Origin: Archangium sp. | Lineage (GTDB): Bacteria > Myxococcota > Myxococcia > Myxococcales > Myxococcaceae | Length of the DNA: 64,000 nucleotides | Reading direction: 5' to 3' | Assembly (NCBI GenBank): GCA_030695565.1 | Contig: JAUYRZ010000027.1 | Location: 1-64,000 of the forward strand | Part shown: one piece after another, positions 1 to 64,000 of the stretch | Numbering within the stretch: position 1 is the stretch's first letter | Layout of the letters: every line of letters starts with the position of its first letter | The notes under the pieces: model-generated | What the model saw: the letters and a program-made list of their open reading frames with translations, nothing else | Told to the model about the DNA's origin: nothing | The model's database searches: none | Program-made: the position numbers and the translations under genes

Positions 1-565
1 CTTCGGGCGCCGCGATCTCAACGGGCGCATCCCACGACTGCGCGGGAACTTCGGGCGCGCCGACGACGACCGGCGCTTCGGGCGCGACTTCGACCGCAGT
101 GTTCCACGACGGCGCGGGCGCTTCGGGCGCTGCGATCTCCACGGGCGCATCCCACGACGGCGCGGGAACTTCGGGCGCGCCGACGACGACCGGGGCTTCG
201 GTCGCTGCGACTTCGACCGGAGTGTTCCACGACTGCGCGGGCGCTTCGGGCGCTGCGATTTCAACGGGCGCATCCCACGACTGCGCGGGAACTTCGGGCG
301 CGACGACGACGGACTGCGCTTCGGGCGCGGCGACTTCGACCGGAGTGTTCCACGACTGCGCACGCGCTTCTGGCGCAGCAACTTCAACCGGCGCGTCCCA
401 CGATTGCGCGGGAGCCTCAGGCGCTGCGACTTCAACCGGCGCGTCCCACGACTGCGCGGGCGCTTCTGGCGCAGCGACTTCAACCGGCGCGTCCCACGAC
501 TGCAGGGGCGCGGGTGCTTCGGGCGCGATTGCCACCGGCGACTCGACCTCGACCGGCGCATCCCA
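1..565. repeat. Nested tandem repeat (48-bp unit, about 120-bp higher-order unit)
   Basis: A 48-bp unit encoding about 16 residues (QSWDAPVEVAAPEAPA) repeats through the coding sequence. Toward the window edge, pairs of units plus a VVVGAPEVP spacer form a higher-order repeat: equivalent CCCACGA marks fall at 31, 151 and 274, spaced 120 and 123 bp. Units vary at a few positions (SWD or SWN, VEV or VEI, PAQ or PAP). Repeat lengths are multiples of three, so copy-number change keeps the reading frame. Confidence 0.85.
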
Positions 566-1708
566 CGACTGCAGCGGCGCAGGCTCAACTGCGACCGACG
601 GCGCGGCTTCGCCCTGATCCTCGATCGGCGAATCCCACGAATCCTGCGGCGCGGCCGGAGTCGCCTCCACCGGCGCCAGGAACGACGGCGGCTCCCACGC
701 AGGGGCGGGCGGCTCCACGTCGACATCGGCCAGCAGGCGGGCCGCGGCCGCATCCAACCGGGTGATGGCGGTGTTCGAGGTCAGCGCGCCCGAAGGCCCG
801 GTGCTGATCATCGGAGGCACATCGTCATCGAGCAACGCACCCCGAAGATCATCGACCGAATCGAGCGACGCCACCGGAGCGGCCGCTGGCATCGGGCGAG
901 GCGCCGCGGGGCTCGGGGCAGGCACCTCGAGCACCTCCTCGTCGGAGATCTCCATCACGTCGTCGTTGCCGACCTCTTCGAGCTGAGGAGCGGGCTTGGC
1001 GACGGCCGGCGCGGCCGGCTTCGGAAACGAGAACGGAACGAAGACCGGCGCCGAAGGTTTGGGCGCCGCGGGAAGAGGCTCGGCCACCGGCGCGGGAGGC
1101 TGCCACGCAGGCGCCGGCGCGATCGGCGCAGGTGGCTCCCAGGCCGGAGTCGCGAGCGCCTGCTGCGGCCACGCGTCGGCGGCAGGTTGCTGCCACTGCT
1201 GCGCCTGTTGCTGCGCGGCCGGGTCGTAGCCCCACTGCTGCTGCTGTTGTTGCGCGGGGTCGTACTGCTGCTGCGAAGGATCGGCAGGCTGCTGCGCGTA
1301 CGCCTCAGGCGGGTAGTACGCGCCCGTGTTGGGGTCGTAATAACCCTGCGGCGCCGGCTGGCCGTACTGCGGCGTGTACGGTTGCTGCTGCGGTTGCGGC
1401 GGGTAGTACGCGCCGGTGTTCGGGTCGTAGTAGCCCTGTTGCGGCGGGTAATACGGTTGCTGCTGTTGCTGCTGTTCCCACTGCTGCTGCTGCTGCCAGG
1501 CGGCGTTGGGATCGTAGCCGGGCGGGTACGCGTACCAGAGGCCGTCTTCGCCGTAGTACCCGGCGGGCTGCAGGGCCGCGCTCAGATCGATGCCGAGGGA
1601 CGCCGCCAGCTCTTGCCAGCGCAGCTCTTCTGGTTGTGTGAGGCCGTTGGTCTTTCGCTTCTCATCGAGGAAGCGAAATTCACGCATGGCCGCCTGGGTA
1701 TCCGACAT
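1..1708 (-). CDS. Large Pro/Ala/Glu repeat protein, C-terminus outside window
   Basis: An open frame with an ATG at 1708-1706 runs leftwards off the window edge (at least 569 codons). The N-terminus (MSDTQAAMREFRFLDEKRK) is a charged helical segment of about 45 residues. A Gln/Tyr/Pro-rich region with two copies of YYDPNTGAYYPP follows (about residues 60-200), then Pro/Ala linker with an acidic patch (EEVGNDDVMEISDEEVLE). From about residue 390 to the edge there are tandem copies of a 16-residue unit like APEAPAQSWDAPVEVA. No signal peptide is visible, so it is probably cytoplasmic. It lies 57 bp downstream of the metalloprotease gene and may be the last gene of that operon. I do not recognise the family from this part. 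Pro/Ala-rich linkers like this often precede a C-terminal domain in myxobacterial regulatory proteins, but that end is not visible. The frame is consistent over 1.7 kb, so I am confident it is coding. Confidence 0.8.
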   Translation of the reverse strand, partial: MSDTQAAMREFRFLDEKRKTNGLTQPEELRWQELAASLGIDLSAALQPAGYYGEDGLWYAYPPGYDPNAAWQQQQQWEQQQQQQPYYPPQQGYYDPNTGAYYPPQPQQQPYTPQYGQPAPQGYYDPNTGAYYPPEAYAQQPADPSQQQYDPAQQQQQQWGYDPAAQQQAQQWQQPAADAWPQQALATPAWEPPAPIAPAPAWQPPAPVAEPLPAAPKPSAPVFVPFSFPKPAAPAVAKPAPQLEEVGNDDVMEISDEEVLEVPAPSPAAPRPMPAAAPVASLDSVDDLRGALLDDDVPPMISTGPSGALTSNTAITRLDAAAARLLADVDVEPPAPAWEPPSFLAPVEATPAAPQDSWDSPIEDQGEAAPSVAVEPAPLQSWDAPVEVESPVAIAPEAPAPLQSWDAPVEVAAPEAPAQSWDAPVEVAAPEAPAQSWDAPVEVAAPEARAQSWNTPVEVAAPEAQSVVVAPEVPAQSWDAPVEIAAPEAPAQSWNTPVEVAATEAPVVVGAPEVPAPSWDAPVEIAAPEAPAPSWNTAVEVAPEAPVVVGAPEVPAQSWDAPVEIAAPE

Positions 1709-1765
1709 AAGGGCAACCGCAGCCTAACCCGGCCCCGGCGCTGGGGAAATTCTCAGTTTCGGCCC

Positions 1766-3091
1766 TTACTTGAGGCTGGAGGTCAACTCCTCATCGAGGC
1801 GGGCCACGCTGGTGCCGAAATGACTCTCCAGGGCCTTCTCGAAGGAGGTGCCCCGGCCGCAGTCGCGAATGAGGTCGATCACCTCGGCCATGCCCCGCTT
1901 CTCCACCAGCAGGCGCACCGCTACGGCGGCCAGCGCGTAGGCCAGGCCGGGGTTGCGGCTGGCGATCAACGGCCCGTCGCTCATCTCCACCAGCCGCGGG
2001 AGCTGGTTCTGCAGGGCCAGCTGCTGCAGCGCGGTGGCGTAGCCCTTGGGCGGCCCTTCGGCGCCTTCGGAGCGCCACTCGATGTATTCCGCCAGCCCCT
2101 CGTGCATCCACGTCGGCAGGGACCGCTGGTTGAAGCTGCCCAGCTCATCCATCACCGCGTGCACGTACTCGTGCACCAGGGTGGCCCGGTTGCGATCGTT
2201 GATCTCTGCCGAGTCGTTCATGCGAATCGCGTCTTGCGAATAGAAGCCCGCGACCGACTGCGAAGCCTGGGGCCCGTGGTGCAGGCGGAACTCCTCGCGG
2301 GAGTAGAGGATCACGTCGACCGGCTTCTCCCGGGCCACGCCGAGCAGGCGCTGCGCGGCGAGCCGCGAGTCTTCCAACGCGCCCTGCACCCGGCCTTCGT
2401 ATTCAGCGCGCTGACCGAAATCGCGTTTGGAGTTGAAGTAGTAGAACCGGAAGTACTGGTTCTGCCGCACGCGCCGGCCGTCTTCATCGACCCCCGACTC
2501 GTAGCTGCGGCTGGTGGCCGGCGGGAGGCCGCGCGTTTCGGCGACGGGCGAAGCTCCGTTGGTGACCGGCAGCTTCGGCCCTCCCACGGAGACGCCGGAG
2601 TCACGCGCGATCTGCGCGATCAACCGCTTCGCTTCACCGCTCTCTTTGGCCTTCGCGGGAATGCGGGCGAGCACCGAGGCGGCTTCTCCGGGCTGACCAT
2701 CCTCCAGGTAGAGGCGGCCCAGCTCGAGCTGAAAGCGGCTGTCTTTCGGAAACGCGCTGCTGCCCTTCTCGAGCGCGTCTTCGGCCGCGCCGCGTTGATC
2801 ACTGCGTTTCGCGGTGAGCGCGGTGCAGTGCAGCGCGTCGGCAGACGGGGAGAACGCGACGCTCTTTTCTCCGAGCGAAAATGCCATCACCGCGTCGTCC
2901 ACCTCGAGCGCGCGGCAACCCGCGAGCAACGCCTGGGCGATCTTGCCGCGATCCCCTTTCGGCGTGGACTCGGGCGAGGCGGCCGCGAAGGCGAGGTACA
3001 GCTCCTCCCACTGTTTCCCCTTGGCGAACGCGGCGGCCTGGGCGGCGGTGGGCGACGCGGTCAACGTCAGCGCGAGCAGCGTGCCGAGCAT
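1766..3091 (-). CDS. TPR-containing HExxH zinc metalloprotease, exported
   Basis: 441 residues. The first 18 residues resemble a signal peptide ending in AQA. Residues about 20-165 look like degenerate TPR helices (GRLYLEDGQPGEAASVLARIP). The C-terminal half has a gluzincin-type site: HEYVH at 307-311 and a downstream HEGLAEYIE at 330-338 that would supply the third (Glu) zinc ligand, as in peptidase MA-like families. It is therefore a probable periplasmic or outer-membrane-associated zinc peptidase; the substrate is unknown. Its start lies 4 bp after the stop of the upstream cyclic-nucleotide-binding gene, so the two are almost certainly co-transcribed. Many similar proteins are annotated only as hypothetical; activity is inferred from the motif. 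Confidence 0.88.
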   Translation of the reverse strand: MLGTLLALTLTASPTAAQAAAFAKGKQWEELYLAFAAASPESTPKGDRGKIAQALLAGCRALEVDDAVMAFSLGEKSVAFSPSADALHCTALTAKRSDQRGAAEDALEKGSSAFPKDSRFQLELGRLYLEDGQPGEAASVLARIPAKAKESGEAKRLIAQIARDSGVSVGGPKLPVTNGASPVAETRGLPPATSRSYESGVDEDGRRVRQNQYFRFYYFNSKRDFGQRAEYEGRVQGALEDSRLAAQRLLGVAREKPVDVILYSREEFRLHHGPQASQSVAGFYSQDAIRMNDSAEINDRNRATLVHEYVHAVMDELGSFNQRSLPTWMHEGLAEYIEWRSEGAEGPPKGYATALQQLALQNQLPRLVEMSDGPLIASRNPGLAYALAAVAVRLLVEKRGMAEVIDLIRDCGRGTSFEKALESHFGTSVARLDEELTSSLK

Positions 3092-3095
3092 GGGA

Positions 3096-3605
3096 TCAGA
3101 ACTGCCAGGTGGTGAGGATGCGGCCGAAGTCCGCCAGCTCCTCTTTCTTCTTTCCGCCCCCCGACACGTTGACGAACCGTTCGCTGAGCGCCGCCAGGCG
3201 CTTGCTCATCACCTGCGCGAGGTTCGCCACCACCTTGAGCGCGGCCACGTGATCGTTCTTGAGCATCTTCTGCACCCGCTTGCAGGGCACGGTGAGCACC
3301 TTCACGTCGGTCAACGCGGTGGCGGTGGCCGAGCGCACTTCGCCCTCGCCCATCAGGCTCATCTCACCCAGCACGTGGTGCTTGCTGAGCTTCGCCAGCT
3401 CCACGGCCTTGAGGGTGATGGCCACTTCTCCTTCGAGGATCACCAGCAGCGCATCGCCGTCGTCGCCTTCGCGAAACAGGGTGGTGCCCCTGGCGATCGA
3501 ACTCTCCTGGGCCGCCTCGAAGAACTCCGCTGCTTCGGCGATCGTGAGGCCACCGAAGATCGGGATCTGCACCAGCTTCTTCACCAGCTGCGTCGAGATG
3601 GACAT
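3096..3605 (-). CDS. Cyclic nucleotide-binding domain protein without HTH
   Basis: 169 residues. The sequence from about 15 to 135 matches the cNMP-binding/CRP beta-roll: FREGDDGDALLVILEGEVAI followed by LGEMSLMGEGEVRSATATA, the phosphate-binding-cassette region. A C-terminal helix and a basic GGGKKKEEL tail follow, with no helix-turn-helix, so it is unlikely to bind DNA as CRP does. Proteins of this kind act as ligand-sensing modules, or the fold may be degenerate. It sits 25 bp downstream of glutamate dehydrogenase and 4 bp upstream of the metalloprotease. ATG at 3605 is the only reasonable start. Confidence 0.88.
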   Translation of the reverse strand: MSISTQLVKKLVQIPIFGGLTIAEAAEFFEAAQESSIARGTTLFREGDDGDALLVILEGEVAITLKAVELAKLSKHHVLGEMSLMGEGEVRSATATALTDVKVLTVPCKRVQKMLKNDHVAALKVVANLAQVMSKRLAALSERFVNVSGGGKKKEELADFGRILTTWQF

Positions 3606-3630
3606 GGTCGTTCTTTCGAAAAGAGGAACT

Positions 3631-4860
3631 TCAGATGCCGCGCAGCACGGTGGCTTTACCGACGCGGCCGATGGCCAACACGTACGCGCTGGTGCGCAGC
3701 GGGAGTTTTCGCGAGCGGCTGATCTGACCGACCTTCTCGTAGGCCTCGGCCATCATGCGATCGAGCTCTCCGTTGACGCGCTCTTCATCCCACGTGACGT
3801 GCTGGAGATTCTGCACCCACTCGAAATAGCTGACCGTCACGCCGCCCGCATTCGCGAGGATGTCGGGCACCACCAGCACCCCACGCTGCTCGAAGATCTC
3901 GTCGGCCTCCGGCGTACACGGCGCGTTGGCGCCTTCGAGCACGATGCGTGCGCGCACTTCTTTGGCGATGCGCTTGTCGATCACGCCGCCCAGCGCCGAG
4001 GGCACCACCACGTCGCAGTCGGCGGTGAGCACCTCTTCGTTGCTGCACGAAGTGCCGCCGCCGAAGTCCTTCACGCTGCCGTGGCGCCGCACGTGCTCGA
4101 ACAAGCCGGGCACGTCGAGGCCGCGCGGGTTCTGCACGCCGCCGTGCACGTCGCTGACCGCCACCAGCAGGCCGCCCGCTTCGTGAAAGAGCCGCGAGAC
4201 GTGGCTGCCCACGTTGCCGAAACCCTGCACCGCGAAACGCATGCCCTTCATCGGCAAGCCCACGTCCTGGAGGATCTGTTTGCACACCGCCAGCAACCCG
4301 CGCGCGGTCGCCGTCTCCCGGCCCCGGCTGCCGTAGAGCTCGACGGGTTTCCCCGTGACCACCGCCGGCGCGTGCCCGTGGTACTTCGAATACTGATCCA
4401 TGATCCACGCCATCACCTGAGGGTTGGTGTTCATGTCGGGCCCGGGGATGTCGCGGGTCGGCCCGATGACGTCGTGGATCTGATCGATGAACTTGCGGGT
4501 CAGCCGCTCCAGCTCCTTGAGCGAGAGCGTGGAGGGATCGACGGTGATGCCGCCCTTGGCGCCTCCGTAAGGCAGGTTCACCACGGCCGTCTTCCAGGTC
4601 ATCAACGAGGCCAGGCCCAACACCTCGTCGGCGTCGACCTGCGGGTGGTAGCGCAGCCCACCCTTCATGGGCCCGCGCGAGTTGTCGTGCTGGCAGCGGA
4701 AACCCTGGAAGGTGCGGATCTCGCCGTTGTCGAGCTCGATGGAGACCTGCGCCTTCACCTCGCGCAGCGGGGTGATCAGGAGCGTCTCGATGCGCTCTCC
4801 GACGTCCATGATGCGGGCAGCCTTCTTGAAGTAGTAGTTCGCGGCGTCGGCCGAAGTCAT
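3631..4860 (-). CDS. Glu/Leu/Phe/Val-type glutamate dehydrogenase
   Basis: 409 residues from ATG 4860 (MTSADAANYYF); the frame stays open upstream, but family N-termini begin about here. Catalyses reversible oxidative deamination of glutamate to 2-oxoglutarate and ammonia. Visible signatures are GPMKGGLRYH (K66, substrate binding), MTWKTA (K90), the active-site PYGGAKGG (K102) and the Rossmann motif VQGFGNVGSH (about 211-220). Length is typical for the 410-430-residue hexameric class. It is first in a probable minus-strand operon with a cNMP-binding protein and a metalloprotease. Its start codon lies only 38 bp from the start of the divergent lipoprotein gene. Family assignment is secure; cofactor (NAD or NADP) is not settled. 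Confidence 0.95.
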   Translation of the reverse strand: MTSADAANYYFKKAARIMDVGERIETLLITPLREVKAQVSIELDNGEIRTFQGFRCQHDNSRGPMKGGLRYHPQVDADEVLGLASLMTWKTAVVNLPYGGAKGGITVDPSTLSLKELERLTRKFIDQIHDVIGPTRDIPGPDMNTNPQVMAWIMDQYSKYHGHAPAVVTGKPVELYGSRGRETATARGLLAVCKQILQDVGLPMKGMRFAVQGFGNVGSHVSRLFHEAGGLLVAVSDVHGGVQNPRGLDVPGLFEHVRRHGSVKDFGGGTSCSNEEVLTADCDVVVPSALGGVIDKRIAKEVRARIVLEGANAPCTPEADEIFEQRGVLVVPDILANAGGVTVSYFEWVQNLQHVTWDEERVNGELDRMMAEAYEKVGQISRSRKLPLRTSAYVLAIGRVGKATVLRGI

Positions 4861-4898
4861 GGTGCGCGGAAGATAGGGCTGCGTGTAGCGTGGCGTCC

Positions 4899-6404
4899 AT
4901 GATTCGAGTGCTGACCCTGGGCTCCTTTTTGTGTCTGGCCAGCTGCGGCCCCACCGCGGCCGTGAAGTGCACGGCCGCGAATTGCTCGGGCTGCTGCACC
5001 GAAACCGACGAATGTCTGGGGGGCATGAAGCAGTCGGCTCAGGCCTGTGGCGCCATGGGTGGTGCCTGCCGGGTCTGCCTGCCACAGCAGCTGTGCACCG
5101 CCGGGGCCTGCGTGCGCGACCCCGACGCTGGGTTCATTCTCGACGACGCCGGCACCAGCACGGAGATGGATGCGGGCATCGACAGCGGCGTGAGCTGCGG
5201 GGCGCGCAACCAGCCGTGCTGCGGCGCCAGCCAGACCTGTTTTCTCACCTTGAGCTGCCAACGCGGGGTCTGCGACCTGCCCGCGATGCCCGATGCGGGG
5301 CCCTGCGGTCAGCTGGGCCAGGCCTGCTGCGCCAACCAGATGTGCACCGCCAGCGGCACCACCTGCAACGGGGCCACCTGTGTGACGGTGATGAACGTCG
5401 ACGCGGGCACCGACGCCGGCCAACCCTTGAAGGCCACCGGCGAGGCCTGTTCGCTCGACCGCGAGTGCCTCGACGGCGCCTGCCTCGTGCTCGGCTTCAA
5501 CGGCGGCTACTGCACCAGGGCGTGCACCACCTCGGTCGACTGCGTCGCGGGCAGTCAGTGCGGGGTCAACCCCTCCGGCGTGGGCCCGCCGCGGGTCTGC
5601 CTCAAGCAGTGCAGCACGCCCGGCCAGGCGCCCGGCAGCTGCCGGGCTTCCTACGTGTGCGAGGCGAACGCGGGCACCTCGGGCGTGCCGGTGTGTTTCC
5701 CCGGCTGCACCTCGAGCACCATGTGCGGGCTTGCGCCCACCTGTGATGCGCGCGGGTTCTGCTGCGGGGTCGCGGGCTTCGTGTGCTGCGGCGGCACCAC
5801 CTGCGAGTCGGGCAACACCTGCATGAGCGGCAACTGCGTCACCTCGGGCGCCGGTGGCGGCGGCGGTGGTGGAACTCCGACCGGCGGTGGCGGCGGTGGA
5901 ACTCCGACGGGCGGTGGCGGCGGTGGCACGCCCACGGGCGGAGGCACGGGTGGCACCGGCGGCAGCGGTGGTGGCGGCGGAGCACGCCCCGTGGGTGAGC
6001 CGTGCGTGAACTCCTTCATCGATTGTTCTGGCGGCAGCTGCTTCACCACGTGGCCCTCGGGCTACTGCACCGCCAGTCAGCCTGACAACTGCGCCGGCTC
6101 AAACTGCCCTTCGGGGACCAGCTGCTCTCGCTACCTGGTCAACAACGTCACCTCGTATTGCCTCAAACACTGCACGTGGGATGGCGCCCGCGGTGACTGC
6201 CGCACCGGCTACGTGTGCGATCGCTACATGATTCAAGGCAACGATCAGGCCACCTGCATCGCGGCGTGCACGGCCAACAGCCAGTGCTCGACCGGCACCT
6301 GCTCGAACGGCTTCTGCTGCGGCGGCGCCTTCTTCCGCTGCTGCGCCGGAGCCACCCCGTGCGCGGCGGGCCTGAGCTGTGGTTCGAATGGCTACTGCCA
6401 GTGA
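4899..6404 (+). CDS. Cys-rich lipoprotein with Gly/Thr-Pro linker
   Basis: 501 residues from ATG 4899; a GTG at 4890 is an alternative. The signal peptide ends in LCLASC, a lipobox with C16 as the lipidated residue. The mature protein has several Cys-rich modules (CCGASQTC, CCANQMC, CCGGTTC) and short DAG motifs (DPDAGF, VDAGTDAG). A low-complexity linker of Gly runs and GTPTGG units spans about 318-362 and separates two Cys-rich halves. It is probably outer-membrane or surface anchored with many disulfides. Function unknown; myxobacterial genomes carry many such lipoproteins. The XRE regulator gene overlaps its stop codon by four bases. Confidence 0.88.
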   Translation: MIRVLTLGSFLCLASCGPTAAVKCTAANCSGCCTETDECLGGMKQSAQACGAMGGACRVCLPQQLCTAGACVRDPDAGFILDDAGTSTEMDAGIDSGVSCGARNQPCCGASQTCFLTLSCQRGVCDLPAMPDAGPCGQLGQACCANQMCTASGTTCNGATCVTVMNVDAGTDAGQPLKATGEACSLDRECLDGACLVLGFNGGYCTRACTTSVDCVAGSQCGVNPSGVGPPRVCLKQCSTPGQAPGSCRASYVCEANAGTSGVPVCFPGCTSSTMCGLAPTCDARGFCCGVAGFVCCGGTTCESGNTCMSGNCVTSGAGGGGGGGTPTGGGGGGTPTGGGGGGTPTGGGTGGTGGSGGGGGARPVGEPCVNSFIDCSGGSCFTTWPSGYCTASQPDNCAGSNCPSGTSCSRYLVNNVTSYCLKHCTWDGARGDCRTGYVCDRYMIQGNDQATCIAACTANSQCSTGTCSNGFCCGGAFFRCCAGATPCAAGLSCGSNGYCQ

Positions 6405-6886
6405 GCGAAGGCCGTGACGAGCTGTCGTTGCTCTCGCTGGGCCGCCGGGTACGCGGCCTGCGCGAAGGGTTGCGGCTGACGCAGGAAGAATTCGCCCGGC
6501 GCTGCGGCATCTCGGTCAGCTTCACCTCGCTGCTGGAGCGCGGTGAGCGCAGCCCCAGCTACGACACGTTGCTCACCATCGCGCGCGCGCTCGAAGTGCC
6601 GGTGGCCGATCTGTTTCGCGAAGGCGCCTCGTCACTCGAGGTGCAGGAGCCTTCACACGCAAGGCTGGTCGACTTCGCCCGGCGCGCGCATCTGTCGCGG
6701 CAGCAGGTGGAGCGGTGGATCGCGGTGGGGCACGCGATGTTCGGGTTCGAGCCCGAGCGGGTGGGCAGCGATCGCGCGGTGCGCTGCGCCGTGGAAGGGT
6801 GTGAGCGGCCCGTGCTCGCGCGAGGCCTCTGCGCACCGCACTATCATCGCGATCGTCGAGCCCGCATTCAGCAAGACGAGACCTGA
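6401..6886 (+). CDS. XRE-family regulator with C-terminal Cys/His finger
   Basis: 161 residues from GTG 6401, overlapping the upstream lipoprotein stop in a GTGA junction, so translation is probably coupled. Residues 14-70 form a classic XRE/Cro HTH (LREGLRLTQEEFARRCGISV, then SFTSLLERGERSPSYDTLLTIARAL). Residues about 85-125 are helical. The C-terminus has C129, C134, C144, H147 and H149 (CAVEGCERPVLARGLCAPHY), resembling a small zinc finger seen in some phage and mobile-element proteins. DNA-binding regulator; targets unknown, possibly its own operon. Confidence 0.88.
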   Translation: MSEGRDELSLLSLGRRVRGLREGLRLTQEEFARRCGISVSFTSLLERGERSPSYDTLLTIARALEVPVADLFREGASSLEVQEPSHARLVDFARRAHLSRQQVERWIAVGHAMFGFEPERVGSDRAVRCAVEGCERPVLARGLCAPHYHRDRRARIQQDET

Positions 6887-6910
6887 TCTCTGCTCTCTGC
6901 TCTCTACGCT

Positions 6911-6945
6911 CTCTCTCCCGAGGGGGAGAGGGTCGGGGAGAGGGT
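6911..6945. repeat. REP-like hairpin repeat, copy A
   Basis: CTCTCCC (6913-6919) pairs with GGGAGAG (6924-6930), followed by a GGTCGGGGAGAGGGTG tail. It lies between the convergent XRE and PilZ genes and may serve as a bidirectional terminator. It follows a CT-rich tract (6887-6918) with repeated TCTCTGC. Confidence 0.75.
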
Positions 6946-6953
6946 GAAAAAAC

Positions 6954-7583
6954 TCACCGAGCCAGCTTCATCAGCACCTTCTCGAGCTTCGCCCGCGCCC
7001 CTTCATCCTCGTGCACGAACTCGATGCCCATGCCGGGGTGTTCACCCGCAAGGCGCACCCACGCGACGTGGCCCTTGAGCTCCAACGCGCTGAAGGTGAG
7101 CGGCAACCGCAACGAAAGCTCCACCTTCGCGCCCACCGGCAACGGGTTCCAGCTGCGAACGAACGCGCCGCCCGTCGACAGATCCGCCACCAGCTCTTTG
7201 CGCTGACGGCCTTCGTGCACCATGCGCACCTTCAGCTCGACCTGCTGCCGCTGCTCCACGCGCGTGGCATCTGAAGACACCTCGGCCCGGGCGAAAGCCA
7301 GCAGCCGCACCCGCGTCGCGTCGTCTTCAGGGAGAAAGTCGATCCCGAAGCCGGTGGGCTGGGTGGGGCCACCCGACTTGTGCCGCACCCACGCGAGCTG
7401 ACCGCGCAGCACGAACTGCCGCGAGGGGCGCACCACGTCGACCTTGAGCAACACCAGCTGCCCCAACGCTCCGGGGGCCTTGCCCTGGATCGACAAGCCG
7501 CCCAGACGGCCGTTTGGATAGTAGTGCTCGGCCAGCTCTGCCGGCGAACCCACCTTCAAGTCTGTCTCAATCAGCGCTGCCAC
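6954..7583 (-). CDS. Tandem PilZ-domain protein
   Basis: 209 residues from GTG 7583, chosen because GGGGAGAG lies just upstream and because the frame further 5' is the antisense of the neighbouring lipoprotein. The C-terminal half has a PilZ-type signature, DLSTGGAFV (134-142), with the preceding strand VELKVRM. The N-terminal half looks like a divergent PilZ fold (PNGRLGGLSI; FGIDFLPEDD). Tandem PilZ proteins of the TIGR02266-like kind are common in myxobacteria. PilZ domains usually bind cyclic di-GMP, but the Arg-rich RxxxR ligand motif is not clearly present, so ligand binding is uncertain. It is 28 bp downstream of the lipoprotein gene, in the same operon. Confidence 0.85.
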   Translation of the reverse strand: MAALIETDLKVGSPAELAEHYYPNGRLGGLSIQGKAPGALGQLVLLKVDVVRPSRQFVLRGQLAWVRHKSGGPTQPTGFGIDFLPEDDATRVRLLAFARAEVSSDATRVEQRQQVELKVRMVHEGRQRKELVADLSTGGAFVRSWNPLPVGAKVELSLRLPLTFSALELKGHVAWVRLAGEHPGMGIEFVHEDEGARAKLEKVLMKLAR

Positions 7584-7611
7584 GGCTCTCCCCCCAAGGA
7601 GTTCAGCGCTC

Positions 7612-9687
7612 TTAGTTCCCCGGAAGCGCTTCGAGCAGCAGGGAGTTGTCCACCTGGGGCTCGCTCTGCACCAGCTTCGCGTGAATGCGCGCGTGGCTGG
7701 CGAAGAGCTTTCCGTCGGTGAAGAGCGCGTCGGCGAAGAAGCCCACGGCGCCCTCGGTGCGCGGGCTGGTCTGCACCGTCCAGCTCGAGGTGCGTTTGGC
7801 CAGCTTGAGGTCGCCACGCGTCGCGTCCTGGTAGAGGGCCCAGACCACGCCGGAGGGCCCGAAGACGATGGCGCTGTCGGTGCCCACCCAACCCTGGTTG
7901 CCCGCCATGGTGGCGTCGACGCCGCGGTCGATCACCTCGGGCGTGACGCCGGCCTGCAGCTGCGGCGCGAAGTAGAACTTGAACGCCTTGCTGGAGAAGT
8001 CGTGGTACCCGATGCCCACGCTCATCGTCTGCGCCTCGACCTTCACGTCGGGGAAGTAGCCGGTGTCGCCGCTGCCATCGATCAACACCGGGGTGCCGAC
8101 CGTGCCGGTACCGCTCACCGTCACCGCGAAGAGATCGCCATCGGCCGCGCCCATCGTGGGCACCGTGCGGCGCATGTACGCGATGACCGCTTCTTTGTTC
8201 TTGAAGGCCAGCGAGGTGAACAGGCCCACGCCGGGCAGCACCTGCTGCAGGTCGGGCGGGGTGAAGTTCTTTGCGCAGACGTCGGCGCCGTTGACCGAGA
8301 CGCACGACTCGGTGCTCGCGTTGCAGCCCGTGCAGCTGCTGCCGGCCGTCAGACAGGCGGGGCCCGTGCCGGGATCAGCGCAGATGCCGTTGCACGCATC
8401 ACAGATGGGAGGCGGGCGGCTCGCGCACGCGATGGTCTTGATCGACCAGTCACCCTCGCTGGAAGGCGTGGCCGAGGTGGCCCGGGCGAACTTGAGCGCG
8501 GTGATGTACTTGGTCGCGCCGGTAGGGCGCGGGGTGGGGCAGTCCATCGCGTTGAAGGTCGAGTCGCCGCCGCGCTGGAAGTACGAGACGCCGGGCAGCC
8601 CGTCGCTGTCGATGGCGATCGAGGTGTAGAGGCCGAGGTCAGCCTGCGCTCCGTCGACCTGGTGCTTCGACCACACGCCGCTGGTGTTGCGCATGGCCAC
8701 CTTCAGGTTGCCGCCGGTCACGTCGTAGTAGCTCACGTAGACACGGCCCTGGCTGACGGCGACGTCGGTGTAGCGGCCGACGTCGGGGCCCGGCTCCACG
8801 ATGCCGCCGCGCGCGCCCGAGGGGCCGTACTTCACCGCCGCCGAAGGCACGCCGTCGACGTATTCGGTGGAGAGCTTCTTCCCGTCGAGGCCGTACTTCA
8901 CCACCACGAGATCGCCGTACTGGCCGTCGTAGGCCGAGACGAACAGCGCGTTGGCCGGATCAGCCGAGATGGAGGAGAAGCGGCCGAGGTCGTTCGAGTT
9001 GAGGCCGGGGAGCTCCGCGCAGACACACGCGACGTTGGGCAGCACGCAGCTGTCCCAGATGTTGCGGGGCTCCTTGAAGGTCGCGATGAACCCCGCTGTG
9101 CAGGTCATGGGGCAGGCCGCCGCCGGGCGATCCGTGGGCATCGAGTAGTCCTGGCACCGATCGATGGTGGCCACGCAGCCTTTGCCGGGAGGGCACGCGC
9201 CCAGGCAGGGCAGATCGGCCATGCACTCGCCCTGGAAACAGGACTGGCCGGCGGCGCACTCACCGAGCGGCCCACAGGTGCGGAAGCGGCAGCGCGACGA
9301 GGTGCCGTACGTGTCGGTGTAGACCTCGCACACGCGATCGCCCCGATCGCCACACTCGGAGTCCTGCTGGCAGCCGATGAACTTGTCGAAGCACTTCTTG
9401 CGATCGGCGGGGCAGGTCTGGCCGGGGCAACAATCAGCCTCGGTGGTGCACGCGCGATCGTTGAACACGCAGCACTTCACCGCGGTGTCCTTCACTTCCT
9501 TGCAGGCGAAGTGATCCCCGCAGTCGGCGTTGTCCGAGCAGGCATTGGGACGATCGGACTGCGCGCCCGGCACGCTGGAGCACTGGTTCACCGGCACGAC
9601 CGGGGGGTCCCCGCAACGCTCGCAGCCAGCCGCAAAAACAGTGAGCACCGCAAAGGCCGAAAAGCCCTTCAGGGACGATCGAGACAT
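7612..9687 (-). CDS. Large lipoprotein: Cys-rich N-terminus plus propeller-like repeats
   Basis: 691 residues from ATG 9687, preceded by AGGGTGA five bases upstream; a GTG at 9696 overlaps that Shine-Dalgarno and is less likely. Lipobox VFAAGC places the lipid on C22. Residues about 25-200 are Cys-rich small modules (CSDNADCGDHFACK, CCPGQTCPADRKKC). The rest has repeated strand motifs with YTDVAVSQGRVYVSYYDVTGGNLKV-like and YTSIAIDSDGLPGVSYF-like blocks, suggesting a beta-propeller. A Cys-rich insert (CDACNGICADPGTGPAC) interrupts it at about 430-470. Probably an outer-membrane/surface lipoprotein of unknown role. The operon continues into the PilZ gene. Confidence 0.87.
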   Translation of the reverse strand: MSRSSLKGFSAFAVLTVFAAGCERCGDPPVVPVNQCSSVPGAQSDRPNACSDNADCGDHFACKEVKDTAVKCCVFNDRACTTEADCCPGQTCPADRKKCFDKFIGCQQDSECGDRGDRVCEVYTDTYGTSSRCRFRTCGPLGECAAGQSCFQGECMADLPCLGACPPGKGCVATIDRCQDYSMPTDRPAAACPMTCTAGFIATFKEPRNIWDSCVLPNVACVCAELPGLNSNDLGRFSSISADPANALFVSAYDGQYGDLVVVKYGLDGKKLSTEYVDGVPSAAVKYGPSGARGGIVEPGPDVGRYTDVAVSQGRVYVSYYDVTGGNLKVAMRNTSGVWSKHQVDGAQADLGLYTSIAIDSDGLPGVSYFQRGGDSTFNAMDCPTPRPTGATKYITALKFARATSATPSSEGDWSIKTIACASRPPPICDACNGICADPGTGPACLTAGSSCTGCNASTESCVSVNGADVCAKNFTPPDLQQVLPGVGLFTSLAFKNKEAVIAYMRRTVPTMGAADGDLFAVTVSGTGTVGTPVLIDGSGDTGYFPDVKVEAQTMSVGIGYHDFSSKAFKFYFAPQLQAGVTPEVIDRGVDATMAGNQGWVGTDSAIVFGPSGVVWALYQDATRGDLKLAKRTSSWTVQTSPRTEGAVGFFADALFTDGKLFASHARIHAKLVQSEPQVDNSLLLEALPGN

Positions 9688-9756
9688 GCGCGTCACCCTA
9701 CACCGGACAAAGCCGTCAGGGTGACCTCCACGCGCAAATGGAAATGACGCCTTGAG

Positions 9757-10320
9757 TCACCCCGCGTCGGGTCGCCAGAGCTGGTGCTTCTGGGTGAACT
9801 GGCCGAGCGGGCGCGCGGGCGGCTGGCAGGCATCTCCCAGCGCGGTGGCGCTCTGGGTTTCGAGCAGCAGGCCGCCGTCGGCGCAGCTCACCACCGTGGT
9901 GGGGAAGTACCCCTCACAGGTGCGGCCGGTGGGGTGGGTGAGCGGGGCGATGGTCTGACCCACGAAGCCCCGTTCGGTGCGCTCGAGCTCGACGCGCCCT
10001 CCGGAAATCGAAGGCGTGCCCGCATCGATCAGCCCCGCGTCGACGAGCCCCGCATCCACTGCGCGAAAACGGCGAGGCGAAAATCCAGCGTCGGGTGTGG
10101 CCACGTGCGTGACGATCAGCGTGAGGGTGCCGCCGTCGTCTTCACCCTCATAGCGATAGCCGGGATCCGTCGCGTGCACCCACGGCCCAGAGAAACCCTC
10201 GAGGCATCCCGGCGGAACCACGACCTTCCTCGCGGGCGGCAGCAGCTCGGGCAAAGGCTGCGGCGTGGTGCGAACACACGCGCTCAGCGAGAGGATCAGA
10301 ATCAGGTGCGGCCGGAGCAT
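9757..10320 (-). CDS. Small lipoprotein with DAG repeats
   Basis: 187 residues from ATG 10320. The N-terminus MLRPHLILILSLSAC is a short signal peptide with lipobox cysteine C15. The middle has a run of DAG motifs (VDAGLVDAGLIDAG), probably a flexible linker, and the protein ends in RPDAG. No recognised enzyme motif. It lies 69 bp upstream of the large lipoprotein on the same strand, and 52 bp separate its start from the divergent PEGA-protein start. Function unknown. Confidence 0.75.
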   Translation of the reverse strand: MLRPHLILILSLSACVRTTPQPLPELLPPARKVVVPPGCLEGFSGPWVHATDPGYRYEGEDDGGTLTLIVTHVATPDAGFSPRRFRAVDAGLVDAGLIDAGTPSISGGRVELERTERGFVGQTIAPLTHPTGRTCEGYFPTTVVSCADGGLLLETQSATALGDACQPPARPLGQFTQKHQLWRPDAG

Positions 10321-10372
10321 CGGCACCCACCCTACACGGCGCGTTCCATGGCGCCAGTTGGGTGATACCCTC

Positions 10373-11305
10373 ATGACCATGACGCTCCGCTCCTCCGTGG
10401 TGCTGCTGGTGGCTGTCGCCATGTCGACGGCTGCCTTCGCTCAGGACGACGACGATCTCGCGCCGCTCGCGCCGGTGGGGAAGCCCAAGCCGAAACCGAA
10501 GCCGAAGCCGAAACCCAAGCCGGCCAAGCCCAGGCCCTCGCAGGTCATCGACGACGATCTCGCGCCGATCGCGCCCATCGCCGCCAAGGGTGATCTGACG
10601 GTGAAGGTGGCCTCGTCGCTGGCCGGTTCCATTCTCTCCATCGACGGCAAGGAGGTCGGCGCGTTGCCGCTTCCGCCCCAGAACATTCCGTCCGGCGAAC
10701 ACACCGTGACGGTGAAGCGCCCGGGCTACGCGGCCTTCGTGAAGAAGGTGCAGATCCCCGGCGGCAAGACCGTGGAGGTCGAGGCCAAGCTGACCGCGGT
10801 CGCCGCCGTGTTGTCCGTGACCTCCGACGTTCCGGGCGCGCAGGTGCTGCTCAACGGCCGGTCGATCGGCATCGCGCCGCTCAACGACGTCGAAGTCCCC
10901 CCGGGCCCCGCGGAGATCGCGGTGATCAAAGAGGGCTTCCGCGAGGAGACCCAGAAGATCAACTTCGCGGTCGGCAAGGAGTACCCCATCTCGGTGAAGT
11001 TCAACGCGATCGCCGTGGCGCCTTCTGACCGCCCGGTGGAATCGAGGCTCACCCCACTCGCGGGCAGCGGCACGCCCGTCACCGGCGTGTCGGTGGCGCC
11101 TGCCGAGCCCATCACCAGCAAGTGGTACTTCTGGGCGGGCGTCGCGGTCGCGGCGATCGGCGTGGGCGTGGGCGTCGGGTTGGGCGTGCGCCAGGCCACC
11201 CTCGACCGGCCCCTCAACGAGAACGACATCTGCGGTCCCGACGGTTGCGATGGCTGCATCGGCCTGAGCTGTCAGGCCGGCTTCCGCCCGATGGGCAGCT
11301 TCTAG
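10373..11305 (+). CDS. Exported PEGA-domain protein with Lys-Pro stalk
   Basis: 310 residues from ATG 10373 (a second ATG at 10379 is possible). Signal peptide about 1-23 (VVLLVAVAMSTAAFA). A (Lys-Pro)n stretch at about 37-53 resembles a rigid periplasm-spanning stalk. Two PEGA-like modules follow (about 74-140, with GSILSIDGKEVGALPL; about 145-210, with AQVLLNGRSIGIAPL). A membrane segment sits at about 251-272, then a short Cys-rich tail (CGPDGCDGCIGLSC). PEGA domains are surface-layer or carbohydrate-associated beta modules common in myxobacteria. Function unknown; an envelope-spanning structural or sensing role is an inference. Confidence 0.85.
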   Translation: MTMTLRSSVVLLVAVAMSTAAFAQDDDDLAPLAPVGKPKPKPKPKPKPKPAKPRPSQVIDDDLAPIAPIAAKGDLTVKVASSLAGSILSIDGKEVGALPLPPQNIPSGEHTVTVKRPGYAAFVKKVQIPGGKTVEVEAKLTAVAAVLSVTSDVPGAQVLLNGRSIGIAPLNDVEVPPGPAEIAVIKEGFREETQKINFAVGKEYPISVKFNAIAVAPSDRPVESRLTPLAGSGTPVTGVSVAPAEPITSKWYFWAGVAVAAIGVGVGVGLGVRQATLDRPLNENDICGPDGCDGCIGLSCQAGFRPMGSF

Positions 11306-11316
11306 ATCAAAGTGTC

Positions 11317-11360
11317 TCCCTCTCCCTTCAGGCCCTTCAGGACAGGGTCGGGGTGAGGGT
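11317..11360. repeat. REP-like repeat, divergent copy B
   Basis: CCCTCTCCC, then an interrupted loop and ACAGGGTCGGGGTGAGGGT. The tail matches the other copies, but the first stem is degraded. It lies between the convergent PEGA-protein and lipoprotein genes. Confidence 0.65.
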
Positions 11361-11364
11361 CAAG

Positions 11365-11943
11365 TCACTGCGCCCGCAGCTCATCCGTCGCCGGAGTCAC
11401 CCGCGGCGCGATGATCAAGAACACATCACTCACGTACCCCACGCCGCCGATGTCCAGCACGGTGGCGCGAATGCGAAACCGCCCGTGCTCCGGGATCAAC
11501 GACGCCAAATTGACCTCATTGGCCTCGAACTGAAACGCCCGGCGGCCGAGCAGATCGATCTGCTCCTTCCCCTCTGACAATCCATTCAAGTACCCCACGG
11601 CGGCGCGGCCCACGCGTTTGCCGTCGTCGGAGAGCACCTCGAGCAGCATGCAGTTGTCGACCGAGAAGCCCATCGTTCCCTTCTCATCGCCCGCGAGCCA
11701 CACGTCGGCGCCTTCCGCGGGGAGCAGCGGCGACTCACCCACCGCCACGATGTGCGGCGTGCGCTCCTGATCGGTGTCGGCCTCGAGCTGGCGGGCGAGC
11801 TCGGTGATCTTCATCGTCTCGCGCTCGGCGGTGAGCGCGAGCAACCGCACGCCCCGGCGTTCGACCGTCGGCTTCACCTCGACGTTCTTGGGGCACGCGG
11901 AAAGAAACAGGACCACGAAGAGCAGGTTGAGAAAGCGAGCCAT
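11365..11943 (-). CDS. Lipoprotein of unknown function
   Basis: 192 residues from ATG 11943. The signal peptide MARFLNLLFVVLFLSAC has lipobox cysteine C17. The mature part starts with a helical segment (RETMKITELARQLEADTD) and then alternating strands; no catalytic motif seen. Its ATG is one base beyond the stop of the upstream ornithine-cyclodeaminase homologue (TGAcATG), so the genes are translationally linked. Last gene of a three-gene unit with the 2OG oxygenase. Confidence 0.8.
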   Translation of the reverse strand: MARFLNLLFVVLFLSACPKNVEVKPTVERRGVRLLALTAERETMKITELARQLEADTDQERTPHIVAVGESPLLPAEGADVWLAGDEKGTMGFSVDNCMLLEVLSDDGKRVGRAAVGYLNGLSEGKEQIDLLGRRAFQFEANEVNLASLIPEHGRFRIRATVLDIGGVGYVSDVFLIIAPRVTPATDELRAQ

Positions 11944-11944
11944 G

Positions 11945-12853
11945 TCACGCCTCCAGATCGATGCGGGTGAGCCCCTCGTCATGGCGGGCGCCTTCGAAGA
12001 CATGCCAGGCCGCGAGCAGGTCGAGCGCGGCGGGCCCGATGCTGGCGAAGAAAGTGAGCCCGTCGGCGCTCTGCCGGCCGGGCTTCTCACCTGAGAGCAC
12101 CTCGCCCAGCTCGGCATGAAACGGCTGCCCCCACTCGAGCACCGGCTCGCTGGCATCGCAGAAACGCCGCGCTGAGATGAACGCCGCGCTCGGCAACGGA
12201 GGGCTGGCGAAGTTCTCCGCCGACAGCAGCGTCACGTGCGCGCCCGGCTTGAAGGTGACGCCCTCGAGCGAGATGGGCTGGGTGAGCACCACCACGTCGG
12301 CGTCGGCCACCGCTTCGCGCGCGCTGTCGACGTCGTAGATGGCCATGGACAACGTGGTCTGCAGCTTCCGCGAGAGCTCGAAGTTGTCGACGATGTTCGG
12401 CTCGTGCAGCCAGACCTGCTCGATGCTCCGCACCAGCCGCAGCGCCTTGAGCGCACTGCTCGCAGCGGCGCCTGCTCCGAGCACCGCCACGTTCTTTGCG
12501 TCGGGCCGCGCCAGCACGTCGGCTGCCAGCGCGCTCATCAACGAAGCGCGCAGCATCATCAGGTGACCTGAATCCATCATCGCCAGCAGCTGGCCGGTGC
12601 CCGCGTCGTGCAGCTGCAACACCGAGCGGGTGCCCTTGGCCGTCTCCGAACGCACCGTCACCATCCACGCGGGCACGCCTTCCAACACAGCCTGCCGCAC
12701 CAGCGTGGAGTCGGGAGGCGACGGCTCGAAACGCAGCGTGCGCACGGAGGCGGCCTTGTGCCGGGCGGTCAGCGAATCCTTCAGCTCCTTGAGCAGATGC
12801 AGCGCTTGCAGGTGTCTCGAGACGTCAGCGCGGGAAAGGAAGGCGGTCAACAT
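11945..12853 (-). CDS. Ornithine cyclodeaminase / mu-crystallin family protein
   Basis: 302 residues. The fold signatures are the substrate-side block AWMVTVRSETAKGTRSVLQLHDAGTGQLLAMMDSG-type region (about 62-96) and the Rossmann motif VAVLGAGAAASSALKAL (about 122-138). The family includes ornithine cyclodeaminase, ketimine reductases and amino-acid dehydrogenases, all NAD(P)-dependent. The exact substrate cannot be read from sequence. The classic second-half acidic residues are not obvious, so it may be a reductase rather than a deaminase. It is 15 bp downstream of a 2OG-Fe(II) oxygenase and one base upstream of a lipoprotein, suggesting one transcription unit. Confidence 0.88.
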   Translation of the reverse strand: MLTAFLSRADVSRHLQALHLLKELKDSLTARHKAASVRTLRFEPSPPDSTLVRQAVLEGVPAWMVTVRSETAKGTRSVLQLHDAGTGQLLAMMDSGHLMMLRASLMSALAADVLARPDAKNVAVLGAGAAASSALKALRLVRSIEQVWLHEPNIVDNFELSRKLQTTLSMAIYDVDSAREAVADADVVVLTQPISLEGVTFKPGAHVTLLSAENFASPPLPSAAFISARRFCDASEPVLEWGQPFHAELGEVLSGEKPGRQSADGLTFFASIGPAALDLLAAWHVFEGARHDEGLTRIDLEA

Positions 12854-12868
12854 CGCCCTGCGGAGCTA

Positions 12869-13471
12869 TCAGCCCCTCGTTGCCCCGTCACGCCGGTACA
12901 TCAGGTCGGAGCGCACCGCGTACTTGACCCCGCGCTCCACCCGGGCGCCTTCGTGGAGCAGGTGGTGGTTGAAGAGCAGGGCGCAGCCGGGCTCCGGCGC
13001 GATGGACAGCTCGAGATCGAGGATCTTCGTGTGGCCGCCCGCTTCGCACCCGTTCAGGTACACCATGAAGGTGAGCAGGCTGCGCTCCGCCGCGTTGCGG
13101 GTGAAGGCGCCGTCGAAGTGGGGCGCGAAGTATTGCCCGGGCTCGTAGCGGTAGCAGCGCAGCCGCTCGTTGGCGCCGCACAGTCGCCAGGCGCCCTCCA
13201 GCCGCTCGGGAACGTGTGCGCGCACCCGCTCGAACAACGTGGCGGCCAGCCCGGGGTCGTCGAACATCACCCGGGTGTTGTTACGGATGTCGGGGCGCAT
13301 CACGAAGCCCCCGTGGGTGGTGATGGGCGCTTCCGTGGGACCGGCGGCTTCGATGCGCGCGATGAGCTCCGTGCACTCCTGCGGCGTGAGCACGTTCTCC
13401 ACTGTCACCACCAACGGGTTGCGGGTGACGAGTTCGTTCCCGGGGTCCGGAAGGATTCGAATGGCGTTCAT
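12869..13471 (-). CDS. 2OG-Fe(II) oxygenase, prolyl 4-hydroxylase-like
   Basis: 200 residues from ATG 13471. The iron-binding triad is visible: HFD (H118, D120) and LLHEGARVERGVKY (H173). R187 in AVRSDLMY would hold 2-oxoglutarate. Residues 55-70 (FVMRPDIRNNTRVMF) are the usual substrate-side strand of P4H-type enzymes. Hydroxylates an unknown protein or small-molecule substrate using O2 and 2-oxoglutarate. The start codon directly touches a perfect 19-bp palindrome, leaving no Shine-Dalgarno, so it may be translated leaderless and controlled by a repressor. A downstream start is possible but removes part of the first strand. Confidence 0.9.
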   Translation of the reverse strand: MNAIRILPDPGNELVTRNPLVVTVENVLTPQECTELIARIEAAGPTEAPITTHGGFVMRPDIRNNTRVMFDDPGLAATLFERVRAHVPERLEGAWRLCGANERLRCYRYEPGQYFAPHFDGAFTRNAAERSLLTFMVYLNGCEAGGHTKILDLELSIAPEPGCALLFNHHLLHEGARVERGVKYAVRSDLMYRRDGATRG

Positions 13472-13489
13472 AGAGTCACTGTGACTCTA
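13471..13489. promoter_or_regulatory. Perfect 19-bp palindrome at the 2OG oxygenase start
   Basis: TAGAGTCACTGTGACTCTA: two 9-bp arms around a central T, overlapping the first base of the start codon at 13471. A further GTGAGTC half-site follows at 13491-13497. Position and symmetry fit an operator for a dimeric repressor. The regulator is unknown. Confidence 0.65.
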
Positions 13490-13513
13490 AGTGAGTCCGT
13501 CGTCAAGCCGGGC

Positions 13514-14272
13514 TCAGACCGAGATCCCGAAGAAGGCGCCGAGCCAGATCAATGAGCTGACCAGGGAGAAGATGATCGCCCCCAGCGCCACCGAGAGATT
13601 TCCCACGGGCGGCACGGCCTTCGAGTCGATCCGGGCGAGCGCCATCACGCCCATGCTCAAGCTGAGCACGCTGAGGCCTGGAAGGAAGAGGCTCAGCAGC
13701 GCCAGGCGAGAAGCGCGGATCGCCATCGGGTTGCTGCCTTCTCGCGCGAAGTGTTTGCGGAGCTCGACGCGTTCGACCGGGCGACGGAAGAACAGCTTGG
13801 TGCGCACGTCGGTCCACGTCGAGATGCTCAGCATCAGGCCCGGCACCGCGATGAACGCCGCCCATGGACTGCCCGTGCCTGCAACGAACGACGCGGCTGC
13901 GAGCGGTATGGTGCCCAGCAACACCAGCCGGCTCCAGGCTTGCCCACTCATCACCGTCATCCCGCCCACGCTCATCACCAGCAGGCCCACGAACAAGCCA
14001 CGTTCGCCCCCCGTTTCAGTGCTCGGGAGCGCCGCGACGGAGATCGCTGCGACGGGAATTCCCAGCAGCAGGAGAAACCACGCCAGCCCCGAGCGCCTGC
14101 CTTCGAAGTTCCGGTAGTGCTTGCCCAGCCAGTCGACGTCGTCGCGCACGCCGCACTCCCCGCAGTAGCTCTTCTCGTCGAGGAGGATCAGCTCGGGTGC
14201 GCAGTAGAAACGTCCGCAGCGTGCGCAGGTACCGATGGCCGCCGCCCCCGGATGCACAGGGCACTCGGTCAC
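13514..14272 (-). CDS. Membrane protein with N-terminal zinc-ribbon-like motif
   Basis: 252 residues from GTG 14272, which overlaps the TAG of the upstream gene by one base. The N-terminus has C4, H7, C16, C19, C24, C37 and C40 (CPVHPGAAAIGTCARCGRFYC), a B-box/zinc-ribbon-like set. Four to five hydrophobic segments follow (for example LAWFLLLLGIPVAAISVAAL and the last 35 residues). The C-terminal pair resembles DUF4190-type membrane segments. Function unknown. It is third in a unit with the TonB-dependent receptor and a lipoprotein. Confidence 0.82.
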   Translation of the reverse strand: MTECPVHPGAAAIGTCARCGRFYCAPELILLDEKSYCGECGVRDDVDWLGKHYRNFEGRRSGLAWFLLLLGIPVAAISVAALPSTETGGERGLFVGLLVMSVGGMTVMSGQAWSRLVLLGTIPLAAASFVAGTGSPWAAFIAVPGLMLSISTWTDVRTKLFFRRPVERVELRKHFAREGSNPMAIRASRLALLSLFLPGLSVLSLSMGVMALARIDSKAVPPVGNLSVALGAIIFSLVSSLIWLGAFFGISV

Positions 14273-15459
14273 TACTGCACCTTGATCACGAACGACTGCG
14301 AGGACACCAACGGGAGCCCCACCGGCCGGAGCGCATCTTCGAGGCCCAGCTCGTTGGGCACGCGCCAGGTCTGCCCGGTCTGTTGAATGACGGTGATGGC
14401 GTAGTGGCCGATGGGCACCGCGCGGATCGGCTGAGGCGCGGTGGGGTTGGCCGCGTCGAACGCCCGCGGCTGCAGCACCAGCTTGAGTCGAGGCACTGCC
14501 GTCGGAGTCGTCTTGACCCGGCCCATCGCATCGACCAGCGCCGGCGCGTACTCGGTGACGTCGAAGCCGGCCGCGAGCACCACCACGTCGGGCTGGTCGT
14601 CGTCGGGCGCGTTGCTGTGTTCGTAACTTTCACCGACCGCATCGACGATGCCGTTCTTGTCGACGTCGTTCTCATCGATGAGCGGGTTGGGCCCCGTCTG
14701 AATCTTGCGCACCACCACCCGCGGCCACACCTCGGGAATGCCGTCGCCGTTCGCGTCGTCGGGCACGCCGTCGGCGTTGTCGTCGACGAAGCGCACCAGG
14801 AACGCGGGCGTGGGCTGATTCATCACGCCTTCGTTGATGGGCGTGGCCTGCAGCTCGATCACTTTGGGCTGGCCGTTGAGCATGACGCTCTCCATGCCGC
14901 CGACCACCGAGAAGATGGGTCGATCGACCGGCAGCTTCGCCGCATCGGAGAAGCTGACCGGCACGTCGAGCGCCGGAATGGGCAGGCCCGCTTCATCGAC
15001 GCCGATCTCCACCACCCGAGAGGCGCGGGTGACGGGATCGATCGCCGCACCGCCCACGTCGCCTTGCGTGGTGTCGGCCGTCACGCCGTACCAGGGAATG
15101 AAGTCGTCGTTCGAGTCGACGAAGCCGCGAATCAGATAGCGGCCCGGGCCTCGCAAGCTGAACGCGAAGGGCGCGGTGAACGGCCCGGTGTCTCCGTCGA
15201 GCGCCGCACCGAACACCGACTCGCGCGAGACGACGGTGAAGGTGAGCGGGCGGCCGGTGCCCACGGGAGGGGGAGGCCGCGCCGCGTCGTAGAGGAACAG
15301 CACGATGCGACCGCGGGTGGCGGTGCCGACGATCACCTGGCCTTCGATGCGCCCCAGCGCGGGGCCCTTCTGCCGCTCGTCGCCTTCTTCTCCGGCGAAC
15401 ACCGGAGGCGCTTCGCAGGCCGAACACAGCAGCGCCATCATCAACATCAGTCGCATCAT
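14272..15459 (-). CDS. Lipoprotein with calcium-binding-like Asp loops
   Basis: 395 residues from ATG 15459, overlapping the receptor stop by four bases (ATGA). The signal peptide MMRLMLMMALLCSAC puts the lipid on C15. A beta-rich start (GRIEGQVIVGTATRGRIVLFLYD) resembles a carboxypeptidase-regulatory or Ig-like fold. Asp/Asn-rich loops such as VDDNADGVPDDANGDGIPEVW and DENDVDKNGIVDAVGE look like thrombospondin-type-3 or dockerin-like calcium sites. Translational coupling to the TonB-dependent receptor suggests a surface-exposed partner that captures or hands over the receptor's ligand; that is inference. Confidence 0.85.
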   Translation of the reverse strand: MMRLMLMMALLCSACEAPPVFAGEEGDERQKGPALGRIEGQVIVGTATRGRIVLFLYDAARPPPPVGTGRPLTFTVVSRESVFGAALDGDTGPFTAPFAFSLRGPGRYLIRGFVDSNDDFIPWYGVTADTTQGDVGGAAIDPVTRASRVVEIGVDEAGLPIPALDVPVSFSDAAKLPVDRPIFSVVGGMESVMLNGQPKVIELQATPINEGVMNQPTPAFLVRFVDDNADGVPDDANGDGIPEVWPRVVVRKIQTGPNPLIDENDVDKNGIVDAVGESYEHSNAPDDDQPDVVVLAAGFDVTEYAPALVDAMGRVKTTPTAVPRLKLVLQPRAFDAANPTAPQPIRAVPIGHYAITVIQQTGQTWRVPNELGLEDALRPVGLPLVSSQSFVIKVQ

Positions 15460-17927
15460 GGCTGCACCGTGAGCTGGGCGAAGACGCGCCGGTTGACGTT
15501 GTTGCCGAAGGGATGTTCCTGGTGACTGGGCCCCAGCTGTGAGCCCACCACCGCGACGGTCACCTTGTCGTTGAACAGGCGGTAGCCCACGCGCGCGTTG
15601 ATCACCGTGTACGCAGCCAGCGGGTTCTGCGGGTTGGTGATCTGCGTCGGGTCTTGCGGTGAAGGTTCACGCTCCACCCAGATGGTCGAGGTGACGAAGC
15701 TCAGGTCGGCCGAGAGGTCGAGGTTGACCGGCGTGCGGTAGATGAAGCCCGCGTTCACCTTCACCGCGGGCGCCTGGGTGCACGGGCCGCACACCGAGAC
15801 CCTTCCGTTGGCCACCACCGACTGGAACGCTGCCGATGCGCGCACGTCGAGGCCCTTGGTCGCGTTCCACGTCACGCCGAGCTCAGCGCCCCGCGCGGTG
15901 TACTCCTGCGCGTCGTTGGTGAAGAGCGAGCGGCCCAGCAGGAAGCTCTGCGACGGCTCGTCGAACGCATCGGCCGGGTTCACCGGGTTGACCGCCGAGA
16001 GCACGATGAGATCGTTGACGATGTTCCAGTAGCCCGCGAGATCGACCGTGATGCCCAGCTGGGGCAACTCACCGCGGTAGCCGACCTCGAACGAGATCAG
16101 CCGCTCGGGCCTCAGCTCTCGATTGCCCGAGGTGAGCACCGAGGCGCCCGTCACGCCCGGCACCGGCGTGCGAATGTCCATGTAGCTCTCGAGGAAGGTG
16201 GGCTGCCGGAAGGCGGTGGCGAAGCTCGCCCGAAACGCGTGGCTCTCGAAGGGCCGCACCACCAGGGAAACACGGGGTGACTGCGCGTACCCGGGCTTGC
16301 CCTTGTCGAGCAGCGGGTGTCGATCGATGCGGTAGCTGGCGCTCAGGGTGAGCGGCTTGATGATGCGCCACTCGTCTTGCACGAAGGCCGCGGCGTGAAC
16401 TTCCTGGGTGAGCGGGCCGATGTAGCCCCACGACACGCGCTTGAGCCGGGCCGACAGACCGATGGCCACCACGTGCGTGCCGGCGAGCGAGAACTCCTTT
16501 TGAAAGAGCGCCTCGCCATCGAAGACGTTGGTGTCGACCGAGGTGGCCAGCGACCGTTGGCCGATCGGCTCGTACTGGGGCTTCGCGTCGAAGTTGGAGT
16601 GGTTCCAGAAGAAGCGGAACTTCACCGGGCCGCCCGTGAAGTCGAACTTCGCGTACCCACCCAGGCCATCGAGTGTGTAGTTGCGCAACAGACCCAGCGC
16701 GTAGAGCTCGGTGTACAGCCGGTTCACGCCGGCCGAGAGCGCGATCGAGTAGTCCTTGTTGAAGGCGTAGAAAGCGGTGAGGTTGCCGCGCGCCGAACGC
16801 AAGCCCAGGTTGGGATCGTCGCTGGTGGAGATCAGGTCGGGCCGGTCGTTGGCGTAGTCGCGGGTGTACTTGTCACCCTGCTGGTAGCCGACGGAAGCGC
16901 GGAAGCGCACCTTGTCGCCACCCGACGCCACGAAGCTGCCCCCGGCGAGGTTGGCGTTGCCAGCCATCGCGTTGAATTCGGCGTTCGGCCCCGAACCCGG
17001 CGCGCGGGTGATCACATTCACCACGCCGAGCATCGCGTTGGCGCCGTACAGCGCGCTGCCGGGGCCGCGGATCACTTCGACCCGTTCGATCTCTTCGAGC
17101 CCCACGGGGAGCACGCCCCACAAGGTCACCCCGAGGAAGTCCTGGTACTCGGGCCGGCCGTCGATCAGCAGCAGCACCTTGTTGGCGATGCGCTGGTTGA
17201 AGCCGCGGAAGCTCACGTTCGCCGACGCGAGGCCCATGGTCATCACCTCGGCGCCCGGCACGCGCCTCAAGATGTCGGCCAGGGAGACCAGGCCCGACGC
17301 GCGGATCTCATCGCCGGTGATCACCGTGATCGCGTTCGGCGCATCGAGCGTGGCCTGCGCGCGGCGGCTGGCGGCCACCACGGTCTCTTCGTAGGGAACG
17401 CCGAAGTCGTCTGCGGCCACGGGCTTGTTCTCAGCGGGCGCGGGCGTCTCGACGCGGGCTTCTGCTTTCTCCACCGCGCGCTCGAGACGTTCAGCCAGTG
17501 CGTCGAGCCGCTTCACCGTGGCCTCGTCGACTTGGGGCGCGCGTTTCACTTCTCTGGGTTCTTCGGCGGGAGCGATCGGCGTCACCTTCTTGGGCGCCTG
17601 CGCCTCGAGCTTGAGCGCGATCTCCCTCACCTTCTCGGCGTCGGGCGGGTTGGCGTCGAGATAGCGGTTGTAGAAGACGAGCGCTTCCGCTGGGCGGCCA
17701 CCGGCCTCGTAGGCGCGGGCGATGTTGAAGAGCACGTTGGGGTGGGGGCGAATGCCGTACGCCTCGAGCAGCTCGCTGATGCCGTCATCGAGCTTGCCGT
17801 CGGCGATGAGCGCCATGCCGGTCTTGAAGTGCCGTCTCGCTTCGACACGAGCGTCGGCCCACACGAGGGCCGGCAGGAGCATCGCCGCGACGAACAGCGC
17901 GCGGACCCGCGAGTTGCGACTCGACAT
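15456..17927 (-). CDS. TonB-dependent receptor with N-terminal TPR domain
   Basis: 823 residues from ATG 17927, with GGAGAG upstream. Signal peptide about 1-24 (LFVAAMLLPALVWA). Residues about 25-110 are TPR-like (RRHFKTGMALIADGKLDDGISELLEAYGIRPHP region), followed by a Pro/Glu/Lys helical linker to about 175. The plug starts near 180 (YEETVVAASRRAQATLDAPNAITVITGDEI) and includes LLLIDGRPEY and IERVEVIRGPGSALYGANAMLGVVNVITR. The rest is a 22-strand-type barrel. Imports an unknown ligand, using TonB energy, across the outer membrane. The N-terminal TPR replaces the usual signalling or carboxypeptidase-like extension. It heads a coupled unit with a lipoprotein and a membrane protein. Confidence 0.93.
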   Translation of the reverse strand: MSSRNSRVRALFVAAMLLPALVWADARVEARRHFKTGMALIADGKLDDGISELLEAYGIRPHPNVLFNIARAYEAGGRPAEALVFYNRYLDANPPDAEKVREIALKLEAQAPKKVTPIAPAEEPREVKRAPQVDEATVKRLDALAERLERAVEKAEARVETPAPAENKPVAADDFGVPYEETVVAASRRAQATLDAPNAITVITGDEIRASGLVSLADILRRVPGAEVMTMGLASANVSFRGFNQRIANKVLLLIDGRPEYQDFLGVTLWGVLPVGLEEIERVEVIRGPGSALYGANAMLGVVNVITRAPGSGPNAEFNAMAGNANLAGGSFVASGGDKVRFRASVGYQQGDKYTRDYANDRPDLISTSDDPNLGLRSARGNLTAFYAFNKDYSIALSAGVNRLYTELYALGLLRNYTLDGLGGYAKFDFTGGPVKFRFFWNHSNFDAKPQYEPIGQRSLATSVDTNVFDGEALFQKEFSLAGTHVVAIGLSARLKRVSWGYIGPLTQEVHAAAFVQDEWRIIKPLTLSASYRIDRHPLLDKGKPGYAQSPRVSLVVRPFESHAFRASFATAFRQPTFLESYMDIRTPVPGVTGASVLTSGNRELRPERLISFEVGYRGELPQLGITVDLAGYWNIVNDLIVLSAVNPVNPADAFDEPSQSFLLGRSLFTNDAQEYTARGAELGVTWNATKGLDVRASAAFQSVVANGRVSVCGPCTQAPAVKVNAGFIYRTPVNLDLSADLSFVTSTIWVEREPSPQDPTQITNPQNPLAAYTVINARVGYRLFNDKVTVAVVGSQLGPSHQEHPFGNNVNRRVFAQLTVQP

Positions 17928-17971
17928 GGAAAGCTCTCTCCAGACGACGGGACGTGGGAACCTACCACGCG

Positions 17972-18103
17972 ATGACGCCCTCACCCGTTTCTCCTCCTCC
18001 GGCGAAGAAGGCTTCCGGGTGTCTCATCGCGCTGCTCTTCGCAGGCGGCCTCGCCTGTGCACCAGGTCAGCTCGCGCGGCCCACCTGCACCGTGATCGCG
18101 TGA
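17972..18103 (+). CDS. Possible 43-residue lipoprotein
   Basis: The frame begins at ATG 17972 and encodes 43 residues. It has a Lys-Lys, a hydrophobic core and a lipobox-like LFAGGLAC, then a short tail with one further cysteine. It lies divergent to the TonB receptor (44 bp between starts) and convergent with the kinase. It could be a real micro-lipoprotein or a remnant: the neighbouring frame stays open past its stop, so a frameshifted longer gene is possible. No Shine-Dalgarno is clear. The rest of 17928-18134 shows nothing else. Confidence 0.3.
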   Translation: MTPSPVSPPPAKKASGCLIALLFAGGLACAPGQLARPTCTVIA

Positions 18104-18134
18104 CCATCGAGGTCCGCACTCCGAGCTGCTCACG

Positions 18135-19670
18135 TCAGTACGGATCGTCCTTGTACCCAGCCGGCTCGTTCTTCTTCGGCTGCTTCTTCCCGGGCCGGGT
18201 CACCGGGCGAACCTCGACCTTCTTGCTCAAAGGCTGAACCACCACGACCACGCCCTCCAGCCCCTGGGCGGTGGTGGAGCGAGGCTCGTAGCCCTCCAGT
18301 GAGAACGCGAGCTCGACCTGCACCGGCTGCGACCCCGCGCGCGGCACCACGATCTGCAGCGGAGTCACCCCGAGCTGCACCCCATCACGGGTGACGACCG
18401 CGCCGCTGGGCTGCGAATCGATCTCGAACCGAACGTCGACGGTCGCAGGCTGAGGCGGCTCGATCACCGCGACGATCGGGCGCGGCTGCTCGGGAGGCAC
18501 CACCACCTCGTCCGGAGTCATCGCCTTCCACGCGATCACCCCGCCGATGAGCGCCCCCAGCACCACCACGCTGCTCACGCCCACGATGAAGGGCACCTTG
18601 CTCTTCGGCGCATCGTGAGGAGCGCTGTCGCCCATCTCGATTTCATGACTGCGCACCGACTCCGCGCTGGTGAACGAAGGCGTGGCCGGTGTGTTCACCA
18701 CCGGCATGTGCGGCGTCGAGGTGCGCGGAATGATCCCCGACGCGGTGCGCGGATCGGCGAAGGCGCCGGAGAGCCCCTGACCCGACGTGGCGATGCGCAT
18801 CGCATCGAGCAGCTCATCCATCGACTGGAAACGGGCCGCGGGTTCTTTCTCCAGGCACTTCATCACCAGCGCGTTCACCTCGAACGGCACCTCGGGCACC
18901 ATCGAGTCGAGCTCGGGCGGCTTCTCGCGAATGTGCTTCACGATGACGTCGATCGACTCCTTGCTCACGAACGGAGGCCGGCCGGCCATCGTCTGGAACA
19001 TCAAGATGCCCAGCGAATAGATGTCGGTGCGTGGGTCGGCCTCACCACGCGCTTGCTCGGGGGCCATGTAGAGCGGTGAGCCGAGCAGCACGCCGGCCTG
19101 GGTGAGCCCGGTGCGATCGACCTCGTCGTCTTCTTTGGGCTTCTCCGGCGTGAACGACTTCACCAGGCCGAAGTCGAGCACCTTGACGGTGTCTCCGCCC
19201 GTGCCCTCGGTGGTGAGCATCACGTTTGCGGGCTTGAGATCGCGGTGCACCAGCCCGAGCTTGTGGGCCTCTCGCAACGAGCGCGCGATCTGGCCGGCCA
19301 CGAAGAGCGCGCGCAGCCAGGGGAGCCGCCCGTTCTCGGCGAGCACCTTCTGGAGCGTCTCGCCTTCGATGTACTCCATGGCGATGAAGTAGATGCCGTC
19401 GTCGGTGCGGCCGTAGTCGTGCACCGTGATGGTGTTGGGGTGCTTCAACTTCGAGGTCATCGATGCTTCGAGAAAGAAGCGCCGCTCGAAGCCAGGATCA
19501 CGGCTGCCGTCGTAGCGGGGGTTGAGCACCTTGAGCGCGACCTCGCGGCCCAGGGGGCGCTGCACCGCCTTGTAGACCCGGCCCATGCCACCGACGCCCA
19601 GCGGCGCGATGATCTCGAAGCGTCCGCTCAGGACTTGTCCGATGAGCGGATCGAGCTCCGTTTCAGCCAT
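18135..19670 (-). CDS. Membrane Ser/Thr protein kinase with PEGA-type extracytoplasmic domain
   Basis: 511 residues. The Hanks-type kinase domain has the P-loop GVGGMG (25-30), catalytic K47 (VALKVL), HRDLKPAN (142-149, D144), DFG (166-168) and APE (203-205); all key residues are present, so it is probably active. A linker with Ser/Thr-Pro sites follows, then one membrane segment at about 360-381. Beyond it is a PEGA-like module (about 409-475: SGAVVTRDGVQLGVTPLQI) ending in a Lys-rich tail. It would sense an envelope signal and phosphorylate cytoplasmic targets; neither is known. Divergent from kup with 184 bp between starts. Confidence 0.94.
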   Translation of the reverse strand: MAETELDPLIGQVLSGRFEIIAPLGVGGMGRVYKAVQRPLGREVALKVLNPRYDGSRDPGFERRFFLEASMTSKLKHPNTITVHDYGRTDDGIYFIAMEYIEGETLQKVLAENGRLPWLRALFVAGQIARSLREAHKLGLVHRDLKPANVMLTTEGTGGDTVKVLDFGLVKSFTPEKPKEDDEVDRTGLTQAGVLLGSPLYMAPEQARGEADPRTDIYSLGILMFQTMAGRPPFVSKESIDVIVKHIREKPPELDSMVPEVPFEVNALVMKCLEKEPAARFQSMDELLDAMRIATSGQGLSGAFADPRTASGIIPRTSTPHMPVVNTPATPSFTSAESVRSHEIEMGDSAPHDAPKSKVPFIVGVSSVVVLGALIGGVIAWKAMTPDEVVVPPEQPRPIVAVIEPPQPATVDVRFEIDSQPSGAVVTRDGVQLGVTPLQIVVPRAGSQPVQVELAFSLEGYEPRSTTAQGLEGVVVVVQPLSKKVEVRPVTRPGKKQPKKNEPAGYKDDPY

Positions 19671-19743
19671 GGCACCCCCGCGGCGCGAGGTGCGCCGTAG
19701 CGGCTGCGGGATCTACCACGACCCTCACGTTCCGCCCCATTGC

Positions 19744-19767
19744 GATGCCCATTTCGGGGTGGGCATC
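19744..19767. promoter_or_regulatory. 8-bp inverted repeat in the kinase-kup intergenic region
   Basis: GATGCCCA (19744-19751) and TGGGCATC (19760-19767) are perfect arms around an 8-base loop. They sit 77 bp upstream of the kinase start and about 90 bp upstream of kup. Three GGGTGC copies follow (about 19776-19813). Possible operator or leader hairpin. The rest of the 184-bp region shows nothing I can name. Confidence 0.4.
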
Positions 19768-19854
19768 TGTCACCGGGGTGCCTCGGGTGCCTTCGCAAGG
19801 GTGCGGAACACGACCTGAATCCCGGGAGTCATTGGCCTTCCGGAGCGTTGCGCT

Positions 19855-21810
19855 ATGAGCGCGCGAATGAGTAACGCGAGTGCGCCGGCCTCTCCTCTCA
19901 AGGGTCCACCGCCGCCCAACCCTGGAGTTCCCGCAGGGCACGACCACGGCAAGCTGTTCCCGCTCGCCATCGGCGCCCTCGGCATCGTCTACGGCGACAT
20001 CGGCACCAGCCCGCTCTACGCGCTCAAAGAATGTTTCGCGAAGGTCGACGGCAAGGTCGCCCCGCACGCGATGGAGGTCGGTCACGACTCCGTATTGGGC
20101 ATTCTCTCTCTGGTGTTCTGGGCGCTGACCCTGGTCGTGACCGTGAAGTACCTGTCGTTCATCACCCGGGCCGACAACAAGGGTGAAGGCGGCATGTTCG
20201 CGCTGCTCGCATTGCTGCCCGATCGTCAGCGCAAGAGCACCGCCATGGCCGTGATGGTCGGCCTCTTCGGCGCTGCTCTCTTGTACGGCGAAGGCATCAT
20301 CACGCCGGGTGTGTCGGTGCTCTCTGCGGTGGAAGGTCTGGGCGTGGCCACGCACGCGATGGACACCTTCATCGTGCCCATCACCCTGGTCATCCTCACC
20401 GGGCTGTTCATCGTGCAGAAACGAGGCACCGGCGGCATCGGCCGGGTCTTCGGGCCGGTGATGTTCGTGTGGTTCGTCGTGATCGCGGCCCTGGGGGTCC
20501 GCAGCATCGTCTCGTACCCCGAGGTGCTGGAGGCGGCGAACCCGTACTGGGCCTTCCGGCTTTTCCAGAGCAACCCCTGGCACGCTTTCGTGGTGCTCGG
20601 CAGCGTTACCCTGTGCATCACCGGTGGTGAGGCGCTCTATGCCGACATGGGCCACTTCGGGGCCAAGCCGATTCGGGTCTCGTGGTTCGCGATGGTCTTC
20701 CCCGCGCTGCTGCTCAACTACTTCGGGCAGGGCGCGTTCCTGCTCACGCACGGCTGGGTGGAGAACCCGTTCTACGAGATCGTTCCGCGTTCGATGCTGT
20801 ACCCGATGGTGGCGCTGGCCACCGCCGCGACGGTGATCGCCTCGCAGGCCCTCATCTCTGGCGCCTTCTCGCTCACCCGCCAGGCCGTGCAGCTGGGCTT
20901 CATGCCGCGCGTCACGATCGTGCACACCAGCGCCGAGAACGCCGGGCAGATCTACGTGCCCGAGGTGAACTACGCGCTGATGGTGGCCTGCCTGGCGCTG
21001 GTGGTGATCTTCCAGAAGTCGAGCAACCTCACCGCCGCGTACGGCATCGCGGTGACCGGGGCGATGTCGATCACCTCGGTGGTCTTCTTCTTCGTGGCCA
21101 CCCGCAACTGGAAGTGGCCGGTGTGGAAGGCGCTCCCGTTGCTGGTGCTCTTTCTCTCGGTCGACATTCCGTTCTTCCTCGCGAACACGCTCAAGTTCTT
21201 CGATGGCGGCTGGGTGCCCACGGTGATCGGCATCTCGATGTTCGCGCTGATGACGACGTGGAAACGCGGGCGCGCCGAGCTGGCCGGCCGCTTCAACGTC
21301 TCGTTGATGCCGTTGAGCGCGTTGCTCGAAGATCTCGAGGCGACCAAGCCGCACCGCGTGCGAGGCACGGCCGTGTTCATGTCGGGCAACTCCGATGGAA
21401 CGCCGCCCGTGCTGCTGCATCACCTGAAGCACAACCAGGTGCTGCACCGGCAGGTGGTGCTGCTGTCGATCGTTCCGCGCGACGTGCCCACGGTGCCCAA
21501 AGAAGAGCAGATCGAGGTCATCGAGCAGGGCAACGGCTTCTGGCGGGTGGTGTGGAACAGCGGCTTCATGGAGACGCCGAACGTGCCGAAGATTCTGCTG
21601 CGCGCGCGTGAGCACGAGCTCGTGTGCGAGCCGTCGACCACCAGCTACTTCCTGGGCCGCGAGACGCTGCTCACCTCGGGCAAGTCACCGATGATGTTGT
21701 GGCGGAAGCTGCTCTTCGCGTTCGTCTCGCGCAACGCGCTGTCGGCGACGAGCTACTTCGGTCTGCCGCCCGGCCGCGTGGTCGAGCTGGGCATGCAGGT
21801 CGATCTCTGA
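19855..21810 (+). CDS. kup: Kup-type low-affinity potassium transporter
   Basis: 651 residues from ATG 19855 (ATG 19867 is an alternative). The N-terminal signature LAIGALGIVYGDIGTSPLYALKECF is diagnostic for the KUP/HAK/KT family. About twelve hydrophobic segments follow up to about residue 450, then a C-terminal cytoplasmic domain (VLLHHLKHNQVLHRQVVLLSI; FMETPNVPKILLRA). Takes up K+ with protons across the inner membrane. A Pro-rich N-terminal extension of about 30 residues precedes the first membrane segment. Stop codon abuts the stop of the convergent hypothetical gene. Confidence 0.96.
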   Translation: MSARMSNASAPASPLKGPPPPNPGVPAGHDHGKLFPLAIGALGIVYGDIGTSPLYALKECFAKVDGKVAPHAMEVGHDSVLGILSLVFWALTLVVTVKYLSFITRADNKGEGGMFALLALLPDRQRKSTAMAVMVGLFGAALLYGEGIITPGVSVLSAVEGLGVATHAMDTFIVPITLVILTGLFIVQKRGTGGIGRVFGPVMFVWFVVIAALGVRSIVSYPEVLEAANPYWAFRLFQSNPWHAFVVLGSVTLCITGGEALYADMGHFGAKPIRVSWFAMVFPALLLNYFGQGAFLLTHGWVENPFYEIVPRSMLYPMVALATAATVIASQALISGAFSLTRQAVQLGFMPRVTIVHTSAENAGQIYVPEVNYALMVACLALVVIFQKSSNLTAAYGIAVTGAMSITSVVFFFVATRNWKWPVWKALPLLVLFLSVDIPFFLANTLKFFDGGWVPTVIGISMFALMTTWKRGRAELAGRFNVSLMPLSALLEDLEATKPHRVRGTAVFMSGNSDGTPPVLLHHLKHNQVLHRQVVLLSIVPRDVPTVPKEEQIEVIEQGNGFWRVVWNSGFMETPNVPKILLRAREHELVCEPSTTSYFLGRETLLTSGKSPMMLWRKLLFAFVSRNALSATSYFGLPPGRVVELGMQVDL

Positions 21811-23025
21811 TCAGGCGCTGGTCATCACCTGCGTGACGGCTTCTTCGAACAGCGCGTCGGGGATCGCCGCCAGAACGTCTTCGCGGCTGCCCTCGCTGCA
21901 CAACCAGCGACGCTCGTGACGGCGCAGCGCGAACCAGCCTTCCCCCGCCTGTCCGATGATCGCGTCGAGCTCGGCGATGCGCAGCTCCACTGAGCCACGA
22001 TAGCGGACCGAAGTGATGCGTGAGCGCAGCGCCGCCGAACTGCGCGGCACGAGCGCGCGCGACTCGGAGACGAGCAGGTACTGATCGAACTCGGCGAGAA
22101 ACGCCTTCACCTGCTGTGCCGGACTTCGCCCAAGGACGAGGCCAAACGCATTGAGCGCGCGGTCGATGGCGGGGCCCGGGCGCGTGTTCGTCAGCGCGGC
22201 GACCGCGTGGCTCACGGCGTTGGTCACGGTCGGCTCCGCACCCGCGCGACGCCGGAATGCGCGCAGCCGCTCGCGATCCGATGGCCGATCGCGGGCGAGC
22301 AGCTCGAAGAGGGGCTCGAGCGGCGCTCGCTCCGACGCGCTGGCGAATCGCCCCAGGCACGCCGCGAGCCATGCGATCACGTCGATGAGGTCGGGACCTC
22401 GCTCGAGCCTCGGGCCTCCCGCATAGACCTGGGGTCGCGCTGATGGCTCGACCGCCTCCAGCAGGCTCTGGAACGTGGGGTGGAGCGTCTGGGCGAAGGG
22501 CTGCTGGCTCAAGTCGTTGGCGGCCAGGAGCCCGCGCCACGCGAGGCCGAACGTGCTCGCGCGCAGGCGGCGCGGGATTCGCAACCAGTGTTCGGGCGTG
22601 ATGTCCCTGCGAATCGTCCACAACCCGGTCGGAGCAGCGGACAGGTCGATGCGCTCCCTCGAAATCAACGCGGCCAACGCTTCTTCGAACTCGGACTCTC
22701 GGCCCAGGTTGAGAAGGGCGCGCACTCTCCACCCTGCGGTGAGCACACTGCCAGGCTGGGCGTCGACCAACTCGAGCACTGACTCCCAGTTGGCGCGCCC
22801 GACGGCGATCGCCAGGCGCTCCTCCCACGACTCACCCGAGGCCACCACGTTCGCGAGCTTCAGCAGCTCGAGGCCCTTGGCGCCCCAGGCGCACTCCGCT
22901 TCGACGACCGTGCCGCAGGTCAGCGCGTGCACGTCGGCGAGCAGCGCCTCGGGAATGGAGACTGCCGAACGGTTCCAAGCCAGCACCCCGGCTTTGACCA
23001 CATCGAGCTTGAGCTGGAGCGCCAC
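21811..23025 (-). CDS. Hypothetical protein, helical, unrecognised
   Basis: 404 residues from GTG 23025, six bases after the GNAT stop, so probably in the ATP-grasp/GNAT operon. No signal peptide or membrane segment. Mostly Ala/Leu/Arg-rich helices (for example RVRALLNLGRESEFEEALAAL), suggesting an alpha-solenoid. The C-terminal about 70 residues (SVRYRGSVELRIAELDAIIGQ, GWFALRRHERRWLCSEGS) look like a small alpha/beta domain. I do not recognise it. Length and codon pattern support a real gene. Confidence 0.75.
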   Translation of the reverse strand: MALQLKLDVVKAGVLAWNRSAVSIPEALLADVHALTCGTVVEAECAWGAKGLELLKLANVVASGESWEERLAIAVGRANWESVLELVDAQPGSVLTAGWRVRALLNLGRESEFEEALAALISRERIDLSAAPTGLWTIRRDITPEHWLRIPRRLRASTFGLAWRGLLAANDLSQQPFAQTLHPTFQSLLEAVEPSARPQVYAGGPRLERGPDLIDVIAWLAACLGRFASASERAPLEPLFELLARDRPSDRERLRAFRRRAGAEPTVTNAVSHAVAALTNTRPGPAIDRALNAFGLVLGRSPAQQVKAFLAEFDQYLLVSESRALVPRSSAALRSRITSVRYRGSVELRIAELDAIIGQAGEGWFALRRHERRWLCSEGSREDVLAAIPDALFEEAVTQVMTSA

Positions 23026-23031
23026 CGCCCG

Positions 23032-23499
23032 TCAGAGCCTCTTGGCCAACACGATCAAATCGTCACCGGGCTTGTAGAAATCCCGGAAGCGAGACTCTTC
23101 TTTGTACTGCATCGCCGCGTAGAACCCGCGCGTCGGCCCGTAGGCCTCCATCGCCGAGGTCTCGACCCGAATCATGCGGCCCTTGCGCCTTCGAATGTCG
23201 CCCTCCATGGCCGACACGAGCGCCGCACCGACGCCCTGCCCCCGCACGAGGGGATCAGAAGCGATCCAATACAAATCGAACGTGCCCACCGTCATCGGCG
23301 TGGGGCCGTAGCAGACGTACCCGACGACCTTGCCGTCGCGGATCGCGCAGCGGACCTGGTAGTCAGGGTTGTTGGGCGTGAGCGCGGCGTCGATGAGCTC
23401 GAGCGCGCACACCGTTTCGTCCGGTGTGAAGGTCTCGATGCGGCTCAGCAGTTCGGCGAGCGGAGTCCGGTCGGGCGAGGCGAGGGGCCTGATTTCCAT
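23032..23499 (-). CDS. GNAT-family N-acetyltransferase
   Basis: 155 residues from ATG 23499 (MEIRPLASPDRTP); the frame is open 27 codons further upstream without GNAT-like content. The acetyl-CoA site is RGQGVGAALVSAM (86-98), preceded by the strand FDLYWIASDPLV. GFYAAMQYKEESRFRDFY is the usual C-terminal motif. The acceptor amine is unknown. The first 137 bases overlap the 3' end of the ATP-grasp gene in a different frame, so the two proteins are linked in expression and perhaps in pathway. Confidence 0.88.
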   Translation of the reverse strand: MEIRPLASPDRTPLAELLSRIETFTPDETVCALELIDAALTPNNPDYQVRCAIRDGKVVGYVCYGPTPMTVGTFDLYWIASDPLVRGQGVGAALVSAMEGDIRRRKGRMIRVETSAMEAYGPTRGFYAAMQYKEESRFRDFYKPGDDLIVLAKRL

Positions 23500-24490
23500 G
23501 ACGACGTTCCCAGGCGAGATCCACCAGGTGCAGCGCCAGATCAGCGAATGAGAGGCCGGCGGCCTCTGCAGCTCTGGCAAACCCTGCCTGCGGGTGGAGA
23601 TCGCAGTTGGGGTTGATGTCGATGACGAAAGGTTGGCCAGCGGCGTCGACGCGCAGGTCGACCCGGCCGTAGTCGCGGCACTCGAGCGCCTCGAAAGCGG
23701 CCACGGCCACTTCGATGCAACGCGCTTCGATGGCGGGCGGCAGCGAAGCGAGCTCAGAGGGGCTCTCGATGCACTCGGCCGACTCGAGATCCCACTTCGC
23801 CTTGTACGAGACGACGTTGGGCTTGCCGATGAAGGCGTTGCCGAAGCGGATCTCGGAGAGCGGGAGCGCGCGCCGCGGGTGGTTGCCCAGCAGCGGCACG
23901 TACACCTCGCGGCCTTCGATGAAGCGCTCCACCAGCGCGGGCTGGTGAAAGGTCCGCAACACCTTGGCGACGGCGCGGCCCAGGCCCTGGCGGGTGTGCA
24001 CCACCGAGTCGAAGTCGATGCCCATCGAGGCGTCTTCGCGCGAGGGCTTGACGATCAGCGGGAAGGGCAGATCGACGCGCGTGAGGTCTTCCACGTGCTC
24101 GACGATGCAGAAGTCGGGGGAAGGCACGCCGCGGGCGCGCAGGATCTCTTTGGCCTTGTTCTTGTGGAGGGCCAACGCGAGCGAGAGCGCCGACGAGCCG
24201 GTGTACGGCACCTGCATCAGATCGAGCATCGCGGGCACCAGCATCTCGCCGCGCGCATCGGCTGCCAGTGACTCGCAGAGGTTGAGCACCACGTCGGGCT
24301 TCTCGCCCGTGAGCGCTTCGTGAATGCCCAGCAGGTCGTGCTCGACCGGGATCAGCGTCACGCTGTGCTTCGACTTGATCAGCGCAGCGCGCATCGCCGC
24401 GGCCACCTTCACCACGTCTTCGCGGGCCTCACGGCCGGGATCATCCTCGAGCAGAGCGTGGTCGTGGTTGTGGAGGATCGCGATGCGCAT
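23363..24490 (-). CDS. ATP-grasp ligase, D-Ala-D-Ala ligase-like
   Basis: 375 residues from ATG 24490. ATP-grasp features: YTGSSALSLALALHKNKAKEIL (97-117, as in Ddl), FPLIVKPSREDASMGI (K148), a Glu-rich strand and the metal-binding DINPNCDLHP (291-300). The family ligates an amino acid or peptide to an amine with ATP. The core domain ends near 327; the last 45 residues are Arg/His-rich, overlap the GNAT gene and look like overprinted sequence rather than conserved domain. The true C-terminus may therefore come from a lost stop or frameshift. A dedicated Ddl for peptidoglycan is less likely, as no cell-wall genes are nearby. Confidence 0.88.
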   Translation of the reverse strand: MRIAILHNHDHALLEDDPGREAREDVVKVAAAMRAALIKSKHSVTLIPVEHDLLGIHEALTGEKPDVVLNLCESLAADARGEMLVPAMLDLMQVPYTGSSALSLALALHKNKAKEILRARGVPSPDFCIVEHVEDLTRVDLPFPLIVKPSREDASMGIDFDSVVHTRQGLGRAVAKVLRTFHQPALVERFIEGREVYVPLLGNHPRRALPLSEIRFGNAFIGKPNVVSYKAKWDLESAECIESPSELASLPPAIEARCIEVAVAAFEALECRDYGRVDLRVDAAGQPFVIDINPNCDLHPQAGFARAAEAAGLSFADLALHLVDLAWERRHGNQAPRLARPDSARRTAEPHRDLHTGRNGVRARAHRRRAHAQQP

Positions 24491-24573
24491 GCAGGAGTCA
24501 TCAACCGTGTACCACGCACCTGCTCCTGATGTGGAGCGAAAGCCTCGCGCGCGTTACACGTGCGGCTCATCGC

Positions 24574-25863
24574 ATGCGCATCCGAGATCCCATCCACGGA
24601 AGTCTCACCGTGTCTGACGAAGAGACGCGCGTCATCGACAGCCCCACCTTTCAGCGTCTGCGCCACGTGCGGCAGCTGGGCTTCGGCGATCTCGCGTTCC
24701 CTGGGGCGACTCATACCCGCCACGCGCACTCATTGGGTGCGATGCACGTCGCTTCGCGTTTGTTCGACGCGATCACCTCGCGCTCCGACCTGCCGGTGGC
24801 CACGCGCGATCGGTTTCGCGTCGCGGTGCGCCTCGCGGTGCTCTGCCACGACATCGGGCACATGCCGCTGTCTCACGCCTCCGAGAGCATCGCGCCTCCG
24901 CGCGCGGCGCTGCGGCTCCCCAGTTGGATGGGGGGCGAAGAAGCAGGGCAGGCCTCGCACGAAGACTTCACCGCCAAGCTGCTCATCGACTCGTCGCTGA
25001 GCGGGCTCATCGAAGAGGTCTACGCGCCGCTGGGCATCACGCCCACGCTGGTGGCCTCGTTGGTCACGGGTCAACTTCCCCCGGGCGCGGTGGGCTTCGT
25101 GGAAGGCGGCATCGACTGGGCGCCGGTGCTCAGGTCGATCGTCTCGGGCGAGCTCGACGCCGATCGCATGGACTACCTGCTGCGCGACTCCTTCTACACG
25201 GGCGTGAACTACGGCCGGTACGACCTGGAGTGGATCCTCCAGAACCTCTCGGCGGCCGAACGTGATGGCAAGGCCGTGTTGGCGCTGTCGAAGGCGGCCA
25301 TCTTCGCGTTCGAAGATTTCCTGCTCAGCCGCTACCACATGTTCCTGTCGGTCTATTTCCACCACACCTCGGTGAGCTTCGACTGGATGTTGCGGCGCTA
25401 CTACGAAGAGGCGCCCGGCGAGTTCGAGATCCCCGCGGACCCCGAAGCCTTCCTCCAGTGCGACGACATGACGCTGCACCTCGCCTTGCGCCGCTCGAAG
25501 AACCGGTGGGCCCAGCGCATCTCGCAGCGCCGCGGCTTCAAGCGGGTGGCGCAGTTCACCGAACGTGACGACGCGTACGACGTGGGCGAGCTGTCGAAGG
25601 CGCTCGATGAAGCAGGCGTGGAGCACTTCACCCTCGAGTCACGCGGCGTGTTGTCGCGCTACATCGACGAAGGCGAGAGCACCTCGCTGTACGTGATCGA
25701 TCGCTCCAACGGCCGGCTCACCGAGATCTCGAAGTACACCTCTCTCTATGAGCGCTTCTCCGGCGCGGTGAGGCTCTCGCGGGTCTACGTGCGGCCTGAT
25801 CAGTCGAGCGCGGGGCGCGAGGTCATTCACCGCATCACGGGCCGCATTCCCGAAAATGAGTGA
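24574..25863 (+). CDS. HD-superfamily phosphohydrolase, dGTPase-like
   Basis: 429 residues from ATG 24574, chosen because family members start with RIRDPIHG; an upstream ATG at 24529 would add 15 residues. Motifs: FPGATHTRHAHSLGAMH (43-58), VLCHDIGHMPLSHASE (89-104, HD pair H92/D93) and ELDADRMDYLLRDS further down, the typical histidine/aspartate metal set of the dGTPase-like HD family. Hydrolyses a nucleotide or phosphorylated metabolite; substrate not readable. Overlaps the Nudix-MBL start by eight bases, suggesting a joint role in nucleotide or metabolite clean-up. Confidence 0.92.
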   Translation: MRIRDPIHGSLTVSDEETRVIDSPTFQRLRHVRQLGFGDLAFPGATHTRHAHSLGAMHVASRLFDAITSRSDLPVATRDRFRVAVRLAVLCHDIGHMPLSHASESIAPPRAALRLPSWMGGEEAGQASHEDFTAKLLIDSSLSGLIEEVYAPLGITPTLVASLVTGQLPPGAVGFVEGGIDWAPVLRSIVSGELDADRMDYLLRDSFYTGVNYGRYDLEWILQNLSAAERDGKAVLALSKAAIFAFEDFLLSRYHMFLSVYFHHTSVSFDWMLRRYYEEAPGEFEIPADPEAFLQCDDMTLHLALRRSKNRWAQRISQRRGFKRVAQFTERDDAYDVGELSKALDEAGVEHFTLESRGVLSRYIDEGESTSLYVIDRSNGRLTEISKYTSLYERFSGAVRLSRVYVRPDQSSAGREVIHRITGRIPENE

Positions 25864-27421
25864 AGCGCTGCCCGGCGTGCCTGCTGCGCCTCCCGCGCCG
25901 CCGCCTCGGCAGGCCGCCGCGGTGGTGCTCTTTCAGCGAACGCTCGAGGGCCTGCAGGTGTTCTGGCTGGAGCGCGAACAGAAGCTGCGCTTCGCGGGTG
26001 GCTTCTTTGCTTTCCCCGGTGGGCGGGTGGACCAGGCCGACGCGCTGATTCCGGTGACGGGGCTCACTGCACCGGAATCGAAGTGGGTGGTGACCGCCGC
26101 GCGCGAACTCTTCGAAGAGACGGGCGTGCTCAAGGCGCGCGGAGCCGCGAAGCTCGCATCGCTCGAGCTCGACGAACTTCGTCGCGCCCTGCTCAGTGAG
26201 ACGATCGACTTCGGCGCGCTGCTTCAACGACGCGGGCTGACGCTCCACGCCGAAGACTTCGTCGCCGCGGGGCGGTGGATCACCCCGCCGTACGTGCCGG
26301 GTGGTTTCGACGCCCGCTTCTTCCTGGTGGAGTCGGAGCCTTCGCACCTCGCCCAGGTGTGGAAGGGCGAGCTCGCTTCTGGAGAATGGATCACTCCGCG
26401 CGAAGCCCTCGCACGCTGGGAGGCCGGTACCGCGCTCCTGCATCCCCCGAATCTTCACGGGCTGCAGGTGATGTCGCATTTCACCGACGTGCCCACCGCC
26501 GCGCGCGCGCTGAGCACGCCGTCGTTCTGCACCAACTTCGTCTCGGAGCGCATCGAGTTCCAGCGCGGCATCACGCTCTTCGCGCTGGTGACGCCCACGC
26601 TGCCACCGGCGACGCACACCAACGCGTACGTGCTGGGCACCGGCGAGTGCCTGGTGATCGACCCCGGCTCTCCCGATGATGAGGAGATCGATCGGCTCGT
26701 CGGCTTCCTGAAGGCGATCGAAAGCGAAGGCATGAAGGCGAAGGCCATCGTGCTCACGCACCATCACGGTGATCACGTGGGTGGCGTTCGCCGGCTGGTC
26801 GACGTGCTCGGTCTTCCCGTGTGGGCTCACGAACGCACCGCCGATCGTTCTCCCGTGCCGGTCTCTCGGCTGCTCAGCGATGGCGAGGTGATCGAGCTCG
26901 CCGGTCCGATGCCCATGAAGTGGAAGGTGCTGCACACGCCCGGGCACGCGCGCGGGCACCTCACCCTGGTGGACGAAAATTCTCGCGCGGCCATCGTGGG
27001 CGACATGGTGGCCGGCTACGGCACCATCGTGATCGATCCCCCCGAGGGCGAGATGGCCGAGTACCTGCGGCAGCTCGCGCGGCTCGAAGCGCTCCCGGTG
27101 GGCACCCTCTACCCGTCACACGGCCCGGTGATCCCCGACGGTCCGGGCAAGTTGCAGGAGTACGCCCTGCACCGCGCCTGGCGGGAAGCGAAGGTGCTCG
27201 AGGCGATCGCTTCGTTCGGCAAGCCGGTCGAGCTCTCCGCGGTGGTGCCGCGCGCGTACGACGACGTGGCCGCTTTCGTCTGGCCGATCGCCGAGCGCAA
27301 CACGGTGGCCATCATCGAAAAGCTGGTCGCCGAAGGCCGGGTCGAACGCACCACAAGCACCCACCCCAACCGCCCTCTCCCCGAGGGTGAGAGGGCGTTC
27401 TTCATCCCGGCGAAGGAATGA
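25856..27421 (+). CDS. Nudix hydrolase fused to metallo-beta-lactamase domain
   Basis: 521 residues from ATG 25856, overlapping the HD gene by eight bases. N-terminal Nudix domain (about 18-210): FAFPGGRVD and the core AARELFEETGV (81-91). C-terminal metallo-beta-lactamase domain with THHHGDHVGG (301-310), the downstream TPGHARGH and GDMVAG, and a winged-helix-like end (VELSAVVPRAYDDVA, VAIIEKLVAEGRV) as in LACTB2-type proteins. Probably hydrolyses nucleoside-diphosphate-linked or CoA-like compounds and a thioester or phosphodiester. The last about 15 codons contain a REP-like hairpin. Confidence 0.92.
   Translation: MSEALPGVPAAPPAPPPRQAAAVVLFQRTLEGLQVFWLEREQKLRFAGGFFAFPGGRVDQADALIPVTGLTAPESKWVVTAARELFEETGVLKARGAAKLASLELDELRRALLSETIDFGALLQRRGLTLHAEDFVAAGRWITPPYVPGGFDARFFLVESEPSHLAQVWKGELASGEWITPREALARWEAGTALLHPPNLHGLQVMSHFTDVPTAARALSTPSFCTNFVSERIEFQRGITLFALVTPTLPPATHTNAYVLGTGECLVIDPGSPDDEEIDRLVGFLKAIESEGMKAKAIVLTHHHGDHVGGVRRLVDVLGLPVWAHERTADRSPVPVSRLLSDGEVIELAGPMPMKWKVLHTPGHARGHLTLVDENSRAAIVGDMVAGYGTIVIDPPEGEMAEYLRQLARLEALPVGTLYPSHGPVIPDGPGKLQEYALHRAWREAKVLEAIASFGKPVELSAVVPRAYDDVAAFVWPIAERNTVAIIEKLVAEGRVERTTSTHPNRPLPEGERAFFIPAKE
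27371..27397. repeat. REP-like hairpin repeat, copy C, inside a coding end
   Basis: CGCCCTCTC (27371-27379) and GAGAGGGCG (27389-27397) form a 9-bp stem with a 9-base loop. It lies within the last codons of the Nudix-MBL gene, encoding RPLPEGERA, just before the convergent Cys-rich gene. The long tail of the other copies is missing. Confidence 0.7.
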
Positions 27422-28016
27422 TCACAGGCGCCAGAACACACCGCCCCGCCCGACAAACCGCCACGCCATCCTCCGGCCGCTGACACGCAGAACAATGGGG
27501 AGCCTGAGGCGGAGCCGTCGGCCCACCGGTGGAAAGCCCGAAGTCAGGCTTGGCCTTCTTCTCGACAGGCGTCTTCTGCAACGGCACCACCGCCGCATCG
27601 ACGGACACCGCCCGCGACGCCGGACAACACCCGCAAGGGCTCTGCAAACAAGCCGCGCCCGGCAAAGGCGTCGTCACCACCCGGCACTCCCTGTCCACCC
27701 GGCACTCCGCCGGCGAGTCGGCCTTCTGCGTCGCGACGCAGCGCCCCCCCTGGCACACCGCGACGAACGAACTCAAATCCGGCGGTGCCGCACACCGCAC
27801 CGCAGCGCAATCGGGCTGGCTGCAGTCGACCATCGCGCAGTGATCGTTCTCCTTCTTCCCGCGAGGCACTGCATGCGGAGGCCCCTGGCAGCACGAGCCA
27901 CAACACCCCTGGAACGTGCTCAACACACAGTCAGGGTCAGCGCGGCACTGCGAAACCGTCGGGCGCCGCGGTGCAACGTCAGCGAGCAGACTCAGCGTCA
28001 CGAGCGTGAGGAGCAT
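27402..28016 (-). CDS. Exported Cys-rich protein
   Basis: 204 residues from ATG 28016 (GAGG just upstream). Short signal peptide (MLLTLVTLSLLADVA). The mature protein has about 22 cysteines, with motifs such as CRADPDCVLSTFQGCCGSCC, DCSQPDCAAVRCAAPP, and a C-terminal SACQRPEDGVAVCRAGRCV. Resembles small disulfide-rich secreted proteins of myxobacteria; function unknown. It is six bases after the HDOD gene stop and its 3' end overlaps the convergent Nudix-MBL gene by 20 bases. Confidence 0.8.
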   Translation of the reverse strand: MLLTLVTLSLLADVAPRRPTVSQCRADPDCVLSTFQGCCGSCCQGPPHAVPRGKKENDHCAMVDCSQPDCAAVRCAAPPDLSSFVAVCQGGRCVATQKADSPAECRVDRECRVVTTPLPGAACLQSPCGCCPASRAVSVDAAVVPLQKTPVEKKAKPDFGLSTGGPTAPPQAPHCSACQRPEDGVAVCRAGRCVLAPVIIPSPG

Positions 28017-28021
28017 GGGCC

Positions 28022-28972
28022 TCAAGTGTGCCTGAACTGACCCTCGAGCGTCTCGAGCACCCGCTTCATGTCGAGGCTGATGGTGTGGAAGTGCCTGCGC
28101 GTGAGCGAGAGGGCCTGCAGTGCGCAGTCGGTTTCATCCATGCGCGCGCGCTCGAGGCCTGATCCGACGGGCTTCGAATGCGCGGTGGTCTCCACCTTCG
28201 GCACGATGTTCCAACCTGCATCCGCGGCGATCTGCTCGGCCACCATCAACACCGCGACCTGGGGGTGCGGCAAGCTGCCCAGCATCAATGAGTGATGGTG
28301 CTGCGCCACCAGCGTCACGGTCGTCGGCAGCCCCCACGAGCCGAGCACCGCTTCGGAGAATCGCTCGTGCATCGTCTCGGCGGCCAGCCACGCTTCTGGC
28401 GTCAGCCTCAGCGGCTGGCCCGCGCGTTTGAGGTACTCCGAGATGCCGATCAGGCTCACCGACAGCCCCACGTCGTGCAGCAGCCCGATCATGAACGCGT
28501 TCTCGGCCTCGAGCGGCGTGTTGCGTGCGACGAAGCGGCTGATCCACGCGACGGCGCTGCTGTGCTTGCGAATCGACTCGAGCGTGGCGTTGAAGCCGTC
28601 GGCGTGAATGACCGTCATCTGCATCGCGGCTTCCATCACCACGTCACGCACGAGTTCCAGGCCCATGCGGGCGAGCGCCTGCTTGAGGGTGACGCACGGA
28701 GAGGCCGAAGCGTAGAGCGCCGAGTTCGCCAGCCGCAGCACCCGGCCCGAGAGCAGTGGTTCCCGGTCCAGCAGCGCGGCGAGCTCTTCGATGCTCGCCA
28801 TCGGTTTGCGCGAGGCCTCCATGATCTCCAACACGACCGAAGGAGGGCGGGGCAGGTCGAGCTTCGGCGTGGCCAGAAACTCCTTCAACCAGCTCGTCAA
28901 CCGCTTCTGCTCGGCGCCCTCGGTGATCGAGCAGGTTCCGCTACCGGAGCTCAACAGCTGTGCAGCAGTCAT
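28022..28972 (-). CDS. HDOD-domain signalling protein
   Basis: 316 residues. The HDOD domain (about 40-240) shows LPRPPSVVLEIMEA, LLSGRVLRLANSALY, KQALARMGLELVRDVV and GLLHDVGLSVSL. HDOD proteins are non-catalytic HD relatives that scaffold or regulate signalling (motility, cyclic-di-GMP, stress). The C-terminal about 75 residues form an extra helical region. Co-transcribed with the small Cys-rich gene; divergent from the spermidine-synthase-like gene. Confidence 0.9.
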   Translation of the reverse strand: MTAAQLLSSGSGTCSITEGAEQKRLTSWLKEFLATPKLDLPRPPSVVLEIMEASRKPMASIEELAALLDREPLLSGRVLRLANSALYASASPCVTLKQALARMGLELVRDVVMEAAMQMTVIHADGFNATLESIRKHSSAVAWISRFVARNTPLEAENAFMIGLLHDVGLSVSLIGISEYLKRAGQPLRLTPEAWLAAETMHERFSEAVLGSWGLPTTVTLVAQHHHSLMLGSLPHPQVAVLMVAEQIAADAGWNIVPKVETTAHSKPVGSGLERARMDETDCALQALSLTRRHFHTISLDMKRVLETLEGQFRHT

Positions 28973-29034
28973 GTGGACGTCGCTTGCAAACCGTGTGCGA
29001 CAGCCGCTGGCTGTGCAAACCTGCGCACCCCCCG

Positions 29035-31050
29035 ATGCTGCGCTTTGCCGTCACGGTCGTGCTCAGTGCCTTCCTGCTGTTTCTGGTGCAGCCGTTGGTG
29101 GGGAAGGTCGTGTTGCCGTGGTTTGGCGGCGCGCCCGCGGTGTGGACCACCTGCCTGCTCTTCTTTCAACTCGTGCTCCTCGGGGGCTACGCGTGGTCGC
29201 ACCTGGTCGTGCGCCGGCTCGAGGGGGCGTGGCAACGGCGCGCGCACGTGCTGCTGCTGGGCTGCGCAGTGCTTGCGCTGCTGATCACCACGCTGTCCTG
29301 GAACACGCCGCTCGTTCCCGCTTCGACACTCCGCCCTCAAGGCAGTGACGCACCGACGTTGCGGCTGTTGATGCTGTTGGGCCTGAGCGTGGGGTTGCCG
29401 TACTTCGCGTTGGCTTCCACCGGGCCGTTGTTGCAGGCGTGGGTCTCTCGACGGGTGCCCGCGGCCACCGCGATGCGGCTGTACTCGGTCTCGAACATCG
29501 GCTCGCTCGGAGGGCTGCTCGCGTTTCCGATTCTCTTCGAGCCCTTCTGGCCGCTGCGTTCACTCGCGTGGGCCTGGTCTGCGGGCTTCACGCTCTTCGC
29601 GGTGCTCTGCGCCAGCCTCGCGTGGCGCGCCCCAGTCGTTCCGCGCGACGCGGCGAAGGAGTCGAAGCTCGAGGCCCGCACCGTCGCCCGCTGGGTCGTG
29701 CTCGCCGCCTTGCCGTCAGCGCTGCTGCTGGCGATGACCAATCACCTCACGCAAGACGTCGCGCCCATTCCGTTCCTCTGGGTGCTGCCGCTGGTGCTCT
29801 ACCTGGCGAGCTTCGTGATCACCTTCGACAGCGACCGCTGGTACGGCCGCGGCTGGGCGCTCTCGGCCCTCGGCGCGTTCGGGCTCTTCATGGCGGGGCT
29901 GCTGCTCTACCCGATCGAGCCTTCGGCCCTGGTGGCGCTGGTGGGCTACCTCGGGTTCCTCGCGATCGGCTGCGTGGTGGCTCACGGAGAGTTGGTTCGC
30001 CTGCGCCCTCAGGCCGAGCACCTCACCGCCTTCTACCTGGCGGTTTCGGTGGGCGGCGCGCTCGGGGGATTCCTGGTGGCCGTCGTCGCGCCGCGGGTGC
30101 TGCACGACTTCTTCGAGCTGCCGATCGCCGCCGGGCTGCTCGTGCTCGCGGTCGCGGTGAGCCTGCTGCGAAGCGGGCAGGGGCCTTCAGGCAAACGCTT
30201 CTTCCCGGTCGCGGTGGGGCTGGTCATCTTGTTCGGCTGGAGCATCAAGTCGCGCGGGCTCAACGTGCTCGAGACCCGGCGCGACTTCTTCGGAGTGCTC
30301 CGCGTCGAGCGCGATCCCCGCGGGTTGGTGATGATGCACGGCCGCGTGTTGCACGGCGCTCAGCTGGCCGATCCCTCGAAGCGGCGGCTGGCCACCACCT
30401 ACTACGCGCCCGCAAGTGGCGTGGGGCGGCTGCTGCAGTCGAAGTCAGGGCCGCTGCGCGTCGGCGCCATCGGGCTGGGCGTGGGCACGCTCGCGGCCTA
30501 CGCCAAACCCGGCGACGTCTTCCGGTTCTACGAGATCAGCCCCACGGTGGTCTCGCTCGCGCAGGGCGATGGAAACCACTTCACCTGGCTCTCCGACGCA
30601 CCGAGCCGGCCCGAGGTGGTGCTCGGTGACGCGCGCACGTCGCTCGAGCGCGAAGCACCCAATCGGTACGACGTGATCGTGGTGGATGCGTTCAGCGGCG
30701 ACTCGGTGCCCACGCACCTGCTCACCCAAGAATCGTTCGAACTCTACCAGTCGCACCTCGCCTCCGATGCGTCGGTGCTCGCGCTGCACGTGTCGAATCG
30801 CTACCTGAACCTCTTACCTGTGGTGGCCCGCCTGGCGCGGGAGCTGGGGCTCCACTCGCTGGTGGTGGACATCGACAAGGGCCGACCCGAAGACTGGGCG
30901 TTGAGTTCGTTGTGGGTGCTGCTCTCGAAGGATCCCGCTTCGTTGAAGCTCGACGTTCCTCCCGAAGACGCGTCGACGCTCGCCACCATCGGCGAAGGCC
31001 CGCTGTGGACCGACGAGTTCACGTCGCTTTGGGGCCTGGTCGTCTGGTGA
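29035..31050 (+). CDS. Polytopic membrane protein fused to spermidine-synthase-like domain
   Basis: 671 residues from ATG 29035; an upstream ATG at 28960 would overlap the divergent HDOD gene and lacks support. The N-terminal about 400 residues hold ten or more hydrophobic segments (FAVTVVLSAFLLFLVQPLVG at the start). The C-terminal about 230 residues match the spermidine synthase fold: RVGAIGLGVGTLAAYAKPG (nucleotide-binding loop), FRFYEISP, LGDARTSLE and DVIVVDAFSGDSVPTHLLT. Known as fused MFS/spermidine synthase proteins; the product is unproven, since substrate residues differ from true SpeE. Overlaps the convergent iron permease gene by 32 bases. Confidence 0.88.
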   Translation: MLRFAVTVVLSAFLLFLVQPLVGKVVLPWFGGAPAVWTTCLLFFQLVLLGGYAWSHLVVRRLEGAWQRRAHVLLLGCAVLALLITTLSWNTPLVPASTLRPQGSDAPTLRLLMLLGLSVGLPYFALASTGPLLQAWVSRRVPAATAMRLYSVSNIGSLGGLLAFPILFEPFWPLRSLAWAWSAGFTLFAVLCASLAWRAPVVPRDAAKESKLEARTVARWVVLAALPSALLLAMTNHLTQDVAPIPFLWVLPLVLYLASFVITFDSDRWYGRGWALSALGAFGLFMAGLLLYPIEPSALVALVGYLGFLAIGCVVAHGELVRLRPQAEHLTAFYLAVSVGGALGGFLVAVVAPRVLHDFFELPIAAGLLVLAVAVSLLRSGQGPSGKRFFPVAVGLVILFGWSIKSRGLNVLETRRDFFGVLRVERDPRGLVMMHGRVLHGAQLADPSKRRLATTYYAPASGVGRLLQSKSGPLRVGAIGLGVGTLAAYAKPGDVFRFYEISPTVVSLAQGDGNHFTWLSDAPSRPEVVLGDARTSLEREAPNRYDVIVVDAFSGDSVPTHLLTQESFELYQSHLASDASVLALHVSNRYLNLLPVVARLARELGLHSLVVDIDKGRPEDWALSSLWVLLSKDPASLKLDVPPEDASTLATIGEGPLWTDEFTSLWGLVVW

Positions 31051-32851
31051 AGCTCTCGGGCAGTTGCCTGACCACCTTCCAGGCCACCGCCGCTGACGCG
31101 AGCCCGAATTGCGCGAGCAGCGGCCACGCGTCGGGAAAGAGACCGAGCGCGTCGACCTGCACGAAGGGCACGGGCGACAAAGGCAACACGCCGAGCTCCT
31201 GCAGGCCGTGCACGCCTTTGCCCAGCAGCATCACCGCGGTGACGACCAACAGCACGGTCGACGCGCTGAAGAGCGTCTTCATCGGCAGCTTGAATCCCAC
31301 CGTGTGGATCATCACCACCAGGCCGAGCAGTCCCCCGAGCCCTGCGGTCGCGCCCCACGCCACGCCGCTGCGTGAATCGGTCGCGAGGCCCTGAAGGAAG
31401 AGCGCCGTCTCGATGCTCTCCCGCCCCACGGAGGTGAAGGCGATGAAGAAGAGCCCGGTCACGCTGCCGCTGCCCAGCGCAGTCGTCATCTTCCCGCGGA
31501 GCTGACCCATGTACTTGCTCACGTTGACACGCGCGTTCAGCCAGAGCGCCGCGTAGAGCAACAAGCCCACAGCGCCGAGCGCGACCACGGTCTCGAGCCA
31601 CTCTCGATTGGCGCCGGCGAAGAAGGCCTGGCCGAAGACGAAGGCCGCGGCGCCCACCACCAACGCGGACACCCAGCCGGCATGCACCACGCGCGCGTGG
31701 GCCGTGGCGCCCATTTTCTTGAGCACCGCCAGGAGCGCGCCCACCACGATCACCGCCTCGAAACCCTCCCTCAGCAGAATGAAGAAGGCGGCAATGAAGA
31801 CCGACCAGAACCCGGAAACACGGGAGCCGCTCTGCGCCTTCTCGAGCAGCGCCTGGGTGGCGCCCACCTCGACCTCGAAGTGCTGCCCGTTCTGCGCGGC
31901 GAGGCGGGTGCGGGTGAAGGCCTGCTCGAGGTTGGCCACCAGCGCTCCATCGCGCGCGCGCAGCTTCGGTTCGAGCGGCTCGAGGCCGTTCAGGTACGCA
32001 TCGACCACCGCCTGCCTGGCGCCATCGAGGTCGCCCTGCTCGTAGAGCGCGAGCGCATCGTCGAGCCCCTTCTGGGCGATCGACAGCGTGTCGGCCGCGC
32101 GGCGGGGCAGCACCCGGCGCAAACAGGCCACTTCGCCTTCGCCGTACTTCGCCGCCAGTTGCGCATCGGTGGAGGTGGCCAGCTCGAACAACCCCACGCT
32201 CGGCGGCGCGCGCGTGCACGGCGGCTGGCGCAGGGTGAAGACGTGAAAGGCCTGTGCCCACCGCACGTCTTCCGGCAGCGCCGCGAAGCCCGCCATCGCG
32301 GTGCCCTTGATGCCGAAGGTGGAGGTGTTGAACACCTTGTACGGCGTGAGCGTGGTCATGCGCGCGTCGTCGAGGAAGTTGGCGGGTGGCGGCGTGAGCC
32401 CCTTCGCGACCTCCGTCTTCGCCGCGCCGTCGACACCGTGACAGCTCGCACAGTTCGCCTCGTACTGAGCCTTGCCCTGCTCCAACGAGGGAAGGTGCTG
32501 CGGCGTTCTGACCACCTCCTGGTCGGTGATGATGGTCTTCGCCAACGCGCCACAAAGCGGCACCACCTGGTCAGAAGGTGAGCTCGCGATGATGGCCGCT
32601 TCCAGCGCACGTGCGCGCTCGAGGTATTGCGCGCCCGCGGGGCCTGCCGCTTCGAGCTGTTTGATCACCTCATCTGCCAGGCCGCGCTGCTCCTCGAGCT
32701 CGGCCTGGTCACCCGAAGCAAGCGCGTCGCCGTAGTCGCCTTCGAGGTACTCCAGCAGTCCGACCACCCGGTGCCAGGTCTGCGGATTCACGTCTTCTGC
32801 GCGCAGCGGCAAGGCGATGACGAGTGATGCGAGAAGAAGGATCCGGACCAT
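31019..32851 (-). CDS. FTR1-family iron permease with N-terminal cytochrome c
   Basis: 610 residues. Signal peptide about 1-18. A c-type haem site, CASCH (C134, C137, H138), sits in a helical domain, followed by a long periplasmic stretch. The C-terminal about 260 residues are the FTR1/EfeU permease: LLREGFEAVIVVG (REGFE 361-365) and GRESIETALFL (RESIE 477-481), the two R-E-x-x-E iron-binding motifs, with seven or so membrane segments. Takes up iron after ferrous oxidation; the haem may receive electrons. Fusions of this layout are known in proteobacteria. Divergent from thyA with 90 bp between. Confidence 0.93.
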   Translation of the reverse strand: MVRILLLASLVIALPLRAEDVNPQTWHRVVGLLEYLEGDYGDALASGDQAELEEQRGLADEVIKQLEAAGPAGAQYLERARALEAAIIASSPSDQVVPLCGALAKTIITDQEVVRTPQHLPSLEQGKAQYEANCASCHGVDGAAKTEVAKGLTPPPANFLDDARMTTLTPYKVFNTSTFGIKGTAMAGFAALPEDVRWAQAFHVFTLRQPPCTRAPPSVGLFELATSTDAQLAAKYGEGEVACLRRVLPRRAADTLSIAQKGLDDALALYEQGDLDGARQAVVDAYLNGLEPLEPKLRARDGALVANLEQAFTRTRLAAQNGQHFEVEVGATQALLEKAQSGSRVSGFWSVFIAAFFILLREGFEAVIVVGALLAVLKKMGATAHARVVHAGWVSALVVGAAAFVFGQAFFAGANREWLETVVALGAVGLLLYAALWLNARVNVSKYMGQLRGKMTTALGSGSVTGLFFIAFTSVGRESIETALFLQGLATDSRSGVAWGATAGLGGLLGLVVMIHTVGFKLPMKTLFSASTVLLVVTAVMLLGKGVHGLQELGVLPLSPVPFVQVDALGLFPDAWPLLAQFGLASAAVAWKVVRQLPESFTRRPGPKAT

Positions 32852-32941
32852 GGATCCCGTTCAACTCCATTCCGATATTGAAAGTCAAAGTCAGGAGCGG
32901 CGTTTTCGCGGTGCCGCTGCTCGGGGCCCGCGTGGTAGTTC

Positions 32942-33796
32942 ATGAACATGTCGGAAGCCGGATACCTGTCACTGCTCAGAGAGGTTCTCGAGAAGGGCAA
33001 GGAGCGCAAAGACCGCACCGGCGTGGGCACGCGCGGGCTCTTCGGCGGGCAGCTCCGTTTCGATCTGCGCGACTCGTTTCCGCTGCTCACCACCAAGAAG
33101 CTGCACGTGAAATCGATCCTCCACGAGCTGCTCTGGTTCGTGCGTGGCGAGACGCAGGTGGGCCCGTTGCAGCAGGTCGGCGTCACCATCTGGGACGAGT
33201 GGGCCACTGCTGAGCAGACCGCACGGTTTGGCCGTCAGGCGGGTGACCTCGGGCCTGTGTACGGGCACCAGTGGCGCAACTACGGCGCGACGAAGAAGGC
33301 CGACGGCACGTACGAGCGCGATGGCTTCGATCAGCTCGCCCGCCTGGTGCACGACCTGAAAGAGAAGCCGTTCAGCCGCCGCCACGTCGTCACCGGCTGG
33401 AACCCGAAGGAGGCCGATGAAGTGGCGCTCCCGCCGTGTCACACGCTCTTTCAGTTCCACGTGCAGGACGGCGAAGTCTCCTGCCATCTGTACCAGCGAA
33501 GCGCCGATCTCTTCCTCGGCGTGCCCTTCAACATCGCCAGCTACGCGCTGCTCACCGTGATGGTCGCGCAGGCCACCGGCAACACCCCCGGCGACTTCGT
33601 GCACAGCTTCGGTGACGTGCACCTCTATTCGAACCACGTCGAGCAGGCGAAGGAGCAGCTCTCGCGCACCCCGCGGCCGTTCCCGAAGTTGAAGGTGAAC
33701 CCGGCGCGCACCAACCTCTTCGAGTTCCAGTTCGAAGACTTCAGCGTCGAGGGCTACGACCCGCTGCCGGCCATCAAAGCGAGCGTCGCGGTGTGA
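32942..33796 (+). CDS. thyA: Thymidylate synthase
   Basis: 284 residues; ATG 32942 or 32948 are both possible starts. Converts dUMP to dTMP with methylene-THF. Catalytic [11 protein letters not shown] (C166), DRTGVGT at the N-terminus, [12 protein letters not shown] and [18 protein letters not shown] are all intact. Length matches the family. First gene of a tight unit; its stop overlaps the folA start by four bases, so thymidylate and tetrahydrofolate recycling are coupled. Confidence 0.97.
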
Positions 33797-34272
33797 AGCC
33801 GCTCGCGTTGATCGTCGGGCTCGCGCGCAATCGTGGCATCGGGCTGCGCGGTGCGTTGCCCTGGCACGTGCCGGAAGATCTCAAGCGCTTCAAGGCGCTC
33901 ACCATGGGCCACGCCATCATCATGGGGCGCAAGACCCACGAGTCGATCGGCCGTGCCTTGCCGGGCCGGCGCAACCTCGTGATCACCCGTGGTACGGCGG
34001 CCTTCACTGGCTGCGAGACGGTGAACTCGCTCGAGCAGGCGCTGGGTCTCACCGAGCAAGACGAGCTGCCCTTCATCATCGGCGGCGCTCAGCTCTACGC
34101 CCAGGCGCTCCCGAAGGTGACGCACCTCTTTCTCACGCAGCTCGACCGCGACGTCGAAGCCGACACTTTTTTTCCTGAAATCAGTTCGACCGAGTGGACC
34201 GAGGTAAAACGTGAACCGGGCACCACGCCGGGCGTCACCTTCGTCGACCTGCAACGGAACGAGAGACCATGA
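33793..34272 (+). CDS. folA: Dihydrofolate reductase
   Basis: 159 residues from GTG 33793 (GTGA overlap with thyA). Motifs: [49 protein letters not shown] and [13 protein letters not shown]. Reduces dihydrofolate made by ThyA with NADPH. Its 3' end overlaps the adenosyltransferase start by four bases. Confidence 0.96.
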
Positions 34273-34823
34273 AGATCTATACGAAGACGGGTGACACGGG
34301 AGACACGGGGCTTTTCGGCGGAGGTCGCGTCGGGAAAGACGACGCACGCGTCGAGGCCTACGGGCAGGTCGACGAGCTCAACTCGGTGCTGGGCCTCGCG
34401 CGCGCGGAAGGCCTGGGCAAGCTCGACCCGCTCGCGCAGTCGCTGCAAGACCAGCTGTTCACCGTCGGCTCCATTCTCGCGACGCCCCAGGACAGCAAGG
34501 CGGCCGCGCACATTCCCCGCGTGCAGGACTCGTGGATCACCGCGATGGAGCAGGCGATCGACTCGTACGATCTCGAGCTCGCGCCGCTGACCGCTTTCAT
34601 TCTTCCCGGTGGAACCAGGGCCGCATCGTCGCTTCACCTCGCGCGCACCGTCTGCCGCCGTGCCGAGCGCCACGTGGTGCCGCTCTTCAGGCAGGGCCTG
34701 GTCGATGGGCAGGTGGTGGTGTTCCTCAATCGCCTGTCAGATCTGCTCTTCGCCATGGCCCGCTACGCGAACTTTCAGGCCGGCGTGAAGGACGTGCCGT
34801 GGGTGGCCCCGAAGAACTCGTGA
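34269..34823 (+). CDS. Cob(I)alamin adenosyltransferase, PduO type
   Basis: 184 residues from ATG 34269 (ATGA overlap with folA). N-terminal [38 protein letters not shown] is the family's ATP- and cobalamin-binding region. FILPGGTRAASSLHLARTVCRRAERHV is the second signature and FLNRLSDLLFAMAR the third. Makes adenosylcobalamin. It probably supports methylmalonyl-CoA mutase, consistent with a methylmalonyl-CoA epimerase gene at 40997. Overlaps queG by four bases. Confidence 0.95.
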   Translation: MKIYTKTGDTGDTGLFGGGRVGKDDARVEAYGQVDELNSVLGLARAEGLGKLDPLAQSLQDQLFTVGSILATPQDSKAAAHIPRVQDSWITAMEQAIDSYDLELAPLTAFILPGGTRAASSLHLARTVCRRAERHVVPLFRQGLVDGQVVVFLNRLSDLLFAMARYANFQAGVKDVPWVAPKNS

Positions 34824-35818
34824 CGCTCCCGGCTGCGCGGCTCTCTGCCCTGGCAAAGAGCGCGGGTTTCGAGCTGGTGGGCTTCGCGAAGGCGGAGCCC
34901 ATTCCTGGTGAGGCGTTGCTCGACTGGCTGGCCGCAGGTCACCACGCCGACCTCGACTGGATGGCGCAGCGGGTCGACGAACGGCTCGATGTCACCAGGC
35001 TGCTCCCGGGCGCGCGCACGGTGATCGCGTTGGCGTGCAACTACTGGCACTCCGATGAGCCGTCGCCCGTGGCCCGGTATGCGCGCGGCCGCGACTATCA
35101 CGCGACCATGCGCGATCGAATGCGGGCGCTGCGCCGCTCCCTTCGCGCCGAGTTTCCGGGCGTGAATGACTACGGCTCGGTCGACGCGAGCCCGGTGATG
35201 GAGAAGGTGTGGGCGGTGCGCGCGGGCCTGGGCACGGTCACCAAGAACGGCTGCTTCACCACGCACGAGTTCGGCTCCTGGGTGGTGCTCTCCGCGATGA
35301 TCCTCGACGCGCCGGTCGATGCCTACGCACAGGCACTCGACGAAGATCCCTGCGGGCGTTGCCGCATCTGCATCGACGCGTGCCCCACCAGCGCGATCGT
35401 CGCGGATCGGGTGATCGACGCGGGGTTGTGCCTCTCGTACCAGACCATCGAGAACGACGAGCTCGTGCCCGAGAACGTGCGGCCTGCGTTTCAGGAGACC
35501 GTGTTCGGCTGCGACATCTGCCAGGACGTGTGCCCGCTCAACATGACGCCCGTGAAGGCGGGGACACGCTTCGAGCCGCGTTCGTTGGCGGCCCAGTCGG
35601 TACGCACGCTGGCCGGGATGACGCGCGCTGAGTTCGATGCCTGGGTTCCCGGAACGCCGCTCTCGCGCGCGGGCTACGACGGGCTTCGGCGCAACGCCGC
35701 CTTCGCCTTGGGCGCCTCTCATGATCACGGCGCGCGGCCCGTGCTCGAGAAGCTCCTGCTGGATCCCTCAGAGCGTGTCGTCGAAGCAGCTCGTTGGGCT
35801 CTGAAGAGACTCGAGTAG
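34820..35818 (+). CDS. queG: Epoxyqueuosine reductase
   Basis: 332 residues from GTG 34820, overlapping the preceding stop in GTGA; the longer open frame upstream is only the shadow of the preceding gene. Last step of queuosine synthesis in tRNA: reduces epoxyqueuosine using cobalamin. Two 4Fe-4S motifs: CGRCRICIDACP (C178, C181, C184, C188) and CDICQDVCP (C231, C234, C238). The C-terminal tail looks HEAT-like (LLDPSERVVEAARWAL). Cobalamin use links it to the upstream PduO gene. Confidence 0.95.
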   Translation: MTLPAARLSALAKSAGFELVGFAKAEPIPGEALLDWLAAGHHADLDWMAQRVDERLDVTRLLPGARTVIALACNYWHSDEPSPVARYARGRDYHATMRDRMRALRRSLRAEFPGVNDYGSVDASPVMEKVWAVRAGLGTVTKNGCFTTHEFGSWVVLSAMILDAPVDAYAQALDEDPCGRCRICIDACPTSAIVADRVIDAGLCLSYQTIENDELVPENVRPAFQETVFGCDICQDVCPLNMTPVKAGTRFEPRSLAAQSVRTLAGMTRAEFDAWVPGTPLSRAGYDGLRRNAAFALGASHDHGARPVLEKLLLDPSERVVEAARWALKRLE

Positions 35819-35822
35819 AGTT

Positions 35823-35859
35823 CCCCTCTCCCTCCTCCGGGAGAGGGTCAGGGTGAGGG
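35823..35859. repeat. REP-like hairpin repeat, copy D
   Basis: CCCTCTCCC (35824-35832) and GGGAGAGGG (35839-35847) are a perfect 9-bp stem with a 6-base loop, followed by TCAGGGTGAGGG. It is 5 bp after queG and about 110 bp from the end of the convergent ttcA. The remaining intergenic bases to 35967 show nothing recognisable. Confidence 0.8.
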
Positions 35860-35967
35860 AGCTCGACCTGCCCCGCGGCGCTGGGTGTGCGCGGCCCTCG
35901 TGGTCTTGTTGGTGACGCCTGGCCCAAACGCCTCCGCGTGCGAGCTGGGGCTGAACCAGGCCCCCTT

Positions 35968-36840
35968 TCAGCGAGGGCCGGGCGGCGTGAGCAGCACGTC
36001 GACGCTCGAGTGCACGGGCAACGCGGCGAAGCGCACCTGCGTCTCTCTGGCCTGACTGCGCGCGGCCAGGTGTTGCGGCCGTTCGGCCCAGGCCTGCGCG
36101 ACCTCGGTGTCGAGCAGGTGCGTGGCCCGCACATTCGAGAGCGCGCCGAGCATCGACTGCCGCACGTGCGGGTTCATCGTCTCCAGTTGCCGCAGCAGCG
36201 CGTTCATCGCGTCGCGCTTGAGGTCTTTCTGCGAGCCGCAGAGGTTGCAGGGAAGAATCGGAAACCCAGCTGACGCGGCGAAGGTGGCGATGTCGGCCTC
36301 GGCGCATTCGATGAGCGGGCGGATCACCTCGAAGCGGCCGTCGTCGGTGGTGTATCGCGCGGGCATCGCCTGCATCCGGCCCGAGTAGACGAGGTTGAGC
36401 AGAAAGGTCTCCAACGTGTCTTCGCGGTGATGGCCCAACGCGATCTTCGTGGCGCCCAGCCGCTGCGCTGCCGTGTAGAGAATTCCGCGGCGAAGCCGGC
36501 TGCAGGCCGCACACGGAGTGCCGCCTCGAGGCGTGCGTTCGATCACCTCGGAGTAGGTGTCTTCGGAGAGGATCTCGAACGGCACGCCGAAGCGCTCCAG
36601 CCAGTTCTTCAAGGGCGCGCCGTCGTAGCCGGGCTGTCGTTGATCGAGATGCACCGCGATGAGCTCGAACTTCACTTCCCAACGCCGGCGCGCTTGCTCG
36701 AGCAAGTGCAACAACGTGTAGCTGTCCTTGCCGCCCGACAGGCACACCATCACCCGGTCGCCTTCGCGGAGGAGTTCGTGGGTGTGAATCGTCTTCGTGA
36801 GCCGGGACAGCAGCTTTCCTTCGAGGGCTTCGGCCGACAT
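35968..36840 (-). CDS. ttcA: tRNA 2-thiocytidine synthetase TtcA
   Basis: 290 residues from ATG 36840. PP-loop CLSGGKDSY (SGGKDS 35-40), CAAC (C110, C113) and CNLC (C198, C201), and HHREDTLETFLLN match the TtcA family that thiolates C32 in tRNA with an iron-sulfur cluster. Member of the same tRNA-modification theme as queG across the junction. The C-terminal about 45 residues (QARETQVRFAALPVHSSVDVLL) extend beyond the core and are not conserved as far as I can judge. Confidence 0.93.
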   Translation of the reverse strand: MSAEALEGKLLSRLTKTIHTHELLREGDRVMVCLSGGKDSYTLLHLLEQARRRWEVKFELIAVHLDQRQPGYDGAPLKNWLERFGVPFEILSEDTYSEVIERTPRGGTPCAACSRLRRGILYTAAQRLGATKIALGHHREDTLETFLLNLVYSGRMQAMPARYTTDDGRFEVIRPLIECAEADIATFAASAGFPILPCNLCGSQKDLKRDAMNALLRQLETMNPHVRQSMLGALSNVRATHLLDTEVAQAWAERPQHLAARSQARETQVRFAALPVHSSVDVLLTPPGPR

Positions 36841-36893
36841 GGAGAAAGGAGCTAGCCCAAATCGCCTCACCTGATTAGGGGGCACTTCGCCCC

Positions 36894-37526
36894 ATGGACA
36901 ACCTCGTCAGACTGCTCGATTCCAACAAGGCCTGGGCTGCCGCTCGGCTCTCCGAAGATCGCGACTACTTCAACCGCCTGGCGCACCTGCAACAGCCCGA
37001 GTTTCTCTGGATCGGCTGCAGCGATTCGCGGGTGGCGGCCAACGTGATCACCGGCACGCAGCCCGGCGAGATCTTCGTTCACCGGAACATCGCCAACATG
37101 GTGGTGCACACCGACATGAACCTGCTCTCGGTGCTCGAGTACTCGGTGAACGTGCTCAAGGTGAAGCACATCATCGTGTGCGGTCACTACGGCTGCGGCG
37201 GCGTGAAGGCGGCGTCGGAGCAGAAGAGCCTGGGCATCATCAACAACTGGCTGCGGAACATCGAAGACGTCTTCCGCACTCACCGCGATGAGCTGACGGC
37301 AATCCCCGGTGAGAAGCAGCGGGTGGATCGCCTGGTCGAGCTCAACGTCGAGGAGCAGGTGCTCAACCTCGCGAAGACTTCGATCGTGCAGCGCGCGTGG
37401 AAGATCAAGCAGGAGACCACGCTTCACGGCTGGGTCTACGGGCTCGATGACGGCATCATCAAGCCGCTCACCCAGGTCGACTCCACCGAGGCGATCGACC
37501 CGGTGTATCGCTACGACAATCTCTGA
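36894..37526 (+). CDS. can: Beta-carbonic anhydrase
   Basis: 210 residues. Zinc ligands and catalytic dyad are visible: GCSDSRVAAN (C42, D44, R46) and CGHYGCGG (H98, C101). Interconverts CO2 and bicarbonate. Length and spacing match the CynT/Can class. Divergent from ttcA with 53 bp between starts and convergent with the next gene (3-bp gap). Confidence 0.96.
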   Translation: MDNLVRLLDSNKAWAAARLSEDRDYFNRLAHLQQPEFLWIGCSDSRVAANVITGTQPGEIFVHRNIANMVVHTDMNLLSVLEYSVNVLKVKHIIVCGHYGCGGVKAASEQKSLGIINNWLRNIEDVFRTHRDELTAIPGEKQRVDRLVELNVEEQVLNLAKTSIVQRAWKIKQETTLHGWVYGLDDGIIKPLTQVDSTEAIDPVYRYDNL

Positions 37527-37529
37527 CCT

Positions 37530-38180
37530 TCAGTAGTTACGAAGGTCGTCGTGATCCTCTTCCTTCCGCCTGGGGGGAAGGGGTTCGACTTTCTTCTTCT
37601 TCGCCGGCGCCTCCTCTTCGGCCGGAGCACTGACGCGCGGCTTGTCGTCGCGCAGGTCTTCTTCGTCCTTGCGCGGGGTCATCTTCATCTCGATGACCTC
37701 CTTCTTCGGAGACTCGGCCCGCTCCTCTTTCGGCAGCGCCTTCTCCTCCTTCTTCTTCGGAGGCGGCGCTTCGTCAGTCTTGAGCGTGGTGCGGTTGGAC
37801 TTCGGCACCTCTGCGTCGTCGAGCGCCTCCTTCTTGCGCACCGGCTCGTCGTCAGCGGTGGCCTCGGCTGCGACCTTCTTCTTCTTCGGGCTGCTCCCGG
37901 TGCGTTCTTCGTCGCTGGCGGGCGTGCCATCGAGCGCACCTTCGTCGAGCCCGCTCGCTTTGGTCTCCATCACGCGTTCACCGCAACGGCTCGCCGTCTT
38001 GGTGCACTTCTTCATGCACTTGTCGTACTTCTTCTTCACCTCGACGCGCACCGAGCCTCCGAACTCGATGAGGCAATCGTCTTTGCACTCGAAGAACGAG
38101 TCGTCGCAATCACCCTCCGCGAACGCAGCGCAGGGAAGGAAGACGACCAACGAGATCAGGAGGGCGCGGAACACGTTCAT
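37530..38180 (-). CDS. Exported Lys/Glu-rich protein with Cys-rich head
   Basis: 216 residues from ATG 38180. Signal peptide LLISLVVFLPCAAFA. The head has CDDSFFECKDDC, CMKKCTKTASRC. From about residue 75 it is highly charged low-complexity sequence (KKKKVAAEATADDEPVRKKEALDD), ending in EEDHDDLRNY. Probably periplasmic, with a flexible linker. Function unknown. The 153 bp upstream (38181-38333) show no clear gene. Confidence 0.75.
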   Translation of the reverse strand: MNVFRALLISLVVFLPCAAFAEGDCDDSFFECKDDCLIEFGGSVRVEVKKKYDKCMKKCTKTASRCGERVMETKASGLDEGALDGTPASDEERTGSSPKKKKVAAEATADDEPVRKKEALDDAEVPKSNRTTLKTDEAPPPKKKEEKALPKEERAESPKKEVIEMKMTPRKDEEDLRDDKPRVSAPAEEEAPAKKKKVEPLPPRRKEEDHDDLRNY

Positions 38181-38333
38181 GAGCCTAATCCAGGGGTGGA
38201 GGGCACGGACATTGCTCCGACGGAGGACATGGGCCTTTTGTTCCCTGAGTGCCCTCATCGGTGTGGGCGAAAGCACGCAAACCGTCTCATTGCAGCGTGG
38301 TGACGTGGTGTTGCAGGCGCTTGAAAATTCGGG

Positions 38334-40100
38334 TCAGGGCACCAGCGGAAGCTCGAGCCGGGCTCTGCCCTCGCCGAGCATCAACGTCTGCGTGGCCACG
38401 TCGAAGCCGGTCTCCAGCTGCCACGCGCCCGCGCGATTCGAGTGAACGTGCAGCGCTGGAAAGCTCGAAGAGGTCACGTCGATGCGCCACCGCGCGCCGG
38501 CCGGCAACACCCACTCGGTGGGCCAGAAGTCGATGCTGAGCTCGATGGGCGTACCGGGCGTGGAGGCCTGAGGCGAAGTCACCTCGGCGGTGGGATACGC
38601 GAGCGTGGCGGCGTTCTCCCGCACCAGCAGCGCCTGTCCGTCCTGCTCGGCGATCAACCGCGCGACGAACGCGGTGTCGGGCGCCGACGAGGCGACGGTG
38701 AGCTCGAGCCGCGCCGAACCGGAGAGCCGTGAGGCGGCCGTCGACGGCTCGCTGCGAAAGGTGAGCACGTCGTCACGCGTGCAGCTGTCGCCTTGCTCGA
38801 CCGGCCCGGGCGTGATGCCCAGGTTGCGGAAGAACGCGAACGACAACAACGAGGCGCCGCCGCGCGTGGGCACTGGATGGGCGGGGTCGAACGTGAACTG
38901 CGCCGTCTGGCTCGGCGTCGCGGTCGCCGACAACACACCACCGCTGCAGGTGTTCGACTGTTCAGCGCCTCCCAGTTCATAGGTGGTCAGCGGGATCTCG
39001 TTCGACGGCCAGCTCGGGTGCGAGCGGAAGGCGTCATCACCCACGCCCCAGGTCTGCACCGTGCCGGGCACCAGCTTGCGCAGCGGCTGGCCTTTGAGCG
39101 TGTGGTCGAACCACTCCAGCATCAGGGGCCACTGATCGAGCCGGCCCGGAGCGCTGACGAAATCGAAGTCACCCGAGGTGAGGCCCAGGTGATTCCAGGG
39201 GCCAATCACGAACACGCTCTGGTCGCGCGTGGCGAGGCGCTCCCAGGTGTCGCGTTGGGCCATGAAGAAGGGGTCGAAGAAGCCACCCACGAAGAGCATC
39301 GGCACGGTGGCGTGCTCGGGCGCGGCGCGGAACTGCTTCATCTGCTCGGTCTGCCAGTACTCTGAAGAAGGCGCCGAAGACGCGAGGGCATCGCGGTACC
39401 AGCCGAGCTTCCTGGTCATGTACTTCTCGTCGATCTCGATCGACGGCCGATGGCTCGCAGCCTCGAGGTAGTCGCTGCCCGCGGTCTGCCGCATGCCTCG
39501 GCCGGGCATCAAGGTGGCCCACGCGGTGAGGATGTCGTCGCGCAGCAGGCCGCGCTCGTAGAACACCTTCCGCAGATCGGTACCGAACACCGAAGGCACC
39601 AGCGTCTTCACTTCGGGCGGGAGCTCGGAGGCCACCGTCCACTGCGTGCAGGTCAGATAGCTCGGGCCGCGCATGCCGATGTTGCCGTCGACGAAGGGCT
39701 GTTTCACCAGCCACGCCAGCGTATCGAGACCGTCTTCACGCTCATGAATGATGGGCTCCCAGTCACCTTCGCTGTCCATCTGGCCACGCACGTCTTGCAA
39801 TACGCACGCGTACCCGAAGCGCGTCATGGCCTGGCACTGCATCGCCTCGATGGGCTTCAAGTACTCGTAGGGGTTGCGCACCAGAATGGTGGGCGCGCGG
39901 GTGAGCCCTTCGGGCACGTAGATCTCGGTGTGCAGCTTCACCCCGTCGCGCATGGGCAGCTCGACCGTGCTGGCCACCCAACCGGCGCGGGTGAACTCGG
40001 GCAACTTCGCGGCGCGGCGGAAGAGTTCATGCCGTGCGAAGAGCGCGCTCCCGAGGAGCGTCAGCAGGAGCAGGAACACGCCGAGCACGTACTTCTTCAC
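38334..40100 (-). CDS. CocE/NonD-type serine hydrolase
   Basis: 588 residues from GTG 40100 (AGGT upstream; GTG 40121 is an alternative). A short N-terminal membrane anchor is followed by an alpha/beta-hydrolase domain with LQDVRGQMDSEG and GMRGPSYLTCTQW, where S147 is the expected nucleophile. The second half has FVGGFFDPFF and VIGPWNHLG, probable acid and histidine, and a beta-jelly-roll end (X-Pro dipeptidyl-peptidase C-terminal type). Hydrolyses an ester or peptide bond; substrate unknown. The nucleophile context is GPSYLT rather than the usual GxSYxG. Confidence 0.88.
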   Translation of the reverse strand: MKKYVLGVFLLLLTLLGSALFARHELFRRAAKLPEFTRAGWVASTVELPMRDGVKLHTEIYVPEGLTRAPTILVRNPYEYLKPIEAMQCQAMTRFGYACVLQDVRGQMDSEGDWEPIIHEREDGLDTLAWLVKQPFVDGNIGMRGPSYLTCTQWTVASELPPEVKTLVPSVFGTDLRKVFYERGLLRDDILTAWATLMPGRGMRQTAGSDYLEAASHRPSIEIDEKYMTRKLGWYRDALASSAPSSEYWQTEQMKQFRAAPEHATVPMLFVGGFFDPFFMAQRDTWERLATRDQSVFVIGPWNHLGLTSGDFDFVSAPGRLDQWPLMLEWFDHTLKGQPLRKLVPGTVQTWGVGDDAFRSHPSWPSNEIPLTTYELGGAEQSNTCSGGVLSATATPSQTAQFTFDPAHPVPTRGGASLLSFAFFRNLGITPGPVEQGDSCTRDDVLTFRSEPSTAASRLSGSARLELTVASSAPDTAFVARLIAEQDGQALLVRENAATLAYPTAEVTSPQASTPGTPIELSIDFWPTEWVLPAGARWRIDVTSSSFPALHVHSNRAGAWQLETGFDVATQTLMLGEGRARLELPLVP

Positions 40101-40176
40101 GCGCCAGCTACCTGTCAGCACCGGGGCTGGGCCGCAAGCAGATGACGCGGGGCGGCTCGTCGATTACACGCGCTCC

Positions 40177-41046
40177 ATGCCCGAACTTCCCGAGGTCGAA
40201 TTTGCCCGGCGCAGCCTCGAGAAGTGGTTCGAGGGCCGGAAGCTCGTGCGCACCGAAGCCGAGTCGGGCGTGCGCACCTTTCGCGATTGCGACCTGGGGA
40301 TCTTCAAGGCGCTCAAGGGCGAGCTCACCGGCATCGAGCGCAAGGGCAAGTACTTGATGGTGCGGTTCTCCAGCAAGCTGGGCTTCGTGGGGCACCTGGG
40401 CATGACCGGGAAGTTCCTCAAGCGCGCTCCGGGAGAAGAGGTGAAGTGGAGCCGCGCCCGCTTCATCCTCGACGACGGTGAAGTGATTCATTTTCAGGAC
40501 ATGCGCATGTTCGGCCGCATCGACGCGGTGCCTGCCGCCGAGCTGGAGGGCCGGCCCGCCGTGGCGAAGCTGGGCCTCGACCCGCTGCGTGATGGCGTGA
40601 GTGTCGAGCAGCTTCAGGCCGCGCTCGATGGCACCAATCAAGAGCTCAAGATCGCGCTGATGGATCAGGAGCGCATCGCGGGCCTGGGCAACATCCACGC
40701 GGCCGAGGCGTTGTTCCGCGCGAAGATTCACCCCGAGCGCACGCCGGCCACGCTCTCGCCCGCCGATTGGAAGGCGCTGGTCAAAGGCATCCAGGCCACC
40801 ATCGCGTTCGCGCTGGAGCACGAAGGCGACGGAGACGAGATTCAGTACGTCGAAGAAGGGGCTCCGAACCCGTTTCTCATCTATGGGCGCGCGGGTACGC
40901 CGTGCCGCAAGTGCAAGACGATCGTGAAGTCATTCACCCAGGGAGGCCGGACGACGCACTTCTGTCCGACCTGCCAGCCGAAGCAGAGGAGGATCGATGG
41001 AGACCAGATGCGCAAAAGGCCTCGAGCACGTCGCTATCGCGGTTAA
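40177..41046 (+). CDS. mutM: Formamidopyrimidine-DNA glycosylase
   Basis: 289 residues from ATG 40177 (MPELPEVEFARRSLEKW), with the catalytic P2/E3. Other motifs: HLGMTGKFL, the DQERIAGLGNIHAAEALF helix-two-turn-helix and the zinc finger CRKCKTIVKSFTQGGRTTHFCPTC. Excises 8-oxoguanine and nicks DNA. After the finger it has a short basic extension (about 22 residues) that overlaps the mce start by 50 bases. All catalytic parts are intact. Confidence 0.95.
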   Translation: MPELPEVEFARRSLEKWFEGRKLVRTEAESGVRTFRDCDLGIFKALKGELTGIERKGKYLMVRFSSKLGFVGHLGMTGKFLKRAPGEEVKWSRARFILDDGEVIHFQDMRMFGRIDAVPAAELEGRPAVAKLGLDPLRDGVSVEQLQAALDGTNQELKIALMDQERIAGLGNIHAAEALFRAKIHPERTPATLSPADWKALVKGIQATIAFALEHEGDGDEIQYVEEGAPNPFLIYGRAGTPCRKCKTIVKSFTQGGRTTHFCPTCQPKQRRIDGDQMRKRPRARRYRG

Positions 41047-41410
41047 GGATCTCGACGCCGCCGTTCACTACTACGTGCACGTGTTGGGCTTCGCGCCTCC
41101 CGAGCTGGAGGTGGTGGCTGATCAGAAGGTACGCACGGCGATCTTCGGTCACGGCATGGGCCGCATCGAGTTGATTTGTCCGACCGATCCGAGCTCGAGC
41201 GTGGCGAAGTTTCTCGAGAAGCGCGGCGACGGGCTTCATCACATCTGCGTCGAGGTCGACGACATCGTGGCGACGCTCGCCGAGCTGAAGGCGAAGGGCG
41301 TGGCGTTGATCGACGAGGTGCCGCGCATCGGTGCGGGCGGCGCGCGGATCGCGTTCGTTCACCCGAAGGGCGGCTACGGCGTCTTGACCGAGCTTCGCCA
41401 GGGTCCGTGA
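40997..41410 (+). CDS. mce: Methylmalonyl-CoA epimerase
   Basis: 137 residues from ATG 40997, with GAGGATCG upstream. Glyoxalase-fold motifs: GLEHVAIAVKDLDAA (metal H), GRIELICP, DGLHHICVEVDD and GYGVLTEL. Epimerises (S)- to (R)-methylmalonyl-CoA in propionate metabolism, which fits the PduO adenosyltransferase seen at 34269. Overlaps the mutM 3' end by 50 bases in another frame. Confidence 0.93.
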   Translation: METRCAKGLEHVAIAVKDLDAAVHYYVHVLGFAPPELEVVADQKVRTAIFGHGMGRIELICPTDPSSSVAKFLEKRGDGLHHICVEVDDIVATLAELKAKGVALIDEVPRIGAGGARIAFVHPKGGYGVLTELRQGP

Positions 41411-41458
41411 GCTGAGACGGGCGTAGACCAGTCGGTCGTCTCAAATCATGAGGTTGGG

Positions 41459-41475
41459 CTGGCACGCGGGCTGCT
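41459..41475 (+). promoter_or_regulatory. Sigma-54-type promoter
   Basis: CTGGCACG (41459-41466), four bases, then CTGCT (41471-41475) matches the -24/-12 consensus TGGCACG-N4-TTGCW with one mismatch and correct spacing. The predicted start of transcription is near 41486, just before ATG 41489. An enhancer-binding activator would be needed; no such gene is in the window. Confidence 0.6.
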
Positions 41476-41477
41476 TT

Positions 41478-41502
41478 GGGCGAGTGCCATGTCCACTCGC
41501 CC
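41478..41502. promoter_or_regulatory. 9-bp dyad around the start codon
   Basis: GGGCGAGTG (41478-41486) and CACTCGCCC (41494-41502) are perfect inverted arms; the 7-base centre holds ATG 41489. If transcription starts near 41486, the left arm is untranscribed and the dyad is better read as an operator than as an RNA hairpin. Confidence 0.5.
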
Positions 41503-42910
41503 CGTTGGAAGTGCCTCGTCGAACGTCACAGAAGTGAACTTCAGCGAAGTCGAGAGCGAGCCCTTCACGGCGCCTCCGACCCGCTCTCCTGCACGCACCG
41601 AGAGCCAGGTCGAGCCGTGGTTGGGTCAGCGGCCGCTCACCTTCAAAGAACCTGAGTTCTTCCAGGGGGAAACCAGTTCGGCTCCGGATCTCGCGATGCA
41701 AGCCGCACAAGAGAACGCTCAGCGGCAACGCGATCTGAAAAGCCTATCCATTCTCGACGCGCCGATTGCGGCGTTGGGTGCCAGGTTTGACGCCGACACC
41801 TCCTTCAAGCTCAAGCACGTGACTGCGTTCGGGAAGGCCATTCAGACGCCTGAGTTCATGAGCGCTGCGGCGAACCTCTCGCCCGCCGACGTCCGCGCCC
41901 GAGTGGAGGAGCAGGTGAAGAAGGCCTGGCCTCAGGCCTCGCCGGAGCAGACCCAGCAACTGAAGCAGTACCTGATGAAGGAAATGGGCGAGTTTCTCCG
42001 GCAAGGGGCGGCCCCTCGGATGCAGGAGACCGCGACCCGGATGCTCGACGCTGCGGCGAAGTCTTTCGACAAGACGGCCGCCAACCCCTCGGAGACAGCA
42101 GCACTCGCGACGCGGCTCACGGAGATGGCTCACCCGCTCGCGCCCGTCGAAGACCAGTGTGAGGTTCGCGATCTTCGAATCGCGCTCGGCCTGAAGGCTG
42201 ATCAGGCCAACGTGTCACCCGAGGATCTGACGAAGGGACTCAAAGCGCGCGCAGCGCTCCTCCATCAGGAAGCGAAGAAGATGAAGTATCACGATCAGCT
42301 CACCGTCTTCCGCGCACTGGCGGAGCAGGACGTGAGCGGGATCTACAAGCAGGCCAAGGGCATTCGCGAGGGCAGCATGCTCGCCGCGCAGATTGATGGC
42401 GTCCGGCAGAAGGGCGAAAACGAGAACACCGCCATCGCAGGCGCTCAGTTGAGCGCGATGGTCGCGGCGGCGGTCGTCACGGGTGGCCTGGGCGTCGGCG
42501 GCTTCGCTGGAGTGGCAATCAGCAGCGGCGCGGCTCTTTCGCTCAAAGCGCCCTCGGTGCTCTCGGCCTGGCAGTCAGTCGATACCGCCAAGGCAGGTGA
42601 GTCTGCCGGCACGATGAAGGCTGGTGCAGAGGACGAGGCCACCCAGAAAGCCGTCATCGTGACCGCGGAGGCGGTGGCCGGTGCGGGCGCCTCCGCCTTG
42701 GGATCTCACCAGCTTCATGGCGCCACGGAAGCGCTTGCCAAGCCGATGGTTGAGCACATGGCGGACAACCTCGTGAGGGGCGCAGCCCATGGTGTCATCG
42801 AGGGCTTGGTGGAGAAGGGCGGCGGGAAGATCGCACACTGGGCGGAGCACAAACTGGCGAACGAAGGTCAGGCCACCGGCAAGAACGCCCTCGAGCGTGC
42901 CAAGCCGTGA
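41489..42910 (+). CDS. Unrecognised protein with hydrophobic Gly/Ala segment
   Basis: 473 residues from ATG 41489. No signal peptide. Residues 1-70 are Ser/Thr/Pro-rich and disordered. Residues about 75-310 are charged helices (SPADVRARVEEQVKKAWPQA; QQLKQYLMKEMGEFLRQG). Residues 316-352 are a long Gly/Ala hydrophobic stretch (AMVAAAVVTGGLGVGGFAGV), with a second Ala-rich stretch at about 386-405. The end is helical. The hydrophobic hairpin recalls pore-forming or secreted effector proteins, but no family is recognised. It is preceded by a sigma-54-type promoter and overlaps the kinase start by four bases. Confidence 0.75.
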   Translation: MSTRPVGSASSNVTEVNFSEVESEPFTAPPTRSPARTESQVEPWLGQRPLTFKEPEFFQGETSSAPDLAMQAAQENAQRQRDLKSLSILDAPIAALGARFDADTSFKLKHVTAFGKAIQTPEFMSAAANLSPADVRARVEEQVKKAWPQASPEQTQQLKQYLMKEMGEFLRQGAAPRMQETATRMLDAAAKSFDKTAANPSETAALATRLTEMAHPLAPVEDQCEVRDLRIALGLKADQANVSPEDLTKGLKARAALLHQEAKKMKYHDQLTVFRALAEQDVSGIYKQAKGIREGSMLAAQIDGVRQKGENENTAIAGAQLSAMVAAAVVTGGLGVGGFAGVAISSGAALSLKAPSVLSAWQSVDTAKAGESAGTMKAGAEDEATQKAVIVTAEAVAGAGASALGSHQLHGATEALAKPMVEHMADNLVRGAAHGVIEGLVEKGGGKIAHWAEHKLANEGQATGKNALERAKP

Positions 42911-44568
42911 GCAACTCCGCCTCCACTGGAAGCTCAGGGGAACCTCGCGCCAAAGTGGAGGCGTTGAACGTGGGTTGGTACAACCCGCACATGTCCGTGA
43001 CCAATCCCGAACTCGGCAGCGCGCCTCCTACAGTTCAGGTGGACGAGAGCGGGGCTGATCCGTTGATCGGCATCGATCTGGGCGGCTTCAAGGTGGTCAA
43101 GCTGCTCGCGGCTGGCGGCATGGGTCTGGTCTACGAGGCGATGCATCCGGCGATCGGGCGTCGCGCGGCGGTGAAGGTGCTCAAGCCGGAGGTCGCCGCC
43201 GATGCGGAGTGGACCAAACGGTTCCTCTCCGAAGCGCGTGCGTTGGGAGCCATCAAGCATCGAAACCTGATCGAGGTGCTCAACTTCGGGAAGACGCCCG
43301 ACGGGCGCGAATTCCTGATGATGGAGTTCCTCGATGGTGAGCCGCTCGACGCGTACATCCGCCGGTTGGGTCAGCTCGCTCCGGCCGTTGCGCTGGGCAT
43401 CGCTGATCAGATCCTCAACGGGCTCGCGGAGGCACACAAGAAGGGCGTGGTGCATCGCGATCTGAAGCCGGCGAACGTGTACCTGCTGCGTGAGCACAAC
43501 GGCGAGCTGCTGGTGAAGGTGCTCGACTTCGGTCTCGCGCGTCAGGAGCCGATCGCGATCCTCGATGCAGCCGTGAATCTTCCCAAGCGGGATGATGGGG
43601 CTTCGTTGCTCGCCGGTACGCCCGAGTACATCGCGCCCGAGCAGGCGCAGGGCATGAAGGTCGAAGGCTCGGCGGATCTGTATTCGCTCGGCGTGATGTT
43701 GTTCGAGATGGTCAGCGGACAGTTGCCGTTCGAGGCCGACACGGTGGTGGCGTTGCTCCAGAAGCACGTCTCGGAGCGCGCGCCCCGGCTTTCTTCGGTG
43801 ATGAACAACGTGCCCGAGGGGCTCGAGGAGTTCATCGAGGGTTTGCTCCTCAAGGAGCCGGAGCTGCGGCCGAAGTCGGCTGATGCGGCCCGCGTGACGG
43901 TGCAGCGGTTGCTCAAGCGTCTTTCCCAGGATTCCACCGCGGTGCGCATGAACCCCGCGATGGAGGAGTTCGACCCCAAGCGTGCGCCCACCGCGAAGAT
44001 CAATCGGGTCGAGGTGACCACGGACAAAGCTCTCCTCGCTGCGTTCCCTGAGAAGAAGAGCCGCGGTTGGATGGTGGGCGTGCTCGCGCTGCTGCTGTTG
44101 CTGGGGAGTGGATTGATCTGGAAGCTGAGCGGCAGGGAGGAAGTACCGGTGGTGAAGGAGGCGCCGGTGGCCGTCGCGCCGCCGACCCCCGAGCCCGTGA
44201 AGGTGGAGCCTGCGGTGGCGATCACGCCGGTCGCGCCGAACCCCGTGCCTGAACAAGACACGGTGGAAGCACTCCCGAAGATCGCCAAGGCGGAGGCCGT
44301 GAAGCCCACGCCGACGCTCAAGCTCGCGCCTTCGAAGAAGGTGACCATCGAGCGCGCGTCGTGCGATCCGACCGAAGACTGGCGCAAGCGCATTCAGGGC
44401 AACGTCACGGAGCTGGGCAACCTGGTGATCAATGATCCCAAGCTGAATGCGACCTGGGATCGCGACGGGCGTGTGGTTTCGGGGCTTGCGGAGAACGCGA
44501 AAACGGTCGGCGAATGCGTCGCCACGCAAGCGGCATTCGACAAGCTCCGCGCCGCGCTTGGTCACTGA
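42907..44568 (+). CDS. Membrane Ser/Thr protein kinase
   Basis: 553 residues from GTG 42907 (GTGA overlap with the preceding stop); ATG 42991 is an alternative start closer to the kinase domain. Kinase motifs: GGMG (70-73), K90, VVHRDLKPANVYL (D185), DFG (207-209) and APE (243-245), all complete. A membrane segment (about 387-406) precedes a Pro/Val-rich periplasmic linker (PTPEPVKVEP) and a small domain with two cysteines. Probably couples an envelope signal to cytoplasmic phosphorylation. Its partners are likely the flanking unknown proteins. Confidence 0.93.
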   Translation: MSNSASTGSSGEPRAKVEALNVGWYNPHMSVTNPELGSAPPTVQVDESGADPLIGIDLGGFKVVKLLAAGGMGLVYEAMHPAIGRRAAVKVLKPEVAADAEWTKRFLSEARALGAIKHRNLIEVLNFGKTPDGREFLMMEFLDGEPLDAYIRRLGQLAPAVALGIADQILNGLAEAHKKGVVHRDLKPANVYLLREHNGELLVKVLDFGLARQEPIAILDAAVNLPKRDDGASLLAGTPEYIAPEQAQGMKVEGSADLYSLGVMLFEMVSGQLPFEADTVVALLQKHVSERAPRLSSVMNNVPEGLEEFIEGLLLKEPELRPKSADAARVTVQRLLKRLSQDSTAVRMNPAMEEFDPKRAPTAKINRVEVTTDKALLAAFPEKKSRGWMVGVLALLLLLGSGLIWKLSGREEVPVVKEAPVAVAPPTPEPVKVEPAVAITPVAPNPVPEQDTVEALPKIAKAEAVKPTPTLKLAPSKKVTIERASCDPTEDWRKRIQGNVTELGNLVINDPKLNATWDRDGRVVSGLAENAKTVGECVATQAAFDKLRAALGH

Positions 44569-44619
44569 ACGCAGCACATGAGTCGACAGATCGATCTGCT
44601 TTGCTACAACCGCCCCTTC

Positions 44620-45546
44620 ATGTTCGCGTTCAAGAAATGGCTCTGGTGCGTGGTGGTCGGTGCTTCGGCGATGGCCTCTGCACAGGCCCCGAAGCCGTCG
44701 CTGATGCCCTTTCCCCTGGAGTTCAAGCGGACGCCGTCAGGGTTCTCCAAGGACGACAAGGAGTCGATGCAGCGCGAGTACACCCGGCTGGTGCGGCTCT
44801 CTGGTGCGATGGTGCCCGATTTCGCCCGGTACGATCTCGCGCTGAAGGAACTCAAGCGGCAGGACTGCGAGCGGGAAGACGAGTGCCTGGTGCAGCTCGC
44901 GAAGAAGGCCGAATCGCTCTACTCGCTGTACACGAGCGTCGATTACACGCTCGAGGGCGCGGTGGTGGTGACGGGGCGCGTGCTGCGTGATGACGGCAAG
45001 GTCGCCAGCCCGACCGAAACCGTGAAGCTCGCGAAGGGCCGCGATTCGTTCAAGGACATCGCGAAGAACGCGCTGGTGCAGTTGTTCACGCAGCTGAAGA
45101 TTCAGGAGCTGCCTGCGACGAGGCCGGTCGAGAAGGTTGAGCCCGTGAAGGATCCGGTGTTTGCGAAAGATCCTTTGAAGGATCCGCCGCCGCCTCCACC
45201 TCCGTTGTTGGTTGAAGACACCGGGGCAGGGCAGCGGTCGGCCGGCAAGGGCCTGGTGATCGCGGGTGGTGCAGTTGCGGTGGTCGGCGGCGTGCTCGCC
45301 GGAGTGGGCGGCGCCATCGGCTACGGGAAGAACCTGAATGGCCAGAACGTGCCGCCTGGAGAGATCGATTCAGTGATCACCGCACGCACTCTGACGACGG
45401 TGGGCTTCGTCGGGGTTGGCGTGGGCGCGTTGACGGTGGTGGTTGGGGCGATTGTCTGGGGCACTGCGGCGCCGGCGCCTCTCACGAACATCTCGGTTGT
45501 TCCCTTGAGTGGTGGCGGTGTCGTGCAGTTTGGAGGTCAATTCTGA
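44620..45546 (+). CDS. Exported membrane protein with Pro tract, unrecognised
   Basis: 308 residues from ATG 44620 (the upstream ATG 44578 is less suitable because the signal peptide would be internal). Signal peptide MFAFKKWLWCVVVGASAMASA. A periplasmic domain of about 170 residues has a Cys pair (CEREDEC) and the strand block TLEGAVVVTGRVLRDDGKV. A run of seven prolines leads into two C-terminal membrane segments (KGLVIAGGAVAVVGGVLAGV; VGFVGVGVGALTVVVGAIVW). No family recognised. Gene order suggests it works with the kinase upstream and the lipoprotein downstream (TGATG junction). Confidence 0.8.
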   Translation: MFAFKKWLWCVVVGASAMASAQAPKPSLMPFPLEFKRTPSGFSKDDKESMQREYTRLVRLSGAMVPDFARYDLALKELKRQDCEREDECLVQLAKKAESLYSLYTSVDYTLEGAVVVTGRVLRDDGKVASPTETVKLAKGRDSFKDIAKNALVQLFTQLKIQELPATRPVEKVEPVKDPVFAKDPLKDPPPPPPPLLVEDTGAGQRSAGKGLVIAGGAVAVVGGVLAGVGGAIGYGKNLNGQNVPPGEIDSVITARTLTTVGFVGVGVGALTVVVGAIVWGTAAPAPLTNISVVPLSGGGVVQFGGQF

Positions 45547-47687
45547 TGCGTGCACTTCTGCTGGTGATTGGTTGTGTTGCCTTTGTTGGTTGCACGTTTG
45601 GCGCGAACACCTGTGATGACATGGGCGGCTGCGAAGCCGGAGCGGTCTGCCAAGCGGGCTTCTGCGTGGCGCCTGCAACCGGCGCAGGCACGGGCGGCGG
45701 ATAGACTGGAGGGGGTGGAGGTGGCGGTGGGGCACTGGGCGGGGGTGGGGGTGGGGGTGGGGGTACAGCCAACCTGTGTGATGGAGTGGTGTGCCCAGCT
45801 GGATACTCCTGTGAAAAATCAACTGGCGCCTGTCTTCTTCGCGTTACGGGTTTGGTGATTGTTTCACCCAACTCGGGGCGTACGAATGACGCAGGAGTGC
45901 TGCTGCTCGCGAGATTGACCGCGGATGCATCCGTGACGCTCCCTCCCAGCATCAGGTACGAACTAAATGATGGGGGCAGCCAGACCCTGGACTTGGCGGG
46001 GGATGATTACGCCCAACTCCTCACCCTGGCGGATGGACGGCACACACTCCGCGTGATCGCCGAATTCACCGATGCAGGATTTTCGGCTTCGGTAGATGTG
46101 TCAGTTGATACGGATGGACCGACAGTCATGGCAACGCTGCCGACGTCCGTGCAGCAACGCGATGAGGTCTTCCCTCTTAACCTGACGACATCTGAACCAA
46201 TCGAATTGAGCTCTGTCGAAGTGCGGCTTGCTGGGGTACGACTGGACGCGGCAACCGGCGCATGCGTGGCGAATGCCGGATGCTGGGTGGTGGACATGTC
46301 GGTGCCCGCATTGGATGCGATGACTGGATCCTTTGCGGTCTCGGCGACGGCAACGGATCTCGCGGGCAATACGAAGGTGACGGCACTGGGCTCAGTGGGC
46401 GTAACGCGAAAGCGCTGGGAATCGGAAATTACGACTCAGGAATTGCGCGCGGCTCCTGCGATCGGAAGGGATGGAACGATTTACATCGGAGCACGGGGAA
46501 GCGCATTGACTGGCACGCTGCTTGCGTTGAATCCAACAGACGGCGGAGTGAAAAACTCCGCGGCGCTGCTGGGCGCGATCCAGAGCGTAGCCACAGCCGT
46601 TAGCAACGACGCCGGCCTCGTCTATTTTACGTCAAATGATGCAACCGGAGGACAAGTGGGTTCGCGTTCAGCCGAAGATCTGTCGCTTCCTTCTGGAATC
46701 CGACCGGCTACCAGCGGAAACGGGGTGACGCCAACCTATTCTGCTCTTGGGTTGGTCGAGAAATCTGCGACTGAAGTTGGGGCCATTGCCGTGTTTAACA
46801 CAGAAGTCTCAGCGGGTCGCGTGGTGATCTACGGGTCGAGTTCGGCTCCTGCTGGGGATAACGCAGTAGGCAGTGCATTTGACTTCGCTCCTGTGCCCAC
46901 GCCAGCATCGGTAGCGAACAATATCGTTGTGGACGGGTCGGCCGCCTATTTGATTACAACCTTGTCCGGAACTGGTCTGAACTGGCAACCGATTAGCAAT
47001 GTGACAGGCAACCCGACGGCCGGCGTTGCGGTGCCATTGGAGACGGGCGGCCGCGATTGCTGCCTGTCCGGCCAAGCTTTCTTGAGCGGTTCTTCGCTTG
47101 TGGGTGGCACCACAGTTGGCAGTCGACAACTCTACTTGGTGTCGGCCGCCTCTATGACCCGGGGTGACCTTGGTGTCGCGGCCGACTACGGCACGCCGGT
47201 TGTGTCTGCAATTGGTGATGCTTTCGTCGGTCGCGGCACCAATGAACTGGTCCGCTTCAACCCTTCAATGTTGGGTTCAACTGGCGTGGTCCTGAAGTCG
47301 GGCGCCGGCATCATCAGGACGTCGCCTGTGCTCGGAAGAGCACGAACCGGCCAGGCAGTCGGCTTGGGCTATGCGGTCAACAGCACTGGGACGCTCTTCG
47401 CTTTTGCTCAGGATGGTTCGGCTGGCAGTGCTTCAGACTGGGGTTCCGCTTTCGTCGGCGGCAGCACGGTCTACGCGCACCCGACTCTGGACTGCAATCG
47501 TCGCATTGGAGCCGCGACCGCGAGGACCGGGGTCCTTTACGTCGTGGGATCGACCAAAGTCAGTGCGATCGTTGTCGACTCCCCGCGGCTTTTGGACACC
47601 GTAGGGTCATGGCCGAAGTACCAACGGACAGCTGGTAACGCCGGCAACACGAGCGCCGCCTTCCCGTTCAATCCGGGTTGCCCGTAA
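45546..47687 (+). pseudogene. Lipoprotein gene split by an in-frame TAG
   Basis: ATG 45546 opens a frame of 52 codons: signal peptide MRALLLVIGCVAFVGC with a lipobox, then Cys-rich (CDDMGGCEAGAVCQAGFC). TAG at 45702-45704 follows. The same frame then resumes with a Gly-rich linker (45705-45767) and continues without a stop to 47687: CDGVVCPAGYSCEKSTGACL, an Ig-like block, then repeated strand motifs typical of a PQQ-type propeller. The linker and Cys motif before and after the stop belong together, as in the lipoprotein at 4899. This is either a nonsense mutation, suppressed or recoded translation, or a sequence error. The downstream part alone can start at ATG 45786 but would lack a signal peptide. 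Base composition looks less GC-rich than in most neighbours. Confidence 0.7.
45741..45763 (+). other. G-quadruplex-forming tract
   Basis: Four runs of five G separated by single T (G5T repeated four times), a near-ideal intramolecular G4 on the coding strand. It lies in the Gly linker of the split lipoprotein gene, 36 bases after the TAG. Confidence 0.8.
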
Positions 47688-47797
47688 GCCGATGTCCCGG
47701 AGCGTGGACTGGGGCCGTGTATCGATGGACTCCGAACGCCTTCTAAACTGTCGAATTTGAAGGAAACGCGACGGGCATAGCGGCTGCTCAACGGTCT

Positions 47798-47818
47798 GGC
47801 CTCCCCACACTGGAGGCC
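47798..47818 (+). promoter_or_regulatory. Hairpin enclosing the MopE-like gene's Shine-Dalgarno
   Basis: GGCCTCC (47798-47804) and GGAGGCC (47812-47818) form a perfect 7-bp stem with a 7-base loop. The downstream arm contains the GGAGG that serves GTG 47822. It could repress translation when folded. Confidence 0.55.
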
Positions 47819-47821
47819 TCC

Positions 47822-49864
47822 GTGGCCCAACGTCTGCTCGTCCTTGCTCTTTTCGTTTCCTGTTCCCCCATCCCCGTCACTCCGCTGTGCACGGCCGACT
47901 CCGAATGTGACGCGAGCGCCTTCTGCGACGACGGCTACTGCCGCACCGGCATTCCTGGAGTCGACGCCAAAGACAGATGTACCGAAGGCGAGACGCGGCC
48001 GTGTGGTCCTGACCCGGTCGGCGCTTGTCGTCCCGGAGTTCAGCGCTGTGTCATGGGTGTCTTCGAGACTGTCTGCCCCGACCAGGTCACCGGCATCAAC
48101 GAGACCTGCAATGGGATCGATGACGACTGCGACGGCACCATCGACAACGGCGCCCTGATCACCTTCTTCGTCGACCGCGATGGCGACGGCTTCGGCTCCA
48201 ACGCCTCTGGCGCTGAGACGCGGCAGAGCTGTGACCCCGTCGCCGGCTTCGTTGCCAATGACAGCGATTGCAACGACACCCTCGCTGCCGTGAGCCCTGC
48301 TGCGAACGAAGTCTGTGACGCCGCCGACACCGATGAAGACTGCGACGGGATGGTGAATGAGAGCTGCGGTTGCTCCAACGTCGGCATGACGCAGGCGTGC
48401 TGCGCGGGCCGGGGCGCCCAGACCTGCGAGGCACGTGATGGTGGTGCGACGCTGTCGATGTGCACGGTCGCCGCGTCTCCCGAGGTGTGCAACGGCATCG
48501 ACGACGACTGCGATGGCACCACCGATGAGCTCTACGCAACCACCGCACCCGACGGCGGGGTGCTGGTGTTGACCGATGGCGGCGTGATCGGACTCGACGG
48601 TCGCTGCTCCGTGGGCGTGGGCGCCTGCGCCCGCACGGCGGGGACGATCTGCAGTGGCGGCTCGCTCTCGTGCGCCGCGGTCGCGGGCTCGCCCGGCACG
48701 GAGATCTGCAACAACCTCGACGACGACTGCGACGGGCAGACCGATGAGGCCTCGACTGGCCTGTGCCCTGCGACGGGTCAAGCCTGCACCGGCGGCTCCT
48801 GCCAGTGCCCCGCCGGCCAGGCCGTGTGCGGCACGAGCTGCCAGCCTCTCGGAGGTGTGTGTACCCGCGGCACGGGCGCCTGCGTTCGTACCGGCTCGCT
48901 CGTCTGCACCAGTGGCAGCGCGACCTGCAGCGCGGTCGCTGGAACCCCGGGAACTGAGACCTGCAACAACGTCGATGACGACTGCGACGGACAGACCGAC
49001 GAAGCCGCCGCGTCCTTGTGCCCCGCCTCCGGTCAGACCTGCAGCATCGGCACCTGCTCGTGCCCTGGCGCGCAGGTCGTTTGCGGTTCGAGTTGCCAGA
49101 CGTTGGGCGGTTCGTGCTCAGCGGGCCTCGGTGCGTGCCTGCGCAACGGTGCGTTCGCCTGCATCAGCGGAGGCGCTGCCTGCAATGCCACCCCCGGCAC
49201 CCCGGGTACCGAGATCTGCGACGGCATCGATAATAACTGCGACGGGGCAGTCGACGAAGGGGTGAAGGTTTCCTGCTACCCCGATACGGACAACGACACC
49301 TACTCGAACGACACGACGGTTACTCAGCAGTGTCGCGACAATACCCGTGCGTCATTCGGGTTCTGTCCGACCGGATTCGTAGCCGCCTCGCTCGGAAAGG
49401 GGACGGACTGCAATTCGTCCGACCCGAACAAGTATGTCAACAGCTCGGTGCGGGTCGATGCCGACGGCGACACCTACTGCATCGGGGCCGCCTTCACGCA
49501 GTGTGGGAATGGTTCGGGGGCCCCTGGAACCCGGCTCACGACGAACTGCAATGCGACCGATGACTGCAAAGACTCCAATTCCTATGCGAATCAGGCCTGC
49601 TTCCTGCCCTCCGAATTCCAGAGTGTGGGACAGTTAAAGATCTGCGAGGTCGGGGTCCCCAAGACGGAAACCTTCGGGGTTCTGACGCACAGGTTCTGTC
49701 CGCCGGGCTTCAGCAGGTCGGGGGCTCCCCGGTCTGTGCGGCATCACGGCACCGCGGCTGGCACCTGCACCCCCAGCGGCGACCTGCTCCTCACGATGAC
49801 CTGCGACTTTTGGGCGATCGGCAACTTCGTCTGCAACGTCCAGGGAGACTGCGTGGCGAACTGA
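47822..49864 (+). CDS. MopE-like lipoprotein with five CNGIDDDCDG-type repeats
   Basis: 680 residues from GTG 47822, with GGAGG five bases upstream. Lipobox FVSC (C14). Five copies of the motif C-x-x-x-D-x-x-C-D-G lie at about 96-105 (CNGIDDDCDG), 223-232, 296-305, 381-390 and 466-475. This is the MopE-family putative metal-binding motif, found in copper-associated and surface proteins of myxobacteria and methanotrophs. Residues 262-475 are about 85-residue repeats (CSVGVGACARTAG / CTRGTGACVRTGS / CSAGLGACLRNGA). Asp-rich DRDGDGF and DADGDTY loops may bind calcium. Surface-attached; role unknown. It ends 21 bp before a strong terminator. Confidence 0.9.
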   Translation: MAQRLLVLALFVSCSPIPVTPLCTADSECDASAFCDDGYCRTGIPGVDAKDRCTEGETRPCGPDPVGACRPGVQRCVMGVFETVCPDQVTGINETCNGIDDDCDGTIDNGALITFFVDRDGDGFGSNASGAETRQSCDPVAGFVANDSDCNDTLAAVSPAANEVCDAADTDEDCDGMVNESCGCSNVGMTQACCAGRGAQTCEARDGGATLSMCTVAASPEVCNGIDDDCDGTTDELYATTAPDGGVLVLTDGGVIGLDGRCSVGVGACARTAGTICSGGSLSCAAVAGSPGTEICNNLDDDCDGQTDEASTGLCPATGQACTGGSCQCPAGQAVCGTSCQPLGGVCTRGTGACVRTGSLVCTSGSATCSAVAGTPGTETCNNVDDDCDGQTDEAAASLCPASGQTCSIGTCSCPGAQVVCGSSCQTLGGSCSAGLGACLRNGAFACISGGAACNATPGTPGTEICDGIDNNCDGAVDEGVKVSCYPDTDNDTYSNDTTVTQQCRDNTRASFGFCPTGFVAASLGKGTDCNSSDPNKYVNSSVRVDADGDTYCIGAAFTQCGNGSGAPGTRLTTNCNATDDCKDSNSYANQACFLPSEFQSVGQLKICEVGVPKTETFGVLTHRFCPPGFSRSGAPRSVRHHGTAAGTCTPSGDLLLTMTCDFWAIGNFVCNVQGDCVAN

Positions 49865-49885
49865 AGAAGCGCTGAAGCCGTGAAC

Positions 49886-49926
49886 CTCCGCCTGGCGCCA
49901 GCAACTGCGCCGGGCGGAGTCTTTTT
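49886..49926 (+). terminator. Rho-independent terminator
   Basis: CTCCGCC/GGCGGAG plus GGCGC/GCGCC with one G-T pair form a 13-pair stem around an 8-base loop, followed by TCTTTTTG. It ends the 41.5-49.9 kb locus. The rest of 49865-50058 shows nothing else recognisable. Confidence 0.88.
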
Positions 49927-50058
49927 GTGCGGGCTCCCTGAAATCGGGCCGACAGGCCACCGTACGGCCTCGCGTCCAAATCCCCTGAAATTCCTGCCCT
50001 CTCCCGCGCTGCTGGGCTACATCCCGCGCGTCTCATTTCCCTTCGGAGAACGCTGCAC

Positions 50059-51906
50059 ATGCAACGCGTCCTGCTGGCGGCCCTCGCGCTGTCTTCCACT
50101 CTCGTTCTCGCTCAGGCCGATGCCGGCACCCTCGTTCCCGCCTCCAACGGTGACTCCGACCTCCGCAAGGAGTTCGAGGCCAAGCTCGACGCCGCCCGTC
50201 GTGAAGTGAAGGAGCTGCGCGAAGAAATGCGCGCCCAGCTCGCCACCCAGTCCGTCGCTCAGGGGTGGCAGGAAGATTGGGTCGACGAGAAGCGCAAGCT
50301 CGAGCTGGTGACCTTCGACGGCTACCTGCGCGTGCGCCCCGACCTCTTCTACAAGTTCGACATGAACCGCGGCGACGATGGGGCCGGCTTCCCCCTGTTC
50401 CCGCGCTCATCTGCCTCGGAGCGCACCCAGGCCGGCGTGAACATGCGCTTCCGCTTCGAGCCGACCATCAACGTCTCAGAAGAGGTGCGCGTGCGCGCGC
50501 AGGTCGATGCGCTCGACAACCTCATCTGGGGCAGCACGCCCGACTACGCGTTCTCCCGAAATCGCGACAACGGCTTCTACAGCGACCGCAACGAGTTCTC
50601 GATCTTCTCCGCCAGCCAGACCACGCAGCGCAGCGGCATCAACAGCGTGCAGGACTCCATCGCCGTCAAGCGCGTCTGGGGCGAGGTCTCGACGCCCGTC
50701 GGCATCTTGCGCTTCGGCCGCATGGGCAGCCACTGGGGCCTGGGCATGCTGCACAACGACGGCAACGGCATCGACAACGACTGGGGTGACACGGTCGATC
50801 GCGTCAGCTTCACCGCCGAGCCGCTGCCCGGCTTCTACGTGACCCCGATGATGGACTTCAACATCGAGGGCCTCTCATCGCGCCGCTCGCTCGAAGGCGG
50901 TCAGCCGTTCGATCTCTCGAACTCCGACGACGCGCACAGCTACATCATCGCCGCCCAGCGCCGTGACACCGAGCAGGAGCGCCGCGCCAAGCTCGACGCC
51001 AACGGCACCGTCTTCAACTACGGCCTGCACTTCACCTACCGCACGCAGCGCAACGACAACGTCGACGCCTTGTCTGCGCCGCTGGGCAACAGCGAAGGCA
51101 CCTCGGGCAGCACCGCGGCGTACCCCGCGGTCGTGTTGCGCAAGGCAGACATCTTCATGCCCGACCTCTGGGCCAAGGTGGAGCGCAAGGAGTGGCGCAT
51201 CGAGGCCGAGTTCGCGGCCGTGCTGGGCGGCATTCAGAACCGTTCGCTCAACGCGAACTCCACCGACACCAACCAGGCGCTCGGCGTGTACCAGTTCGGC
51301 GGCGTCATTCAGGGTGAGGTGAAGCTGCTCAACGGCGACCTCGAGATCGGCGGCGAGGTCGGCTTTGCCTCGGGTGACAAGGCGGCGGGCTTTGGCAACG
51401 CCCCGCGCCGCAAGGGCTCAGGGCTCAACGGCGCCACCGAGCTGGGCGACACCGAAGGTCCCCAGTACCGCTGCGACAACGGCTGTGCCGACAACGAGAT
51501 CAACAATTTCCGGTTCAACCGCGACTACCGGGTCGACATGATTCTCTACCGCGAGATCCTCGGCGGCGTGACGGACAGCCTCTATTTCAAGCCCCGCGCG
51601 AAGTACCGCATCACCCAGGGCTTCGAAGCGTTCGCCTCGGTCATCTACTCGCGCGCCCTCTTCCCCGAGTCGGCACCCGGTTTCCCCTACGCGAACAGCA
51701 ACGCGAGCCTCGGCGTGGAGATCAACGGCGGCGCCCGCTACGAGACCGAAGACGGGTTCTATGGCCAGCTCCAGTACGGCATCTTGTTCCCCCTCGAGGG
51801 CTTCAAGAAGGGCGGCCCCCTCGCGGATGGCAGCGCCAGCAACGTCCCTCTGGCCAACATCGAGAATCCGCAGGCGCTCAGGGCCGTCGTCGGCATCAAG
51901 TTCTGA
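50059..51906 (+). CDS. Outer-membrane beta-barrel protein, TIGR04551-like
   Basis: 615 residues. Signal peptide MQRVLLAALALSSTLVLAQA, then a DAG motif and a coiled-coil segment (about 33-62: DLRKEFEAKLDAARREVKEL). The remainder is a barrel: alternating strands such as YLRVRPDLFYKFDM, VWGEVSTPVGILRFGRMGSH and ending in VVGIKF. It resembles the TIGR04551 family of myxobacterial outer-membrane proteins. Possibly a porin or structural protein. A small LptM-like gene begins two bases after its stop, then lysA. Confidence 0.85.
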   Translation: MQRVLLAALALSSTLVLAQADAGTLVPASNGDSDLRKEFEAKLDAARREVKELREEMRAQLATQSVAQGWQEDWVDEKRKLELVTFDGYLRVRPDLFYKFDMNRGDDGAGFPLFPRSSASERTQAGVNMRFRFEPTINVSEEVRVRAQVDALDNLIWGSTPDYAFSRNRDNGFYSDRNEFSIFSASQTTQRSGINSVQDSIAVKRVWGEVSTPVGILRFGRMGSHWGLGMLHNDGNGIDNDWGDTVDRVSFTAEPLPGFYVTPMMDFNIEGLSSRRSLEGGQPFDLSNSDDAHSYIIAAQRRDTEQERRAKLDANGTVFNYGLHFTYRTQRNDNVDALSAPLGNSEGTSGSTAAYPAVVLRKADIFMPDLWAKVERKEWRIEAEFAAVLGGIQNRSLNANSTDTNQALGVYQFGGVIQGEVKLLNGDLEIGGEVGFASGDKAAGFGNAPRRKGSGLNGATELGDTEGPQYRCDNGCADNEINNFRFNRDYRVDMILYREILGGVTDSLYFKPRAKYRITQGFEAFASVIYSRALFPESAPGFPYANSNASLGVEINGGARYETEDGFYGQLQYGILFPLEGFKKGGPLADGSASNVPLANIENPQALRAVVGIKF

Positions 51907-51908
51907 GC

Positions 51909-52052
51909 ATGGCCCGGGGGTTCTGGCTGTCCATCCTCCTGGCCGGCTGTGGCATCAAGGCGCCCCCGCGCCCTCCGCTCGATGAGCCACCGCTCTCGAG
52001 CCCTGCGCTGGTCGACTCACCGGACGCGGGCTGCTGTGAGGTGAAGAAGTGA
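51909..52052 (+). CDS. Small LptM/LppL-like lipoprotein upstream of lysA
   Basis: 47 residues from ATG 51909, two bases after the upstream stop. The signal peptide ends in LLAGC, followed by GIKAPPRPPLDEPP, the CGxKGP-Pro pattern of the YifL/LppL (LptM) family, whose members sit next to lysA or dapF in many Gram-negatives. In E. coli LptM helps assemble the LPS translocon. The last residues (CCEVKK) are extra. It overlaps lysA by four bases (GTGA). Location and motif make it likely real. Confidence 0.78.
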   Translation: MARGFWLSILLAGCGIKAPPRPPLDEPPLSSPALVDSPDAGCCEVKK

Positions 52053-53290
52053 ATCATTTTCACGAACGACGCGGCTCGCTCTGGGCCGAAGAAGTCCCGC
52101 TCTCCCGCATCGCAGAAGAAGTGGGCACGCCGACCTACGTCTACTCCGCGGCCACGCTGCGCCGTCACCTGAGCGTGGTGCAGGCAGCCTTCGAGGCCGT
52201 ACCCACCGTGGTCTGCTACTCGGTGAAGGCGAACTCCACCCTGGCCGTGCTGAAACTGTTCGCGGACGCGGGCTCCGGGTTCGACATCGTCAGCCACGGA
52301 GAGCTCGCGCGCGTGCTCGCGGCCGGCGGCGACGCGAAGAAGGTCGTCTTCTCCGGCGTGGGGAAAAGGGAAGACGAGATGGTGGCCGCGCTCGAGGCCG
52401 GCATCCTCATGTTCAACGTGGAGAGCGCCGAAGAGCTCGCGCTGCTCGATCGCGTCGGCCGGCGGCTGGGGGTGCGCGCTCCCTTCGCACTCCGGGTGAA
52501 CCCCGACGTCGACGCGAAGACGCACCGCTACATCGCCACGGGTTTGAAGACCTCGAAGTTCGGGGTGCCCTTCGAAGAGGCCGTGGCGCTCTACAAACAG
52601 AGCCGCCGCATGAAGGGCCTCGAGGCGCGGGGAGTGGACTGTCACATCGGCAGCCAGCTCACCGACGCGCGGCCCGTGAAAGAAGCGATCACCCGCGTCA
52701 GTGGTCTCTACGCCGAGCTCAAGTCGCAGGGTTTTCCGCTCACCCACCTCGACGTCGGCGGCGGCCTGGGCGTGAAGTACTCGAAGGAGAACCCGCCCGG
52801 GCTGGAGGCCTACGCGAAGGCGGTGCTCGGCTCGGCGAAGAACTTCGAGGGCACCCTGGTGCTCGAGCCCGGCCGGGTGATGGTGGCCAACGCGGGCGTG
52901 CTGCTCACCCGCGTGCTCTTCCGGAAGAAGACCACGGCCAAGCGGTTCTTGATCGTCGATGCGGGCATGAACGATCTGCTCAGGCCGGCCTTGTACGAAG
53001 CGCACCACGACATCGTGGCGGTCAAGCCACGGCGCGGCCCGAAGACCACGATGGAGATCGTCGGCCCGGTGTGTGAATCGACCGATGTGCTGGGCCACGC
53101 TCGCTCGATGGCCCCGCTGGAGCAGGGTGATCTGCTCGCCGTGAAGACCGCCGGGGCGTACGGCATGTCGATGGCAAGCACCTACAACTCCCGCGGCCGT
53201 CCGGCGGAGGTGCTGGTGGATGGCAAGGAATACCGCGTCGTGCGAAAGCGCGAGGCGATCGAAGAACTCTGGAGAGGAGAGACCCCATGA
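52049..53290 (+). CDS. lysA: Diaminopimelate decarboxylase
   Basis: 413 residues from GTG 52049. PLP lysine in VVCYSVKANSTLAVLK (K60), plus KFGVPFEEA, CHIGSQLTD, HLDVGGGLGVKY, EPGR and GAYGMSMASTYNSRGRPAEVLV. Makes lysine from meso-DAP. Coupled at both ends: GTGA with the lipoprotein gene and ATGA with dapA. Confidence 0.97.
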   Translation: MNHFHERRGSLWAEEVPLSRIAEEVGTPTYVYSAATLRRHLSVVQAAFEAVPTVVCYSVKANSTLAVLKLFADAGSGFDIVSHGELARVLAAGGDAKKVVFSGVGKREDEMVAALEAGILMFNVESAEELALLDRVGRRLGVRAPFALRVNPDVDAKTHRYIATGLKTSKFGVPFEEAVALYKQSRRMKGLEARGVDCHIGSQLTDARPVKEAITRVSGLYAELKSQGFPLTHLDVGGGLGVKYSKENPPGLEAYAKAVLGSAKNFEGTLVLEPGRVMVANAGVLLTRVLFRKKTTAKRFLIVDAGMNDLLRPALYEAHHDIVAVKPRRGPKTTMEIVGPVCESTDVLGHARSMAPLEQGDLLAVKTAGAYGMSMASTYNSRGRPAEVLVDGKEYRVVRKREAIEELWRGETP

Positions 53291-54180
53291 CGCTTCAAGG
53301 CTCGATGACCGCGCTGGCCACCCCGTTCCGCGACGGCAAGCTCGATGAGGCCGCGTACACGGCGCTGATCGAATACCAGATCACCAACGGCACCTCGGTG
53401 CTCATCCCCATGGGCACCACCGGCGAGGCGGTCACCATGACCGCGCCCGAGCGGCGCCGCGCGATTGCGCTGTGCATCGAAGTGAACAAGGGCCGCGCGA
53501 AGGTCTTCGCCGGCGCGGGCAGCAACTCGACCCTGGAGACCATCGAAGGCGTCGCGGTCGCGCGCGAGCTCGGCGCTGACGGCGCGTTGGTGGTGACGCC
53601 CTATTACAACAAGCCCACCCAGGCGGGCCTGGTGGAGCACTACCGCCAGGTCGGCAAGGCGCACCCCGGCTTTCCGCTCATGGCCTACAACGTGCCCGGC
53701 CGCACCGGCGTCGACATGCTCCCCGAGACGGTCAAGCGGCTGCTGGAGGTGAAGGAGGTGGTCGCGCTCAAAGAAGCCACCGGCAACATCCTGCGCACCC
53801 TCGACGTGTTCGAGCAGGTCGGCGATCGCATGACGCTGCTGTCGGGTGACGACTTCGTGGTCGCTCCGTTCATCTTCAGCGGCGGTAAGGGCGTGGTCTC
53901 CGTGTCCTCGAACGTCGCGCCTCGCAAGATGGCTGATCTGTGCGCCGCCGCCCTCGCAGGCGACATCGCGGGAGCGCGCAAGCACCAGCTCGAGCTGCAG
54001 CCGCTGCACCGCGCGTTGTTCATCGAGAGCAACCCCATCCCCGTGAAGATGGCGCTGTACCAGATGGGCCTGTTCGGCCCGGAGATCCGCTCTCCGCTCA
54101 CCCCCATGACCGAAGTCAACGCGGCGAAGCTCAAGGAGGAGCTGAACAAGCTCGGCCTGCTTTCCCGGAAGGCGTCATGA
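53287..54180 (+). CDS. dapA: 4-hydroxy-tetrahydrodipicolinate synthase
   Basis: 297 residues from ATG 53287. [38 protein letters not shown] and the Schiff-base lysine in [10 protein letters not shown] (K162) are present. Condenses pyruvate and aspartate semialdehyde, first step to DAP and lysine. Overlaps dapB by four bases. Confidence 0.97.
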
Positions 54181-54986
54181 GCGAGCCGATTCGCACCGTC
54201 ATCACGGGCGTCTCGGGAAGAATGGGCGCGCTGCTGGTCAGGCTGGTGCGCGACACCCCCGGCTTCGTGCTGCACGGCGGCACCGACAAGCCGGGCAGCG
54301 CATCCATCGGTCTCGACGTCGGCCTCGCTGCGCACCTCGCGCCGCTGGAGGTCTCCACGGTCGACTCGTTGGACCACGCGCTGAAAGGCGCGCACGTGGT
54401 GATCGACTTCACCACGCCGGAAGTCTCGGTCGAACACGCGCGGCTCTGCGCTGAAGCAGGCGTGGCGCTGGTGGTGGGCAGCACCGGGTTCTCCCCGCAG
54501 GCGAAGGCGGAGATGGCGGTGGCTGCGAAGAAGATCCCCCTGGTGATGTCGCCCAACATGTCGGTCGGCGTGAACCTGGTCATCGAGCTGGCGGCCACGC
54601 TGGCCAAGCGGCTGGGCGAAGACTTCGACGTGGAGGTGATGGAGACGCACCACCGCATGAAGAAGGACGCGCCTTCGGGCACCGCGATGCGCCTGGCCGA
54701 CGAGCTCGCCCACGCGCTGGGCCGCGATCACGATGACATCCGCACCTCGCGCGTGGGGCAGATCGGCGAGCGCCCGCGTAAAGAGATCGGCGTGCAGACG
54801 CTGCGCGGTGGTGACGTGGTGGGCGAACACACCGTCTTCTTCTTCGGTGACGGCGAGCGCGTCGAGCTGACGCACCGGGCGACCAGCCGCGAGCAATTCG
54901 GACGCGGGGCCCTGCGCGCCGCCAGATGGATCATCGGCCAACCTGCCGGGCTCTACGACATGACGCACGTGCTGGGAGTGAAGTGA
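54177..54986 (+). CDS. dapB: 4-hydroxy-tetrahydrodipicolinate reductase
   Basis: 269 residues from ATG 54177 (ATGA). NADP-binding [43 protein letters not shown] and [21 protein letters not shown] match DapB. Second step of the pathway. The stop overlaps the next ATG by one base (TGATG). Confidence 0.97.
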
Positions 54987-55744
54987 TGGCTTCGTTCGCG
55001 CGCGTCGAGGCGCAGGGCAGGGCGGTCTTCGTCGAGGTGATCGATGGACGGTTGTTCGAGCTGAGCGGCGCTCCGTGGGATCCGGGCACCGTCAGAGGCG
55101 CGGCGCTCTCGACCGAGCCGAGCTGGTTGCCCGTCTCGCCCGCCTCGAAGGTGGTGGCCATCGGCCAGAACTACCGCAAGCACGCCGAAGAGATGGGCAA
55201 GAGCGTGCCGGTCGAACCGCTCCTCTTCACCAAGCCCTCCACCGCGCTGAACGGGCACGGCGGCAACATCGTGCTCCCGCCCGCCAGCAACGAGGTGCAC
55301 TACGAGGCCGAGCTCGCGTTGGTGATCGGCAAGAAGCTCAAGGGCGCCACCGTCGACGAAGCGCGCTCCGCTATTTTCGCGTTGACCTGCTTCAACGACG
55401 TCACCGCCCGCGACATCCAGAAGCGTGAGGTGCAGCACACGCGTGGCAAGGGCTACGACACCTTCGCCTGCTGCGGCCCGGTGATGGTGACGGGACTTTC
55501 GCCCGATGATCTGCGCGTGCAGTGCCGGGTCAACGGCGTGACGAAACAAGACGGCCGCACCTCCGACATGGTGCACAAGTCGGCCGAGCTGGTGTCGTTC
55601 ATCTCGCACGTGATGACCCTGCTGCCGGGTGACCTGGTGAGCACGGGAACGCCGTCGGGCGTGGGGCCGCTGCAGGCCGGCGACGTGGTCGAGGTCGAGC
55701 TCGAAGGCGTGGGCGTGCTTCGCAATCACGTCGTCCGAGGCTGA
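54986..55744 (+). CDS. Fumarylacetoacetate hydrolase-family enzyme
   Basis: 252 residues from ATG 54986. VVAIGQNYRKHAEEMG, PLLFTKPSTALNGHGGNIVLP, VHYEAELALVIGK (metal Glu residues), FNDVTARDIQ and STGTPSGVGPLQAGD match the FAH superfamily. Members cleave or decarboxylate dicarboxylic ketoacids such as oxaloacetate, acylpyruvates or hydroxyhepta-dienedioates. Substrate unproven; position in the dap cluster is a possible hint but could be chance. Confidence 0.93.
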   Translation: MASFARVEAQGRAVFVEVIDGRLFELSGAPWDPGTVRGAALSTEPSWLPVSPASKVVAIGQNYRKHAEEMGKSVPVEPLLFTKPSTALNGHGGNIVLPPASNEVHYEAELALVIGKKLKGATVDEARSAIFALTCFNDVTARDIQKREVQHTRGKGYDTFACCGPVMVTGLSPDDLRVQCRVNGVTKQDGRTSDMVHKSAELVSFISHVMTLLPGDLVSTGTPSGVGPLQAGDVVEVELEGVGVLRNHVVRG

Positions 55745-55749
55745 TCGTC

Positions 55750-56214
55750 GTGCGCTGCTTCGTCGCGCTCGGCAGCAACCTGGGCGATCGACTGCTCAAC
55801 CTGGCCGAAGCGCGCAGGCGGCTGACTCGCCTGGGGCCTCACCGCGCGGGGCCGGTGATTCAGACCGAGGCGTTGTTGCCGCCCGGCGATCCCACCCCGC
55901 AGCCGAAGTATCTGAACAGCGTCGACGAGCTCGAGACGACGCTCCCGGCCGTGACGTTGTTCCATCACCTCAAGCGCATCGAGCGGGAGATGGGCCGGGT
56001 GGCCACCACCCGCTGGGCGCCGCGCCTCATCGATCTGGATCTGCTGCTCTTCGGAGATCAGGTGATCGACACGCAGGAGCTCGTGGTGCCGCACCCCTCG
56101 ATGCACGAGCGCCGCTTCGTGCTCTGGCCGCTCGCCCAGCTGGCGCCTGGAGCACTTCACCCCCGGCTGCAGCGAACGGCCCGCGAGCTGCTCGATCGGC
56201 TGCCGGGTCGATAG
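55750..56214 (+). CDS. folK: HPPK, 6-hydroxymethyl-dihydropterin pyrophosphokinase
   Basis: 154 residues from GTG 55750. ALGSNLGDRLLNLAEA, IEREMGR, RLIDLDLLLFGD and VPHPSMHERRFVLWPLAQLAP are the HPPK signatures. Attaches pyrophosphate to hydroxymethyl-dihydropterin in folate synthesis. Follows the FAH gene by five bases. Confidence 0.95.
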   Translation: MRCFVALGSNLGDRLLNLAEARRRLTRLGPHRAGPVIQTEALLPPGDPTPQPKYLNSVDELETTLPAVTLFHHLKRIEREMGRVATTRWAPRLIDLDLLLFGDQVIDTQELVVPHPSMHERRFVLWPLAQLAPGALHPRLQRTARELLDRLPGR

Positions 56215-56247
56215 CCGCGCCTCTGCCGGGGTGGTAGGTGACAGCGC

Positions 56248-57399
56248 GTGATTGCCCTCGCCCTGCTGGTGCTGGCTCAGGCCGCGCCGCCGCCGACCCG
56301 ACCGCCCTCTGCTGATGAGCTGGTCAAGAAGCTCGATGCCACCGCCGGCCTCAAGGAGAAGGACAAGCCCTTCGAGATCGCCGCTTCGCTGGGCCGCCTC
56401 TACTTCGGTCAGGGCCGGTACCGCGACGCGCAGACGTTCTTCAAGCAGGCGGTGGACGGCGCCGATGACGCGCGCATGCTCTACCTCGCGCAGAAGAAGC
56501 TCGCGGGTACCAAGCCGCTGCCCGGTGCCGCTGACGTGGGTTGTATGCCCACGCCCGACGCGACGTTGGTGGGCCTGCACGACAAGGCGAAGGCGCTGAC
56601 GGCGGCGAAGAATGCACCCGGTGCGGTGGCCTGCTTGAAAGCGGCGCTCGCGCCGGTGGCCGAGCTCGAGGTGCTGCTCGGCCACACCCAGTTTCTCCTT
56701 CACGACGCGGGTGCGGCGCTCTTCACGTACACGCGCGCGATCGACACCTTCGAGTCGAACGCCGATGCACGCTACGCCCGCGCTGCGCTCACCCTCGACT
56801 CGTTCGGTGACGACGTGGCGGCGCTGAACCGCGCGAAGGCCGACTTCGAACGTTTCCTCGCCGACGTGCCCACCTCGCCCCGTGCGCCGACGGCCAAACG
56901 CCTGCTGGAGCGCACCAACGCCGCCATCGCCGCGGGTGGTTTGTCGAAGCTCACCATCACGCCCGAGCAGGTCGCCGCGATCGCGCCCGCGACGCCCAAC
57001 GTGCAGCCACCGGTCTTGAGCAAAGAGACGATGGAGGCCTTCCAGAACGCGCCCCGCACGCCCGAGATGGAGCAGAACTTCAAGAAGCTCATCTCGGACG
57101 CCGAAGAACACCTCGCGCGCGGGCGTTTTCAGGACGCGCTCAATGCGTACAAGCAGGTGATGCCGTACCAGCCCGAGAACGCGCGGCTGCGCGCCGGCAT
57201 GGCGTGGACGATGATCAAGCTGAACCGGCAGCCGATGGCCGACAACGTGTGGCGGGTCGCAACGCAGAACCCCGACGCGGTGATCGAGCTGGGTGATTCG
57301 CTCAAGGCCAAAGGTGACGGCGAAGGCGCGCGCGCGGTGTGGCAACGGCTCAAGGACAGCGTTCCTTCGGCGGCCTCCAGGCTCGAAGGAAAGCTGTGA
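56248..57399 (+). CDS. Exported TPR protein
   Basis: 383 residues from GTG 56248. A short hydrophobic N-terminus (MIALALLVLAQA) is probably a signal peptide. TPR-like helices include PFEIAASLGRLYFGQGRYRDAQTFFKQAVDG (about 41-71) and AEEHLARGRFQDALNAYKQVM near 290-310, with two partial repeats between. Likely a periplasmic scaffold; partner unknown. Its stop overlaps the lipoprotein start by four bases. Confidence 0.85.
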   Translation: MIALALLVLAQAAPPPTRPPSADELVKKLDATAGLKEKDKPFEIAASLGRLYFGQGRYRDAQTFFKQAVDGADDARMLYLAQKKLAGTKPLPGAADVGCMPTPDATLVGLHDKAKALTAAKNAPGAVACLKAALAPVAELEVLLGHTQFLLHDAGAALFTYTRAIDTFESNADARYARAALTLDSFGDDVAALNRAKADFERFLADVPTSPRAPTAKRLLERTNAAIAAGGLSKLTITPEQVAAIAPATPNVQPPVLSKETMEAFQNAPRTPEMEQNFKKLISDAEEHLARGRFQDALNAYKQVMPYQPENARLRAGMAWTMIKLNRQPMADNVWRVATQNPDAVIELGDSLKAKGDGEGARAVWQRLKDSVPSAASRLEGKL

Positions 57400-57821
57400 G
57401 CGTGCGCTGGCTGGCTCCCCTGGTGATCGTGGTGCTGAGCAGTGCGTGTCAGCCGCAGCTGGTGCGCAACACCAACCGCGGCGTGCTGTACGTCTCGGTC
57501 GAAGGTGACGAGCGTTCGCCCGCGCTCGATCTCGATTACGACGTCGGCGCCGTCCAGGTGGGGCTGCGCAAAGAGGTGGTGGTGCGGGCCACCAACGTGG
57601 GCGTCGACCCGATGACGGTGCTGGGCGTGTCTCTGGGCGCCAGCGGCAACGGCTCGTGGTTCGTTCGTGATGTGTCGCGCGCGTTGGCCCCTGGTTCTTC
57701 GGTGACCGCGACGGTCACGTTTGCCCCGGTGGGCGTGGGTATGCAGGCGACCCAGGTGACCTTTTCGCACGACGCAGACGCCGCACTTCCGAGTCTTCGG
57801 GTGAGCGGCACGGGCGGCTGA
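57396..57821 (+). CDS. Lipoprotein with HYDIN/ASPM-like Ig domain
   Basis: 141 residues from GTG 57396. The signal peptide ends in VVLSSAC (lipobox). The rest is one beta-sandwich: VQVGLRKEVVVRATNVGVDPMTVLGVSL, then LAPGSSVTATVTFAPVGVGMQATQVTFSHDADAA, matching the abnormal-spindle/HYDIN (choice-of-anchor) fold. Probably a surface-attached binding module. Coupled to the TPR gene by a GTGA overlap. Confidence 0.83.
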   Translation: MSVRWLAPLVIVVLSSACQPQLVRNTNRGVLYVSVEGDERSPALDLDYDVGAVQVGLRKEVVVRATNVGVDPMTVLGVSLGASGNGSWFVRDVSRALAPGSSVTATVTFAPVGVGMQATQVTFSHDADAALPSLRVSGTGG

Positions 57822-57867
57822 AAGCGCCGTACCCGGGGCGCGCTGCTTGCAGCCTCCTCGCCCCGCG

Positions 57868-58665
57868 ATGCCGGTGCGAGTGATCAGCGTGACGAGTGGG
57901 AAGGGCGGGGTGGGTAAGTCACACCTCGCCGTGAACGTGGCGACGTTGTGCGCCCGGGCAGGTCACCGCGTGCTGGTGTTCGATGCCGATGGCGGGTTGT
58001 CGAACGTCGACGTCTTGCTGGGCGCCAGACCCGCGCGGCACGTGGGCCATCTGCTCGACGGCGCGGCGCTCGACGTGGTGCTGCACCAGGTGAGCAGTCA
58101 CCTGTGGCTGCTCGCGGGCGCTCCGGGTGAACGCAGGCTGGCGCATCTGGAGGATCATGCGCGCCAGGTGCTCACGTCGGTCTGGGCCGAGGTGGCGGAT
58201 CGTTTCGACGTGGTGGTGGTCGACGTCGGTGCGGGCGTGGGCGACGACGTGTTGTTCTTCGCTTCGGCCGGGCAAAACGCGCTGGTGGTGATCACCGACG
58301 AGCCGACTTCCCTGGCCGATGCGGTGGTGCTGGTGCAGGCGCTGGCGGCCAAGACACCGGTGCGAGAGGTCGACGTGGTGGTGAACTGCGTGCGCACCGA
58401 ACGTTCGGCGCAGGTGGTCTTCGCCCGGCTGCAGCAGGCGGCGGGCCACTGCCTGCGGCTGCGCTTCGCCTCGAACATTCCCGATGATCAGAACGTGCGG
58501 CGGGCCGCCATGGCCGGCAAGCCGCTGGTCGAGCTGGCCCCCACCAGCCCCGCCAGCCGCGCGTTCGAACGGTTGACCCAGGCGCTGCTCGCAGCGCCCC
58601 CTCGAAGGCCGACCGGGGGCGTGTGGCTCACCGAGAGCCAGTTGTCGTCAGAGCACAGGAGCTGA
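57868..58665 (+). CDS. ParA/MinD-family ATPase, FleN-like
   Basis: 265 residues from ATG 57868. Deviant Walker A SGKGGVGKSHLAVN (GKGGVGKS 11-18), FDADGGLSNVDVLLG (switch I region as in FleN/FlhG) and VVVDVGAGVGDDVL (Walker B). The C-terminus lacks an obvious MinD-type amphipathic helix but ends in a loose tail (SQLSSEHRS). Family members place or count cell-surface structures or partition DNA; none of those partners is in the window. Six bases upstream of the HDOD gene. Confidence 0.9.
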   Translation: MPVRVISVTSGKGGVGKSHLAVNVATLCARAGHRVLVFDADGGLSNVDVLLGARPARHVGHLLDGAALDVVLHQVSSHLWLLAGAPGERRLAHLEDHARQVLTSVWAEVADRFDVVVVDVGAGVGDDVLFFASAGQNALVVITDEPTSLADAVVLVQALAAKTPVREVDVVVNCVRTERSAQVVFARLQQAAGHCLRLRFASNIPDDQNVRRAAMAGKPLVELAPTSPASRAFERLTQALLAAPPRRPTGGVWLTESQLSSEHRS

Positions 58666-58671
58666 ATTTCA

Positions 58672-59538
58672 ATGTCCATCGCTTCAGAAATCGTCGGTCG
58701 CATCGAAACCATCGGCACGGTGCCCACCTCGGTCGCGCAGGTGTTCGGCCTGGTGAACGACCCCAAGGCCACCGGGGTCGACTTCGAGCGCGTGGTGCGC
58801 CCCGACGTGGGCCTCACGGCCAACCTGCTGCGCTGCGCGAACTCCAGCTACTACCGCGGCTCCCGCGAGATCACCTCGGTGCGCGAGGCGATCACCCGCA
58901 TGGGCATGCGGCGGGTGTTCGAGGTCGCAGCGACGGCTTCTTTCGCGAAAGCGGTGCCCGAGGTGCTCAAGGGGTACGACGCGCCGGCGGCGAGCTATTG
59001 GGATCACTCCGTCGCGGTGGCCGTGCTGGCCGATCGGGTCGGCCGCGAGGTGGGGTTCACCTATCCGGATCTCGCGTTCACCGCGGGGCTGCTCCACGAC
59101 CTGGGGAAGATCGTGGTGGCCAACTGGCTCGACGCGAACCCTGCGATCATCGTCAAGCCGGGCAGCCTGCTCGACCTCGAGTTGGAGCAGGAGCTCTTCG
59201 GTGCGACCCACGCAGAGTTCGGCGAGGCGCTCTGCCAGAAGTGGAACCTTCCCAAGGACATCGGCGGCGCCGCGCGGTGGCACCACGCCCCGGCCGACGC
59301 ACCGACCGCGACGTTGCGCTACCTCTCGACGGTGGTGCAGGTGGCTGATGAAGCCGCGCACCAGGCGGGTTTCGGCGAAGCGACTGGTTCGGCTGGAATC
59401 GAGCCAGAAGCGTTCGAGCGGCTCAACCTGACCGAGGAGCGCCTGCGGGTGATCGTAGAGACCTCGAAGCCGGAGATCGCCCGGACCCAGGAGCTGCTCG
59501 CCCAGGTCTCCGGTGGCCGTCCCGCACGCGCTGCGTGA
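58672..59538 (+). CDS. HDOD-domain signalling protein
   Basis: 288 residues from ATG 58672. HDOD signatures: IGTVPTSVAQVFGLVND, LTANLLRCANSSYYRG, AITRMGMRRVFEVA and AGLLHDLGKIVVANWLD, then AARWHHAP. Here a full HD pair is visible (HD in LLHDLGK). Probably a signalling adaptor. In one operon with the ParA-like ATPase; faces a second HDOD gene across a REP-like repeat. Confidence 0.9.
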   Translation: MSIASEIVGRIETIGTVPTSVAQVFGLVNDPKATGVDFERVVRPDVGLTANLLRCANSSYYRGSREITSVREAITRMGMRRVFEVAATASFAKAVPEVLKGYDAPAASYWDHSVAVAVLADRVGREVGFTYPDLAFTAGLLHDLGKIVVANWLDANPAIIVKPGSLLDLELEQELFGATHAEFGEALCQKWNLPKDIGGAARWHHAPADAPTATLRYLSTVVQVADEAAHQAGFGEATGSAGIEPEAFERLNLTEERLRVIVETSKPEIARTQELLAQVSGGRPARAA

Positions 59539-59550
59539 ACGGTGGCTCCG

Positions 59551-59586
59551 CGCTCCCTCTCCCATCGGAGAGGGTCGGGGTGAGGG
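59551..59586. repeat. REP-like hairpin repeat, copy E
   Basis: CCCTCTCC (59555-59562) and GGAGAGGG (59567-59574) are an 8-bp stem with a 4-base loop, followed by TCGGGGTGAGGG (59575-59586). It lies between the two convergent HDOD genes. Confidence 0.8.
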
Positions 59587-59599
59587 CAAAACCGAACTT

Positions 59600-60475
59600 T
59601 CAGCTCATCAGCATGCGCACGCGATCGCCCAGACCGCTGGAGAGCCGCGAGAGGATCTGATCATCGATGCCCAACAACGAGCGGCCGATCATCACCAGCG
59701 CGTCGATGTCAGACGTATCGAACTTGCCTACGTACAAACCCTCGCGCTTGGTGAGCGCGTTGGCGAAGCGCACGCAGTTGGGCACCGAGAGCCGCTCCGC
59801 GCCGTTGTATTCGTTGCAGTCCTGGATGGCGCCGGTGACGGAGTCGGGCAACGACCAGCGCGCCGCGAGCAAGACGCCGACGGGGCGGTGCACGCGGTTG
59901 ATCACCTCGATCCAGACTTCAGGCTCGATCCACACGTTGGTGCGGGTGCCCACCACGCTCTTCTCGGCCTCGAGGAGCAGCCAGGCGACCACCGGCTTGC
60001 CGATGTCATGAAGCAGCCCGGCCAGGTACGCGGCTTCGGTCTCTTCCACCCCGCACAGGGCGGCCACGTCGCGCGCGAGAATGGCCACGCCCAACGAGTG
60101 CTCCCACAGGCCCTTGGTGGCATCGACGATGCGTTGGTCGCGCGAGTCGAAGAGCCGGTGGGCGCTGGTCTCCACCAGCACGGTGCGCAGGCGGTCGATG
60201 CCCAGCCGGGTGAGGGCCTGGGGCAGGCTGCGGGCGCGCTCCATGCCGGCGTGTTGAACCGAGTTGGCCGCTCGCAACACCCGGGCCGCCACCACCGCGT
60301 CGCGCTCGATGAGGGAGGCGGCGTCTTTGGCGGTGAAGCCGGGATCACGCAGGAGCGCCATCGCCTTCATCACCACGGCGGGCGGCGGAGGCAGGTTCAG
60401 CTGGTTCTCTGCGATCCGCTTCTCGAGGATGGTCTGCGCTTCCTGCGCGAGGCGGTCTGCGACGGGCGACGACAT
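59600..60475 (-). CDS. HDOD-domain signalling protein
   Basis: 291 residues from ATG 60475 (a TTG at 60496 would add seven). HDOD signatures: NLPPPPAVVMKAMALLRD, AVVAARVLRAANSVQH, ALTRLGIDRLRTVL and AGLLHDIGKPVVAW, and a C-terminal helical part with VRFANALTKREGLYVG. Convergent with the HDOD gene at 58672; overall design is similar though the sequences differ a lot, so not a recent duplication. Confidence 0.9.
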   Translation of the reverse strand: MSSPVADRLAQEAQTILEKRIAENQLNLPPPPAVVMKAMALLRDPGFTAKDAASLIERDAVVAARVLRAANSVQHAGMERARSLPQALTRLGIDRLRTVLVETSAHRLFDSRDQRIVDATKGLWEHSLGVAILARDVAALCGVEETEAAYLAGLLHDIGKPVVAWLLLEAEKSVVGTRTNVWIEPEVWIEVINRVHRPVGVLLAARWSLPDSVTGAIQDCNEYNGAERLSVPNCVRFANALTKREGLYVGKFDTSDIDALVMIGRSLLGIDDQILSRLSSGLGDRVRMLMS

Positions 60476-60586
60476 AAGTTGATCCAGCGGGAGCAACCGC
60501 CATGCCCAAAGCGCAGCGTTGATTTCAGGAGGTTCTTTTGTCGCCGCCGGGTCTGCGATGACCGGGCGACGTCAGACCCGTGACGA

Positions 60587-61594
60587 TCAGCTCAGCCGGG
60601 CGGCGAGCACGTCTTGGACGTCGAGCAGGCCGACCGCGCGACCTTCAGCGTCGATGACGGGCAGCTGATCAATCTTGGTCTCCCGCATCACCGCGGCCGC
60701 GGCGAAGACCAGCTCTTCGGGCCCGATGCAGCGAGGCCTTCGGATCATCACTTCCGAGATGGGGCGGTTGAGCTCGAGCTCGTCGCGCTCGGCGAGGCGG
60801 CGCAGATCGCCGTCGGTGAAGATGCCCACCAGGCGGCCCTTCGCGTCGACCACGTTGGCCGCCCCGGGCCGGCCGCGGGTCTGGGTCATCACCACGATCA
60901 CCTGCTTCAACTTCGCGTTGTCGCGAATGAGCGGGTTCGAGTCACCGGTGCGCATCACCTCGCGCACCTTCATCACGCTGCGGCCGAGCTTCCCGCCCGG
61001 GTGGTAGAGCGCGTACTGCGACTCGGTGAACTCGCGGCGCCAGGCCAGCGTCATCGCCAGCGCGTCGCAGATGGCGTGCAGCGCGGCGGACGAAGCGGTG
61101 GGCACGAGGCCCATGGGGCAGGCCTCGTCGATGTCACCCAGGCTCACCACCAGATCTGCGCCGCGGCCGAGGGGTGAGTTCACGTCGGCGGTCAGCGCGA
61201 TCACCGTGACCCCGAGACGCTTGAGCGGAATGAGCAGCCGCAAGACCTCTTCGGTGGTGCCGGAGTTGCTCAGCGCCACCACCACGTCACCCTTGGCCAC
61301 CCGGCCGAGGTCACCGTGCGCGGCTTCGGCGGGGTGCAGGTAGAACGAGGGAATGCCGGTGGAGGAGAGGGTGGCCGAGAGCTTCTGCGCGATGAAGCCG
61401 GGTTTGCCCATGCCGGTGCACACCACGCGGCCCTTGGTGCGCTCGAGGGCGTCGAGCGCGAGCAGGAAGTCGTGGCCGATGCGCTGACCCAGCGAGGCGA
61501 TGGCGCTCGCTTCTTGGTCGAGCACCGTGCGTGCGTACGCGAGGGACGCTTTGGGAGACGAACGATCGGCGGTGGAGCGCCTGGGGCGGGCCAT
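60587..61594 (-). CDS. kdsD: D-arabinose 5-phosphate isomerase
   Basis: 335 residues from ATG 61594. The SIS domain (about 46-180) includes RVVCTGMGKPGFIAQKLSATLSSTG, FYLHPAEAAHGDLG and ALSNSGTTEEVLRL. Two CBS domains (about 212-335) follow (MRTGDSNPLIRDNAKLKQVI; VDAKGRLVGIFTDGDLRR; DVQDVLAARLS). Makes arabinose 5-phosphate for Kdo, the LPS core sugar. Lies 58 bp after the Ig-repeat gene stop and 110 bp from the HDOD start. Confidence 0.95.
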   Translation of the reverse strand: MARPRRSTADRSSPKASLAYARTVLDQEASAIASLGQRIGHDFLLALDALERTKGRVVCTGMGKPGFIAQKLSATLSSTGIPSFYLHPAEAAHGDLGRVAKGDVVVALSNSGTTEEVLRLLIPLKRLGVTVIALTADVNSPLGRGADLVVSLGDIDEACPMGLVPTASSAALHAICDALAMTLAWRREFTESQYALYHPGGKLGRSVMKVREVMRTGDSNPLIRDNAKLKQVIVVMTQTRGRPGAANVVDAKGRLVGIFTDGDLRRLAERDELELNRPISEVMIRRPRCIGPEELVFAAAAVMRETKIDQLPVIDAEGRAVGLLDVQDVLAARLS

Positions 61595-61652
61595 GGCGCG
61601 GCCGTGTACTCCCCCCATGCCTTGCGGCACAGGGGTTTGCTCGGCTGCCGAC

Positions 61653-64000
61653 TTACTGAATGGTTCCGCTGACGCTCATCTGAGACTGGGTGCCCAGGGT
61701 GGTGACGCCCACGGTGATGGTCACCGCCTCACTGGGCGACATGTCGGTCGACGCCGCACCCGTGACGGTTAGTCTGGCAACGGGGCCGGGCGACCAGACC
61801 CCGAACGCGGTGCGGTATTGGCAAACCTGTTCGGTGTTCAGGCAGTCGCCCGTGCCCGCCGCGTTGGTCAGCCGCCGCGGCTCGATCGTGAAGCCGAAGC
61901 CATCGAGGCCCAACAGACTCATCAACGAGATGCTGCCCTTGGAGGCGGTGCGAGTGAACATCACGGTGCTGTTGGCCTCGACGATGTTGCGGTTTCGATC
62001 GGTGACCAGCACGTCGATCAACGAGGTCGTTCCGCGGGCCACGTTGAACGTCGACGGCACGAAGACGGCGTTCGAGGGCTCGGCGTAGTCCGTGTAGAGC
62101 AGGTAGGTCTTCGTCCAGATCTTGGTCGACGCGTCCCAGACTCCGTTGGGCCCCGTCCACGCGCCGTTGCCGTCGACATCGATGTAGTTCTCTCCGACGT
62201 TCCAGATGTCGTCGTCGTTGACGTCGACCAACGGTTCTCCCTGGTCGATGAACTGCTCGACGCCATCTCTGATGCCGTTCGAGTTCGAGTCGCTGAACCA
62301 CTCCTCACCATCGGTGTACGCAACGAGCGTCACCAGGCCGTCGCGCGGGTTGCGCGTCAGGAACCCATCCACGGTCTGCGTTTCGGCGGCCCGTGCAAAA
62401 GGGAACTGACCTGGCAGGGCCGTGAGGGGCGGCACGTCTGCCGCGGGGAATTGCCCCGAGGTGTCGAACGAGACGGTGCCTCGGCCCTCGTTCGGACCCA
62501 ACGGCGGCACGTACGGCGTGGTGGGCGCGCTGTTCTGAATGTTGCCGGCCTCGGAGAGGAACTGAACGGTGGTGCCCGCGCCCACCGGGTTGTTGTTGCG
62601 ATCGACCAGGACGATCGAGCACGTCGCGTTGAGCAACAGCGGGGGCGAAGGCGAGCGATACGCGGGGAGGTTGACCCTCGGGCACTGGAAGGAGAACCCC
62701 TTGCTCGAAGGCTTTGCGCCGCGGACGCCGATGGTCGGGCTGGTGGCCGAGATCCCCGGAATGACGGTCGCCGTCACGGAGAACGAACCGATCGAGTCAC
62801 CCGAGGTGACCACGGCATCGACGTTTCCCTGCGCGTCGCTCACGCCGCTGGCGGTCGCCACCGTGCCCGTGGGCTGGTTGTTGAGCACGAAGGTGACTCG
62901 CACGCCCGACACCGGCTGAGAGTTCGTCCTCGAGTCGCGCAGGGTGAAGCGCAAGGTCGCCTGGGTGTTGAACCCGGAGTTGCGAATGCCCATCACCGAA
63001 CAGGGCGTGCCGGCGCAGGTGGTCGACACGTAGGCGATGGTGCCGATGCGCAGCACCTCGACGTTCGCGGCGCCGGTGCGCATCGACATCGGATCGGTGG
63101 CGGTGATGGTGGCGATGCCGTCGACGCCTCCTTCACGAAGCTCGAGGGACAGGGCGCCGCTCGAGTCGGTCGTTCCCGAACCGGAGAACACGCCGCCGTC
63201 GGCCAGGAGCAAGGTGCCGAGGTTGGTCGCGACCTGGAGCGTACGACCCACTGCGGGCGTTCCATTCGTCACCAGGCGAGCGCTCACGGTCGTCGAGTCG
63301 TTGACGCCCACGTACAGTCGCGGCTTGCCCACGGTGACGAAGACGCCTGCGTCGGGCTGCGCCAGGTTGACGGTGGTGGTGGCCGACACGCTGAAGGCCG
63401 GATCGCTCGCGGTGATGGTGGCGACACCGGGGGACCCTGTGTCGGAGAGCAGGGCCCTCACGCGGCCATTCGTATCGGTGAGCGCGGGCGAGACGAATGT
63501 GCCGCCATCAACCTCCAGCAACTGCCCGGCGGAGGTCTCGAGCTGAATCATTCTCCCCGGCACGGCGCGGCCGTCGAGGGTGTGGTTGACGGTCAGCTGG
63601 GCGATCTCATTGAAGCCGACGGTGAGCACCGTTCGATCGGTCATCACCATGATGCCCGCGTCGGGCCGGAACACCGTGACGGAGACGGAAGCCGGCCGGC
63701 CCGCGGTCGGAGTGGCAGTCACCTGGGCCGTGCCTGCACTGCCATCGTCGACGAGCACGGCGTGAATCTGCCCTGCAAAGTCGGTCGTTGCGGGCGACAC
63801 GAAAGGGCCACCATCGGGAAACAGCAGGTTGCCCAGCGAGGTGGTGAGCGCGACGGCGTTGCCGGGCGTGGGCACTCCGTCGACCGAGTACGTGCCGGTC
63901 AGTTGGGAACTCTGGCCGAGCCCGATGCCCACCTGAGTGCGAGAGGCCGTCAACGTCATGCCCGCATCGGGCACCACCACCACGGCGGGGGTAATCGTGA
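61653..64000 (-). CDS. Large Ig-repeat surface protein, N-terminus outside window
   Basis: At least 781 codons; the frame stays open to the right edge, so the true start is outside. Three or more tandem bacterial Ig-like repeats of about 100 residues begin with a PDAG motif (VVPDAGMTLTASRTQVGIG; FRPDAGIMVMTDRTVLTVG; AQPDAGVFVTVGKPRLYVG) and contain the LLFPDGGPFVSPATTDF-type block. A further Ig-like part (GVRVTFVLNNQPTG) follows, then an Asp-rich region (FSDSNSNGIRDGVEQFIDQGEPLVDVNDDDIWNVGE) that looks calcium-binding. Probably an extracellular adhesive or structural protein. Confidence 0.85.
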   Translation of the reverse strand, partial: TITPAVVVVPDAGMTLTASRTQVGIGLGQSSQLTGTYSVDGVPTPGNAVALTTSLGNLLFPDGGPFVSPATTDFAGQIHAVLVDDGSAGTAQVTATPTAGRPASVSVTVFRPDAGIMVMTDRTVLTVGFNEIAQLTVNHTLDGRAVPGRMIQLETSAGQLLEVDGGTFVSPALTDTNGRVRALLSDTGSPGVATITASDPAFSVSATTTVNLAQPDAGVFVTVGKPRLYVGVNDSTTVSARLVTNGTPAVGRTLQVATNLGTLLLADGGVFSGSGTTDSSGALSLELREGGVDGIATITATDPMSMRTGAANVEVLRIGTIAYVSTTCAGTPCSVMGIRNSGFNTQATLRFTLRDSRTNSQPVSGVRVTFVLNNQPTGTVATASGVSDAQGNVDAVVTSGDSIGSFSVTATVIPGISATSPTIGVRGAKPSSKGFSFQCPRVNLPAYRSPSPPLLLNATCSIVLVDRNNNPVGAGTTVQFLSEAGNIQNSAPTTPYVPPLGPNEGRGTVSFDTSGQFPAADVPPLTALPGQFPFARAAETQTVDGFLTRNPRDGLVTLVAYTDGEEWFSDSNSNGIRDGVEQFIDQGEPLVDVNDDDIWNVGENYIDVDGNGAWTGPNGVWDASTKIWTKTYLLYTDYAEPSNAVFVPSTFNVARGTTSLIDVLVTDRNRNIVEANSTVMFTRTASKGSISLMSLLGLDGFGFTIEPRRLTNAAGTGDCLNTEQVCQYRTAFGVWSPGPVARLTVTGAASTDMSPSEAVTITVGVTTLGTQSQMSVSGTIQ

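Follow-up and report, generated by a model that had tools for sequence, protein, structure and literature searches.

In the window, by which we mean the whole 64,000-nucleotide stretch of DNA that was analysed, two genes on the reverse strand share part of their coding sequence. The upstream gene (24490..23363, -) encodes an ATP-grasp ligase of 375 amino acids, with a folded part comprising approximately residues 1-332 and a tail of residues 333-375. The downstream gene, running from an ATG at 23499 to a stop ending at 23032 (-), encodes a GNAT acetyltransferase of 155 amino acids. The 137-base overlap between them that was noticed in the original prediction was borne out: bases 23363..23499 (-) are read both as ligase residues 331-375 plus the stop and as GNAT codons 1 to 46 (up to the second base of the latter). 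Relative to the ligase, the GNAT is read in the +1 frame, so that within the overlap a ligase codon takes its first base from the third position of one GNAT codon and its other two from the first and second positions of the following one. As had also been supposed, the last 45 residues of the ligase (331-375), among them 11 Arg and 5 His, overprint the GNAT 5' end. The GNAT frame was further said to be open for 27 codons upstream of its ATG. The frame is indeed open, but counting 27 codons leads no further than a TTG at 23580, and no stop is met back to 24054, a distance of 185 codons. Because this DNA is GC-rich, an open frame of such length says little.

Both proteins can be placed in families. 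The ligase matches Pfam PF07478 (92.5 bits against a cut-off of 24), which places it in the ATP-grasp D-Ala-D-Ala ligase C-terminal domain superfamily, and the downstream product was assigned to GNAT by PF00583 (34.8 bits against a cut-off of 20.7) and by a fold match. The ligase has the same superfamily and fold as D-alanine--D-alanine ligase (Ddl) and the COG1181-type ATP-grasp ligases, but by the curated NCBIfam cut-off it does not qualify as a Ddl, as its best model, NF002378, scores 144.1 bits and the cut-off is 243. Its last motif reads DINPNCDLHP, whereas the Ddl of the source genome has EVNTLPGMTP. That separate Ddl (L005) lies above the cut-off, and together with the cut-offs it rules out that the overlap ligase is the housekeeping Ddl. 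Elsewhere in the same genome, a 695-aa open frame (L003; G000 contig C40, approximately 98201-100270) contains two D-Ala-D-Ala-ligase-like stretches, with no match to the overlap GNAT nearby.

Structures of both proteins were predicted from alignments that took in 39 of the 90 gene pairs described below. In the AlphaFold model of the ligase (mean pLDDT 83.7) the last helix spans residues 315-331, while residues 333-337 and 339-375 have a pLDDT below 50, and the tail is predicted to be disordered. The GNAT model has a mean pLDDT of 91.9. The nearest solved structure to the GNAT is PDB 2r7h of Desulfovibrio desulfuricans (TM 0.93, 36% identity; profile E 2.7e-37), a member of the same GNAT subfamily that was deposited as a 'putative D-alanine N-acetyltransferase'. 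This label appears to be the depositors' guess, and for the GNAT described here it can serve as a putative name only. In searches of 195 genomes of the phylum, run at different E-value limits for the two proteins, the ligase was found in 96, the GNAT in 100 and both in 94. Given the enzyme families and this co-occurrence, the pair likely comprises a ligase that forms amides of small molecules and a partner that N-acetylates, and on the same grounds an N-acetylated amino-acid conjugate is a plausible product. Among eight records of plasmid-borne GNAT relatives, no ligase match was present in the five neighbourhoods that were inspected (the Ensifer record being unannotated).

To collect relatives of the pair, we drew on a search of 144 genomes, a scan of genome contigs, the search of 195 genomes of the phylum and fetched stretches; Archangium, Myxococcus, Corallococcus, Pyxidicoccus and others are represented. 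From 169 input loci we removed 49 duplicates and a further 30 (16 without a ligase-GNAT pair, 12 below 57% identity and two with the GNAT cut by a contig end), which left 90 distinct complete pairs with ligases at least 57% identical. All 90 pairs overlap, by 89-146 bases, in the same phase and at the same GNAT start region. The overlap measures 131 bases in 34 pairs, 89 in 27, 110 in 17 and 137 in seven, with lengths of 101, 113, 119, 122 and 146 occurring once each. GNAT codons 1-28 (23416..23499, - in the window) lie within the overlap of every pair, the shortest being 89 bases. By parsimony, the position of the ligase stop changed 11 times on the tree of the 90 pairs. The lengths of both genes and the overlap are kept in orthologues (90/90), as is expected of a real co-directional overlap. 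Ninety independent pairs rule out a sequencing error or a local frameshift as its source, and by sequence comparison the overlap is not peculiar to the source genome.

We then asked how much of this could be expected by chance once a ligase stop is lost. In 106 mechanically called genes of the source genome, the same phase counted from the gene start is open for at least 28 codons in 69% and for at least 44 codons in 55%; in two relatives' genomes the corresponding values are 68% and 57% (72 genes) and 78% and 65% (60 genes). The net charge per residue (R+K-D-E) is 0.18 in the ligase tail, against 0.12 +/- 0.10 (s.d.) for the same phase of other genes. In this phase, therefore, chance suffices for the tail's length and for its richness in Arg, and since the phase is so often open by composition, a 45-codon run-on in a single genome is unremarkable. 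What goes beyond chance is the conservation of the overlap and purifying selection on the ligase reading. The chance-like length and composition lend some credit to a neutral run-on, in which the stop was lost, a meaningless tail was tolerated and all conservation is due to the GNAT; the predicted disorder of the tail and the 11 moves of the ligase stop agree with it as well.

To examine selection on the ligase frame, changes were counted by parsimony on a tree of the 90 pairs, built from the same two genes without the overlap. Expected numbers were derived from rates per branch and per amino acid or codon, taken from ligase columns 1-318 and from GNAT columns 56 onward. Control windows average approximately 1 by construction, and their spread served as the yardstick. 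The silent rate in the overlap was 0.69, compared with 0.84-1.12 in 24 overlapping 45-codon control windows. Upstream of each lineage's own ligase stop there were 193 GNAT-silent changes where 298.4 were expected (0.65), and past the stop, within codons 29-47, 49 where 57.8 were expected (0.85). When the comparison of the two sides of the stop was confined to GNAT codons 29-47, p was 0.011. An early pairwise silent-site test of GNAT codons 2-28 against codons 51 onward (p = 0.056), in which one pair had a partial ligase, was superseded by these tree-based counts.

The depletion is found in a particular class of change. A change was termed radical if the BLOSUM62 score of the ligase residue change was below 0 or if it produced a stop. 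Before the stop, GNAT-silent changes that were radical for the ligase numbered 67, against 157.2 expected (0.43), while other changes numbered 81, against 95.6. The radical ratio of observed to expected was 0.47 for codons 2-44 and 0.43 for codons 2-28; 18 control windows ranged from 0.93 to 1.19. After the stop, 29 radical changes were observed and 23.5 expected, and in GNAT columns 56 onward, where the same pseudo-frame was read as a control, 517 were observed and 471.3 expected. The depletion in the overlap was significant both against the pseudo-frame control (Fisher p = 3e-9) and against the region after the stop (p = 9e-4). At single sites, ligase Arg345 had no radical change where 9.2 were expected, and Arg352 none where 3.6 were expected. 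Constraint on the GNAT cannot account for a depletion of GNAT-silent changes that is limited to those radical for the ligase.

The same pattern recurs within clades, although the counts after the stop are small. In the clade on the side of the window (19 tips), 16 radical changes were found before the stop where 55.4 were expected, and three after it where 2.2 were expected. The Myxococcus-type clade (27 tips) had four against 16.9 before the stop and 19 against 11.5 after it. For the Corallococcus-type clade (15 tips) the counts were zero against 9.8 and then two against 3.5, the latter tiny and not above 1. A larger group of 63 tips, containing the Myxococcus- and Corallococcus-type clades, gave 29 against 65.5 before and 23 against 18.0 after. 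In a 64-pair set, GNAT codons 31-36 evolved at a rate of 2.05 in the clade with 89-base overlaps, where they follow the ligase stop, and at 0.0 and 0.40 in two clades where they precede it; downstream rates in these three clades were 2.03, 1.78 and 1.03. Judging from these counts, the constraint on GNAT silent sites moves with the ligase stop of each lineage. That the depletion is confined to the bases upstream of each stop is a further point against a neutral run-on, which was already disfavoured and which we regard as unlikely. Purifying selection, as measured by these sequence statistics, acts on both frames in the overlap, and on this evidence the GNAT 5' end has the predicted-disordered C-terminal tail of the ligase as a second product under selection.

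One further signal was not relied upon. Silent changes that would create a ligase stop were absent from GNAT codons 1-28 (0 against 12.2 expected) and not depleted in codons 29-47 (11 against 8.4). This signal of stop avoidance, carried by T at third positions, is strong by a Poisson standard, but we discounted it because the control windows were over-dispersed (1 against 11.4, 3 against 10.6 and 0 against 4.7).

Silent sites in the first GNAT codons could also be constrained by an RNA or initiation signal, either a structure or low structure near the start. Third-position A begins to be frequent at the GNAT start codon, reaching 17.7% in GNAT codons 2-28 compared with 2.8% after codon 50 (64-pair set), and a mild enrichment of A is seen at gene starts of these genomes in general: in ordinary genes of three genomes, third-position A amounts to 8-12% in codons 2-5 and 5.6-7.1% in codons 19-28. 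This usual start-of-gene effect may account for some of the excess of A in the earliest GNAT codons. However, RNAalifold, run on 25 of the 90 sequences, found no consensus pairs, and the first 45 codons of the ligase itself show no reduction (observed/expected 1.08). Moreover, the effect extends to codons 29-43 in those lineages whose ligase reads that far and is absent in the others. Such a signal as the source of the constraint is, in our judgment, quite improbable.

How the GNAT is translated was addressed from its start region. The start is ATG in 89 of the 90 pairs; the exception, L111, has an ATG two codons upstream of where the start is projected. A mispredicted GNAT start was ruled out, since the first strand (residues 2-5) is part of the model, with a block mean pLDDT of 96, and the ATG is so widely kept. 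In the window, the probable ribosome-binding region lies in the codons of the last ligase helix at 23500..23515 (-), where GGGAACGTCGTC precedes the ATG. The codon for ligase Arg329, just before the GNAT start, is one of the rare Arg codons AGA and AGG in 66 of the 90 pairs, by a raw short-motif count. AGA and CGA together account for 54 of the 90, against 4-9% of Arg codons in gene interiors. The source genome has CGT at this position, with GGGAA upstream. These features fit a ribosome site, rich in purines, that is embedded in codons of the ligase. The ligase terminates 89-146 bases beyond the GNAT start, too far for ordinary stop-start coupling to be likely, and independent initiation of the GNAT would be the simplest reading.

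The original prediction had offered programmed frameshifting, yielding a ligase-GNAT fusion, as one explanation of the overlap, and had called for a search for natural fusions of the two domains. Frameshifting into a fusion is not supported. The GNAT does lie in the +1 frame, which in the source genome is open for 185 codons upstream, and the ligase of that genome ends in CCC-TGA, the only context here that we take to be possibly shifty. However, the two open reading frames were in one frame in none of the 101 pairs examined (the 90 and 11 more distant ones), so that no natural fusion was found among them, and in eight of the 90 the GNAT frame is closed one to seven codons above its start. The context of the ligase stop is not conserved either, with CCC-TGA in five of 90 pairs and a stop position that varies. 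According to the model, a shift at the ligase stop would remove the first 29 to 48 GNAT residues, including the first strand and helices, and the GNAT keeps a start of its own. The pairs do not combine a conserved slippery site with an open downstream frame, and we consider a +1 frameshift fusion very improbable indeed.

The origin of the overlap was approached through the distant pairs, which comprise 11 of the 12 loci below 57% identity; in the twelfth, L092, the GNAT lies 2.3 kb away. Same-phase overlaps are present in L185 (20 bases), L082 (32), L109 (38), L088 (65), L108 (95), L103 (110), L106 (125) and L105 (131), the starts being uncertain in L185 and L108. L104 has a 4-base ATGA junction instead of a long overlap, and in the Bdellovibrio-like L085 and L087 the genes are separated by gaps of 5 and 17 bases. 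A ligase ending cleanly beside a separate GNAT, the arrangement named in advance as speaking against the original prediction, thus occurs only outside the family, in these three loci, and not among the 90 pairs. L104 groups with L106, and the clean junction it shows could reflect a reversal or else be a remnant; as it does without the overlap, the overlap is dispensable in at least one lineage. Its earlier attribution to the loss of an ancestral stop is in line with our results: probably a stop or frame was lost, and the ligase then ran into the GNAT. In L106 (G106 C870) the GNAT frame stops after 79 residues with the overlap retained, owing to a broken GNAT or a sequence error, and in L109 and L185 two or three ligase-like genes adjoin the GNAT, which suggests that a cluster with several ligases exists as a variant form.

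Taken together, we hold it to be highly probable that this is a genuine, old same-strand overlap with two selected reading frames. Herein, we describe how it may have formed and how it may work. The ligase, an ATP-grasp enzyme of the D-Ala-D-Ala ligase superfamily, and the GNAT are encoded in the same direction. In or before the Myxococcales, the ligase stop would have been lost, or its frame shifted, at a short junction. The ligase frame would then have extended across the GNAT 5' end, in the -1 phase relative to the GNAT. This run-on would have turned into the 29 to 48 residues of the present C-terminal tail, which is predicted to be disordered and which, by the sequence statistics, is kept by purifying selection. 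The GNAT would be translated separately, from its conserved ATG and the purine-rich site in the codons of the last ligase helix. The pair probably makes, and then N-acetylates, a small amide or dipeptide-like product, and the tail probably gives the ligase a flexible segment for contacts, which is the weakest step. A more specific and doubtful idea is that the tail, disordered and rich in Arg, acts as a tether or assembly segment by binding or recruiting the very GNAT that the shared bases encode. If so, a docking peptide and the N-terminus of the protein it docks to would come from one stretch of DNA, and the two enzymes would be held together without fusion.

Long same-strand overlaps in bacteria are generally dismissed as annotation errors, and the ligase-GNAT pair offers a family-wide counterexample. 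The rnpA and rpmH genes of Thermus overlap extensively. In the literature on overlaps, rnpA-rpmH and ligase-GNAT pairs, represented non-exhaustively by titles and the first lines of abstracts, no paper on the ligase-GNAT pair was found. In their survey of 338 genomes, Palleja et al. (2008; PMC2478687) accept as real no co-directional overlap longer than 60 bases among 715, the longest accepted being holD-rimI of enterobacteria, at 56 bases. As described there, holD-rimI resembles the present case in being co-directional, lying over the 5' end of a GNAT-type gene, being conserved in its family and varying in length between genera; it differs in measuring at most 56 bases, compared with 89-146 bases and a selection test on both frames for ligase-GNAT. 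The phase bias of same-strand overlaps is attributed to composition by Sabath et al. (2008; PMC2542354). Later cases of same-strand overlap may exist. The ligase-GNAT overlap is unusually long and well controlled, and the apparent guarding of both readings is unusual for same-strand bacterial genes. It comes with an internal control: as the ligase stop shifted along the tree, so did the constraint on the silent sites of the GNAT. It is a clean test case for the birth of a protein tail by overprinting and its subsequent retention, and a warning to annotation pipelines to trim neither gene.

The genes around the pair differ in how widely they are shared. A 404-aa ORF directly downstream of the GNAT (21811..23025, -) was matched by neither Pfam nor NCBIfam models at 0.001, and tblastn against the 98 other loci likewise gave nothing. 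In the close relatives L007 and L008, a homologue of the kup-like neighbour already lies within the short fetched flank; because it is so near, the 404-aa ORF looks inserted or lineage-specific. Upstream of the ligase, a divergent HD-domain gene (24529..25863, +), dGTPase-like and below the NCBIfam cut-offs, has a homologue in 81 of the 99 loci searched, the window's own included. It is followed by a 521-aa ORF (25856..27421, +) with homologues in 31 of the 99 loci, in which, by eye and from motifs, we presume a Nudix-like N-terminal part joined to a metallo-beta-lactamase-like part.

Follow-up and report, generated by a model that had tools for sequence, protein, structure and literature searches.

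Introduction

In E. coli reporters, stop codon readthrough correlated with a G-rich, T-free upstream context and was raised by a G after the stop; predicted structure had no effect, and TAG, decoded as Tyr, Gln or Lys, was less prone to readthrough than TGA (PMC11126739). With such bacterial readthrough (PMC11126739), as with ordinary nonsense alleles, the gene described here has in common a single premature in-frame TAG in an otherwise intact frame, the difference from the reporter study being that our gene is known here from sequence alone. It lies at positions 45546–47687 of the window, a 64,000-nucleotide stretch of an Archangium sp. assembly. For the encoded protein, the closest described structures are BamB/PQQ-type propellers such as E. 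coli BamB and Bacillus YxaL, with which it shares a predicted propeller fold over body residues ~201–625 (VIA-align Z ~24–26) and profile matches at the sequence level. Unlike BamB and YxaL, to which its identity is 14–19%, the window protein carries additional Ig-like and Cys-rich segments at its N-terminus together with a Gly linker, and its likeness to BamB is confined to the propeller, for which WD40 propellers score equally well. Nearer relatives are orthologues from Archangium sp. (L002/L094, L003/L096, L004/L095), which likewise combine a lipobox head, Gly-rich linker, Ig-like region and propeller with the upstream partner gene and the C-terminal motif WP[KR][YF]QRTAGNAGN, but which have a linker without a stop and a body GC3 of 0.79–0.84 versus 0.62 in the window.

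Results

Translation revealed a single frame that starts at ATG 45546 and runs through 52 codons, TAG 45702–45704 and a further 660 codons, the latter devoid of any other stop or frameshift, to TAA 47685–47687 (Table 1). The translated order is M...VGC-TFGANTC... within the 52 codons, followed by TAG, the 660-codon body frame and TAA, and the Gly-rich linker spans the TAG unbroken on both sides. As is typical of bacterial lipoproteins, inspection showed a signal peptide (MRALLLVIGCVAFVGC-T) with lipobox that is conserved in the orthologues. Retranslation agrees with the preliminary description, which had assigned the lipoprotein head and the 660-codon frame to one frame with a single TAG and had the Gly linker continue past it; the lipobox VGC and Cys-rich head that it named were likewise recognized. 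The base that creates the TAG is known from the assembly consensus of a genome in 134 contigs. Positions 45741–45764 in the Gly linker harbor the only run of four G-tracts in the window (at least 4 G, loops of at most 7 bases), a GGGGGT repeat whose coding strand might fold into a G-quadruplex.

Table 1. Features of the interrupted lipoprotein gene and its upstream partner (window coordinates).
Feature	Position	Strand	Remarks
Upstream partner gene, 322 aa	44578..45546	+	homologue adjoins the lipoprotein gene in relatives
Head, 52 codons	45546..45701	+	signal peptide; VGC lipobox with Cys16; Cys-rich segment; first part of Gly linker
In-frame TAG	45702..45704	+	linker of intact orthologues consists of sense codons only
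Remaining Gly-rich linker	45705..45764	+	GGGGGT-type tandem repeat and G-tract run from 45741
Body	45765..47687	+	short Cys-rich segment, Ig-like region, putative BamB/PQQ-type beta-propeller, conserved C-terminal WPKYQRTAGNAGN...NPGCP, TAA

A whole-genome search identified same-genus orthologues in G005 (60%), G003 (54%) and G002 (47%), with stop-free frames of 788, 800 and 847 codons, respectively. These three orthologues run through the region without a stop and align with the read-through window protein over its full length, initiator Met and final residue included. When the G005 protein was used as query against 96 family genomes, it aligned with 45546–47684 with '1 TAG' inside (E = 2.2e-219), and the window copy was the sole long family match containing a TAG; a stop at this place was seen in none of the orthologues. 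Searched on its own, the 52-codon head hits the corresponding part of two orthologues (58% and 53%, ~42 residues aligned), and linker length and composition differ among the orthologues. Because head, linker and body are fused in full-length homologues, head and body are, by sequence comparison, one gene that is interrupted once; the absence of head-to-body homology, which the preliminary description had named as grounds for giving up this view, is contradicted by homologues that run from head to body. Of these copies, only that of the window has the TAG. Head–linker–body homology, the C-terminus and the upstream neighbor all place the gene in the same-genus lipoprotein/propeller family. The named relatives, obtained by scanning a contig database with the family alignment, are Archangium sp. 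and other Myxococcales, all of them MAGs, and point to an Archangium-like myxobacterium as the source of the window; the same kind of scan with a single protein gave no match.

Two further family members had been reported with an internal TGA. For the G016 member we rejected an interruption, as an open 802-codon frame reaches the conserved C-terminus. In the G118 member (L108; G118:C23:10500-13500), the frame of the N-terminal part is not that of the C-terminal part; this member is probably frameshifted or misassembled, and its interruption is of a different kind from that of the window gene.

The body gave a weak Ig-like match. The window protein itself reached no Pfam propeller model; individual relatives hit PQQ_2/BamB and one further propeller model, and the family profile matches PQQ-type propellers in the PDB, both designed and natural ones. 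An AlphaFold2 model of moderate confidence (pLDDT 70) aligned with propellers, BamB and YxaL among them (Z ~24–26), with WD40 propellers scoring as high against it as BamB/PQQ-type ones. The full protein is predicted to be a surface lipoprotein that combines an Ig-like region with a BamB/PQQ-type propeller.

Relative-rate counts at the protein level, with G003 as the outgroup, amounted to 58 for the window body versus 75 for G005. The window body retains 175 of the 200 columns that are invariant in the other three orthologues (87.5%), the other orthologues giving 84.5, 85.4 and 67.8% in the same test. The gene thus shows neither several disabling changes nor the relaxed protein constraint of a decayed pseudogene and has not evolved faster, in keeping with the earlier impression that an old pseudogene would look different. 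In a neutral simulation, whose mutation parameters are our own assumptions, a further disabling change lay a median of 0.013–0.016 substitutions per site away for stops alone (95% limit 0.055–0.066) and 0.004 with indels included (95% limit 0.016). Given this short distance, an unconstrained gene would imply a young stop; more generally, the lack of decay after the stop means that it arose recently, does not exist in the real genome, or is tolerated. We did not rely on pairwise dN/dS, as synonymous sites were saturated (dS over 1).

The GC3 of 45546–47687 is 0.62, ~8 sd below the mean of 0.877 (sd 0.031) for 63 coding segments in the surrounding 80 kb, a reference set that was chosen by a codon model and is biased to typical genes; the next-lowest segments are 41531–42895 (0.78) and 47822–49861 (0.80). 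Intact family members in other genomes (L007, L008, L012, L014, L015, L016, L027) have values of 0.58–0.69, the intact paralogue in the same genome 0.70, and the three closest orthologues 0.79–0.84. As intact family members share the low GC3, it need not mean decay, and we rejected it as a sign thereof.

The genome contains 53 tRNA genes, for which ARAGORN, run on the loci, returned 44 anticodons, none of them stop-reading; the amber-suppressor tRNA that the preliminary description had suggested looking for was not among these genes. The RF1 gene prfA is present, scoring above the curated cut-off, the C-terminal domain of PylS was not found in the genome search, and TAG terminates several other predicted coding segments nearby. 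The dedicated tRNA-CTA expected of a recoded TAG, joined by PylS in the case of pyrrolysine, did not turn up in these searches. Among the options initially listed for the TAG, a nonsense mutation and a base error remain, whereas a suppressor or recoding is disfavored by the missing stop anticodon, the presence of prfA and the missing PylS.

Downstream of the TAG, there is no in-frame ATG, GTG or TTG before GTG 45786, which sits in the Cys-rich segment and is not accompanied by a signal peptide, so that re-initiation there would not yield a lipoprotein. As translation could not usefully restart in frame close to the stop, the allele, if real, would give only the 52-residue stub.

Discussion

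We regard a recent nonsense allele in a normal surface lipoprotein gene, located in a variable linker, as the somewhat favored explanation, and judge a consensus or assembly error to come next and leaky readthrough to be a distant third; we infer that the base is real, the stop recent and the full product lost. A nonsense change would have newly arisen in the variable linker of an intact lipoprotein gene, RF1 would terminate translation at codon 53, and the resulting 52-residue precursor would be converted to a mature lipidated Cys-rich stub of ~37 residues, the propeller not being made apart from trace readthrough. What speaks against a nonsense allele is that the stop adjoins an unusual G-rich repeat, that the named same-genus relatives are all MAGs and the gene's own genome is in 134 contigs, and that selection for a read-through product would also leave no decay.

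A serious contender, although we give it less credence, is that the TAG does not exist in the organism and stems from a sequencing, consensus or strain-mixing error beside the G-rich repeat, the gene being intact. This would be in line with the fully functional appearance of the remaining gene, with the GGGGGT repeat and G-runs adjoining the stop, and with the same-genus assemblies all being MAGs. The coding-potential scan of 80 kb can be read in both directions: no other gene was evidently cut by a stop, one isolated base thus being the whole anomaly, but the scan also shows no general excess of errors. Homopolymer sequencing errors are usually insertions or deletions, unlike the present case, where the frame is kept and one codon is affected.

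Leaky amber readthrough, in which the TAG is real and some ribosomes insert a residue, giving rise to the stub as well as the full-length lipoprotein with a Gly linker that tolerates any residue, appears unlikely to us. The undiminished constraint on the body would fit, as would the five bases before the stop (GCGGA), which are G-rich and T-free, and the G-tract array ~37 bases downstream of the TAG. However, no orthologue has a stop at that place, so the conservation expected of programmed readthrough is missing; the base following the stop is an A and not the readthrough-raising G, no suppressor tRNA was found, and TAG was less readthrough-prone than TGA in the reporter study (PMC11126739). 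RNA folding, predicted by a method that as run did not score G-quadruplexes, was no better than that of shuffled sequence (z -0.5), which leaves an RNA structure driving readthrough unsupported. Low-level leaky readthrough is possible, and nothing calls for it. Even less probable is the more specific scenario of a species-specific leaky amber codon that, helped by the G-rich context, sets the ratio of lipidated Cys-rich stub to full-length propeller lipoprotein.

Genome-level recoding of TAG by a suppressor tRNA, pyrrolysine or loss of RF1 is highly improbable, with 44 anticodons lacking a stop reader, PylS not found, prfA over the cut-off and several neighboring coding segments ending in TAG. 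An old pseudogene, or two genes, one for a small Cys-rich lipoprotein and the next for a separate protein, is hardly credible either: a GC3 of 0.62, so far below that of the neighbors, could come from long drift, but it is matched by intact family members and approached by the intact paralogue, the 660 codons hold no further stop or frameshift, head and body are fused in full-length homologues, and the body has no start and signal of its own.

The matter is mainly one of annotation. An automatic pipeline would be inclined to record the 52-aa stub and the signal-less body as two unrelated proteins, and the locus is better described as a single surface lipoprotein gene with an interruption; the case would gain biological importance only if readthrough were demonstrated.

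The stop of the upstream gene overlaps the lipoprotein ATG (TGATG 45544–45548), and the lipoprotein gene is therefore probably co-translated with it. This partner has no Pfam or NCBIfam match. The upstream neighbors of the same-genus orthologues match it with 40–68% identity, and so does the gene beside the paralogue in the same genome (L085). Two genes upstream of the lipoprotein gene, 42907–44568 is a protein kinase gene, homologues of which (L080, L083) share contigs with orthologues in G005 and G018. In the product of the next gene downstream, 47822–49864, putative metal-binding motifs of the MopE type recur (PF11617, 6 stretches).
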